A stretch of 64,000 nucleotides of DNA from Loxodes magnus (taxonomy: Eukaryota; Ciliophora; Karyorelictea; Loxodida; Loxodidae), in the NCBI GenBank assembly GCA_946699065.1, contig CAMPDV010001187.1:1-64000 (forward strand), given 5' to 3'. The notes beneath the pieces are model-generated. The model was not told where the DNA came from, searched no databases, and was given only the letters and a program-made list of their open reading frames with translations. A program made the translations under genes and the position numbers. How positions within the stretch are numbered: position 1 is the stretch's first letter; every line of letters begins with the position of its first letter. Positions 1 through 64,000 of this stretch are shown piece by piece.

Positions 1-1119
1 GGATAAGAGTGATTAGATTAATAAGAGTATTTCTAGTAGACTGTTATTTAAACTAGGCTATTATAGTTATTTATCATTTAAATATCTATATCTATTATTC
101 TTCTCTTTATCTTCTATCTTTAATATTCTCTATCTATAACTATCTATACTCTACTAAACTGTCACTGTTATTAAAAAGCTAAGCTTCTATATATAATTCT
201 ATAGTCTATTGCTGTCTATTAAATATAGCTAGTAAAAAGACCTGTATGTACTAAATAGTAGCTTTCAATTCTAAAAACTAATATAAAAGTATACTTTATT
301 TATACCAACAGATCATAAATACAATTAGCCGCTTCTTTTAAAATCCATACCTTAGACTTAAGCTTAGTTTCCTACAAAATACCAATCAACCAAATTTTAA
401 GTTAAGATATTAATAAAGATTAAAAAAATGACTGTGCTAAGTAATGCTAATCACTAAAATAAACCTAATTGACTTTAATAAAACATAATCATAAGGAGCT
501 AGTAACTAAGCAAGAAGAAAATAAGTATTAGTTAATTAAAATCTAAATTATTAGAATGCTCTTATCTAAGGGTTACTAATAATACTATACCATATAATAG
601 CTACTTAAGAGTTTATGCTTCATACTTATAGATAGTAGTATAGATCTTAAGAATAAGATTAAGTCATAAGTAATAAGAGTCAGTTTAATAATACAATCAG
701 TAGTTAATAATCATCATATACAAATTATTATTATTATAATCTAGTATACCTAAATACTTCTATCAATGTAGCTAATAATAAGATATAATCTTAATCATAA
801 GTAATCTTACCAACAGAATTAACAGTAATCAACAATACAAATTACTCAAATCATACCAAATTTAATAATACAACATCAAACACTTAATACTACTATTATT
901 ATTCCAACTAACTACTTCTATATTATTTATATTCACTAACTATAATCCATTCTGTCCATCAAAAACTTTATCACTTCTAACCAACTTATGGAATCATATC
1001 AAACAAAAACCAAAGTAAATAGAGATAAAGACTAGAAAATCCCTAAAATATCCAAAATACATGTTGTAATACCAAATAATTACTAGAGAAAGAAATAAAG
1101 AAATACCAATTTAAAATAA
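1..1119. other. AT-rich stretch without recognisable gene
   Basis: Very AT-rich sequence. I see no conserved protein motif, RNA gene or clear repeat. With UAA and UAG read as sense codons long open frames arise by chance, so open frames here carry no weight. Confidence 0.5.
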
Positions 1120-1345
1120 ATTTAATCTCGAGACTAACTCAGTGTCACTTTTTCTTGTAACTATCTCACTCAGTTATGATTGGGTAATTTTTACGCCTGC
1201 TGCCTTCCTTAGATGTGGTTATCGTCTTTCAAGCTTCTTCTCCGAATTGAACCCTAATTCTCCGTTACTCGTTACTGCTCTGATAATCTAATATTTTACC
1301 ATTGAAAGTTGATAGGATAGAAATTTTAGAGATCTGTCATACTTC
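1120..1345 (-). pseudogene. 18S (SSU) rRNA fragment, antisense
   Basis: Read on the minus strand, this matches the universally conserved 5' domain of eukaryotic 18S rRNA. It contains a GTAACGGAGAATTAGGGTTC-type block, then ACATCTAAGGAAGGCAGCAG, then AAATTACCCAATC, then a degraded GTGACAAGAAATAAC block. It spans about 220 nt, near yeast 18S positions 330-530, and stops abruptly on both sides in AT-rich DNA. It carries many substitutions, so it is not a working rRNA gene. The ACATCTAAGGAAGGCAGCAG block is the general eukaryotic form and, from memory, differs from the Tetrahymena sequence at this place. A second fragment of the same part of the molecule lies at 51093-51354 on the other strand. 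Confidence 0.85.
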
Positions 1346-1572
1346 TTAGCATAGTCCTTGTGTATTATAATCCATTTGTAAGATATCTAATAAACATCTT
1401 TTAGTTATTGTTCGTTCTAGGGTTACTATGATTACGTATCTAACATACCATCAAATAAACTATCACTGGTTAATGATCTATTCGCAGTTCCACAATTCAA
1501 TACTAACATTTATTCAGAATGGCATAGACTAAGAGATAAGAATCCAACTACATGTAGGATCAACCAAATTTA

Positions 1573-1604
1573 TTTCCTTCTTTCCTTCTTTCCTTCTTTC
1601 CTTT
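1573..1604. repeat. (CTTT/CCTT) microsatellite
   Basis: Four imperfect tandem copies of an eight-base TTTCCTTC-like unit form a pyrimidine tract. No neighbouring gene explains it. Confidence 0.8.
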
Positions 1605-3840
1605 TGATCTTATTTTTCTTTATACTTTTTTCCAGTCTTTTTTTATAAGTATTTTGACTATCTATTCTCTTTTCTAGCCTTTGACCTCAATGAATTTTAA
1701 AGATGATATAAAAGTTTGATAGACAAAAGCAAGGTAAATGATTTAGAGGTAAAAAATGAAAGTGTTATTAAATAATCTAAGCAATTAAGATGTATTTTTA
1801 TTATTCTTCTTAAATAATTAAATTAAATACTTTCATTTTTACAGAATTGCTCAAAACTAAAGACTGTTGACTTAAAAATCTTTTAATTTATAGTAAATAT
1901 TAGATAGAAGTAGAAAGATAAATATTATAACTTAGTCTCTTATAAAGGCAATAAAGTCCATTAAATATCATTAAGCTTAAAGTTAAAAGGTAATTCTTAT
2001 TAAAGTTCACAGTAGAATATTTTATGCTTTTAATTACTATACGATGTATCCCATTAAATAACTTAGTAGAAGAGGTTTTGCTAATAACCATGTACCCTAT
2101 AACTTTTAATATAGCTTGGTTTTATAACTCCTTTTACAAATCTCCAAGGCTTTATTATTTACTGCTACTAATTTATTACACTATCTCAAGCTAACATTTT
2201 AGAAACTTAATATTTTACACTTCTTAAACTTTTGTATCTCATTTGGAAGTTTTTGAATGACTTTTTGTAATTAAAAAGGGTCTGGGTTTATAAGGATCGA
2301 TTAAAAGAATAGATTTGGTAATTTGATTAATAATGATGTAAACTTAATCTTCTTATTTAGGTTTTTATGAAAAATATAATTGCCTTGATTATTTAATTTA
2401 ATCTTTGAATATGAAATTCTAGCTCCTTATTTAATTAAAAAGCCTCATATTAAGATTCTTAATAATTGCACTTTTATATCTATACCTACTAACTATTTCT
2501 TAACTTCTTCTGATTAAAACAAGTTATTAAAGTTTTATCATCTGAAAATAATTAGTTTTATGGTAAAACATTTAGATACTATAATTTCACTATAGATTGA
2601 GAGAATCGTTATTAAATCATATGTAGTAAGCTTTGTAGTATTTCAGATTAATTATGATAATGATAGATTTATCTGAAATTTAGTTAAGGAAGATAGTTAT
2701 GAGTATAAGTGATTATATATTACAGTTGGTTGATATAATCTAGTAGAAAACTTTTATTTTGAAAGATCATTTTAACTTAAAATTGTCCGAACTAGAAATT
2801 ATTTATCAAATAGGAGAGAATAAAAATGTTTGAGATGTGGCTTAAAGATTGTGTGATTTTAATATTTTTCCAATTAAATCGGTAGAAGTTTATAAATGCT
2901 TGGTCTGATATTAAAATTTATAATGATATGATTAAAGATATTTAAATTCAGGTAGGATCTCAGATATTTAAAATATTATCATTTATGCAATGAAATAACC
3001 TTCATAAATATAACCAAATAATTCAAAAGGCTAATATTCTTAATCAATTAACCTATTCTTGTGAAAATATTTAGCATGAAACAAGAGTCTTTTTTATTCA
3101 AAGCAGGTAATTAGATTTTTGAACCGTAAAAAATGAAATACATATTACGATTAAGAGGTATATAATATTAACTAAATTATTAGGAATAAAATTATTAAGC
3201 AACTGTATATTATAGATCATGCTAAAATATCTGATTCAAGTTACTTCTACTTTCTTAAGTAATTTAAAGTATTTATTTTCTAGATTAGTTAGTTTAAAAG
3301 ATATTTTAAGCTAATCTCTTTAGTTTAATATATCCGAAATAGTTAATATCTAAAATACTTAACATGTCTTACCTATCTAATGCAAATGTAATTCTGCTTT
3401 TTTTATTAGACTACTTCTAATTCTACTTGTGGACATTAAATATCTAAACATTCCCTTTTTTAATTAATACAAAAAAGAAGCCTCTAAAAATGTAAGAAAC
3501 TGCAAAAAATCTAATTTGTTTATCCATAAAGTTCGATAAGTTAAAAAATTTAATAAATTGAAAGCTTAAAAGAATAAGAAAAGGTTCAAATAGATGAAAG
3601 CAAAAAAGAAATATCCTTAGAGGAACAAGTAAAACAAAAAGAAAGTTTAGATTTTTCTTACAAATGAAAAGAATAATTTAGAATTAGAGGAAGGAACTTC
3701 AATCGCATAATTGAAGCAAAAATAGAAAATCAAGAAGGAATTAATCCTGATTTTAACTAACTTAAATATAAGAAGAAACAAAAGAGTTAATAAGCTGTAA
3801 GTAAAGTAGAGGATTAAAGAGAATTTTAATGCTTTTTATA
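1605..3840. other. AT-rich stretch without recognisable gene
   Basis: No motif, RNA gene or repeat that I can name. Purine-rich coiled-coil-like frames begin near 3550 on the plus strand, but TGA codons interrupt them, so they are left as unassigned. Confidence 0.4.
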
Positions 3841-4388
3841 TAAAATAAATGTAAGTTGAATTAAGTTAAAGGAGATGAGAATAAATATTATTATAGTAGG
3901 TAAAAAATAAAATAAGAAGGTAATGTATAAAGTAATCAGTTTTTTAGAAAATGATGAAATAATATGGTTTTAAAGTAACTATGGAGTATATAGCTCATAA
4001 TTAATAGAATGTAATTAACTATAAAATTTGAAGAAAGAGCATAAATTTAAGGAAAGAAAGTAAAAATTAATTATAAAGAATTTATAATTTAAAAAACTTG
4101 TAATAAGCTAAGCAAAATATGTAATAAATTAAGCTAGGAAGTACCAATTAGTTATTTTTAACTTACAAATATAAAAAAGCAGAAACATCTCTATATTGGA
4201 ATCAAAGATAATTATTGAAAGTTCATAATCAATATGACAGGTAATCAATAAAAATAAAAAAATGGGAATAAAAATGATAGTCAATTTTTGATGAAGTTAT
4301 GAGTGTTATAGAAAAAATTTAGAATAATTTAAATATAATGTGAATTAATTGACTAATAATAAAGATAATCTTTAAGACATAATTATGA

Positions 4389-5498
4389 GATCATTTTGCA
4401 AACTCAAGAATAGTTCTAAGATTACAAACAAAAATAAACTAAAGAGGAAGTCTGTACAAGAAGCCTTTATAATATAAGGTCCTATTATCCAATGTGTATG
4501 CTTAATATAATTTTCTCCATATAAATAAAAAATATCTTAAGCTTGAGTAAAATTATATAAAAAGGCATAGAGAAAAAGAAGGAAAACTTTTCTTATTATT
4601 TGCTAAAAAAGCTTTTAATCAGCGGAGAGAAAGATAATTTATTAATGTTGAGTCATTTTTAACTTTAACAGTTGTTTTCCTAAATTATTTCAGCAAACTA
4701 TACTTTTTAATAACCAAACTTTTCTTTAAGGTGTAAGATTTTGAAAAGCTAGGTAGCTCTCTTGTTAGCAAAACTTAGAGGCATTTAGAAAATAATAGAG
4801 TTATCTAATAAATTTCAGATGAAAGTATAAATTATTTAAATTTAAAAAGCAAATTTGAAGAAGAGATAGAGTTTTAAAGCTTAGCTATAAAACTAAATCC
4901 AAGCAAACCTTCTATCTATAAAAAAAGACTTGTTCTGAACAAAGCAGATAGTAAAGATAGCAATAGCATAAATGATTAGTATAATTTAATTATCTTTAAT
5001 AAATAACATATAAGATACCTTAATAGTTGTCCCCATTTGGATAAATACGTTTATGTTTTTCTGAATATATGGATTGCTTTATAAATTAAGTTTTAGATAG
5101 ATTGTATCAAATAGATAATATTGTAAATGGATTTTGATTAAAAAGTAACTTTTTAATTGTTGTTGATATTCGTTATTAGAGATAATATTTTCTATTAGTA
5201 GTTAGATAAACTAAAAGAATTGTTTTAGTTTAATTAAAGCATATAGCTAAATTGTTTCTTATAAAGTATTTTAAGATCACTTGATAAATTTTATTTTAGT
5301 TATTAATTTCAAGCTTTTGTAGATCAATAAGAATTTATCTAATTTAATCATCATTTAGGACTTTAATATGAGTTATAGCTTATTTCTTATTTAGGACTTT
5401 AAGAATAGAACAGCGTGATTTTCTCTCTCTTGTAGCATTTAAATTTTTTGAGGCATTTGATATAAAAAATGAAGAATAAACTAACTTTAAAGGATTGA
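4389..5498 (+). CDS. Candidate gene, TPR-like helical protein, start unknown
   Basis: Not a recognised gene. With UAA/UAG read as Gln, this frame has no TGA for 369 codons. The same stretch holds nine TGA triplets in one of the other plus frames and seven in the other, a skew that is hard to get by chance. The frame ends at a TGA at 5496 with further in-frame TGAs at 5520 and 5568. Around 4870-4960 the translation contains SLAIKLNPSKPSIYKKR, which fits the second helix and turn of a tetratricopeptide repeat (A-x-x-L-N-P then Y-x-x-R). The rest is mostly helical, Lys/Gln/Leu-rich. No ATG lies near the 5' end of the TGA-free part. The frame continues upstream to about 3843 with scattered TGAs that could be Trp, so the true start may be near an ATG at 3951 or 3981. 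TPR proteins are protein-interaction scaffolds, and no more specific role can be given. Confidence 0.4.
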
Positions 5499-7626
5499 TC
5501 TGATTTATACTAGGGTTGTTGAGTTCTAATAATTCTATATAAGCTATATAGGTTATAGTCACATAATTGAATTAAAAATGATTAACTTGTCCATAATAAT
5601 CCTTATTTAGTAAGTTTTAACTTTAAATTACTAATTATCACTTTTATAACTTTATTAAAATAACCCATTTCTTCGCTAAATTTTAATAGTCTTTTGATTT
5701 GCTTAAACTTTCCTTCTTAGACTTATATAAAATTCCCTTCTCTTACTTAAAAAAATCTAATTATGAGAAACTACAAATTGCACTAAAGGTTATCCCACAA
5801 CTTAGATATTGTTTGAGTGTGCTACATTATCTACTACTATAGAAAAGCTATGGCACTATTAATTTCGTTTAAATAGATATTAAGCAGTAAATTCTACTTA
5901 GTTTTAGAGTTAAGAGATTAAAAGTCTTAGCTTGCTAACATTAGCTTAAATAAAATCCAATAAAGGAAATAGGTAAGTTAATGGTTAATAAGAAGAGAAA
6001 GTAGAAGTGTTAGAGGCATAATATTAGTAAGCATTTTCTAACTATGTAATTATCATTAAATTATGAATGCTTGATAGTTATCATCTAATTTGTAATTTCA
6101 TTAAAACAACTAGATTTATAATACCTAATATTTAATTACAAATTAGTCTTTTATTGATTCTATTTTTATATTTATAGGCTAGTAAAAAGAGCGGGAAATT
6201 TAATTTTAATAGTTTAAGATCAAATTTAAAATTAATAAAGGAATCCAAAATGTAGAGTTTAATTCTATTAAGCGATTTTTAATAAGTATAATGCAGCTAT
6301 ATAGTTATAATTATTAATATAATATTATCCATAATATATCAAATAGTATTATTAAGATTTTAATATGATCTGTTAGTTACCAATAAGTAACTTAGCTATT
6401 TAAAATTAATTAAGTCAATATTTTTATTAATATTCTTCATTATTAATTCTAACCATTTATTTTCCTCATTATTTCTTATTTTCTAATCTATCAAGCCACT
6501 CTTCAGCTCAATTATTTATCATTTTTCTAACCTTTCTTTATCAACTTTTCCTAATTCATTTTATCTGCTTTTACCTAATAAATCCAATAGTGCTAGTACA
6601 ATTTTCACTAATACTCAAATATCTTTCAATTTTAATTCTATTTCAAAATTCACTTCAACAAGATACGTCAACTGAATTAAAGATTCGTAACTCAGACGTA
6701 CAACACAAAGTACTATATACTGAGATTTATTATGTTACGCTCTGATATGTATAAAGAATGTAGAGCATAGTCAAAGTAATTCTTTCTAGTAGCAGCATTT
6801 TCAAGACTTAACCTACACATTTTTGAAATATAATATTTATTTTGGTCTTTTAATTTTTGGATTATATTATAGTTACTATAGTACTACTAGCACCTTTAAT
6901 CTTCTAAATTTTTGCTCCCAAAGTAAAATAATTACTTATAGACTTTATTTTTATAGAAGGTTTTTCATATAATCACATATATACTTTCTATATAGATTTT
7001 TGTTCTTAATTGATTGATTGATTTGATAGGTGCTAAAGCCTTAGCAATAAATGAATCTCTAAGTATCTTTATTTATTAAGCTGAATCTTTCTCTAGAATG
7101 TCTCTAACTAATCTATTAATATCTCTTAGCTTTCTGCTCAGCAATAGCCTCTTAATTTCAATAACCTATTATATCATCTTAATTAATAATAGTTAGCTTA
7201 TCTTTATTATGCTCCTTTTTAGTTTAATTTTAAGTTTTATTATTTAAAAGTGTCTTCTAAGTTTCATACTAAGCAAGTGTAAAAGCAAAGTGGAATTATA
7301 TTAAAAAGATAGCTAAAAAAGAAGCTTAAAATTAAGAAGCAGATTAAGTAAAAAAGAAAAACAAGTCTATAATTAAGATTTTATAACTAATTATGAAGTT
7401 ACCATACTAAACACCAGTCAGAAAAGATATCTTAAACATAAGAAAATCCTTACCATAAGTTAGTGAATGCAAAACATAGTACTTCATGTCTAAAAGTACT
7501 CTTTACCAATAATTACCTTCTTATAGTATAAATTATCTAAACACTACTTAATGCAACCAATCCATTTTTACCATTTATTACTAAATCATACTATAATACC
7601 CTAAAAATACCCAAGTACCTACAACC
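5499..7626. other. AT-rich stretch without recognisable gene
   Basis: After the TGA cluster at 5496-5570 no frame keeps a low TGA density, and I see no family motif. It holds a short (TTGA) run near 7010-7025 and nothing else I can support. Confidence 0.4.
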
Positions 7627-7882
7627 ATGGTTTAAGTTTAAAATCAAACCATTTTTCTTTCAGATAAACCTTATTAATTCAGTATTCAGTGGTTTGAAGG
7701 CTTGAAGCATAAAAAGATTATTTTATTAATGGAATTGCATATTGGCTATGATTTTCAATTAATCAAAGAGTTTTAGAAGAATAGGAGATAACTTGCTATG
7801 AGTTTTCTTAGATACAATAAATGTAAAACTGGTGCGGAGAAAATAATTTATATCCTATCAGTTAAAAATTCGAATAGGCGAA

Positions 7883-8257
7883 ATGAAGAATAAGTTTAAA
7901 TTACTATATTAGACAGTGACCAGCAGACTGCTATGAAGAGACTTAATTAGAATAGCCAGTTCTTATAAAATTGATCCAAAGCACGCTGAATATAAATAAT
8001 AATATGCAAGAGTAGAAATAAAAAATAAATAAAAACAGAATAAGAAATATAGATTTCTTGGCTTGAAATAGCTTTATTATTTAGAGAAACAGTAAAAGGA
8101 AATATTTAAACAAGAGTTTGAATTTCTAAGATTTATACTGAAGTAGAGTTAGGAGTAGCTTAAAGATTAACAATAACTTTTTATTTTCCCTTTTTCCGAA
8201 AAGTTAAATTATTTGAAGTTAAATGTACGCCTCGCTATTTTCTTCTATATTGGTTGA
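7883..8257 (+). CDS. Candidate small LYR-motif-like protein
   Basis: A 124-codon frame running from ATG to TGA, with one internal TGA at 7934 that would be Trp18. The N-terminal part reads RLLWRDLIRIAS at residues 15-26, which resembles the L-[Y/W]-R-x-L-[L/I]-R signature of LYR (complex1_LYR) proteins. A Y-x-x-x-x-R-V-E-I-K-N-K segment follows at about residues 37-49, similar to the R-x-E-F-R-x-N part of that family, and then a long Lys/Gln-rich helix. LYR proteins are small mitochondrial accessory factors for Fe-S assembly and respiratory complexes. The gap between the two motifs is about six residues longer than I expect, and the C-terminal helix is long, so the match is suggestive only. 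A competing frame (7627-7974) overlaps its start. Position and code support a real small gene; the name is tentative. Confidence 0.33.
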
Positions 8258-11200
8258 TTTAAAAATAATATTGAAATAGTACATAAATGTTCCAAGGAGC
8301 ATTTTTAAGTTTGAACTAAATCTGAAATTTAGTTAGACCATCAAGTATTATTTACAATGTCTTTACATTTTTTAAGAATAATTTTGAATCTTTTTTTATA
8401 TTTATGCATTAAAATTTGCATTTACTAATTTTTTTCTATAAATGCATTCTTTATTTTTTTATAACTTGCAGTCTTTAACTGATTCATATATTGCTTTAAT
8501 GTTTTTATGATTAAGCTTTAAATAATTTAGTAGATAGTATTAGTAAAGGCCCTTAATAAAATTTAATTATGAAATAATAAAATTACAAATGCATTTGTTG
8601 TTTAATTATAGAGATAGGCTAACCATTTAATTCCGTTTATTTGATAATAAAATCTATCTAACTATACAGGGTATAACTAAATCTTAAAATTAAATTAAAG
8701 TTATTCAGAGAAGGGATTGTTTTCTTAATAGTTTCCTACTCCCTATCCAACTGATAGGTACTTGAACTCTTGGTGGTCTGTTCCTCCAGTCACTATAACT
8801 AAATCTTAGCTTGGATTTATCATTTTATAGTCCAAGTTTTTAAGTTTAAAATTAAAAAATAAATCTAAGATTTAAGTTCAGAAAATGAAAATAGGTTTTG
8901 TTAAATAGAATTACTGAAAAATAAAACTAAATAGAAATCTAATAATCAGAACTGCCAAAAATAAAATATTATAGATAGTCAATGTTGAATGTTGATATCG
9001 AACTCTTAGAAGTAAAATATTTTAGAAGGAATTTGAAGCTTAAAAAGTGAAAATAAAAATAAATATGAAAATACAGAAATTAACAATGCTAATTTGCCTA
9101 ATAGATCACCAAAATAGGTAAAATAAAGGTATTGATAAGAATGATTTAAGAGCTATAAAGCAAATTTAGAAGTAAAATAATAAGTATTAGTTAATTTATA
9201 GTAAACTAGTTTATAATATCTAATCTTCTTATCCTTAATTTAGGCTTAGCAGTAATAAAATATAAGATTGGTTGAAAGAACATTCTTAGGTATTTTAAAA
9301 TAAGAAGTAAAATAAGAGTAATTAGAAAGTGAATTTGATTGAATTAATGAATATAAAGTGGATATTAATTATTAAAAGGAACTCTCTTTAAAATAGTGAA
9401 GATAACTGAAGATTATTTAGATTTGACAATTATAATATACTATTTGATATAAAGTAGATAAAATAATAACTTATATTTGCTTAATAATTTCAAAGCATGT
9501 AATAATAATTTTAAGAATGTATTCAATTAAAGAGTCTTCTTATTAGTTTAGATCTAATTATTTAAAATTTACCTTTTTCTTAGGTAGTTTTCTCTATGAG
9601 TTCTTTGGCTATGTAAAAAGAAGGTTTTATACTAAGTATAATTATTTGGATTTAGATTTATTGTACTTAGAGTTATTTAGTTTATGGGCTAAAGTAGCTT
9701 CATAATGTATATTATTTGGTGAAATATAGAAGAGATCTAGCCTATTGGCTTTAATAGGGCTATATTTATTTTTAGTGTAATTCACTGCTAATCTACAATA
9801 AAAGCTTTTATATTTGATATCAGAAAAATAGAAAATCTCTAAAATAAAACCTATTTGGTAGTTTAAAATAAGTTAGGCTAGTAGTTTAAGTTATTAGTGC
9901 CTATATAGTGATATGTAAGCTCAGAGTTATTAAGAAAGCTTTAACAAATTTTATATTTGAAGGCTAATTTAATGATATAGATTTTACTTTTATTAATATA
10001 AAGCAGATTTTAAGAACTTAGTATTTTAGACCTTTATTTTAAATAAATAATTAAAATAATTAAATTCCTTTATTTAAATTGTAGGCAGAAATACGGCTTT
10101 AGCTATTAATCCATTATAGTCAACTATTATTTCAACCTAAAAATATCTAACTCAAAGTTAATTATCTTACCTTCTAAGAAAACAACCATTTTGGTCTTTT
10201 TGAAGAATACCTGCTTTATATGTTTAAAGCACAGTTGAGTTTATATAGTTAGAGTAAACTGTAGTGGGTAAATAAGCAAATATAGAATATTTCTGATTAA
10301 AGTACTTTGTAATAAATTATTTGGTAATGATAGGCATCTTAAATTTAAGGATTATACTTTCTTAAATAAACTTAATGCTTTGATAGTAAGAGTGAGTTAT
10401 TAAACTACTTAGTTATTTGCCCATCTGAATCTAAAAGTTACAGATTAAACAATTTTAACTACCTTTGTTATAACTTAAGATACAAGCTAAATGAAACTCT
10501 AATAGTTTTTATTGAAATGTCGGATCTAAATTACTACTTCTAACTCTAAGTTATTAAGATATGATTCATAATGAAATGTATCTAAAGCAAATTAAAATAA
10601 TAATTATAAAGAAATATTATTTAAATTAGAAGAATTTGCTTAATTTTATATATGCTAGTATTTAGTTGCTTAGTAAGATATCTTTATTTTCTTCTTTATT
10701 TACCAATGTTTTTTCTTTCTGCTGAACTTAGTTCTTTATTGGAAGGATTTATTCAAATGTATTTAAACTGGATATTTTTTCAGCGTTATTTGTATAATAA
10801 TTAGAATTTTTTAATGATCAAGTTAATTTTCCTTCTCTAAATAAATATAGTTCAGTTTAAGATGGCAACATGGTAAATTCAGTTATTACGTTGTTTAAGG
10901 TTTTATTTTATGTGTTTCTTTTAAAATGTTTAAGCTTTTTAAGAAATTCTCTTATTTGCTTGGAAAAATAAGAATTAACAGTTAAATTTAGTTTAGAATG
11001 ATTTAATTGTTTCAGCTCTTCTTCAATGCTTCTTGAATTATGGTTGAAGTTTGATTTGGCTATTAAATATTAGGAATTTTGAAGACTGAAGTCTTAAATT
11101 TAGAGATGAGATTCTTATTTGGATGCTAATAAAAGTATTATTGAAATTAAATGAAATATCGTTCACCTAATGGCTTCTTAATTTATTAAATAGTTTCATT

Positions 11201-14200
11201 CTTTTAATTTATGTAATTCCTTTTAAAATTAAAGGTTGGCAAGTTTGAATAACTAGGTAAATTTATGGATCTTGACTGATATAAATTAGCTGAAAAATGA
11301 AGATAATGATTCTTAATTTTGATAAATAAAAAGTAGCATAAGCGAGAATAAAATAATGTCTTGTATAATTACTGGTAATTTACTTATAACTGATAGGTCT
11401 AATTTGGTAATATCTTAGTAGTGCCTGTATATGTTGAATGTTAAAGTGATTTACTATTATATAGCATTTATATTGGTAATTTATAATTATAGCTTTAAAT
11501 ATCCTCCTAATTAAGTAAATTTAATTATAAAGCCTTTATCTTTAATAACTTTGGTTTAAAACTGAATTTAGTTGGAGATTCAAATAAAGCTTTAAGCTTG
11601 TAATGACTTATTATATATATCTAACTATTTTAATTAGTAGAAAGCTACTCTAATTTAAATAGAATGCTTTTTATAGCTCTTTTGCTTAGATATGGGAAGT
11701 GTTATTCTAGCAATAAAGTATTAAATTAATGATTGTCCATACTTAAAGTAATAGATTATATATAAAGAAGATATTAAGATTAGTTTGATAATATAAGAGA
11801 AACGATTATTATTATTAAACTAATTTTAGTTAAAGAGAGTAGCTATAAGAGTATTTAAAGAGCATTAAAGTGATATAGAAATAATTATTATTAAATAATA
11901 TAGCTTTATATAGTGGGAAGATAAGTAATTAATAACATTTCTAATGTAAACTTTAAAATAGTCAGTTAAACTTAGCTTAGTCAACTATAATATAAATAAA
12001 ACAGACTAATTATTTTAATCATATGGAACATAAGACACTATATTTTTATACAATATTTATTATAATGCTAAGTATAATTAAGATAACCAAGTGTGTTACA
12101 ATCATATAATCATAGTGCTTAGTAAATGCATTGCTTAAGATTATATCAAATTATTCATTTACATTTATTATCATAGCTATTAACATAGATTTACACTTAA
12201 GGATCATGCTAAATTCTTTTCATTACCTAGATTTCTTAAGTTTAATCATTACTATTTTATAAGATCATTAGGATACAACCAAAACCAATACAGCCATTTA
12301 AAACTGATTAACTACTTTAAAAAGTTATACAAACCTTAGAAAATTAGTTAATATTATATGCCCTCAAATAATCCTATATTTTTCTGTTTGAACTTGCCAA
12401 ACTTTCGGAATGATACTGTTATTAATATAATTCAAAGGATTTAGGCAAATACATCATTTATGCTGCTTTTATTTAGTATACTACCGGGATCTAGGCTCCC
12501 TTATTTTAGAGAATTAACTGTTCTATCTGGCCATTCATCTGTAGCCCAGCTTATTTTACCATCAATTTGTAAGTGAAAACTAATTTTGAAAATTCAAATA
12601 ATAATCTGAATTCCAGCTTGTTAACAGTCATTTATTGTATGTTTTTCAAATATAACGAAATTTTATCTTAAATATTAAGGAGTTAAGCATTAAATGTAGT
12701 TTCTTAGTCATCTATTTAGTCTCTGACCACGTTTCAACCCAATCCTTTGATAAGATGGTAAAAGTTTCATAGATAATAATAGACTTTTGGGCTATTTAGA
12801 TGCCTTAGCAATATATAACTTGATGTAAGTAGAAATCTAATATATCCCCTGCTAAGAGATACTCTTTCCACATTATATGATTCTATTTGGCTCAGTTATT
12901 CTTTATTATCGTTTATATCTAAAGAGTGTTCATGCTTACAATAGGTTTAGCAAGCTTTATCAAGTTTTTAAATATTATGTTAAACTCCATAAACACACAT
13001 CTAAGCCCTTTCTTTTAGACTGCTAACTAAATACTTTTGATTAGTGTTTACAGTTGATTAAAGTGAATGTGTATAATCTTGAATTAGAATAGAAGTTTCT
13101 GATAGTGTTATGCTCTAATAGGAAAAGAGCATTAAATAGAAGTTAGTTGAATGTTAATAGTGTTTGAGATTATATATATGAGATACTATTATTAAATAAT
13201 ATAAGTTTAATTCCAACTACCTAATACTATATTTACTAATATACAGCTTATAACTAACCTACTAATAGATACTATATTTTATTGCTTTATATCACTTATC
13301 ACCTAATCTACATTTATATACCAACTATCATTAAAGCTTAACTAATACTACAACATATTAATATTTCATAAGTTACGAACAAAATAGATCTATTTACAAG
13401 CTTAGCTTTTTGTCAAATTAGTTAATACTCTTTCATTAATCTCTTAACTTTTCTCGTTAGCTTGTTGTTTAACTTTGCTAGGCTTAGTGAGATTGTAAGT
13501 TTTGTTTAGTTTATTTAATTTATATCAATATAATATCTTGCTTTGTATCTCTATTTTTTAATTTTAAGCCCCTTCAATCATATTTATATAATTTGAGTAG
13601 TTAGAAATTAATATTTAGCATAAACTGTTTAGAATCTATGCAGTTTATTGATTCTATTTATTATATTTCTTTTGTTTATTATCAAATCTCTTTCCGTGCC
13701 CTTTAATAGGGTATTTCATTTTTAGTTTCAACTTTCTAGATAGATTGACATTCTTTATTACTTAGCTGACTAGCTATACCATTTCATATGACAAATAAAT
13801 TAGAGACTGATAAGTCAGAAAAGCACTAGTCGCTCTACCTAAACATAAAATAAAACTGATTAAGGAGTAAAATCTGAGCAATAAGTTAAAGGTTGTTAAA
13901 TATATAAAATAAAGAAGTAATAAAAGAACATAGATAAATTAGATGATAAAAGTAGCACAATAGTAAAGTTAATTTAAAAGCTAAATAGAACTACTCTTTA
14001 GTTATTAAAATCAATCATTTCTTATTAAATCTAGTTCCTATTATTTACTTCCTTTACTAATATTTATTCTTATATATACTAATCAATTAACTCATTTAAC
14101 CCATATTTTATTCTTTACCAAACTTATAATTTAGATCCCCATTTTTAAATTTGCCCCTCTTTTTTCCTGCCAAATTAATATCAAAAATAATGTATAAAAT

Positions 14201-14422
14201 GTTAATATCAAATATTATATTTATATAAAGAGGTCTAGAAACAAGTAATAAAATGGCAAACTAGCTGTCATTAAATATATTTTTAAAATAATTATGATGT
14301 AGAAGTGTCTTTACATGTTTCTTATTCATATTCCTTTATTAGCTTATTCTATTTGGTTACTAATAAATATTATTTCCTACAAAATTAAATACTACTAGCT
14401 TACTTTTTTCAGTTTTATATTT
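8258..14422. other. AT-rich stretch, no gene assigned
   Basis: About 6 kb with no RNA gene and no conserved domain that survives inspection. One plus-strand frame can be read for a long way from about 9570 to 13800, but its TGA density is close to what base composition predicts, so it is not evidence of coding. Somewhat higher GC around 12300-13000 may mark decayed coding sequence that I cannot identify. Confidence 0.4.
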
Positions 14423-16136
14423 ATTTTATATTTAAATTTACTAAAAATCTCTATACTATATTATTTACAGTAATATCAAAAGTTTTCATTTTTACCTCTC
14501 TCAACTTTTCTACTCTTGTATTCAATTTTATTCTAAATCTTTACAGTTAATGTGTTTATTTAATTTCCCTTTTTTTAAATAGAACTTCTTTTTCAAACTA
14601 ATATTTTTACTCAATTATTTCTATTCTTCTGCTAAGTAGTTTTTTATGAAAAATCTTGATTCTAAGGTCAATTTTCTTGAGCTACTGAATACTTGTAAAG
14701 TTCTCAATTTAAATATTTTTGGTTATAGGTTAAGAGCTTTAGTAAATCATAATTTTTAAAGTCTTTAAATTCTTCAATTAACTCTTTCAAGACCTCACAT
14801 GTTGGAATATGTCTGAAAGTATCAAGGTCTCCGCAAGAACATGTTTCAAAGCTTTAAATGTTATAATACCTTTACAGTAAATCATATTAGAAGTTATAGG
14901 AAAATGTTATAAGCTTATAAATCGATATAATTTCTCTTACCATATAAGATTAGAGCAAGTGTAGATTGGGAATTATGAGGTGTTATTGTCAATTTAATTT
15001 ACATATAAGCATGCTGTAGGCATTAAGTTCATTCTTATTACTGAATCTAAATAAAATTTTTGTCTTATTTTATTTCAAACTAATCGTAGGAAATCTTTGC
15101 TTTCTTTAACATCCAAATAATCAAATTAAAAATGCTAGGAAAGTTTCTATAATTTTTTAAAATAATTAAGATTACTGTTTTTTGTTTTATTATAGAGAAA
15201 AGCTATATCAGACTTAGGATTTGTTTCTTTTTCTTATAGCAACTCAAGATAAAATTTAAAGTATCTCATGGATATATAATATTCAAATGGATGTCAATTC
15301 AAATATATGAAGCAAAATTCGTTAAAAGAGGATCTAGAACTCTTAAATGCATATCTTGATACTTTTCTCTGACTAATATCTATATCTTTTTTGATTTTCT
15401 TTATTCCTTTTAGAATAGCTCATGGTATTATTTCCGATCCATATTCAACTTTCGATAATATAAAAGATTGAAAGATTTATTTAAAATTTTATAGCGAAAT
15501 ATTTCTATATTTTGCAAGTTATAGCAAAGTTCCATTCACACACTTTCTATACTTTCGGCAAATTTCATAAAAAATGAATTTTATAATTTTATAGTTTATT
15601 AAAATTAAATCCTAAATATGTAACATTTTTTACTTTTTGATAATGTTATTATTCAAAGTAATATTAAAATTGTAATCATTCTATTTTTAATTCTTCTTAA
15701 GAAAACATATATATTCACATTTTTCTGTATTAATTGATAGTTTTACTCAACTAAACACTTTTTAAACAGCTTTTATTAAAGAATTCATATTATCTTCATT
15801 TAAAATCAATAACAAATCTTTAGCCCATACTTTAGTTACAAAATAACAGTTCAAAATTTTAAATATAATCTAATAACAATATCATAGAAAATTATAGCAA
15901 GTACTGGTCCATGTGAACTTCTTTAGAATACACCATTGTTATATTATATATATTAATTTTTAATATCACCATAGTTGTTTGAAGGTGAACAACAAGGTCA
16001 TCTTCATCAGAGGTGGGAAATTTAAGTACCCATAATTGACACATGTCGTCCTCTGCTTTGGTGATGCAATGAGACATAATCCTGCCATGTCCTTGGACCT
16101 CCAGCAAGTATTAAAGATTACGAGTATTCTAAAATT

Positions 16137-16249
16137 ATATCAGTATTGAATATTTTTATCAGTACTGAATAATTATACCAGTATTGAACAAGGTCCACCA
16201 GTATCTGATAATTTTATCAGTAATAAACATTCTTGTCAGTATGAAACAT
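16137..16249. repeat. Six tandem 19-20 nt units (CAGTAYTGAA-like)
   Basis: The units all contain YAYCAGTA(T/C)TGAA(T/C)A-like cores at 19-20 nt spacing. The same array is present in the second LINE copy at 62518-62629. The units are contiguous, so this is a minisatellite and not a CRISPR array. Confidence 0.75.
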
Positions 16250-16258
16250 TTTTTTTAA

Positions 16259-16292
16259 AGAGCTGCGCACCAACGAGAGTGCTACGCGCTCT
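16259..16292. other. GC-rich imperfect stem-loop in LINE insert
   Basis: AGAGC(T)GCG pairs with CGCGCTCT, and an inner CAC pairs with GTG, giving a hairpin with small bulges. It stands out as a GC-rich patch in AT-rich DNA. It is repeated with one loop change (CAACGAGA to CAACAAGA) in copy 2 at 62640-62673, so the stem is kept while the loop varies. Confidence 0.6.
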
Positions 16293-18124
16293 ATAATCAA
16301 ATTTATTTATTTATTTATAACATTCTTGATAATTTTCCATCTAATAGAAATCTAACATCTAGATCTTTATGAAATTATTTAATATTATTTATTAGTGCTA
16401 AAGGTATTTTAATTCTTCTTAAATGATTAAAAAATAGACATCTATCAATATTATCAAGCATCTTTTCAACATCAATAAGAGTAGAGAGCTAATGTTTCTT
16501 CTTTCCTCATCTTCTATACAAATAATTAATTGATTATAAGGTTCATATTTAGTGTAAAGTTTATCTTTTCTTCAGAAATCCCTAATTGTGAAGGATGTAT
16601 AATCTTTCATTATTCAATATATTCATATAATCTTTAAGTAAGCTTTTTATCATATATTTTAAGGATGACGTTTATAAGTGCAATAGGTCTCCAATTTCTT
16701 CAATCGCTTTTTGTTCCCTTTTTGTAAATAGGAAGTATTATTATTTGCTTAAGTTCATTCGGATTTTTTTGATTTCTTAGCATGTTATTTATAAATTTCA
16801 AAAGCACAAAATAAAAATCTTTATTAACATATTTAACGAGTTCTGTTTTAATGCCATCAACTCCATTTTATTTGCTATTTCCTAACTTCTTTATAATTGT
16901 TTAAATTTCATTTAAATGAAATAGATCGAACTCTTGTCTATATATAGGTACCTGCTCTTATAAGAAATCACAATTTCTATAAATATTATCAATTTTTTAA
17001 TTACACTTTCATATTTCTTCCTCATCAATGTTTTTGTGCTTATTAAGAACATTATTTTCCTAATTGTATATGAAATTTGAAAACCCTTCTGAATCCAAAT
17101 ACATATTATTTCTCTTTCTTGGATTCAAAAACTTTTTGTTTACTTAAATATTTTAGTAGGAGATTCATTCATTTATTCTCTATTTTTTTGGCTTATTTTT
17201 ACTTGTATTTCCAGTAATTACTTTTTTATCTTTTAATAAGCCAACTTCAAAACTATCTAGTTTACCCTTCCTTATTATTCTAAAGCTTGCTGGTAAGTTA
17301 TTTGTGCTTATTTTGCTGCGTTAAAACTCTTAATAATATTTATTGGAAGTAAATTAAAGTTATTATTCTATGTAACTTATCCTAAGATTTAATCTGCATT
17401 ATTAATGAGTAAATGTCTTATAAAATAGTATTATTAATCTATATTATTTTAATCAATTGTATCAAAATTAATCAAGCATCATTCAAATAAGACTTTATAT
17501 TTAGATCTAATTTCTAAATTTTAAAGTTTATTAATCTTAAAATTTATTCTAGGAGTTAGAATTTGTACGTTTCTATTAATATTTTAGATAAGTAAGTTAA
17601 ACAGTATAGGAAAGTGATCTGTATCAAGTCAAGTGTTATGTGAAACTTAAAATAGTGTAATCTAATTAATGTTGATATGATAATTGACTATATCATAATA
17701 TTTGCAATCAGTTTTATGATTTACTCTACTTCTAAAAACAACAAATCATGTAGCATTAACTATTTATAAATCATATTCTTTAATAAAATTATTTAATCTT
17801 TAAGCGTTATTTTATTAATTTTATGAATTATTACTCCCATACTTTTACAAAAGAGCATAAAAGTCTCCCAATAGCATAAGGGCTTAATCTCCTACTTCAT
17901 TAAGGATATGTTCTAAGTTTTAATATGATTATTCTTTGACAGATAAAGTTTTTTCCTCTGTTGGCATATAATATGTTGCTAAATAAATGTTATTAACTTT
18001 AATTACTAAGAAACGACTAATTTAATCGCCAATGTCAATTTCAATTTGTCTCTAATCAAGTTCTTCTTTAACAATAAAGCAAACTCTGCTGATCTTTAGG
18101 ATTATTCGCAACTTTTAAAATATT

Positions 18125-18141
18125 TTCTATATCCTTAAATT
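18125..18141. repeat. 17-bp target-site duplication, left copy
   Basis: TTCTATATCCTTAAATT here is repeated exactly at 18450-18466, on the other side of the SINE-like element. This is direct evidence of insertion into the LINE endonuclease region. Confidence 0.9.
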
Positions 18142-18449
18142 AATTAATTTTAACTTAAAGAGTTTTGGACTGCAACTTCTTGTAGTTTAACGACCCCAAC
18201 ACTCCCTTCATGGGATAATGGGGATATCCTGTTGCTTTCGAAAAGCAGCTGCCAGGGAGTTCCATCGCTATGGGCAGCCAGGCTTCAAGCCCCTACCAGA
18301 AGTGGATAATCAAAAGGAAGGCGTTCCCTTGCAAAGGTTGACTTTGACCAGGGACTTTCTCAGCGACAGGAAAGGAACTTGTTCCTAGCCATAAATCCAG
18401 AAAGTATGATTCAGAAGGTCAATCTCAGCTCCCACCATCTTTTTAATTA
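18142..18449 (+). mobile_element. SINE-like short element S1 (308 bp) inside LINE copy 1
   Basis: A 308-bp element of clearly higher GC, bounded by the exact 17-bp duplications. A diverged copy lies inverted at 22509-22819. The two share the block GGGGATATCCTGTTG, the block GGGCTTGAAGCC (or its complement), AAAGTCCCTGGTC in reverse, and the ends AATTAATTT and CCACCATCTTT. It has no long open frame. A GGCTTCAAGCC at 18281-18291 resembles a Pol III B box and a TGGGATAATGGGG at about 18213 resembles an A box, but both are imperfect. No terminal inverted repeats are clear, so SINE is favoured over MITE. The 17-bp duplication fits LINE-type target-primed insertion. Confidence 0.75.
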
Positions 18450-18466
18450 TTCTATATCCTTAAATT
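18450..18466. repeat. 17-bp target-site duplication, right copy
   Basis: Exact repeat of 18125-18141, flanking the SINE-like element. Confidence 0.9.
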
Positions 18467-19892
18467 TATCTGAATGAAGTCTTAATATTATCAAGTTTTA
18501 TTAATTAAAAATATATATTCTTTATTATAGAGTAAATTATTTAATACTTAATTATTTTGTTTAGATTTAATTCATATTGCAATGAGCTATTTTTAATTAA
18601 TTTACTTCTGCTCCTCCTTTTCAGTCCTGGGTCACAAAAGTAAAGAACATTTTAATTATTGTGAATTTAAATATGGAGTAACTTTGGAGCTTAGATTATT
18701 GAATTTCTATTACAAATAATAATAAATAAAGTTAATGCATCAGATTGCTATGTTAGTTTTTAATCTATTTTAATTTTTACTTAATTTCGTTCAATTGTGG
18801 CCTAATTTAATTTACTAGATAATGTAGTTTCAACTTAAGCAAAGAGATTTTGATTTTGTCATTTTTTCGTTCTTATAAATTAAATAAATTTTTAATTTTT
18901 AAAGTTATTTCTTTTAATTATTTCTTCAACATCAACTTAAAATAATTAGTTATGTTACATAAATTTCAATTTACTTTTACTTAATTATGCATCTTACTAA
19001 CTTCTTTAACAATTTATATTGATTCTACTGAATTTTAATCAATAATGAGATTTAATTATTTTTTATTATAAAATTTGAAATGTCTACACTGTAGCTTTGT
19101 TTTTATTCATAAAGTTGACTAAATTAAACCATCTGAGTAGCAGTGTCTTATTTTAAAGATTTTTAAATTAATTAAATCTTTGATTTTGTTTTGTCTTTCT
19201 AGAGCTATGATATCTCTACATAAGCATCTAGTTTTAGTTCGCATTAATGTTCATAATATTTTACTAATTAAATAAGTTTGAATATCAGAATATTCTTTAA
19301 AAATCTCTGTTAATTATTTTGCATAGAAAATTGCTATATTTTAGATATCATTTTCTTTCTATGTTAATGTATTTTAAATTTTAAGTTCGTTTTCTTGTAT
19401 TTGTTCTTAGCAAATAGTAATTAAGTGATGTTTCTTCAATATTTAAGCATCAAATTCTTATCTAATTTCTTAAATTTAGTTTTTATAATAGCAACATTGA
19501 AAAAGAATGCTAAAAAAAATAATTTATAAATTACTCAGATTTATGTTAAAGCTAAGTGGATGAAACTAAAAATATATAAAAAAGTAATATTTAAATAGAT
19601 TTAATATAAAATACAAAGAGTAACACTAGTTACATCATGCCATATTAAATTTTTTATTTTTCCATTCATTTTTAATTTAATTTAATTTAATTAATAATTT
19701 TAGCTTATAAATATAGTTATCATATATTTTTTTAATAACACTATATTTTAAATATATCTTCTTTATTTATTTTTTCTATTTTTATTCTTGTTTACTATTC
19801 TAATAGAAATAATAGTATAAAGAATTAAAATTAAATCATAGAAATTAGATACTTTTAATTAATATTTTTTATTATATAAAAAAAGAGAAAAA

Positions 19893-20530
19893 AATGGAAA
19901 ATTTCTTGTCATCAGTCTTTTCTTAAGAGGTTTCATCTTAATCAAGAAACGAATATTAAAAAATACTTTAAGAACTCAGAGTCATGCAACAACAAAATTT
20001 TAACTTATTAAGACAAGTATAAGAACTAGAAAAGAAAACCGAATTTCTGATGATCAATGTGTAAGATAAAAAAATTGGAAATAAATAAGAAGAAAATGTT
20101 AAAATAGAATAATCAGAAACTAAATTCAATCAATTCGCAGAATTGACGGGAAGCATACTCCTATCAAAGCTTTCGATGAATGATTCAATGGACGTAGAAT
20201 AGCATATCCCAATAACTTATATTCCCTAACGGAAAATTATGAGAATCTACTGCAATTTTGAAGGAAAACTTTATAGAAGAAAATACTCCAACTAAATAGA
20301 GAAGTTCCGCATATTTAACATGCATTTAATGAGTTCAATAAGAAATTAATGTGAATAAACCTATCGGAAACCATTAGAAAAAATAAATTGAAAATCATGA
20401 GGACTTATGTTAGACTTGACCCAGACAAATCGAAATTTCTTTTTATTAACAAAAAACTATTAATTCGTGGAAAACCAAATAAAGGTGATTCCACGTTAAT
20501 CAATTATTATTATTATATTATTATAAAATT
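19893..20530 (+). mobile_element. ORF1-only retroposon D (half-LINE-like)
   Basis: The plus-strand frame from ATG 19893 is open to a TGA at about 20388 under UAR = Gln, about 165 codons. It starts MENFLSSVFSQEV and contains a coiled coil (ELRVMQQQNFNLLRQVQELE). No endonuclease or RT follows directly. About 75 nt after the stop is a perfect 7-bp stem, CGTGGAA (20466-20472) with TTCCACG (20489-20495). Its loop AAACCAAATAAAGGTGA-like sequence is shared with copies at 25686-25711, 26930-26955 and 52840-52867. A (TTA)n tail ends the element. It is one of the two longest single-frame ORFs of the family in this window. Coiled-coil ORF1 proteins bind element RNA, and such short elements presumably borrow LINE enzymes. 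Confidence 0.65.
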
Positions 20531-20920
20531 TTACTTTAGTAAAATGAAAAAATGGAAAATTAGTTGTATTATTAAAGCAAAATTGATGAAATCCATCCAT
20601 CAAATAAATTAAAAATTGCAATATTATATTCATCATCATGTAAAATTATTTATTTAATATTCATTTAGATTAAAAATCTTCATGCTAAAAAAATTAAGTT
20701 TAATCTATTTTTAATCTAATAATATTATAGATTAAGCAATACTCAAAGATATAATTAAGAGACTAAATGATTTATCATTTCTATGACATATATTTAGTTT
20801 TATCTTTAATATTTAAAGCAAAAAGAATTGTAAAACATGACACATTTACATAAATTCAAGTATACATTAAAAAAAATACTTGCTCAGTCGTAAAAATTAT
20901 CATAAAATAAATAGCTTAAA
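20531..20920. other. AT-rich spacer, no gene seen
   Basis: Lies between the tail of retroposon D and the endonuclease start of the next LINE. It may contain the decayed ORF1 of that LINE, but no motif is visible. Confidence 0.4.
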
Positions 20921-22490
20921 TCAGATTAGGATTGGGCATGTCAATATAAATGGAATAGCAATAAATTATATTTAATTGAAGTATTTATAAGAGAAAATAG
21001 TTTTGGCATTTTTTAACCATCGAAACTTGTTTAAAACAATTTCTCTTAATTCTAATATAAGATTATTGACTGATCAGATACCAATTATGGTAAATTTTCT
21101 TTTTAACATAATCCTCTATTAGGTATAATTATCTAAAGAAATATAAAATTAATAAACAATTAATAGATATGAGTGATCTAATAAATATAGATATCTTTCC
21201 AAATAATCTTAAATAAATCTAATTTAATATCAATTTTAATATATTTGGAAATAATATTTAATTACATAGAGAATATATTATTATTAGATTATCTGTGAAG
21301 AATTAAATTAACTTTGGGATTAATATAAGCATTTAAATCATACTAAAAAAACCTTAGTTCATTATTTATTTAGAATTCTAGTCAATTTTAATATAACAAT
21401 GGAATTAAGCAGAGAAGCTCACATTAACATATGATAGACCCCTTTGCATATGAGTAGATTATGATACTTTCGACCGTATAATGGAATGTAATTAGTAATT
21501 AGATATAAGGAAATGACTATAGTATAAAGTTAGGAGTTTTTAAATAAAAAAATTTGATTCTTAATGATCGAGTCTATATAAACGCGTTTCCTAGAAGTTA
21601 AGAAATATAGGTAGAATTACAAATAAAAATATTTCACAGATTAATACTTGATGGATAAATGAAGCTATTAAAAAAGATATTAATGAATAATAAGAAGATG
21701 TTTAGATAAGAAATGCTAACGAAGAGGAAGTGATATGACGAAACTTTTTAAATTTTAATGTCTTTAATTGAAAGAAAAATTCTGATAATTAAGAATATAT
21801 AAAAATATTTTAAGTTTAAATTTAAATTATTTAATAGCAATACACATAATCTGAAAGATAAACTATTAAAATGATGGAGATTAATTTTAGAGCTTTTTTA
21901 AAAATTTATTATTATAATTTAAAAACATTGAAAAAATATATATTAAGTAGCTAGGATAATTGTAAATATTAAATATATTATAATTATTGGAAAGAAATAA
22001 AACACTTAGATTCATATCAATTATAAAAATTTAAAAAAGCGAATTAGCAAAAATATTATTTTATTATATTAAAAAATTAAATAAAGAGCTATTTAACTAA
22101 TTATTTATTTTTAGAGTTTGAGGGCTACTGACTTTAGCCGTACTGTGTTTTCTGAACGACTTTAACAAAGAAGGAAAAATTAAAATAAAAAAATTTTAAC
22201 TTTGAGTAAATATTGATAAAATTATAGGCTTAAAATAGCTATCTGTAATTACAAAATTTAATTTCTAAAATCTGGTTTCTTTCCGAAAATATTCTATCAA
22301 TACTAAGATTTCAAACATAAATCAACTTTAAATGTTTGTAAGATATAAACTATACCTCATTGAAATTAAAAGAAATTAAATAATATTAAAAAACTATTAT
22401 ATTTATAAAAACAAAAATAATAATTTTTTTTTATTTACTATTAGAAATGTAAAAGAATGAAAGTAAATGTTTAACTTATATATAGTAAAT
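20921..22490 (+). mobile_element. Second LINE, endonuclease part only visible
   Basis: The frame at 20925-20958 reads IRIGHVNINGIA, the typical N-terminal strand of a LINE AP-endonuclease (I-x-H-x-N-[IV]-N-G). A VNFN at about 21390 stands where GDFN is expected. At 21646-21670 the sequence gives T-W-W-I-N-E-A-I-K-K, the conserved WW-x-x-E segment that joins endonuclease and RT in many LINEs. Its first Trp is TGA (21649-21651) and its second TGG. A linker with KYQIYYNYWKEIKHLDSY-like sequence follows near 21960-22010. No RT box A, B or YADD is recognisable before the SINE-like copy at 22509, nor downstream. The copy lacks its 3' half or that half is decayed beyond recognition, the reverse of the usual 5' truncation. 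Confidence 0.6.
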
Positions 22491-22508
22491 TATTTAATTT
22501 TTAAATCA

Positions 22509-22819
22509 AATAATTGGAAAGATGGTGGGAGCTGAGAATGACCTTCGTGACAACACTTTCTGGTTTTATGGATATGAACAAGTTCCTTTCCTGTCGCTGA
22601 GAAAGTCCCTGGTCAGAGTCATTTTCTGAAGGGAACGCTGTCTTTGAGATTATCCGCTCTTGGTAGGGGCTTGAAGCCTGGCTGCTCATAGCGATGGAGC
22701 TCCCTAACAGCTGTGCCTGGAGCACAACAGGATATCCCCGTTATTCCATAAAGTGAGCGTCGGGTCGTGCAATCGGAAAGGAGTTTCCGGTCCAAAAACT
22801 TTTTTAGTTGAAATTAATT
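22509..22819 (-). mobile_element. SINE-like element S2, inverted relative to S1
   Basis: The complement aligns with S1 (18142-18449) over its whole length with scattered substitutions and small indels. It has a longer 5' block TTTGGACCGGAAACTCCTTT near 22798-22777 where S1 is degraded. GC is far above the surroundings. No exact target duplication is visible, so it is older or has lost its flanks. It sits where the second LINE fades out. The open frame that can be read in it has no counterpart in S1 and is not a gene. Confidence 0.75.
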
Positions 22820-25630
22820 AAGAAAACTTTAGCTTAGTTTAAATTTAGGCAATTGGATAAACTAGTGTTAAGTTTAAAGAGATTAGTATTTACTTTTAAT
22901 CTTTAATTAATTATTTATAAAAGTATTATTTGTATCTATTCATAAATATTTAAGAATTTGTAATAATAATCTAAATAAAATGGTAAAAAATATTAATAAC
23001 TATAAATGGTTGTAAGCTTATTTATATTTATAATGTATTTGTATATTTGCTTATTTTTAGTTTTTCTTTTAGCTACAAAATAATTATTAATGTAACTATT
23101 ATTCCATTTTAAAATGTTTGAAGATTCTATAATTTTAACAGTTTTTAAGATTATCATAAATAGTAAAAGGATAATACTAAAATTAGTATGCTTAATTTTT
23201 GATTATAATATATGGAAGCAAATTTTTCTGACAACTTTACTTTTATAAAAAATAACTAATTGCTTTTTGTTCAGTTAAAAAATTATTAGAATAATTATGT
23301 TTTAAAATATTAACCAAAAATAAATTTTTGACTAATAGTTATAATAAAAAAAACAAACATATGCAAAATAAAATAATTTAAGTTAAAATAAATAATTAAA
23401 CATTTTTATTTTGCTATTTAATTTTTACAATATTAACTATAAATTATAATCAGAAATAGAAATTTGAAAAGAATATTATTATTTGGAATTAGGAAATAAC
23501 ATATGAAAAGTAAAGATAAAAATTATTTCAATATTTAAATTAAAAAAAAATAAAAAACTCACAATCAGTTTATTTTTTATCTGCTCTTGGTATAGGTGAA
23601 AAAATGCTCTTTTCTATAAAGATCAATAAAGTAATAAAAATGCTTTATTTTATGAAGAGAATAATTAAAACATAAGAAATCATATTACAAAAAAAATGAA
23701 TTAAATAATAAAATCAAAAAATAGTCCTTTTATAAAAAAACGAAAAAATAATTTGCCTGCATTTTTTTATTTGAAACTCTTACCATTTTTCTCCAAAAAA
23801 AATACGTTTTTTTTGATTCTATAACAAATATTTAAGACAGATTTTACCAATTTTTATACGAAAACATTTAAGATTAAAGAAATAGAATTAATAAAAACCT
23901 TATTTAGCTTAATTTATAATTTTTGTAATAAAGAAAAAAATTGCTAATAGTTATTCTTTACTAAAAATGTCAGCTCAAATAATTAATTTAGTAAAGCAAA
24001 AACTTAAGAAAAATTCAAAAATTCAAAAAACGATGATGGGATTCAAATTTAGAAAAAATAGATTAAAAATCATATAAACAAAATGAGATTATCTTACTTA
24101 TAAACATTTTTTCATTCTTATTTATTTAAAATTTCATAAAAACTTCGATTTAATCTTCTCAAATTCAATTACTCTTTCAGACTCAAATTTCCTTTATTAC
24201 TCAAATTCTCACAAGTTTTTTTTATAAAATTTTCTTCATAAAAAAATTTTTTTATTAAATTTTTTTGCTTTATTTCATTTTTTTGATGTCGTTATTTTTA
24301 TCTATAGTTTTTTTTCGTTTTTTACTTTTTTAATAACTTATTTATGATTTTTTTTAGTTTGATTTTTTTCTTATCTTTCTTTTCTTTTAATTTTTTTTAG
24401 CAATTCTTCTTTATCTAATATTTTACAAGTTTTATCATATCTTAACATCTTTCAAGCTTTCTGCATTTACAAAATAAGTTTTTTTTTCTTCTTCACGTTG
24501 CTTTTTTTTAGGCTACAAAGAATTCTTTTTTTCAAAGTTAAGATTTATCAATACCTGCTATTTGTGAAGACCTTCTGGTTTTTTTTAATTAATCAAAGTG
24601 ATTAGTTAAATGGTTATATTTCAAAAGTTTTAAGCATTTAATTTGATTCTTTTTTTAATTTAATTTTTTTTTTTTTAAGGTGATGTTTTTCTCTAGTCAT
24701 TTTTCTTTAATTTGTGATGTTTTCTTCATTACAGTTTTTTTGTTTTTAAATCCATTTCGGATCAATTTAGAAGTTTCACTTTAGTTTCGCCTTGCTTTTT
24801 TGACTTTTTTATCTGATGTTACACGAATTTTACTTATAATTTGTTACTAACATCTCTCAAAGTATTTTTTCATTAAATTCGTACATCATATTTTTAATGA
24901 AAATTCCTTACTATTTACTAAGATAAAAAAAAGATTTAAAATTTTTTTTTCGAATGTTGTATTTTTCAATATTATTGGTTTTTCCTTTTAACTCTTCTTT
25001 ACATCTTTTTTCATATTGAATCAACAGAAATTTTCTTAATAAGGTAATTATTTCTTATTTTAAAAATTTAGAAAAGAAAGGAATATCAACAACGAGACAA
25101 GGTAAAGCTATAACATACTAGATTTTATAAAGAATAAAAATTTTTTAAATAAAAGGAGATTAAAAAGGTTAATTTTCGTGACTTCAGATAACTAGATTAT
25201 AGTATTTTTTAAATATTTAGGTTTGCTTTTCAAATTAAGATTTATTTTAAGAAAAAATAAATATGAAAAGAAGATATAAAAGAAAAAGTTGAGAAAAGTA
25301 GTAAGAGTATAGAGATCATAGAAAATGTTTAATTATGTTTCTTAAGCTGAGAAATAATTATTTTCTTGTGTTTTTAACGCAAGTGCTACTTACCAGTTTA
25401 AATTTCTTTGTAGATTTCATATATGATTTATAAAATATCATTATCAATTAGATACTTCGTTTGTATGATTTCCTTTTGTATGAATTTACCTCTTGTTACT
25501 TTAATTAACTTAATTATTTGTTAAAATTTTCAGTTATTTTCTAAATTCTTTTGTAATAATACTTTCATATTTAATTAGATTGTTCTAGTCTTAGATATAA
25601 ATGTTATAAATCTTCATTTTATCAAAATCA
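22820..25630. other. Extremely AT-rich, low-complexity DNA
   Basis: Long A and T runs, particularly 23540-25000. No gene, RNA or named repeat can be supported. Confidence 0.5.
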
Positions 25631-25634
25631 AACT

Positions 25635-26420
25635 TATGATATTTCTTTATTCTAATATATTATTATAGCATAACACTATTATTTCTGGTCTCACCTTTAT
25701 TTGGTTTACCACTTATTAGTTTGTTAATTTATTGTTTAAAAATAATTTATCACTTTAAATTTGCTTGTATCTTCATTATCATGTTTCTTGATATTTTTAA
25801 GATTTTTTTCCATTATTTTTTTCGATAGGCCTAACTGCTATCATTTTCATTGAAATAATTTACTGCCTTTTAGATATAAGGAGCTTTTTGGCTTAGTTGG
25901 AGTTTTTTACAGATTAAGCAAACATTCACTTGTCTTGCTTATTTTAAGCATATCTTACCATTTGATTTATATTAATCTCTTTTATTTTTATTAAAATTGG
26001 TAGCAATTTCTTACTTTATATAATGAAAGCTTGCAATGTCAACATATCATTATTTTCCGATAGGGAATATATTTTGTTGCAGTTTGTTATTCTATTTCCA
26101 ATGAATCACTTTCTTTAAGTTTTTCTGGTTTAGTATTTTCAAATTTTAAATTTCTATTGCTATTTGTTCTGTCTGTAAAATTCCACCTTAAATTTGTTGC
26201 AAGTGCGGGTTTAGAGCAATTCCTATCGTAGTGTTGAATTTTCCTATTTTACAATTTCTATAGGATTTTACAATTCATTAGTTAGTTTATAAAGATCTTT
26301 AATTACTTTTGTTATTTCTTAATTCTCTATCTAAAGATGGCAGAGATCATTGACTACATCCTACTAAGTTTTATAAGGTTTTGTTGGTGAAGTCTGTTAT
26401 TTCTTAGGTACCATTTTATT
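25635..26420 (-). mobile_element. ORF1-only retroposon A (half-LINE-like)
   Basis: The minus-strand frame begins at ATG 26414 with MVPKKQQTSPTK, closely matching the starts of elements B and C (MASKKQQNSPTK, MAPKKQSTKNQ). A coiled-coil Lys/Gln/Glu-rich part and a degenerate double zinc-knuckle region follow. The 3' end has the family stem-loop: TGGT and ACCA (25686-25689 with 25708-25711) around the conserved AAACCAAATAAAGGTGA loop. It then runs into an AT-rich microsatellite tail. The reading frame looks broken, with a few breaks. Confidence 0.65.
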
Positions 26421-26899
26421 TTTATATAATATATCTAAGAAATGTTTTTAAATAGTATACAAGCAGTACAGATGATATGCTCTATGCAGATGAAGCGCAT
26501 CCTTTTATTTTTCTTTATATATTCTATATAATTTATTTAAATTATCTCTTCTATTTATTTAAAATCCATTTTATGATGTTTCAATCTATCTTATTATCTT
26601 TTTTATTTTTTAAATTGAAGAGTTAAAAGATTTTTTTTTCAGCTTCTTTTCATCGCTTCTCTTTCATAAAGATATCTTTTAATGATTAATTTTTTTTAAA
26701 TTTTTTATTTAATTTTTTATTTAGCTAATGTTAAATACTTTTGTCTTTGCAATTTTTTTTATTTTAAATTACTTCTTGTCTTCTTACATTTCTCTTATTC
26801 TCTTTTACTCTTAACTCCTTAAAAATCCTATTATTCTTTTCACATTACACTTTAATTTACGTTTACTTCTTGTCTTTCAAATTTTTATGTTCCTTTTTT

Positions 26900-27662
26900 A
26901 TTTTAAATTAATATAATAATATAATAATGTGGCATCACCTTTATTTACCTTACCATAAATTAGAGTTTATAGAATTTTGTAGTAATTAATAGGTCTCGAA
27001 ATCGTATTATACTTGATTTTTTTAATCGTAAATTCTTATAACATTTTTATTTTCTCCTCTTGCTAATTCTTGTAAGTCAAATCCAGATTGTATCTCTCAA
27101 TGCCTTTTAGATTTTTGAAGTTTCTAAGAATGGTTAAAATATTTTTTCTTGAAAGTCTTCTGTTTGGAAGCATAAGATTATGAATAAATTTTAGATTTCT
27201 CTTTCAGTTACTTAAGATTGTTTCTTCTTAAATCGTTAACACTAATTAAACTTGTGTCCATACTTATAGCAATATCAACATTTAATTTTTCTTTTCTAAT
27301 AGAATAAGTTTTAATTCAGATTCTTCTCCTTATGATTCTGAATTTGATAGTTAACTGAGCTTGATATGCTCCAGTTAACTGATCCTCTGGGAAAAATTTT
27401 ATCTTAAATTTCATTCGATTTGACCAATTTATCTTTCTATCTATTTCTAAGGAAATAGTCTATTATTTAATTTCTTGCTTAGAGTCCTATTAATTTACCA
27501 ATTAGTTAATGGCTAACATGAGAGATTAAATTATTAATTTAAAGTCTTAAACTTCTTTTGCTAGCTTCTAATTATCCAATTGTAACAATAGAAATAGTTA
27601 GCAAAGTCTGGTTAATTTTTAGATTTTGTTGGAGAATTCTATTATTTCTTAGATGCCATTTT
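26900..27662 (-). mobile_element. ORF1-only retroposon B (half-LINE-like)
   Basis: Starts at ATG 27659 with MASKKQQNSPTK. A Gln/Lys-rich helical part follows. At about 27250-27290 the sequence gives K-C-W-Y-C-Y-K-Y-G-H-K-F-N-Q-C, a textbook C-x2-C-x4-H-x4-C zinc knuckle whose Trp is encoded by TGA. The 3' stem-loop at 26930-26955 has TGG/CCA with the shared AAATAAAGGTGA loop, followed by a (TTATTA) tail. It looks broken, with few breaks. It lies tail-to-head with element A, about 0.5 kb away. Confidence 0.7.
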
Positions 27663-28459
27663 ATATTAAATTATATTATATAATAATTTATTATTATTTT
27701 TTAATAAAGTAAAAACCAAAACATCCAAGATTAGTCCATTTTTAAAATTCTTCTATAGTGTAAATCTCCAAAAATAACTCTACACTTTTCCTTTCTCTCT
27801 TAATTATATTTCTTTTTTTGGTTTCTTTTACTTATTTAGTTAGTTATCTCTTTTCATCATTATCTATCCTTATATTCAAATTATTTATACTTCTATAAAT
27901 AGTTTATAAGATAATTCTTCTTTAACTTAGTTTTTCTTATCGATAAGTCTAAATAATTAAATTTATAAATATTTTAATATTTTTATTATATCGGAACTTA
28001 CTTTATTCTATTTTCTAAATTATTTTTTCATCATTCATGATTCTTTTATTTTTTTATTTAATATATTTACGTATTACCCCTTTTACTTAATTTTTCAAAA
28101 TTTTTTAGTCCATTCCAAAATTTTTTATCCATCAAAAAAAATCTCTTGCAGTGTAAAATGCTGAGCAAAAAAAGACTTTTCCATTTTTCATGAATTTTCA
28201 ACCACTTCTACACACTTAATTGCACCTTTTATACTTCTACTTCCTTTAACTTCACTCACTCTTTCTTTCTTCATATATTTTACACTCCTTCTCCCTTCTT
28301 CCAATTTTTTTCCCTTTCTATTTTTTCTTTTCTTTTTTATTTCAAAATTTTTTCCCTTTCTTACTTACATTTTTTCTCTTACAAAAAAAAATTTTTTTAT
28401 TTTTCTTTCTTTATTTTTTTTACTTCCCATCACTCTTTACTCTTTTATATTTCTTACTT

Positions 28460-28830
28460 CATTTAACTCTAACATCCTCATACACTTTCATATACTCTAT
28501 TCATATTCCATACATATATTCTATACATACTCTATATCTACTCTATTTATATTCTATTTATATACATAATTTATATTATATACTTTATAATACTCTAATA
28601 TACATAATACTTTTAATACTTTAAATACTTATAATACTTTAATATACTTAAATATACTTTAATATACTCTAATATACTTTATAATATACTTTAATATACT
28701 TTAATATACTTTAAATATACTTTAAATACTTTATAATACTTTAAATACTTTAAATATACTTTAATCATACTTTAAATATACTTTAATATACTTTAATATA
28801 CTTAATAATATAATTACTTAATAACTTAAT
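28460..28830. repeat. AT-rich minisatellite, TATACTTTAA-like units
   Basis: From about 28560 to 28810 the sequence is an irregular array of 9-14 nt TATACTTTAA(A) units. It is preceded by related ATACTCTATTCAT-like repeats from 28460. It begins about 40 nt beyond the stop codon of the kelch gene and is probably its 3' flank. Confidence 0.8.
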
Positions 28831-28852
28831 AATTGTCCTCATTAAGAAAGAT

Positions 28853-31135
28853 TCAACTCACACCCAATTGCATAGATTTCCACTCTCTAGATTTAAAAAA
28901 ACTACCTCCTTTTATGTCGTAATAATATATCACATTTGCCTATGACTTATAATCACTACTCCACATCCATATGACATTATTCACATATTAACCATTGTAT
29001 CAGAAATTAGATGATTATTATGGATATTAACTACCATCCCTTATCATGGACCTAGTGTCAAACACACAAGTTTACTAAAGATGATTACTCCTGTCCCAAA
29101 TATAAGCACACTCAGTCTCATTCACTCACACACTTGCCAAATCAGCTGCCGGCTTAGGTAACTCCATCCCATACTACTAATACACACTCAACCTCACGTC
29201 ATATGATGATACCAAACTTGATCTAGTGAAATTATTAGATAAATCTGAACTTTATATATGACCACCCACTATCCATACTCTCTCATGTGATACCCATATT
29301 CCATTAGCATGGATACAGTCCTTATTACTCAACAATGACACAGACTTATTCAGGACTATGTCGTACACCTCCAATGAATTGTAGTAATTATAATAATCAT
29401 GAGATGATGCAGAATAAGATTACGGATTCTTTCCTCCTAATATATACAACAATCTGTCATTGTCATATCCCATTTATTTGATTGCTCTTGGCTAGATCAA
29501 AGAAGCTTATGCTTTTATTCCTGAATCACTACCTACAGTTATTTATAAGATCTTATCCAGATGTGATTAAGTTGATTTACCACCTACCTAGATTAGTAAC
29601 TCATCAGAGATCTAATATGTCAAGGAACAATTTTGAGTGATTGGAGTCATTTTTGATACCGCATTGTAAACATAGGAGCCATTGATACTGTCCAACTTGT
29701 AACTTTAGATCTTATTGGTACCATAGAATACTCTCCTATATACTGCTATCCTTGGTGGAGAATTATTCACTCTCTTAAGTATTAGATACTTATAGATAGA
29801 ATCCTTCACCAACTCACTCCATTCACTGACTTGAATTTATTTAGCTTAAGACTTTATCTATTCCAAAGAATATGGCAAATCTTTTAATTACTATTCTTTT
29901 TATCTAAGCTAGTCATTGATATTTTTATTATCGGCTTCCAACTAACTAAATGCAGATTTTATACTCTCCTACTTCTTCAATAAGATTCTCATTTACTCTT
30001 TGTAATTGATATTCTCTTATGCTAATTTATGTAACTAGTCTTATAATTAAGTGATAGCAGACTTATTAAGAGCTAAATCTTATTGAAGTTAAGCATTTTA
30101 TTGTTGTAGTTTTTATATCTCTTAAGCATATTAGAGCTACTTGGCCTGAAGTTATTAGTCCTTATTGCTTAACTAGAGTTGAAAGTCTTATTCTTTGTTT
30201 TCTTACTAGAGGAACCGTTATTGAAAGTCTTAGTATAAACGCTTTATTACTAACTATAATTGCTTGATCTAGCTTGCTTAGGCCATGTAACTCTAGTATA
30301 CTTGGTTAGGCTAAAGCTACTGCGTTAGATGAGAAACGATAAAATTCTAGAGAGCCTATTAACTTAAATTCTCGCGACATACAACAGATGATGATTAGGA
30401 GATACTCTAGAACCTATCCTAGATTGCTAACTCAATTTGATTCAACTGTCTCTTCTTATTCTCACACTGATTGATATTATCCTAGGAACTATTTGAGATA
30501 GCTTCGACCTAACTTCCTATCACCTGATAGTAAATAGATGTTTCTTTAAGTAACTACATTTACTTCTTTATTTAGTATTATTAATCATTCACCATCTTCT
30601 AACAGGCTTACTTGATACTCTACTTGATCTATAGCTATACCTAAACCATATTAGCCATTCTGGATATCTACAATTAACTTATCTGACTATACCATTAATA
30701 CAATGTAGATATGTATTAAACCAGTCTCTACTTGATAGCTCTAAAAGTGGATTCCAAGTAACTCTTTAAATGCTAGATTGCATCCTACGTAGCGATACAT
30801 CTATGTCCTTAATGCGATGTATACTAACATTGTACACATATTCTTATACTGTCCTATACGCAATATAGAGATAAGGAATACTATCTATGAATAAGGCAGA
30901 TGTCCTAAGGATTGGTGGAGTTCTATGCCTATTGCCTTACTAAGTTCATAATTGGTAATGACTCGATTGGTCTTTACGTGGTGATGTTATGCTTGTTGCA
31001 TATAAACTTTTATTGTAGTCTATAAATGCCTTTCACGCATTTCTCACATAGAATACATCCGCAGTCCAACTGCCTAGGCTTTTTAAGCTCTTAGTTGAAA
31101 TCTTTCACACATGCTTCACACTTGGCCGCTGACAT
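28853..31135 (-). CDS. RING / B-box / coiled-coil / kelch-repeat protein (TRIM-like)
   Basis: The best host gene in the window: 760 codons, ATG 31135 to TGA 28853, read with UAA/UAG = Gln. A RING-type finger comes first: C6, C9, C25, C27, C30, C33, C46, H49 (C in the usual His position, His last). A complete B-box 2 follows: C80, H83, C92, D95, C100, C103, H108, H111. A Gln-rich coiled coil runs from about 120 to 430, then kelch-type blades with Gly-Gly at 518-519, 567-568 and 624-625 (for example RLLYILGGKN, RVWIVGGHIQ). This layout is the TRIM pattern with a kelch propeller as the substrate-binding part, so a cytosolic E3 ubiquitin ligase or scaffold is likely. Two in-frame TGAs, codons 670 (29128-29126) and 712 (29002-29000), lie inside the propeller in contexts suited to Trp. 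The domain continues past both, so they are read as sense. GC is well above the flanks. No intron is needed. Confidence 0.9.
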
Positions 31136-32963
31136 TTTAATTTTTTATTGAGTAAAAAATAGAAATGCTACTTAATATTTGATTGGATTGAAATAACTTA
31201 AGAAAATAATTTAAATTAAACTAATTGAATGAAAATAATTATTAAATTAAATAGAAAAATTAACTACTTTTAAAATTATTACATAAAATGGAAGAAAATA
31301 ACCTATAAAAGGAATAAATTACTTATAAAACTAAATACTTAGAAATAGATTTAACTAATAAAAAGAACAAACAGAAAAGAAACATTTGATGGTTTTAAAA
31401 TTAGTAATAACTAAATTATTCTAATTTTATTAATAAACATCATATAAACTAAATATAGATATAAATAGATATCTAACCAAACTCATATAAAATTGATTTA
31501 ATGAAAAGCTTTTTCAACTTATAGTAAACACATAAAGCAAATATGTGCTATTTTAAGATAAAAAAATAAAATAGATGATATATTATAATTTTTAATTAAA
31601 GCAGAATAGATAGTAAAGATGAATTATATAATAAACATTTATTAATATTTCTAAATAAACTAATGATAACAGTAAAGATATAATGGAGCAATTGAACACA
31701 TAGAGATTTTATTTAAATGAGAGAAATATCTTCTAAAAGCAAGTACCTTGATGATCTTAAGATTAATTCTTTTTACCTGAATAATCATATAAAATTTAAA
31801 CTATATTAATTACTAAATCTAATCTCAAAAGCTTAGCCTTTCTGTAAGATAAATAAAATATATTAGACATTATGCAATTTTTTAACAGGAGCTAGATAAA
31901 GTATTTTCTAAATAATGCTATTAATTAGAAATAAATTAGCCAAGAATAAATCCTATTGATTAATTTTTCAACTATTTCACGTCTAAGATGAAGGAGAAAT
32001 ATCAGCAAAATAAAGAAAAGCAAGAAAATAATAAAAAAAATCAAGGAGGAATAATTCAACTAAAGGTAAGCTCAATTAACTGATGGAAAGCATGGAATAA
32101 TTAGAAAATAAATAACTAAAATAACAATCTGAAATTTTAATACTTTGCATTTAATCATAGTAAAAGCAGAAATGCTTAGTTATCGAAAATCTTAAAAAAT
32201 AGAAGACTATATTCAGCTGAAAAATTTTTTATGCCATATCGTTATAAAAAGCTAGTAGCAGTATTTAGAAAGGTATCCTGAAGTTAGTTAAATAAAATTC
32301 ATAGCCCTAATTACTAAATTACAAGTTTTGGGACCTGAAAGAATATGTGAAGATGAGAAAAACCTAAGACTAGACTATCTGGTTTCCGTTCCTTAAATAA
32401 TTAACCTAAGATCTATACAAGAACTAATTAAAGTATAGTATTAAGAGAAAAGGAGAACATGCTTATCCAGCTGAGCTAAAGCAAAAATAGAAAGAAAGAA
32501 AAACAATTAAGACGTAATTCTATAAAAGATAGGGAAAATTCTTCCATTTTACTTTTAAAAGGAAGAAGTAGCTTAAAAATAATAAATATAGTAGTTAATT
32601 CAGTTCAAGGCTTACTAATTTAGCAGCTATCTCAAAATATTTTTTTAAGATCTATTTAAAATTGAACTAAGAAAGTATCTTCTATTATGTAAGATGCAGG
32701 ATTACTTATTTACGATATTCATTAATATTAGAATATTTTATCTATTTAACTAAAACTAAGGTTTATACTCAAATGGTTAATTAAATGTTTAGAAATTTAA
32801 GATTTTCTTTTTATTTTACCAATGATCTCCTAGGTTTACAAATCTTAATTTGAAAATCCATTATCATTATTTAAATGGGTTTTCTTTATTTCATTAGCTT
32901 TCTCGCTTTGTTTTCGTATTAGATATTTATCAATTCTTAATAATTTAAAATAAAGTTATTCTG
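31136..32963. other. Intergenic, decayed coiled-coil-like frames
   Basis: Upstream of the kelch gene. On the plus strand at about 31980-32600 the translation is Lys/Gln-rich and coiled-coil-like (for example LNQLMESMEQLENKQLKQQ) and recalls LINE ORF1 proteins. The coherent stretches lie in different frames and no finger motif is seen. I would not call a gene. Confidence 0.35.
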
Positions 32964-34020
32964 ATGTCTAAGTTGTCTCTTTTTCTTTTTACTATTTTTT
33001 TAATATTAACTCTAAATATCACTACAATCCAAGCTGTAGATTCAGATTTCTCTGAAAGTTTATAATCTGGAGTAGTTGAAATTTAAAGTTCTATTTTATT
33101 TTTTCTCTTCCTTCTTAATAAAGACTATTGAATATTTTCCTATTTGCTTCACAGTAACTAACAGATTCCAAATAACTTACAGATTCCAAATAGCTTCATC
33201 TCTTAATTAATCATAACAGTTTATTTTAATTTAGTCTTCAACTTTATTATCTTTTTACTTTGATTCTTACATTTATGCCTCATTGTATGTTTCTTAGTTA
33301 CTTTACAAATAAAAATTTTAATTTTTTGCAATTTAACGTAGTATTTTCTTACAAAACTTCATAGATAATTAATTAACTTCAGTTTATTTTATATCCTTCT
33401 ATTATACTTACAATATTTAAGTACCAAATTATAGTACAAAAGAAGTTTAGGACATCATTAGTGCTTACAAAGGTAAATATTCTTAGAGTTATTATAATGA
33501 TTGCAGAAAATGCTGATTGCTCGAGCTTGATCCAGTCTTAGCTATTTATTGCTCTTCTATTATTGATAATATTTTTTAACCTTTAACTATTAAGCTTATG
33601 TAGTAAATTTTCCAATGCTTTAAAAAGGATAGTTCTATTGACAGTTTGCTTAACTTAAATAGCGCTTAGAATTAAGGTAATCTTTCAATTTATTAAAACT
33701 CAGTCTAGCTATAACCTCTTATACGATCTGATACTTTTCTAATAAGTACCATCTTGATATATTAATATTCTTTATATATCAAACAATCTTCTAATCTAGA
33801 CGCTTTCTAGAGCTATATCTTACTATTTCTCTTCTATAAACTTAAACTTTAATATTTTCCTACTTTTATTCCTTTTTAATTGTATCTTTTATTTACCTAT
33901 CATCACTAATTTCTTCTCATTCTTCAAATGGTTAAATATAATCATCTTATGTACGTCCTTCTCTATTATAAATGAGCCTTCAACCTTTGTCGCTCGTAAA
34001 AAGCTAAAAGTCTAATTTGA
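32964..34020 (+). CDS. Weak candidate gene for a secreted or membrane protein
   Basis: Not recognised. The frame from ATG 32964 begins MSKLSLFLFTIFLILTL followed by N-I-T-T-I-Q-A, which looks like a cleavable signal peptide. From about 33080 a different frame is more convincing and runs to a TGA at 34018. It includes SQSYYNDCRKCWLLELDP at about 33478-33533, with Trp as TGA, and LNLNSAQNQGNLSIYQNS further on. Joining the two would need a short intron or a frame change, and an 18-nt direct repeat with GT...AG-like ends lies at 33151-33190. T-rich DNA easily imitates hydrophobic peptides, and a third frame is equally poor in TGA, so this may be chance. Confidence 0.25.
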
Positions 34021-35099
34021 TTGAATTCCTAGGTTTCTCTTTTAAATTCCTTCTTTTAAATTTTGCAATTCAATAAATAGTAAAAGTAAGTTTTTAAAAG
34101 TAGCAGATCTTAATTATGATAGTACCTCTTAAGTCATATAATTAGCCAATTAAATTATAAATACAAATAAACTATAAGGTTAGATAATTAAAAACTAGCT
34201 CTTTCAATTTCATCATCAATATTAACAAAAGATAGAAAGAAAAGGGTATCAAATAGAGAATTCAAAGGTTTAGGATAAGAATAAAATCATTTTTCGCTTA
34301 AACTTCAACTGTATCATAACTAATACTTACTCTAGTCAGATATAAGTAACATTACAATTTTAATGTTTAAGGATATAAAATAAAGGTAATTGAAGAGTTT
34401 CTGATAATTCAAATTAATAACACAATAAAAAGTAACAAAATAAATATCTTTAAGGATATCTCTATATCAAATTGAATGATAAATCTCTATCTAAGATTAA
34501 ATATTTGTGAATCTTAAATATATTAGATAATTGAAGCTATAAATACTATTTTGTCTAAGTAAAGAGACTAAAAAAGGAATTGATAGTGTCAATAAACTAT
34601 AAAAATTTACTTTCTGAAGAAAAACTCAAATAAATCTAAACTTTCACAAAACAATTTGATCATTACACTAAAGTGTTAACCTTAGTTTTGTATTTAATCC
34701 TTGTGTTCTAATAAACAGATATTTCAAAAATTAATTTGAATGGTTTAAAACAACTAAGTTCTCACTTTATATAAATTCAGAACGGTGTCTTATTGTATAG
34801 AGGTAGGATGATTTGCCGATTTTCTTCTTCAAACAGAGATTACTATGTTATCAATGCTTGCTGGATATTCATATACTTCAAAAACCTACCTAAATAGAAT
34901 AATTATTTGAAAATTTCCTCTTAGAACTTGAATCCAGCTAGAGGCTTCTCTAAGTTATTAGATATAGTCAGATAATTCAAAGTTTTGCTTTTGTCATTCT
35001 TTAGATTAGATATTTTAAAAAATATGATTCTTTATCAATAAGCAAATCATTTAGCTTATATAAGGTAGAAACTAAGTGATTCTTTAGTTAAATAAATAC

Positions 35100-38000
35100 A
35101 AAAAGAGACACTAGCGATATACTCAGTTTCATTAGGAAATATCTAAGATATTAAAGATACCATAGAAGTATAATAATATTTTAAAGTTAAGTATGATGGA
35201 TAATATAATCTGGTAATAGCAAAGGAGTAACATCTAATAACTAATATAGAAACAGATAGCTTAGAAGAAAGATTACTTTAAAATTAATATTTAGAGTTAA
35301 AGATATTACTATGTATAGGAAGGAGTAGACTGACGCTAAAGAGTATCAAGCATCTTACAATTCTTGATGCTCTTTAAATTGGGAATTAGAAAATTACATT
35401 TTTAATATTTTGCACATAGATAAAAAGTATAGTAAATAGCTATTGAGAACTGGTACTATATCCATAATACTTAAATGGCTTTATCATTATAACTAATAGG
35501 AAAGAATGATAATAACTAGTATTTTAGTTTAAGATTATTAAAGATGAAAAATTCTTAGTAATTTCACTCTTATTGAAATAATACCAATCTCTTGCATTTA
35601 AAGAATAGACAATTTCTTTTATTTCTTAGCATAAAAATAATAGGTACTATTTGAGTTTTAGTAAGCTAATACTGTATTAATGTTGGTTCTCTTGCTTTTT
35701 GATATAATAAGCATATAGCTATAGTTAGTTATGCTAAAGTTTGATATGATTATATAGAGTATTTTGATAGTAAGATAAGCAGTGTAACTTATATTTGCTT
35801 AGATTTAAGTTCTTAGGTAAAAATAAGCTTAAATGATAGTATAATAAACCCTATGCAAGATTCTTAAAGTAAGTATGCTAAATGAGAGCATTAATTTACT
35901 TGTTGCTCTGTAATCATACACATAATTCATATTGTTGGTCTTATAAAGAGAGTAATAGAAAGAAAAATCAGCTTAGAGTTAAATATATTTCTCAACAGTA
36001 GAATGGCTTTGATTTTGATCATATGAGTAGCTTGTAAGAGTTATATTGTTCTTTAGAAGGGCTAGAGAAGTAAGATTCATAAGCTGTAGTATTTTTAAGT
36101 TTTAAATTACTTTCTTCTTTAGAAATTGGATTCAAAACTCGAAATCTCTCAGCTTTTTAGATTTTATAGCAAAAAAACAGAAATAAATCTAAGAGGCTAG
36201 GTTTGACTTAGAAAAACTAGGATTTTACTGGATTGAGAAAGGAGTAAAAGCAGTACTTTATAAAAATAAAGATAAGAACAGAGGAGTAAGGATTTTAGAT
36301 TTATAAAAGGAGCTCAGTAAATTTAGGCGGTATTAGTGTAATATACAAATTTAAACTCTGAAATAATAAATCCTCTAATAACTAAAATACCTTAAATTAA
36401 AAATTATAATACTAAAGTTTAAAAATCTTAGTATTAATAAAGACTTTAAATAAGTAAGAAAGTATCTAACTATCAAAAGATACTAATTATATCTTAGTTT
36501 AATAGTAATGCTTAAAAAGTAAATTAAAGATATTTATTTAATTAATTTAGTTATTAATAAAGATAAGACTTTTAGTCAATATCTATTATTCAAATCATTA
36601 TGCCTAAACATAAAAAACTATTAACATTTCAAATTCACAATACAATTCAAGTCTTACCCAAATGGAGGATAAGTTAAGTCTGCTGACTTATTTTTTAATC
36701 AAACTTCTTAAATTACTTAGTTTTAAAATAGACTCTCAAAGAAAAAAATAATTCATTACTGTAGCTAGATTGTTTTAAGCAAACAACGCTTCTAAAAAAT
36801 GCAACAGCTAGAAGGAAAAAACCATGTTTACAAAATATTAACTTAAGAAGAAGAGAAAAAATGAAAAATTCTAACTCTTTCATAAAATTAATTAACTGAA
36901 GGTTATTAAGTGAAGGTTAAAGAAATAGCTAAGAAGGAAAGAAATTACTAAAGTTAATAAAATTATAGAGGAATCAGGTATTAATGAAAGTTTATGAAGA
37001 TATAATAATTTTGCTACATAAGCATATTATTGCAATTAAGTTATAATACAGCCAAAAGGAACAAATAAAAAAGGGCAAAAAGAATCTTAAAGAAATAACA
37101 AATCTAATTATTCAAGCCTAATTTTGTTTTTAGATAATAAAATTAATTTAATAAAAGTGACAGAAACCTAAACCGGAAAATAAAAAAGTCTGTATATTAT
37201 TTCAAGGTAGAAAAGATGAGCAAACTATAAGAAAGATTAAATGATAAACCTTATTATCAAACTAAATAAAAAATAAACTAAGAATAAGAGTAGAGGGTTA
37301 AATATTTTTAGAAGAGAAACTGGTATGAAAGTAAAAATCTAAAATTTGATTATTATTTTAGAAAGTAAGCACAGCAAATTTAACTGACTCATAGTTAATT
37401 AAAAATGAATTTGATAAAAAGAGACTGAAATCTAATAAAATTTTAGAGGATACTAATTGGCTTAAAAAAGCTAGTCAATTCCAGAAAAATTTTACTTAAG
37501 AAGTTTTATTAACTTAAAAACCAAACTTTTAACTGATATTACAAGGGAAATGAAGTCAAGATAGCAATATACTTAATCTATAATAAAATTAATCATATAG
37601 TTAAATCTCATACCTAGTTGAGGAAACAATAGTAACAAAATGATACTGTAGAAAGATTAAGAAGGAAGTAGAAAAAGCTTAAGCTTGCAATCTTCATAAC
37701 TCTAAATAAACTAAGTTGTTCATGAGCTTAAATAAATTGAAATTAAAGTCTAGAACTTGTGTAAAGAACATCAGCTTTAATTATCTATCATATGTACTTG
37801 AGATAATTAACTTGCATGTAATACTTGCCTAATATCAACTCACAATCATTAAAATATACTTATATAGGAAAAATTAGGGTCCTATAGGAGTAAAATAAAA
37901 AAGCAGTTATTATTAAATTAAACTATGCATTTATAAGATAAATAGCTATTTTTAGTAAAAGCTTAATAACAGATAAAACTAATCAAAGCTTGCTACTAGA

Positions 38001-41000
38001 AATACCATACTAGAAGCAAGTGAGCTAATAATTTCCTAGGTTATTCATATTTGCTAATAGTACTTAATTAAATTTTAAGCTAATTAGATAGATTAAAAGA
38101 TAAGATTAATTCTAACTTATCGAAAATACATAATTAATAGTAGCAAAATAAAATGACTATGTCTAACTCGAAGAGATTATTATAGATAAATGTGAGTAAT
38201 AAGCAGGAAATAGATAGTTTATAGCACAGTTACTTAACTAGAAACTAAATTAGCAGGATTTAAATATTTAAGATTAAGTAGGTTAATATATCTATTATAA
38301 TGGTTTATAAAAGATATATGGATGCAAGTTATTCAAGAATAAAAAGAAAAAATAGATAACTAAAGAAAAACATAGAGGACTAACTATCAAATCTAAATAT
38401 AATATTAACTGACTAAGATCAATAATTATTAAAATAAAAAGAGTAAAGAGAAAATTAAAAATAGCAAATAGAATATAATAGATAAAATAGAATAACCTAT
38501 TAATTAAGAAGCTACTTTATTTTAAGAACACAATAAACAACTTTTAAAAGAATAATTTTAAACTAAAAGTAACTTTGATACTTTAAGCTTTTTTAAATTT
38601 TTAAATATATATAAAGAATAAACTGAAAGCTAATTAAGTTATAAGGAAGCAATTTCCTTTGAATAGCTACTTCTTTAAATATCTTCTTAAGCTAAAAATT
38701 TGTGCTACTTATCAACTTTTAAATTTGTCTTCAGTTTGGTTTCTTAAATATAAAAACCAGTCTTCCACCAAGTTCGAGATCTCGTATCTTCATTCTCGGC
38801 TACTCTATTTTTAATTCACTTTTTCTTTTTTAGATTTAACTTACATTTCCCTTAAAACTTTATCTCTTTTGGATCTTGGTTCTTCTTTCGCATTCTCTAC
38901 CTTTCTTAATCTAGATTTTGGGTATACTTATTAAGCATCTTTATATACTTCTTTCTTTAGAATATAGCAGATTCTAGTATTTATGTGAGGCTTAATGTTA
39001 AACCTTGTTACAAAACTCCTTAAACTCTTAGGTATCACCAGCTTAAATTACGTTCTTATATTATTCTTTTCCTTTTAAATTACTGAAATATTGTAAAGAA
39101 GTATTTTAAGTATCCAATAGTACTTTTGGTGCTAAATATCCTGAGGAATAGTTTTTTCTATAGTAGGAAGAACTGGTTATTCTAACCAAATTCTAATTTG
39201 GTTACATATTCTACTTTCAATAGTTGATGTATCGCCTGCAATTTAGCTTGCAAGTCTGAGACAAAAGTAGTCAAACGTCTTTAAATATTGGTTCTGTTAA
39301 TCTTTTCTTATACTGAAACAGTTCTTTAAATAAGCACATTTATTAAATTACCTAGACTAAATCTTATTACAACCTCTTAAATAATCTGTCATAATAACTA
39401 GTTAGAGATATCTTATATATTAAAGTATTTCTCAATAAATAATGTCTCTTATCATTAAACTAGCTAATAATGCATTTTGTTATTTCTCTTTGCAAGATTT
39501 AATTTACTATTACTACGATTTCTTTCTTATAGGATTATTCTTTTATATACCCTCCAAATTTTTCTGCTTCTAGTACTTAAATTGCTTATATTTATCTACC
39601 TTATCCATGTCCTATTCCTATAATTAAGGATTATTCACGCATTTTCTACTTATAGATCATAACAGTCTGACTCTCTTGATTTATTTTCCTTCTCTTTTAA
39701 TCCCTTTTCTTTTTATTATCTTTGATTTAAAGTGAATATGATTAATTAAAGCTAGTTAAATAGAAAAGGGTAACCATTGGTATAGTAACAAAAGACAAGC
39801 TATTATAAAAAATTAGGTATGAATGATACTAAAGCTGTAGCATATAAAATGCTAACTATAGTAAGATTTAAGTAACTTACTATTTTACAAGTTTAAAGGT
39901 AAAAGATAAAATAGATAGGGATTTAAAGCTTTCTAGTTATTAAGAGAAGAACTTTAGACTAACCAAGTAATAGAGATATATCATTAAGCATGCTTCTATA
40001 AAAGAGTAATATTTAATCCCCTATATTTCTAGTTTAGCTAATAGGGAGATATTAGCATCAAGCTAAGAGCTGTATTATTGAAGAGCTAACTATCTAAATG
40101 ATAAGCATCTTAAGTATTAACATTATAAAAGTTAGAATAATTTAAGTAACTAAAATAAAGAATCCTAAAAAATCAAAAGATATCTATATTAATTTAATAC
40201 ATTCACCAAGTTATTAGGCCAATTACTTTTTGTTTTAAAAGAACTTAAGTTTCCTTGTGATGTTAAAGACCTTTGATAGATATCTAGTCAATTATATGTA
40301 CTAATGCTAAATATCTCTAAGATTGAATATTGCTTCAACTAATACATTCTTAAACTTATATTTGGGCAGAAATAAAGCCATCGAACACTTTAATGTCATA
40401 ATATAATTAAAAATAATAAAAAGAGATATAGAAGCATGAATTAGACTATAGAGTCAAGCAATGAGTACCCAACTTATTAACTTAACTAGGAAATTAAAAA
40501 GAAAAAATAATTAGATTTAAATAGAAAAATACTACTGAAACTTAATCTTATAAAAGTCTTTAGAGTAAATTGTCTATAAAGTTCAACAACATTATAGAAG
40601 TAGTTATCATTTGATATTTCCTAAACAATTTTTATTAAAATAGTCGTAATATATAGCAATATTAACCTGATTTCTCTTTAGCTAGCTAATAAACAAGTAG
40701 AAATTTTATCTTAATTAAATAATTATTTTAGAGACTTTAACTATCGGTCAGCATATGCGATAGCAGTACTTTAAGTTTGCACTAGTATATATATTTAGTT
40801 CAGTATCTTCTCATAAGGTTCACTTTATATCTCTAAGCTTAATTTAAGTTATTTAAATTGAATATCTGGAAAATAGTTTAGGTAAATTGGGTAATTATGA
40901 TTAGCATGAAAGAAATAGTTTACTTGACTCTATTTTTAATCTGGTTGGTCTAGTTCTTTTCTTAATCTTATTTTAGTTATTTTAACTATTTTATCATATG

Positions 41001-44000
41001 GTTAAGTTAGATCTTTTCATTAATAAGTAAACTAGTAAATGTTTATTAGTAAAAGTCTTAGATATTAAAGATACCAAAGAAGTATAATTAGTAATTAGAC
41101 TAAGCAGCCAACATAGTCTGTTATAGCATAAGCCAAGGATGTTATTAATAGATATGAAGCAGATAGCTCAGAAGGAAAGATAATAAAAGAGAAAGGCATA
41201 TTTATGGTAGCATTGACTGGATGTTGATTGTAAAAGATGAATGTTTATAGAAGCTGAGGTAGTAAGAGAAAGAATATAGATAGGAAATAATAATGAGATA
41301 GTAGTAAATAGATTTTGGTAAATAACTGAATACTAGTATTATAATATAATTGAATAGTGTTGTAAAAATAGATTTAAAGAATGATTTAAAGAAATGAGTT
41401 TAATCTTTAGTTTATAAGTTATATACTTACTGGTTTGCTAAAATTAATAATTATTATCTAAGAGATTACTTTATATCTTAGCTTTTAAATTAATTATGAG
41501 TCATAGCAAAAGCCTTTTTCAGAACAGTTTATTAAATCTAGTATCTTACTTCTACCTTTTATTGTTATAGAATAATATGATTTATGAATAATAGATAGCA
41601 TTACAAGTTTGCTCTATATAGCATTTCGAACACCACTGGAAGATAATTACCAAGTTTAACTAACCTAAAGCTAATTTTTATTCCAAGTATTAGTTATTTC
41701 TCCTTTCCTAATACCTGCTATTATAGCTATAAACTAAAGTATAATTGTTGGAACTTAAATCTAATAGTAACTAAAAAAAGGATATTAAAGCTAAGCTGAA
41801 AATAAGAAATAAAAAACTCTATATTGCAGTTTGGAGAATAAACTTAGAAAGTAAAGTTAAATCACTAGTTATAGCAGATAGGCTAAACTCTATATGTTAA
41901 GACAAAACTTGCCTATCTATATTTAGAAAAGAGACAAAGTATGAAATAGGGTTTTCAGGCTTATTACACTTCAGACGATAAACTTACTTAGCAAATTAAT
42001 TAAAAACTGGGAGCGTCCAAATAAACTTTAGAATTTATAATAATAAACTAGAGATAAAGGATAATTAGGTGAATTTTAAAATAAAAGGGTTTAGATTAAC
42101 TTGGAAAGGAAAAATACCTATTAGAATAATATAACCTTGAAAAGATAAGAAAAAAGCAGAAGATTTGAATTTAATACTTATAAAAAAGAACTAGCAAATT
42201 AAGACTGTAGCCAATAAAAATACAGCTAAACTCTCTAAATTCTTAAGTTTAAAAAATGAATAAAAGAAGATTTATCAAGAACTAAAACTCTTAGTATTAA
42301 AAAAGCTATAAATGAATAAGAGCTAGTCTAACATGACAAAAGATATCTATTCACATTAGAGTGAAGCTAAAAGGAATTTTAATAACTAATTTATGTGATG
42401 ATTGTGAGTAAGAAGGTATAAAGATTAATAATATCTAAGATAAAACAGATTTATAATTATTGAAGTGTAATAGATTTAGGAATTAGATACTAAACAATAA
42501 ATTAAGTTTCCTATTTTCCCTTTTTAAAATTTTACTCTCCAAATTTCTTCGCTTAGACCTAGATACTCTGTGATGCTAAAGTTGTAACTGAAACTACCTA
42601 AATTTTAGACTAAAAAGAAAATTAATTAAAAGTTGAGAGAGTAGAAGAAAAGAGAAGCTGCTGATACAGCTTATTTAGAAGACTAACAGAGTTAAACTTT
42701 TAAACTAGTATCAGTTAGCTGAAATATATGTCAATGAGAAAGTTAAATTATTAACTCATAGAGATAGAAGTCACTCAGACTAACGATAAAAGAATAACAC
42801 TATTTCGGAAAAAAGAACGAAGATTTATATAAATTAACTTTATAATTATGTTGCTATGATAAATTTCATTATGTAAAAGACCAAAATAAGACTATATAAA
42901 AAGCAAAGCAATAATAGACTAAAATTAATTTATTTTAAGAACTTAAGAGAGATTATAAGAAGAATGCTAAACTATAAAACTGAAAAATATGTTTGAAGCT
43001 ATTCTTTACAGAGTTTAATTGAAAGAGATTAAAAATAATTGCTTAACCTAATATTAAAATGTATGATAAAAGAAAAGATATTTAAACTAAAGGAGATTGG
43101 TAAATAATACAAAAAATTAAAACGGAAATAAAAGTAGGAAATTATCAAAATTGAAGTTCGTAGAAGGGAAGTAGTAGGATATAACTCAAAGAAAGTATCT
43201 AGATAAGATGGCTGTTTGATATACAAAAAAAGTTAATATAGAAGATTTGGCTAACTAGGGAAATTGTTAGATCATAAAAGGGATATAGTAAGATTTGAGC
43301 TTAAAATAAATTGACTGATAAACTTAGTTAAAAACGGTATTTCAATTAAGAAAAATGGTAATAGAGTAAAGTTTTTTAAAGGATTGAAATTTGAAGGTTA
43401 ATTACTTAAGGGAAATGAATATTATCGGTGAGAAAAGATTGATAATTAGCAAGCCTGTTATTAAGTTAGGAGCACTTCCTACAATAATTTAAAGATATTA
43501 AGCCTTTATTGGTACTAATGGTATGTTGAGTTTGTTTTGTACTTGAATTGGTATGTTAAATAGAGTAAATATAATAGAAGCCTGTAACTTAAGCTGAACT
43601 TAACTAACTATCTATAAAGCTGTGTAAGAAAGTATTAAGTTAAATGCTAGTTTAAAGTATTATTTGTAAAGTATTGAAGAAGGAAACATTTAAAGTCGCA
43701 TAAAAGGAAAGAATTAGAATAAAAAGATATTAAAGTCAGACATTAAATCAAAATAGACTGTTAATTAAGAGATTAAGCTATTTGGTATCTGTAAGCTACT
43801 ATTGAAAGGGAAAAAGTTAAGAAAAAATGAAAATGCTGAGACTTGAAAAATGAATTGTTAAGGTGATAATTTCTAAATAGTTTTAAGAAAACATAAGGCA
43901 AACTTGGGTAAGAATAAGTTTGTTAAAGATAAAAGTAAAGCAAAGATACTTTTAGCTAATAATGATATTATAAAATTACCACTTCTAACACTATAAGCTT

Positions 44001-47000
44001 AGCTATTAAATAGATATCTCAAGAAGATATTATTTTATATTAATCTGAAACAATCAAGAGTTATTGAAAAGTTGTTCTTAAAGATAAATAAAGAAACTTG
44101 TTAGCAGTAAGATATGATAAATTGCGAGTGACTCTAAATACTAAGAAAAAGCCCATAGATCTTTATTAAGAAAAGAGAAACAATAAAATAGAGTTGTAGC
44201 TTTAACTACTCAGACGATAAACTTACTGAGAAAATTGAATCAAAGGCTTGGATCTTGCAGATATTTAAGATTACTAATAGAATAATAGATAAAATGAAAG
44301 GAAATTACTTATACTAAAGAATATCTATATTTTCATATGAAATGGAAAGGATAAAAATGAAATGTAAAAGCATTACTAAAGAAATACAACAAATTTTAAT
44401 AATTAAGAATTTTAAATTTTGAAATAAAAGATTAGCAAATTTAGGAGTTCATTCAAATTATAAAAAACATAAGCTAAACATCTAAGCATTTAAATAATAA
44501 TTTAAGTATAAACCTTATCTTATTTAAAATATCATACTGAAGAATTTTAAAAGTCTTAAATCTTATAAACTTCATAAATTAGTAAGAATATATCTTACAT
44601 ATCAGAAGATACTTTCTTCTTTTATTTAAAGTCAATCTTTAAGGACTTAAACATACTAATCAAACATGATATCATATTAATATCTAAGTTTTACCTTTAT
44701 TTCTAATAAGAAGGTGTTATACCAACATTTAGTTCTATTTGTAAAATTTTATTACTTTTAGACGTAGAATCAAATTAGAAAACCTATCAAGCGAAGATAA
44801 ATTAAATCTTTTGCTTTGGTTATGCTCAAATATAAATCTTAAAGTTTCTTCAATCAAATGTAAACTATCTAAGATATAAAAAATTTAACTCCAAATACCT
44901 CTATTTTTATTATAAAAGAAGAACAAAAGCTGAGTGCTGGTGGAAACTGCAATTTGGATAAAAAAATTATTTTAGTATGAAGCAATATGAAAGTTTTGAA
45001 CTATTGAAGAAAAATTAGTTAGTAGAAGGGAATTTCAGAAGAAATTATGGGAAAGAAGTTATTGAAACTAGCAATTTAGGAATAAAAATAAGATCATTAT
45101 ATTATCTGTTTTTCTTTGGCTTCTTAAGCTTAAGTAGTTGCATGAGGTATCTATCCTTTCTAAACTATTCAAAATCTAAATGTTCTCCAGCCTGCTTTTT
45201 TCTTAGTCTATCTCTAGTCTTATACTCCTGGCTCTGATCTATCTGGGTGATACAATCTTTTGATTTCATTTTAGTGACTTTATCTTTGAGGTGAGGTTAA
45301 CTTACTGCAAGATTTTACTTTTATCTCACATTTAAATAAAGCTAGTGATCTTTGACTGGCCATTTAGGTCCATTCTGCGTTATTGCTATATCCAATTATA
45401 GTAAAGGGAATTGTCTTTTCTTCTAAACCAACTTTTTTTGAAGTGATAGGGCAATTATTATAAGTTCTTTTTAAGATCAAGTTTGAAGCGATTTTTTGTA
45501 GTAAGCCTTTAATCAACAAGCTGAATATTCCATACAATTTCTCTTTTATAGGATTGAAGCACGAACTAAGTTATATGATTATTAAACTACTATTGGACTA
45601 ATATTCTATAGATCGAAAATTATTTCGCTAATTATGTGATAGAGGAATTTTAGGTTTAAAGACATTTGATAATTGAAATTATTTATGTTTCTTAGTATTA
45701 AATAAAATAAAAATTTTTTAAATAATGAAGTTGGTAAGACAAATAGCTTAGAAAAGCTACTTCTTTATAGATCAGAGCTATTCTTTAAGTCTTCTTAAGC
45801 TATTCGTTTGCACTGCTTATCTGATTGTTTTGGTCTTACTATTTTAATTACTTGATATTGCTTTCTCCTCCTTAGGGACTAATCTTCTTCTTTAAAAAAA
45901 TCCTCAGTAGATCATTAGTAATCATTAGTTATAACATGCTTTCAGAGCAGAATAGAAGTATTTAAATAATAAGTAAAATTGTGTTATAGAATCTTAATTT
46001 TGTGGGTTTGGGTTCTGGTGCAGCTTGTTGCCAATAAATTCGAAAATTTAATTTTCACCTTCAGCTTCCTATTCAACTTTCCTTTTTCCCTTTATGCCTA
46101 ACTTATAACCTCTGTTAATTTATACTCTGAATAAATCCTAAATAATTTAGTTTTAGTATTTAAAGGATTAGATGATATGAAATGGTTGAGAGTGGAATGG
46201 GGTTGGTTAGTGATAGTTATAGTTTGGATATGTTGAATTTAGAATATCCCTTTAAATGTAGTGACAGTTTGTTATATTATTGGTAATTATGATTATCTAC
46301 ATTTGCACCTAATCTAGTGACTAGCTTAAATGAAGACTTTATATTTGTAGAAGCTTTAATTGTAGCTTGGTTTTTAAGGTTATGATGGGTTTTTTAAAGG
46401 ATTGGCTAAAAGTTGAAACTAGAATAGAATTTTAAAGATATTAAAGATAGTATGATATAGTAGTATGAATGAGTATGATGGATATGGTTATGACAATTAG
46501 CAGATGACTGATAAGGAGTATGTTAAACTGAAGCGAGAATAAGGAGTGGTATGATGATTGATGACTTAAGCTGATGATGATTAAAGAGATAATATTGGTA
46601 TAGGAAGACTATGTATTATTTAGTTAGGAATGAATATAATAGTTTAGAATATTGAGTTATTAAAAAGGAGAATTGAAGGCAATAAGATTAGATAATGATA
46701 TCTATATAACTAGTTGATGTTGATTAAAAAAGAGAAATGAATTAGTATAGTGTAAGCCTTAGATTAAAATTAGTGTTTTAATAATCTTAAGCTTAATTAT
46801 GAGCAATTATGTTAATTTTTTGAATGACTATTAAATTAAAGCGTCTCTACTAGGACTTTTGAAATGTATGGGATTGATTTTGATAAATAGTTGTACTTAC
46901 TACTAAATAATGGTTTTTTGTTTGTGTTTTAGTTGTGTTATCTTAACTACTTATGTAGTGTTAATTGAAATAATGAATTAGTTTTAGCTTTTATGGATTT

Positions 47001-49900
47001 GATTAAGGTTATTATGATTTTGTATCTATGTTAGCCATAGGTATATTTCATAAATGATAATTTATTCCTATATATTTCATAAGTATAATAGTAGGGAAAA
47101 TTGTTGCATTTTATTTTTTGAATTTAAAAGTAAAAACTTAGAAGGCCATAAGATTGTGGATAGGTTTATGGAAGATATGGTATAATAAGTTAGCTCTGTA
47201 GTTGATGTGTAGCAAGCATAATTACTAAAAGAGCTATTTATACATTAGAATAATAAACTTAAACTTATATGAAAATAAAGGTTTTAGTTAAATTGTCTAG
47301 TAGTTAATTCTAAATTAAATATACCATTCTAAAACACCATATAGCATCATATCAATAATCAGGCTTAATCATATACAAACCTAAAGTACTAATCATCAAT
47401 ACATACTTACTATCTATCTAAATCCTAACTATTTATTCAATCAGATTTACCTTACAACAAACCTTTAAGTCAACATACAAATTAAGTCTAATTTCTTCTA
47501 AACAGACTCAAACTTACAGCTGAAAACTAAAATGCTCAATTACAGAACAACAACTTTAAATCTTATTTAAGAAATTAAGCTACACAAGATTAAGCAGATT
47601 AGAGCCAAATATTTAAATTATAGAATTCAGAGAGATTAATTTAAAGAGAGAAAGGAATATCAACCCTTTATTAAGTAGTTATTTATTAATTTAACTAAAC
47701 CATCTTTATTATTATACCTCTCTGCTTCTTATTCAAATAACACTAATCAATCATCATTCAAACCTTATTAAAATACCTAAGTGCTACCTTAAATCTAAAT
47801 TAATAACTAATAATTACCAAAGAATAAAATACAAAAAGATAAGATATTATTTAAATCAATAGAGTAGCTTTAAGTTAATTACTATATTTCATCATTCTAA
47901 TCTAATTTCAAATATTACCATTATCTTACCAGCCATACCAAAATATTTCCCTTTTTTACATTTTGCTAAACATATAATAGTTTATGATTCAAATCTATTT
48001 CAAAATTATCATCTTCTTAAAAATTATATAGAGAGAAGATAAATCTTTACTAATAACATCTTTAAATTTAAAATTATTAACATAAGTCTAAACTAAAAAA
48101 TACATTTTTATTCAGTTATCATACAACTATTCAACTCTTTATTCTAAACCTTTAGTCTTTAACTATCAAATTGCATTTGCTAAACATTTATATCCATAAA
48201 CTATTGATGCTTTCATTGAGTCTAATCTTTTTTAGATGAACTTCTTATTAATTACATCCTTAAACTTTTATAATTTTCTTTATCTTTTATAAAGCAGGTT
48301 TATATAAGGTTTAGTCCTTTTTATATCCTTTTAAGATATTAATGCAAATAACCCTGTTTTTTTACTTAGTCTTTCTAATAATTTTGTGCTTTTTAGCTCT
48401 AAATAATCTGGGTGATTCAAACTTCTAAATCTATTTTTCTTAAAGGGATTTTTGTCAGAAGCAATAAAACTACAGCTAGACCTTATTTTCTTTCCCTTCT
48501 AAAGATAAAATTTAGAGTATTTCCTGACAATATAGCCACATTCTATATTATTAGAATATCCAATTGTCACAACCAAATTATCTTTTCTTTATAAGCTAAC
48601 TGTTTTAAAGTGGTGGGGATAATTCTTCTATATCTGCTTCTGTTAAGATTAGTATTCTAGTTGATCTTCTGAAGCGAATCCATATTATCGCTAAGTTGAA
48701 TGTTCCTTCAAACTATCTTTTTTATAGGATTGGAATGAAAACTTAAATGAGAGACTATTAAGCTACTGTAGATTGCTACTCTATAATCTAAATAATTATT
48801 AATACCTATATAATAGAACAATTTTAAAATAAAAGTACTTTGATGATTATTGCTTTTTTAAATTTCTTAAGATTAATAAAATTTAAATTTAAAGCTAATG
48901 GAGTCGGTAAGACTATTAACTTTGAATTGTTACTTCTTGATAATTTATCGCTATAACTCTTCCTTATCTATCCCTTGAGCTGCTTTTCTAAATATTGCTG
49001 AAGTTAATTACTTGGTGAGATTTTACCTCTAATAGATACTAATCTTCTTCATTGAAAATAAATTATTATTTGTAGCACATTTCTAGAAGTTAAGAATAGA
49101 CATAAGAAAGAGTAAATGCTTGTTATAGAGCGTTCAATTTTAGTGATGTAGTTTTTTTATACAGTTTGCTAACGATAAGTTCTAAGATCTCATTTTATAC
49201 CCTTAGCTTTACAGTATTAACTTCACTTTTACACTTTCAGTACCAGCTAATTTTCTTTTTAACTTATCTCTAAATCGAGCTTTGCATTCTATTAAGCTTT
49301 ATCTTTACCTTTCATATAATTCTTGTCTAAATCTCCAGATTTGGCTACTTTAAAATTTTTATCAATTACCAGTGTTACTTGGGTAAAACCTACAAGCTTT
49401 AAGTTTAAATTTACCAAATAGGATGATATGATTAGTTCAGCTACTCAAATCTTAAGCCGAAGTAGCATTTTAATCAATAATATTTCTCAACTAAGTTAAA
49501 TCAAAATCTAGCTCAGTTTCTTATATAATCAGACACATTTCCTAGTTATCCTTATCCACTTGCGCTTATCCAAACCCAATCTAATACTAGTTTATTCAGC
49601 TTCTTGCTGGCTTTACAAGATTATGTTTCTTTATACTATTTTAGCTCCTTCATCGTTCTATCTTCTATGCCGATAGACCTTTAATCCAGTTACTATATCT
49701 TAAGAACTTTTTATTACAAGATTTGACTAACAAATGTTTAATTAATTAATATCACTTTAAGATATCATAGATATAAATCAAGAAAAAGGATTGAGCATGA
49801 TAGATAATTTTATCTATTGCTAGTATATAACTAGAACATAAATAGCATCAGATGACTGGCAGAGAAATATCTGTTTTAGATGAAAAAACAACACTAATAA
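35100..49900 (+). repeat. Diverged long repeat family, several copies in one orientation
   Basis: Several segments recur in the same order and strand. One is GATATTAAAGATACCA-AGAAGTATAAT followed by CAGATAGCT-AGAAGGAAAGAT, at 35146-35280 and 41059-41185, with a weaker match at 46435-46720. A second is TTTTAAA-TAAAAGTA-TTTGAT then TAGCTACTTCTT-like sequence, at 38515-38730, 45640-45830 and 48815-48960. A third is TCAGACGATAAACTTACT, identical at 41971-41988 and 44210-44227, with about 250 bp of upstream similarity and weaker relatives near 37390 and 43310. The units run head to tail with spacings of about 3-6 kb. They may be old copies of a large transposon or an amplified region. Translated pieces near 41970 resemble a helix-turn-helix but no catalytic domain is secure. 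Confidence 0.5.
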
Positions 49901-51092
49901 GATTAATAAAATAGACATTTAAAGGCATTAGATTTATAACTAAAGCAGATTATATTACTTGCAGATAAAAAGGAGACTCTAGCAATAATATATCATATAA
50001 CTACAACAGCATTATCACAGTTAAATTTTAAGTTTAAAAAATTTAGATAAGACTAATAATATTAATTAGCTTAATAGAATTAAAGATAATAGAAGTATAG
50101 TATCTAATATATAAGTAGTAACTAGTTATTGCTAATAAAGACAATTTAATAGTTATTATATAATCCTTTATTAAAACTAGTCTCTTTATTATCTATTATC
50201 TACTATCTTCTTTATTCTTAATATTTTACTAAATAAGGTTAAGTTATACCATTATTATAGCTATTCCTATATATTTCTTAGGAGAAAGCAAATAAAACAT
50301 TAAAGCTCTGAGTTTCTAAGAGAAGCCTAGCTATATTAATACAGTCTAAGGTAATCATTGAGACTGGAACTTTAAATGTGTCTAGAAGTTATAATAGAAT
50401 GTTCTATACCTTGTGATTAAGTATTTGCAGTTAAGATTTTTAAAATGATTTAATCGTTAAAGTTTAGTAAGGTATCATAAGAATGAGGTAGCTATTACTT
50501 TGATTAAAAGCAGTTAAGTTAGTTAAGGTTTAAAGAACTAATTATTGAGGAAATGTTGTTGAACCAAAATTGGGAATATGTATGCAGTTTGAAGAGATTT
50601 AGATTATAGAAGAGTAAAGTAATAAATAGCAATTCTGTAAGGAAAGAAAAAGAAATAACTAACAAATCAGCATTTATAGTTTTAAAATTTAGCTTCTAGA
50701 GGAAAATTCTTCTCAGCAGGGGAAGTTAGAGATAGTCTGGAATTCTTCAGCAGATAAAGTTAAGAACTACAGAAAACATTTATTTGATATGTGAATAATA
50801 GTGGTGAATCTAGTGTCAAAATAATGAGTTAATGTAGAATGGTTCATTACTGAATAATAGTGTTTTGAATATATATGAGTGATTTAAAATAATAATGGTA
50901 ATGATTTAAAAAGGATTAGTGTTATTATATTTGATTGGCTGAAATAGTAGTAATAAATTGGGTAGCTCATTACACTATAGATAATTATAAAAAGGATAAT
51001 TAATTTAAAGATATAAAACATGAAAGATGTTTATTAGATATCGTCCATGCGGAAATTATAATACACGAGAGCCATGCAGGGGAGTATGGCAG

Positions 51093-51354
51093 GTCATTCA
51101 AGTTTCTGTCCTAACATTTCGATTGTAGTGTATTGGACTACCAAGACAGTGACGGATAACGGAGAATTAGAGTTCGATTCTGGAGAGGAAGTCTGAGAGA
51201 CTGCTACCGCATCTAAGGAAGGCAGTAGGCGCACAAATTACCCAATCCTGACTGAGAGAGATAGTGACAAAAAATAACGACATTGGGCTTCGTCTCGGTG
51301 ATTGGAATGATCACAACGTAAAAGCGTTAGCGATAGCCCACTGGAGAGTAAGTC
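51093..51354 (+). pseudogene. 18S (SSU) rRNA fragment, sense
   Basis: About 260 nt match eukaryotic 18S rRNA from TCATTCAAGTTTCTG through GTAGTGTATTGGACTACC, GATAACGGAGAATTAG, GCATCTAAGGAAGGCAG, AAATTACCCAATCCTGAC, ATTGGAATGATCACAACGTA to CTGGAGAGTAAGTC. It stops just before the universal GTGCCAGCAGCCGCGG block, about yeast 18S positions 300-560. It is better preserved than the antisense copy at 1120-1345, but conserved bases are changed (for example CTGCTACCGC for CGGCTACCAC), so it is a decayed fragment and not an rDNA unit. The flanks are ordinary AT-rich DNA. Confidence 0.9.
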
Positions 51355-51399
51355 CTCCAATTTTGTTCTAGAGGTCTTTAAAAAATATAGTATATATTA

Positions 51400-52060
51400 A
51401 ATAAGGTTGGTTTTGATTGAAATCCCATCAGAATTTAAATAAATGGCTCACATAATGATTAAGATAAAAGCTGAAGTGAGTCTAGATTTTGAAATAGAAT
51501 AGTTAGCTTGTATATGAAATGTAATGAGTTGCTTGTTTGGATGATTTTTTGCTAAAACGTCTAATTTGGGGCAGAAATGTTTAATATAGCAGAAGTTGAA
51601 AAAGTGCTCATGATAAGCAGATAAAGTGATTTACTTGTGATTGTTAAAATTTTAAGAATAATGTTGTCAAAAATATTATCTTTCGATTGATTTGACACCT
51701 TGTACTAAATAGATCTAGGAAAGTATCATCTTAAAGACTAAATTTTTGCTTCCGTGCTTAAATAGTTAATTTATTAGTAGCAGTTATATCCTGTATGTTC
51801 AATCGCTTAAAACTTTATCTTATTTAATTCTAAGGAGAAAATCTAAAATGTGTTAGGTTAGTTTAAGATTAATATTAGATAACTACGATTAGATAAAAGC
51901 AGCAATTAATAGATTGAACTAATTCTTAAGCCACTGAGGAAAGATTACTCTTCAAATTAAAAAAAATTATAAAATAGGTAAAGCAGAATAGCTAAGTCAA
52001 ATATAACTATTAGAACACATTTAAATGCTTATTCAAAGTCAAATAATAAACTACTTACTA
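51400..52060. other. AT-rich spacer, no gene seen
   Basis: Between the 18S fragment and retroposon C. No motif or repeat I can name. Confidence 0.4.
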
Positions 52061-52069
52061 TATATATGA

Positions 52070-52905
52070 AAAATAAAATGGCTCCTAAGAAATAATCGAC
52101 CAAAAACTAGCGGGAAATCGAAAAATAAAACTCTCTAATCGAAATATACTCCCTAGAAGAGAAAAACAAAAAAATGCAACAATCACTTCTAGACTTGATT
52201 TAACGATTATATTCTCTAACTTTTACTGTGCAATAGTTATAAAATGAAAATTAATGCTAAAAATGGAAATAAGCACTAAAGCCTTGATGTTGCAAGGTAA
52301 TAAAAAACTGGAAAAAACGGAGCAAAAAATAGTAGAAATTAATAAATCATACAATTCTAATCTTAATAATGATCCTATGGTAATAGAAGAACAGATTTAA
52401 ATTCTTTTTCGGATCGGAAAAAAATTGTCAATTTTTTAAAATTCCAAAAATGCGTAAAAATAGGACATAACTCGAAATATTGTAAAACGAGATGTTTTTA
52501 TTGCTAAAAAGTTGGACATATCTTTAGAAGATGATGGTATTTTCAGAAGAAACAAGAATCTAATAATTGAAAGATATGAAATAATATGAAAAAATTAAGT
52601 TGTTCTCAAGAAGGAAGACTTTACAAGAAAAAATTATACAATCGAGATTAATTACTATTGGATATAGTAAATGCTCAAAAAAGAAGGACGAGGAAGATGT
52701 TGGGACCTAATTGAGATTGAAGAAAAATTCCTAAGATCAAGAAAGGTTAAATCTGTACAACACGAAATGCAATAAAAGAAGCAAGCTCTGAAGAAGACCT
52801 GAACGATTAATTTACATCTTAAAATTTATAAAATAATTAGTGGCAAACCAAATAAAGGTGAAGTCACTTTAATAAATTATGTTATGTTATGTTATTGTTC
52901 AACGA
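52070..52905 (+). mobile_element. ORF1-only retroposon C (half-LINE-like)
   Basis: Starts at ATG 52078 with MAPKKQSTKNQ, the family start also seen in elements A and B. A coiled-coil part follows, and at about 52455-52540 two adjacent zinc knuckles of C-x2-C-x4-H-x4-C type (KCVKIGHNSKYC and RCFYCQKVGH are visible, both knuckles incomplete). The 3' stem-loop is GTGGC (52840-52844) with GTCAC (52863-52867), enclosing the conserved AAACCAAATAAAGGTGA loop, then a (TTATG)n tail at about 52875-52900. The frame looks broken, with a few breaks. Host-gene function is not expected. Confidence 0.7.
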
Positions 52906-53023
52906 TATTAAAAAATAATTTAAAGATAAAAAATTTTTTTTTGCTTAACTCCAATATAAATAACTAACTGAATATGACTTCCAATATGGTTTCATCTGAG
53001 TATGTTACTAAGTTTTTTATCTA

Positions 53024-53037
53024 TATGTATTACTCCT
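53024..53037. repeat. 14-bp target-site duplication, left copy
   Basis: TATGTATTACTCCT is repeated exactly at 53881-53894 and precisely bounds retroposon F. Confidence 0.9.
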
Positions 53038-53880
53038 AATAATAATAATAATATACTTAAAGTTAGTAGAGTTTTGCATTCTCTGGAATTGCAACCAGTT
53101 CCTGCGGACAGCTTTTTTAACGTGGGCGTGATCCACGACCTTTTTATTAAGTGGAAGGTTACCACTGTAACCGTTCAAGTGGTCTTGCAAAAAGCTTTTA
53201 TTTGTAGATCCCTGTTGGAGTTATTCATAGTTTATTGAGTTGTCTCCATGTTCTTTTCTGCTCTTATTCGTTTATTTTCTTTCACTATCAACAGTTTTTT
53301 AAAATATGTTGATTTGATTTGCAACATCAACAAAGTTTGTATTATTGTCTTTATTTCGTTCTTTTTTATGATAATTTATTTTCTATATTTTCTAATCTTT
53401 TAATGAAACTTGTAGCAATCATTTCTTTTTCTGGATTCAATTCTGTTTTTAATTCTATTGGTATTTTTTCTATTTCCATTTTTGTGTCGTATTTAAAATT
53501 TTATTATGATTAAGTTCAGAGTTATTCTTCCGTTATTAATTTGCTACAAATAAGTTATCTTCTAAGTATTAGTAATTCGTTGTTCTAATCTTCTATATTA
53601 CTCATTAGTTCCCGTATTTTTTCGCCTAAGTTGTAAGTTGTTTCTTCATAATTTGAGATTACTTTTTACATTTGGTCTAATTAAATTTAAAGTTTTTGAT
53701 TAGTTTCGTTTTTAGGTTAACTTATCTCTATTTATCCTACCATAACTTTACCTTCTGAAGAAGAGCTTGACTCCTCCTATTGTTATTATTTTTTCTAAAT
53801 TTCTTTTGCCGCTTTTCTCTTTAGGTTTCTAAGTTAATTTTTTGAGAGTCGAAGAGATTAATCCATTTTTTTTTTTTTTT
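53038..53880 (-). mobile_element. Complete ORF1-only retroposon F, 843 bp, with target duplication
   Basis: The element is bounded by a perfect 14-bp duplication, so its true ends are known. On the minus strand it starts with a poly(A) run of about 14 and ATG 53866 (MDQSLRLSKNQLRN...). It continues with a Ser/Glu-rich and coiled-coil part containing DQNNELLILRRQL (53552-53590), a motif shared exactly with element E. A single zinc knuckle, C-W-C-C-x4-H-x4-C, has its first Trp as TGA (about 53310). It ends with a structured 3' region and an (ATT)n tail. Length and ends show that an ORF1-only unit moves as such and is not a truncated long LINE. The reading frame looks broken at one or two places. 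The family resembles mammalian HAL1 half-LINEs in concept. Confidence 0.8.
53083..53196 (-). ncRNA. Structured 3' region of retroposon F (candidate RNA fold)
   Basis: An outer 8-bp stem AGCTTTTT (53110-53117) with AAAAAGCT (53189-53196) encloses two perfect hairpins. These are CGTGG/CCACG (53121-53125 with 53133-53137) and GGTTAC/GTAACC (53157-53162 with 53167-53172, loop CACT). A third small stem, CTGG/CCAG (53083-53086 with 53095-53098), lies outside toward the tail. The patch is GC-rich against its surroundings. It occupies the place of the single stem-loop in other family members and is probably the signal by which the RT machinery recognises the element RNA. No separate gene is implied. 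Confidence 0.55.
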
Positions 53881-53894
53881 TATGTATTACTCCT
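53881..53894. repeat. 14-bp target-site duplication, right copy
   Basis: Exact repeat of 53024-53037. It lies 25-40 nt from the TGA that ends the neighbouring minus-strand ORF. Confidence 0.9.
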
Positions 53895-53918
53895 TTGATC
53901 TAGAATTATTAGATAGTA

Positions 53919-55022
53919 TCATTTAGTTACTCTAATGATTTTAAAACGCTTTTCTTCCATTACATAGACAATTTCGTATTCCTCTCTCCACTTATAATTA
54001 ATAGGCTTATATCTCATTCGCAAATATTCTTATCCTTCTTCATAGAGCTTTCTTAAATAAGGTAATTAGCATATAAAGTAGCTTCTCTCATAGAATCGTA
54101 ATGGTATAGTTTTAGTTTAAGTAATAGTAAGACATAAAATGATTTGAAATATTAAATATCCTAAGCTTATAATAAATAGTATAAAGAATTAAGTAACTAA
54201 TAAAGATAAAATCCACTTATCCTCTATGATAGAAATTTATCTTTTTCTCTAGGTCAAAAATTACAGTTCCAAAGTATTAAACTTGAACCTCTAATATTTG
54301 GATCTTTATCTTATAAATTTTAGGTTCTAAGAATCAGTAGTTAGATATTCTACTTACTGGACTCTAATTTCTAATTTTTAAATCCCATCAGAAACTTATA
54401 GCTTAATCAACCTCCTAAATTCCTTTTAACGTTGATTAACTATTTCTAATTACTAGTCAGTATGTATTTCGATACTCAAGGGTTATGATAACTCTAGTAT
54501 CACTCTCTTTGATATTCAATTCACATTCTAAATTAGCATTAGTAACTCTCCAATAATCTTTGAGACTTTAGATACCCTTAGTCCTTTAGAATAATCCCTA
54601 CCCATCGAGATTCTTACTAATCCTTCAGCTAATCTAGAAAAGCTTTCTCTGTCTTAAGTAAAATACTTTGGTTAATTAAGAAGAGTTATAAGAGAAAAAA
54701 GAGTATTAAATGCTTTGAAAATGTGTCAGATAATTAGCCTTAAGATTGTGATAGTACATTCAAAACCTCATTACTTTTTAATACATAGAATCTTGAACAA
54801 AGGAACAACAGAAAGGAAAAAGAAAATAATGAGGATATCAGTAATTTTGCTAGCAAATTCGATAAATTTAGCAGACATTTGGTAGATAGAACAGAAAAAG
54901 TAAGTAATTAATTGTAGGAAAAACATGGGAAATGTACTTATGGAAGAAACATAATTATTGAATCTTGATCTTATTTTCCTTCTGTAAGGTAGTTATTTTT
55001 TTCTAAATTAGGTAAAACTCAT
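53919..55022 (-). CDS. Candidate gene for an unrecognised membrane protein
   Basis: Not recognised. The frame from ATG 55022 to TGA 53919 spans 367 codons with three internal TGAs (54516, 54726, 54768 on the plus strand). The two alternative minus frames have eight and seven. From 54515 to 53922 there is none in this frame and five in each of the others. The N-terminus is basic (MSFTQFRKKQLPYRRKIRSR), followed by two or three hydrophobic stretches, a soluble middle, and a strong membrane segment (WILSLLVTQFFILFIISLG) at about 54120-54180. The C-terminus is charged (KPINYKWREEYEIVYVMEEK). A second frame also looks protein-like and beta-rich at 54660-54200, so an intron or frame change is possible. 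The frame stays open upstream to about 55560, so the start is uncertain. Retroposon F landed just behind its stop. Confidence 0.38.
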
Positions 55023-57395
55023 GATTGTGATTAGTTATTAAGCAGGTATTACATATAATTTAATGATGTTTAGAAGATATTAATTAGAATACTATTTGAT
55101 GTTCTTAACAGAAGTTCTAAATTTTAGTTTGGATAGTTTTTAGTTAATATAATTGTAGCTTTATGATTTAGTCAGTAGTTTTAAATAATAAGAGTTTTAA
55201 TTTAATTTTAAGTATAATAAGAAATAATAAATATTAAGAAATTCTTGATATTTATAGTACTAATCTTGTATATTTTCTTCTTTAAATTAATTATATTTAT
55301 TTTGATGTATAAAAGTATATCATTTTCTAAAAAGTTAAACATTTTCTACATATAACTATAATTTTAGATTATCTAATAAGTAGATTCAAAAAGCTAAAAT
55401 AATTCTATCAATTAAAAGCAATAAAAGTCTAATTTATGAGTATTAACTATAAATTATTAATATCTAAATACAATTATTTTAAAGTATTCTGATAGTATTT
55501 ATAATTTATTAATTATTTATCATCTATTAAGTTTAGATTTATTCTTAACTAAATTATCATTATTACCACATTATATTGCAATTATAATCATCATATCAAA
55601 TCATTAGGCTCTTATTATCGTCATTTCATTATCTTATAGAAAAACTTTATACCATTTTATAAGCTAATTTATGTTTTCTAAAGAGAGATTAAAAACATAG
55701 TAACATAGTTAGTCTAGTAAAAAAGAACTTAGCTAACTTAGTTCAGCAATATGATGAAGTTAATAGTGTGAAATGTGTTCGGGTAAAATGATTGCGAGGA
55801 TCGAAAAGTCTGGGATAAATAAATCGTACAACTTTAATTTTAAGGTGATAATTCGAAGCGTTAAGTTAAATTTGAATTAAGCTACAAGATTTAAGATAAG
55901 ACTTGAAAACTACCAAACCTTGTATCTGTATTCTCCTAAACTAAAGGACTCCTTAGGATTTAATAATCAACCATCCTTTTTTTTAATATTAGCTTATTAA
56001 ATGTACCCAGTGCTTTACTCTTTTTAGGTTAATTAAATCTTGAAATTAGAGGTTCTTCCTATAGACTAATATGTTGGTTAAATGTTTAAAAAATAATGAA
56101 AAATGGTTTATTTAAATAAAGTTATAAATGATTTCAGAATGTTTTATAATAATATAGCTTTAAACATATATATCTGTTATTTATATTTGATTAGAATATA
56201 TTTTGGTAATGCTTCTATATTCTTATTATTGATTAGTTGTTTAAATAATTCTTTATTATAATATCTGCTTTTTCTGTATTTATTATATTTACTATTAGAA
56301 ATAAGAAAAGTAAAATTAAAAATATTTGAGTATTTTGATTTATATATTAGCTAATCTAGCTTATATCTTACTAATAGTTTTATCTATATATGGAAAATAA
56401 ACTTTTAATTTTTAGACTATATTCTGTAGTGTCTATTTTTAATATTTCTATTTTAATTATTTTAGTTCTTATGACAATTTTGACTAAAGTTGAAAATTTA
56501 TAAAATAAATGTTGTTAATTTAAATAATGTAAAAAAGCAAAAGTTTGAAGATAGAATGATGGAAAAGAATAAGATTTTGTAATAGTTTGATATTAAATAA
56601 ACTTTAAATATTTAATATTAATTTAAAATAATTTATATTATTTTATTATTAATCACGAGATCAAATGTACATTTTTTATTAGTCTCTAATTTGCTTTATA
56701 GTCTATTATTTTGAAGTGAAAATCTTTAGTTTATTAAATATTTATGGGCTAAAATCCCTTTCGTTTAAAATTAATTACTACTATAAATACTAATTTATTT
56801 TTATTTGTTTTGTGTCCTATTAACCTTCTTCCTATTTCGGATGCTTGAGAAATCTTTCTAAATTTTTAATATCATCATATTGTAAAGAGTTTCAAATCTA
56901 AATTAAGATACTTAAAATATTCAAGAAACATATTTTAAAACAATTTCTGAAAAATAAATATTATACTTAACATAATCAGTTTGCTTAGTATTACCACTTT
57001 CTTTTATTTTATCCATTTTTAATTAATCGAATTCTGATTTAATAAGAATCAATCATAATTTTATATAATTCCTTCAAATCTATAAAATAACTTGTTCAAA
57101 AGCAGAGTTTAAAAAATAATATTATATTGATTATATAACTAAAAATAGTAATTTCTTTTACTATAGTTAAATTTATATAATATTTAATTATTTATTTCTT
57201 TTATATTAAGTTTATATTACTTTTATTAAGAATATACTTCACCCTTTCTTCTAAAGATCTCCAATTTTTATACATTTGTATTTTAAACAATCCTATTTTT
57301 TATTTAAATTATCTTTAATAAAACAATATTTAAATATTACCATCTTATGAAAAAATACCTAATCTAATTATCTCTTTAAGAATTTACTTAGAAAC
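55023..57395. other. AT-rich stretch without recognisable gene
   Basis: Very low GC. The candidate frame at 53919-55022 may extend into the first 500 nt. Otherwise no motif or repeat can be supported. Confidence 0.4.
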
Positions 57396-57399
57396 TTAA

Positions 57400-58195
57400 G
57401 AGGAAAAACGATTCAAGAAATGGACAAAAACCAATAGAAATATGAGGAATCAAGATCTCAACAGAAGGTATAGGAACCTAAGAGATAGGGAAATCTTAAA
57501 ATTAAATTGACCAAAAAATTCTAAAATTTACTAGACTGAATACAAAAACTAATCTAAATATGAAGAAATAATTACAATTAAGAGTAAAAAATCAGAGAAT
57601 TAGTGAACATATTGACGACTAAAATAATGAGTTATTAATACTACGTCGTCAGCTAATCTAAAATAACTTAGTTTCAGAACAGTCTCTTTATGAGCAATCA
57701 CAACTGATAGTTTTCAATTAAAAAGACGTGATTATAAAAAGAGACTTAATTAAATTAATCGATTAAGTAGAAACTAGAAGGAAAAAATGATATTAATTTA
57801 CAAAAGAGAACAGACAAATTGGAATGAAAGTGTTTTATGAAACAAATCCAGAAAAATATACCAAAAACTGCTGATACTGCTATTTAATTAATCATGTTTT
57901 ACGGCAATACTGTTCCTGAAAATAACTTTTTTTGTTAAAAGAATAATTAAGAACATGATAGATGATGAACAAACTCTGAATAACTGAAAATAGAGTTTTT
58001 AAATAGAAAATTTAATTAAGAAATGAAGAAAATTATGAGCAGTAACCTAACTCATATAAAAAAAGGCTTTCCACTTAAAAAAATTATAGCAGGTATCTGG
58101 TTGAAAGCCCAAAGAAAGCTAAAACTTAAATTTTTAAGTATATTATAATAATATTATATTATAATAATATTATATTATATTATATTATATTATCA
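57400..58195 (+). mobile_element. ORF1-only retroposon E (half-LINE-like)
   Basis: Starts at ATG 57420 (MDKNQQKYEESRSQQK). At 57613-57655 it encodes DDQNNELLILRRQLI, matching element F. At about 57867-57912 a zinc knuckle C-W-Y-C-x4-H-x5-C appears with its Trp encoded by TGA. The 3' end has its own 7-bp stem GGCTTTC (58065-58071) with GAAAGCC (58103-58109) and a 31-nt loop that does not share the AAATAAAGGTGA sequence, so E is a different subfamily. A (TATTATAA)n tail runs from about 58139 to 58193. The frame looks broken, with a few breaks. Confidence 0.7.
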
Positions 58196-60639
58196 ATTAT
58201 ATTAAAAATAGAAAGTAAATCTTGTTACAATCGCATAATTTTAAATTATTAAATTTGTATTTATTTTACTAAAAATTAGCTTTTAGTCTAAAATATTTCT
58301 CCAATATACAATAGTCTTTAATTTATATAATTTTAAACTTTTTAAAATTAATAGAGTAATCTATAAATGATTTTAGTAAATAGATATTAAAAGCAATAAT
58401 GGTTATAAAGCTTAAGTTTAATAATTAAATAAATTAGTCTCTAGACTATTATTATAACTAATTTTTTATAAAGCTGCAAATATAAAAAATATTGAATAAA
58501 AGCAATTTTTATTTAAATATCTTTGTATAGAATTTATTTAAATTCTATTTTACTTAAATTTGAATATTATAATTACTTATTTATAAGTATATCTAGTATT
58601 GTAAAAATTATACTTAATTATCCGTTATAAATAAATTTTAAGTCTTATTTTTATAAATTTAAATTAAGGCTTTTCACTTATTTAAATTAAAGATTTAAAT
58701 AATTTGTTCTATTATTTATTTTGCTTTGCAATTTTATTTCCTTTAATGATGATTTTAAAGTTCTCTAATTTTTAAATAAATTTAAAAAATATAAATTGTT
58801 TATTTTTAACATACGTAACCTAATCTCCATTAACTATCTGTTTATAATTTTTAATGATGATTTTACAAATTAAAATTCCTATAATTTAGAGATTTTGTAA
58901 ATGTTTAATAATTTTAAATGTAGAATATAAATTAGTGTCTAAAATATAACTAATTTTGATTTAATTAATTTAAAATAAGTATATAATATTTTATACTTAT
59001 CTAAAATACCTAAATTATTTTCAATCTACAACAGTTTATATAATTTATTCTCATTTAATGAAATAAGATATTTGACTAAGCCAATTCAATATTAAAAATT
59101 ATTTAGATTTGGGTGTAGTTCATAAATATATCTAAACATTTACTTCAGCTTAGTGTTTTTCTTTAAATAAATCTAAATTTATGTAAATGTTTATAAATTT
59201 GAACTTTTAAAGATTTTATGACATCACTTCTTAAATATTCTATGACAGTAAAATTTAAAATTTTAGTCTCTTTAAATTTTAAACCTTATTTACTATTATA
59301 GAGAATATTAACTTACAAAAGTAAGATAATTAATAATATTTCAATATTTTTACTTTTCCTACTTTAAATAAAACAGATTAAAAAGTAAAATGGATTAAGT
59401 AATTAAATAGCGTAATAGCATAATATACAGATGAATATCACTAAAAACTTTCATATAAATCAATAAATATTTACTAGCTAAATTTTATTAGGTATTTATT
59501 TAATTATAATCCTTTTATATACATTAATGCTACTTAACTATCTATTTTTATCAAATCTATAGATTTTTTCAACTAAATTCAGTATTAATCAAATAAGAAA
59601 ATTATATGTATACTTTAAAACGAATGCTTCATTTTATTTTTATAATCACCCTATTATGGATGTTTATTACAAATTAAATAATTATACAAATATTAAATAA
59701 TCGCTAAAATAATCCAAATGTAAACATTTTATAAAATTAGAAAGAAAATGCTTCAGAACCATCTATAATTAATCTGAATTATCACTTACAAATATAACTA
59801 TTAATATCCTACTTATAAAGTAAATAGCAATAACTAAACGCATCCAAACAAAAAGTTAATTAATTAGTTAAAATTTAATTAGAAATATTTTAAGCTTCTT
59901 TAGAACTAATGCTTATTAGAAAAAATAAATACTTATAGTAATTCAAAATTTAGGCAGATGTTTCAAAATTGTTTAATTATATTTTATTTATAATCTTAAA
60001 TAAATTCAGGTAACGCCATTTTCTTTTTTTCAAGAACCAATCAAATCTTATTTAAATTTAAAATTAAGCCTCAATTTAAAATAAACAGTAAAAATAAGTT
60101 TTAAATAGTCAGAAAATTCAAGTTAAATAAAGGAATGGGAATAAGAGTTCAAAAGAAGAATAAAATACTACGTATACAGTAAACGGTGCTGATGAAATAA
60201 TGTAACTAAATAAAAGCATTTTGAGAAAAAAAAGATATTTATAAAATTTTATTAAGAATATATCCAACATAAAGCGGTAGATCTATAAAAAAAATTATAT
60301 AATTCAAATTTTAATCCTTGGAAAAAGAATATCTATGATCTCTACAAGCAGAACATTAAAAGATGGGGCGATAATGAAATGCTACACTGCCTACCTAAGC
60401 CTAGTAGGATTTTTAACCAAATAAATGGAGACAAGCTGATAGAATAGATCAGATAATTATCTACTAACATTTTTTTTAAAATCCTTTAACTTTTTTTATT
60501 TGATATCTGTTCCAATGTCAGGATTTTTTTAAGTAGTTTTTCCTATTCTTAAATCCTTTCGAGAGCTAATCTGAGTATTTTTTCTGCTCTTTCTTTACAT
60601 TTAAAAGACTAAATTTCTCTTTCATATTAATAATTCTTA
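58196..60639. other. AT-rich stretch without recognisable gene
   Basis: Very AT-rich, no conserved motif. A slightly GC-richer patch near 60340-60450 shows nothing I can name. Confidence 0.45.
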
Positions 60640-63600
60640 TTTAAATTTAAATTTACTAAAAATGTCTATACTATATTATTTATAGTAATAAAAAACTTTG
60701 AATTTTGGAACTCTTTCTCAACTTTTCTACTCTTGTATTAAATTTAATTCTAAATCTTTTTTTACAGTTAATGTGTTTATTTATTTTCACTTTTTTAAAA
60801 TAGAAGTTCTTTTTCAAATTAATCTTTTTACTAAATGATTTCATTTCTTTTTCTGAGCAATTTTTATGAAAAATCTTGATTCTAAGGTCAATTTTCTTGA
60901 GCTACTGAATACTTATAAAGTTCTCATTTAAATATTTTTGGTTATAGGTTAAGAGATTTAATAAGTTATAATTTTTAAAGTCTTTAAATTCTTCAATTAA
61001 CTCTTTCAAGACCTCACATGTTGGAATATGTCTAAAAGTATCAAGGTCTCCGCAAGAACATGTTTCAAAGCTTTAAATGTTATAATACCTTTACAGTAAA
61101 TCATATTAGAAGTTATAGGAAAATGTTATAAGCTTATAAATCGATACAATTTCTCTTACCATATGTTTGTTAAGATTAGAGCAAGTGTAGATTGGGAATT
61201 ATGAGGTGCTATTGTCAATTTAATTTACATATAAGCATGCTGTAGGCATTAAGTTCATTCTTATTATTGAATCTAAACAAAATGTTTGTCTTATTTTATT
61301 TCAAACTACTCGTAGGAATTCTTTGCTTTCTTTAACATCCAAATAATCAAATTAAAAATGCAGGGAAAGTTTCTATAATTTTTTAAAATAATTAAGATTA
61401 CTGTTTTTTGTTTTATTATAGAGAAAAGCTATATCAGACTTAGGATTTGTTTCTTTTTCTTCAAGTAATTTGAGATAAAATTTAAAGTATCTCATGATAT
61501 ATAATATTCAAATGGAAGTCAATTCAAATCTATGAAGAAAATTCGTTAAAAGAGGATCTAGGACTCTTAAATGCATATCTTGATATTTTTCTCTGACTAA
61601 TATTTATATCTTTTTTGATTTTCTTTATTCCTTTTAGAATAGCTCATGGTATTATTTCCGATCCATATTCAACTTTCGATAATATAAAAGATTGAAAGAT
61701 TTATTTAAATTTTATGGCGAAATATTTCTATATTTTGCAAGTTATAGCAAAGTTCCATTCACACATTTCCCTATACTTTCGGCAAATTTCATAAAAAATG
61801 AATTTATAATTTTATAGTTCATTAAAATTAAATCCTAAATATGTAACATTTTTTACTTTTTGATAATGTTATTATTCAAAGTAATATTAAAATCTAATCA
61901 TTCTATTTTTAATTCTTCTTAAGAAAACATATATATTCACACTTTTCTGTATTAATTGATAGTTTTACTCAACTAAACAATTTTCAAACAGCTTTTATTA
62001 AAGAATTCATATTATCTTCATTTGAAATCAATAAAAAATCATCAGCCCATTCTTTAGTTACAAAATAACAGTTCAAAATTTAAATATAATCTAATACCAA
62101 TATCATAGAAAATTATAGCAAGTACTGGCCCATGTGAACTTCTTTAGAATACACCATTGCTATATTATATATATTATTTTTTAATACCGCCATAGTTGTT
62201 CGAAGGTGAACAACAAGGTCATCTTCATCAGAGATTGTGGAAGTTAAGTACCCATAATCGACTTTATGTCTTCCTCTGTTTTGGTTTGACCTCGAGACAT
62301 AAGATTCTTAGACCTTCGACACTGGCTTGACTTGGCTTCGTTTATTTTTAATACTGGAACGAAAAAGAAATAATATTGCGAGCTTCATCAGAGGTGGGGA
62401 ATTTAAGTACCCATAATTGACACATGTCGTCCTCTGCTTTGGTGATGCAATGAGACATAATCCTGCCATGTCCTTGGACCTCCAGCAAGTATTAAAGATT
62501 ACGAGTATTCTAAAATTATATCAGTATTGAATATTTTTATAAGTACTGAATAATTATACCAGTATTGAACAAGGTCCACCAGTATCTGATAATTTTATCA
62601 GTAATAAACATTCTTGTCAGTATGAAACATTTTTTTTAAAGAGCTGCGCACCAACAAGAGTGCTACGCGCTCTATAATCAAATTTATTTATTTATTTATA
62701 ACATTCTTGATAATTTTCCATCTAACAGAAATCTAACATCTAGATCTTTATGAAATGATTTAATATTATTTATTAGTGCTAAAGGTATTTTAATTCTTCT
62801 TAAATGATTAAAAAATAGACATCTATCAATAGTTATCAAGCATCTTTTCAACATCAATAAGAGTAGAGAGCTAATGTTTCTTCTTTCCTCATCTTCTATA
62901 CAAATCATTAATTGATTATAAGGTTCATATTTAGTGTAAAGTTTATCTTTTCTTCAGAAATCCCTAATTGTGAAGGATGTATAATCTTTCATTATTCAAT
63001 ATATTCATATAATCTTTAAGTAAGCTTTTTATCATATATTTTAAGGATGACGTTTATAAGTGCAATAGGTCTCCAATTTCTTCAATCGCTTTTTGATCCT
63101 TTTTGTAAATAGGAAGTATTATTATTTGCTTAAGTTAATTTGGATTTTTTTTATTTCTTAGCATGTTATTTATAAATTTTAAAGCACAAAATAAAAATCT
63201 TTATTAACATATTTAACGAGTTCTGTTTTAATGCCATCAGCTCCATTTTATTTGTTATTTCCTAACTTCTTTATAATTGTTTAAATTTCATTTAAATGAA
63301 ATAGATCGAACTCCTGTCTATATATAGGTACCTGCTCTTATAAGAAATCACAATTTCTATAAATATTATCAATTTTTTAATTACACTTTCATATTTCTTC
63401 CTCATCAATGTTTTTGTGCTTATTAAGAACATTATTTTCCTAATTGTATATGAAATTTGAAAACCCTTATGAATCCAAATACAACTATTTGTCTTTCTTG
63501 GATTCAAAAACTTTTTGTTTACTTAAATATTTTAGTAGGAGATTCATTCATTTATTCTCTATTTTTTTGGCTTATTTTTACTTGTATTTCCAGTAATTAC

Positions 63601-64000
63601 TTTTTATCTTTTAATAAGCCAACTTCAAAACTATCTAGTTTACCCTTCCTTATTATTCTAAAGCTTGCTGATAAGCTATTTTGCTTATTTTGCTGCGTTG
63701 AAACTCTTAATAATATTTATTGGAAGTAAATTAAAGTTTATTGTTCTATGTAACTTATCCTAAGATTTTAATCTGCATTATTAATGAGTAAATGTCTTAT
63801 AAAATAGTATTATTAATCTATATTATTTTAATCAATTGTATCAAAATTAATCAAGCATCATTCAATAAGACTTTATATTTAGATCTAATTTCTAAATTTT
63901 AAAGTTTATTAATCTTAAAATTTATTCTAGGAGTTAGAATTGGTATGTTTCTATTAATATTTTAGATAAGTAAGTTAAAAAGTATAGAAAAGTGATCTGT
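60640..64000 (-). mobile_element. APE/RT-type LINE (copy 2), cut by window end
   Basis: Closely similar to copy 1 (14423-17622), at roughly 95 % by eye, reading right to left. It contains the C-x-C-x(7)-H-x(4)-C finger (about 61010-61070), an intact WADD catalytic box followed by FLLIS (62038-62049), motif B NGVFQRSSHGPVL (about 62135-62165), and motif A TLIDVEKMLDNIDRC-like sequence with MLKRCLITIDRCLFFNHLRR in one frame at about 62790-62850. It also has D[W]RNWRPIAL, with Trp as TGA at 63082-63084. The window ends within TDHFPI of the endonuclease. Frame changes between motifs remain, and the same insert interrupts the RT, so this copy is unlikely to be active. Its catalytic box is preserved, unlike copy 1. 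Confidence 0.85.
62205..62695. other. RT-internal insert of LINE copy 2, with duplicated 160-nt unit
   Basis: Same insert as in copy 1, but with an additional unit. CTTCATCAGAG occurs at 62223 and again at 62383, exactly 160 nt apart. The two units share AAGTACCCATAAT, GTCNTCCTCTG and GAGACATAA blocks but differ elsewhere by perhaps 30 %, so the duplication is old and copy 1 probably lost one unit. The 19-20 nt array is at 62518-62629 and the GC-rich stem-loop at 62640-62673. Confidence 0.65.

Follow-up and report, generated by a model that had tools for sequence, protein, structure and literature searches.

The window, by which we mean the whole analysed stretch of 64,000 nucleotides of Loxodes magnus DNA, carries a gene on its minus strand at positions 28853..31135. 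The gene has 760 codons and a terminal TGA, and its product resembles a protein with a B-box, a coiled coil, kelch-like sequence and perhaps a RING finger. It contains 90 in-frame TAA or TAG codons and two in-frame sense TGA codons, the latter at Trp positions at 29126..29128 (codon 670) and 29000..29002 (codon 712); the terminal TGA (28853..28855, codon 761) follows 49 codons past the last of these. This codon count agrees with the earlier note, which had reported dozens of in-frame TAA/TAG and the same two TGA codons. In total, the 761 codons comprise 47 TAA, 43 TAG, 3 TGA, 8 TGG, 14 CAA and 7 CAG. The six-frame codon frequencies of the window were used to calculate the expectation for a random frame of 761 codons, which is about 11.6 TGA, 44.2 TAA and 16 TAG. 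Compared with chance, TGA is scarce in this frame, TAG is enriched, and TAA is at the chance level.

In a Pfam search of the open reading frame, the B-box zinc finger alone scored above the cut-off (PF00643, E 3.1e-8; residues 76-114, encoded at 30794..30910 on the minus strand with UAR codons in frame). The matches to RING (E 0.028) and to Kelch_6 (E 0.094, residues 562-597) both failed it, and the latter lies upstream of both sense TGAs. The label of a RING/B-box/kelch gene given in the earlier note can thus be kept for the B-box, but its RING and kelch parts stay below the cut-off. Similarly, Pfam gives no support for kelch sequence beyond the two TGAs, but the continuation of the frame is borne out by the paralogues, which have both TGAs and a common end. 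A search of the genome (705,730,643 bases in 7,843 contigs, with the window on C1187) using the kelch-like gene returned 49 near full-length matches, itself included, and the reported gene was compared with 40 of the 48 others. Each of the two sense codons is TGA in all 41 genes, and the terminal TGA lies 46-49 codons downstream of the last sense one. In every case no other stop-type codon intervenes between the EWK of the motif EWKSM and this terminal TGA, which stands 7-11 codons past the E. TGA/TGG exchange in this family proved uninformative as evidence for synonymy, since no Trp column in the 41 genes contains both codons. Among 17 conserved Gln columns, three mix UAR and CAR codons, with one exception each. 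For these 41 genes, pN/pS is 0.67 overall, with pN > pS in 10 of 41 overlapping windows of the comparison.

The family has at least 49 near full-length copies when identical copies are counted, and its framework codons are almost fixed. Highly variable columns (entropy > 1.5 bits; 29 of 329) occur as pairs or short blocks, e.g. at codons 471-472, 500-501, 520-521, 609-610, 637-638, 664-665, 682-685 and 706-710. The pattern looks as if propeller loops had been diversified on a TRIM-like scaffold. A literature search combining Loxodes and kelch turned up only work on radial spokes. Copies of the gene recur along contigs C420, C213, C719, C1462, C1184 and C829 in steps of approximately 45-53 kb (on C420 at 98871, 145624, 194582 and 240383), a spacing that points to segments of about 47 kb having been duplicated in tandem.

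In-frame TGA codons at apparent Trp positions are also found in putative mobile elements of the window, which the earlier note had cited as independent support. The codons are present as described. One stands in NAT-[TGA]-F of a minus-strand frame labelled there as endonuclease-like (17746..17748) and another in [TGA]-W-I-N-E on the plus strand (21649..21651). The motif D-[TGA]-RNWRPIA occurs twice on the minus strand, in what were labelled as two LINE copies (TGA at 16700..16702, motif from 16705; TGA at 63082..63084, motif from 63087). Moreover, three zinc-knuckle-like C-x-x-C motifs have TGA as their second codon, at 27275..27277 (minus strand, C-TGA-x-C from 27280), 53327..53329 (minus strand, from 53332) and 57872..57874 (plus strand, from 57869). 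What did not find support is the identity of two of the elements, as the frames around 17746 and 21649 matched no Pfam family at E <= 0.01. Because the Trp assignments within the window rest on motifs, evidence from outside the window was needed.

The use of UGA differs between a retroelement family and genes. In the reverse transcriptase (RT) domain of eight copies of one family, which are closely related and hence not independent, 64 TGA were counted vs 8 TGG, so nearly all RT-domain Trp codons are TGA. The corresponding numbers are 19 vs 44 in Prp8 and 2 (the stop aside) vs 8 in the kelch-like gene. RT-domain matches of equal score are repeated every 2,532 bp on C20 (2028, 4560, 7092) and C5131 (12904 to 25564), so that a single piece of a retroelement is arrayed in tandem there. 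The window also contains two partial matches to eukaryotic SSU rRNA of about 450 bp, at 1119-1567 on the minus strand and 50905-51361 on the plus strand. Both correspond to the 5' third of the model and are dispersed rRNA fragments, not whole genes.

Sense meanings in Prp8

Prp8 gave one genome match to the Pfam family PROCN, and 9.9 kb were taken for reading. Every TAA, TAG and TGA in the frame was replaced by X before alignment to PDB, and human Prp8 (3jcr_A) served as the reference. Over the 2,279 codons aligned to the human protein, which stay in a single frame, the gene contains 100 in-frame TAA/TAG/TGA codons. Codons 686-1588 and 1689-2645, i.e. 1,860 of these 2,279, were counted. All 15 TGA codons in the counted part stand opposite a human Trp, as do 33 of 35 TGG codons; if TGA were placed at random, the chance of such a result would be approximately 5e-24. 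Seen from the human protein, its 52 Trp positions correspond to 15 TGA, 33 TGG and 4 other codons. Four of the 19 sense TGAs in the gene (codons 2740, 2823, 2874 and 2892) lie outside the counted part.

The UAR codons could be assigned in the same way. TAA is found opposite human Gln in 35 of 47 cases and TAG in 11 of 17 (together 46/64), compared with 14 of 24 for CAA and 4 of 7 for CAG (together 18/31). UAR is thus no less often opposite Gln than CAR (Fisher P 0.24). The blind alignment of this single-copy gene thereby supports the readings UAA/UAG = Gln and UGA = Trp of the earlier note, which had itself named UGA opposite conserved Trp as a check to be made. Exchange between the two Trp codons, which the kelch family lacks, was observed among four glutathione peroxidase paralogues: the Trp of NFW(E/D)ID, IFKWLR and WNFGKF is encoded by TGG in some and by TGA in others.

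Gene ends and release factors

To find out which codons end genes, the frames were scanned past their conserved ends for whichever stop-type codon came first. It was TGA in 48 of 48 genes, of which 41 belong to one family: the 41 kelch-like genes, four of four glutathione peroxidase genes, both eRF1 genes and Prp8. The eRF1 genes end with DEDFL-TGA and, with two codons in between, have a second TGA; the terminal TGA of Prp8 lies 81 codons past its last sense TGA. UGA is therefore the only terminator among the gene ends read; no end at UAA or UAG was seen in these 48 genes, a sample that does not amount to a genome-wide survey. The stretches free of sense TGA ahead of the stop (46-49 codons in the 41 kelch-like genes, 81 in Prp8) agree with a meaning of UGA that depends on how close it lies to the 3' end of the mRNA or to the poly(A). 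Seah et al. 2024 (PMC11441545) describe a depletion of coding UGA and UAA over about the last 20 codons ahead of the stop in L. magnus.

The two eRF1 genes are located approximately 35 kb apart at C196:20094 and C196:54994; a third match to an eRF1 domain lies on C2. Both copies read ...DAHGRAQNIKS(K/R)AVQKAVQDAI... and ...INTTFFLCENTF... When one copy was aligned with human eRF1 (4d5n), the changes E55->A, T58->R, S60->Q, S70->A and Y125->F were found (residue numbers of human eRF1). Direct reading of the second copy revealed identical residues at all five sites. The elements of eRF1 involved in stop recognition are Glu55, TASNIKS, Ser70 and YxCxxxF, and a change of Ser70 to Gly is the one linked to UGA readthrough in Blastocrithidia (both from PMC12153298). 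Individual changes in eRF1 do not go along with the code in ciliates, as Swart et al. 2016 (PMC4967479) caution. The five altered residues are therefore counted as consistent with recoded stops, and as nothing beyond that.

Transfer RNAs

A search of the genome with a pattern for tRNAs with the anticodons UUA and CUA gave 293 matches, vs 69 for the reversed control. The tRNA(UUA) was folded by ARAGORN; the CUA tRNA is present as a repeated sequence only, so that its copies are candidate genes. In contrast, the pattern for a UCA anticodon produced 2 matches, neither folded as a tRNA by ARAGORN, while its reversed control gave 10. A tRNA-Trp(UCA) was therefore not found in the genome with this single arm-sequence pattern, which genes with other arm sequences would escape.

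For tRNA-Trp(CCA), the pattern search yielded 129 matches vs a background of 13; 118 of these were inspected, and the remaining 11 are close to the background number. Most copies lie in two arrays. A tandem array at C67:482.3-491.2 kb holds 48 copies in units of 182-195 bp, all with the mismatch A27.C43. The other locus, at C148:155-173 kb, has 67 copies with U27.C43, 66 of them in an array with units of mostly 241 bp and one an inverted copy. C110 carries two single genes with a 5-bp anticodon stem (U27-A43), and a match on C12 was not recognized as a tRNA by ARAGORN. Altogether, 115 of the 117 tRNA-Trp(CCA) genes folded by ARAGORN have an anticodon stem of 4 bp (27:43 is A.C in 48 and U.C in 67), and a pattern requiring a base other than C at position 43 matched the C110 pair only. 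Of the two possibilities raised in the earlier note, a tRNA-Trp(UCA) or a near-cognate tRNA, it is the second that has a likely counterpart in the genome, in 115 copies.

The two C110 genes were considered as pseudogenes due to their T-stem mismatches (2 and 1 in the ARAGORN folds). This was rejected, as their Rfam scores (60.4 and 59.6 bits) are as good as those of the array copies (58.2 bits), so they may be functional as well. A special dosage of tRNA-Trp was not borne out either. Tandem arrays in this genome are likewise formed by tRNA-Lys (UUU), by tRNA-Lys together with tRNA-Ala, by the UUA tRNA and by the CUA sequence, and the size of the tRNA-Trp arrays is therefore no sign of an adaptation to UGA.

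Three genes for tRNA-Sec with the anticodon UCA are found at C30:829388, C6:804625 and C6:164898 (tRNA-SeC(tca) according to ARAGORN; 73.9, 70.5 and 63.5 bits with a cut-off of 47), which makes selenocysteine a possible third meaning of UGA. Glutathione peroxidases were rejected as an instance, because all four have Cys, and two SelT-like (Rdx) matches stop short of the C-x-x-U site. UGA as Trp, stop and Sec is reported for Condylostoma magnum and the karyorelict Parduczia by Swart et al. 2016 (PMC4967479).

The code and how it may be read

Taken together, the code of this genome is almost certainly that of karyorelict nuclei (NCBI table 27), in which UAR is Gln and UGA is either Trp or stop. 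Seah et al. 2024 (PMC11441545) state this code for karyorelicts including Loxodes, with UGA as the only stop and as Trp, and give assemblies of 706 Mbp (macronuclear) and 848 Mbp (micronuclear) for L. magnus. Loxodes and Parduczia are named as members of table 27 in the literature (Seah et al. 2022 as cited in PMC11441545; Swart et al. 2016, PMC4967479). The code itself is thus already published and there is nothing new in it. The genes described here are like table 27 in having UAR as Gln, UGA as Trp inside genes and UGA as the only stop at their ends. In these genes the codons just ahead of the stop likewise lack sense UGA, and we see no difference in the code.

The earlier note had mentioned Condylostoma besides the karyorelicts. 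In the code of C. magnum (table 28), all three codons serve as both sense and stop, and some genes end with UAA or UAG. The sense meanings in Prp8 are identical under both codes, and so are shared by the two systems, as is the tRNA-Sec; according to PMC4967479, C. magnum is also alike in having no high-scoring cytosolic tRNA-Trp(UCA). However, the same source infers that the eRF1 of C. magnum can recognise each of the three codons, and it shows UAA ends, whereas none of the 48 ends read here is UAR. With TGA as the first stop-type codon at 48 of 48 ends (41 of one family) and UGA stated to be the only stop by Seah et al. 2024 (PMC11441545), table 28 is very improbable and table 27 fits better. 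We give even less credence to the view that the in-frame stops are meaningless because they belong to decayed genes or chance frames in AT-rich DNA. Mobile elements do abound, and the kelch-like gene has about as many TAA codons as expected from composition (47 vs 44.2). Still, single-copy Prp8 stays in one frame with its human counterpart despite 100 such codons, and the kelch frame is preserved in 49 near full-length matches with a pN/pS of 0.67 (41 genes), so that decay or chance can practically be dismissed.

Given table 27, the remaining alternative concerns how UGA is read as Trp. The part of the 4-bp tRNA-Trp(CCA) could be played by a cytosolic tRNA-Trp with the anticodon UCA or by a tRNA that is edited; a single pattern was used in the UCA search, and editing is invisible in DNA. 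However, that pattern found only 2 matches, neither of which could be folded, and so fewer than its reversed control. The CCA form with a 4-bp stem is present in 115 copies, and it is reported to raise UGA readthrough in reporters of T. brucei and yeast (PMC13092985). We therefore regard a UCA or edited tRNA as unlikely.

We rather favour the 4-bp tRNA-Trp(CCA), and consider it probable, with good confidence, that it is responsible for the reading of UGA. In this mechanism, UAA and UAG would be read as ordinary Gln codons by dedicated tRNAs with the anticodons UUA and CUA. An internal UGA would be decoded by the near-cognate tRNA-Trp(CCA) from the two tandem arrays, its anticodon stem loosened to 4 bp by the mismatch at 27:43. 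These two proposals draw on gene content and on published reporters: in yeast and T. brucei, the 4-bp tRNA-Trp raises UGA readthrough (PMC13092985 and PMC12005148). Close to the 3' end of the mRNA, eRF1 would win at UGA, probably aided by a short 3' UTR and the poly(A) tail, a role that has been proposed in print; this step is based on published data from relatives and on the codon gaps before the stop. The sense meanings, the gene ends at UGA, the structures of the tRNA genes and the residues of eRF1 were established directly; from them we infer that the array tRNAs read UGA and that the position in the mRNA decides its meaning.

A 4-bp tRNA-Trp in Loxodes has been attributed to Swart et al. 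in PMC13092985 and PMC12005148. In the literature searched, which did not cover this original report, we found no description of tRNA-Trp arrays of Loxodes, and the word tRNA is absent from the main text of PMC11441545. As far as the same two sources go, the 4-bp tRNAs-Trp of C. magnum, Blepharisma, Loxodes and Amoebophrya have in common with the array genes the CCA anticodon, a 7-nt loop and an open top pair of the stem. The U.C mismatch found in one of the arrays is the one given for Amoebophrya and C. magnum (U26 and C42 in the numbering of PMC12005148), and PMC13092985 gives the open pair of the anticodon stem as 26C.42U. Compared with the 4-bp tRNAs-Trp described in these two papers, this genome differs in having two mismatch forms, one per array, along with two 5-bp genes.

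To the known code, the present analysis adds a test of its readings by blind alignment of an essential gene. It also adds evidence at the level of genes for the likely machinery, namely tRNA arrays with two mismatch forms, two altered eRF1s and tRNA-Sec. A note of caution is added as well, in that tandem arrays are formed by further tRNA genes in this genome. Tentatively, and with slightly less than even confidence, nearly the whole supply of tRNA-Trp may be loosened and able to read a stop codon, so that one tRNA population would serve UGG and UGA. Stopping would then be left wholly to the two altered eRF1s and to the position in the mRNA, with Sec as a third reading. Few exceptions to an unambiguous code are as clear as a codon with two meanings, amino acid and stop, within the same cytoplasm.
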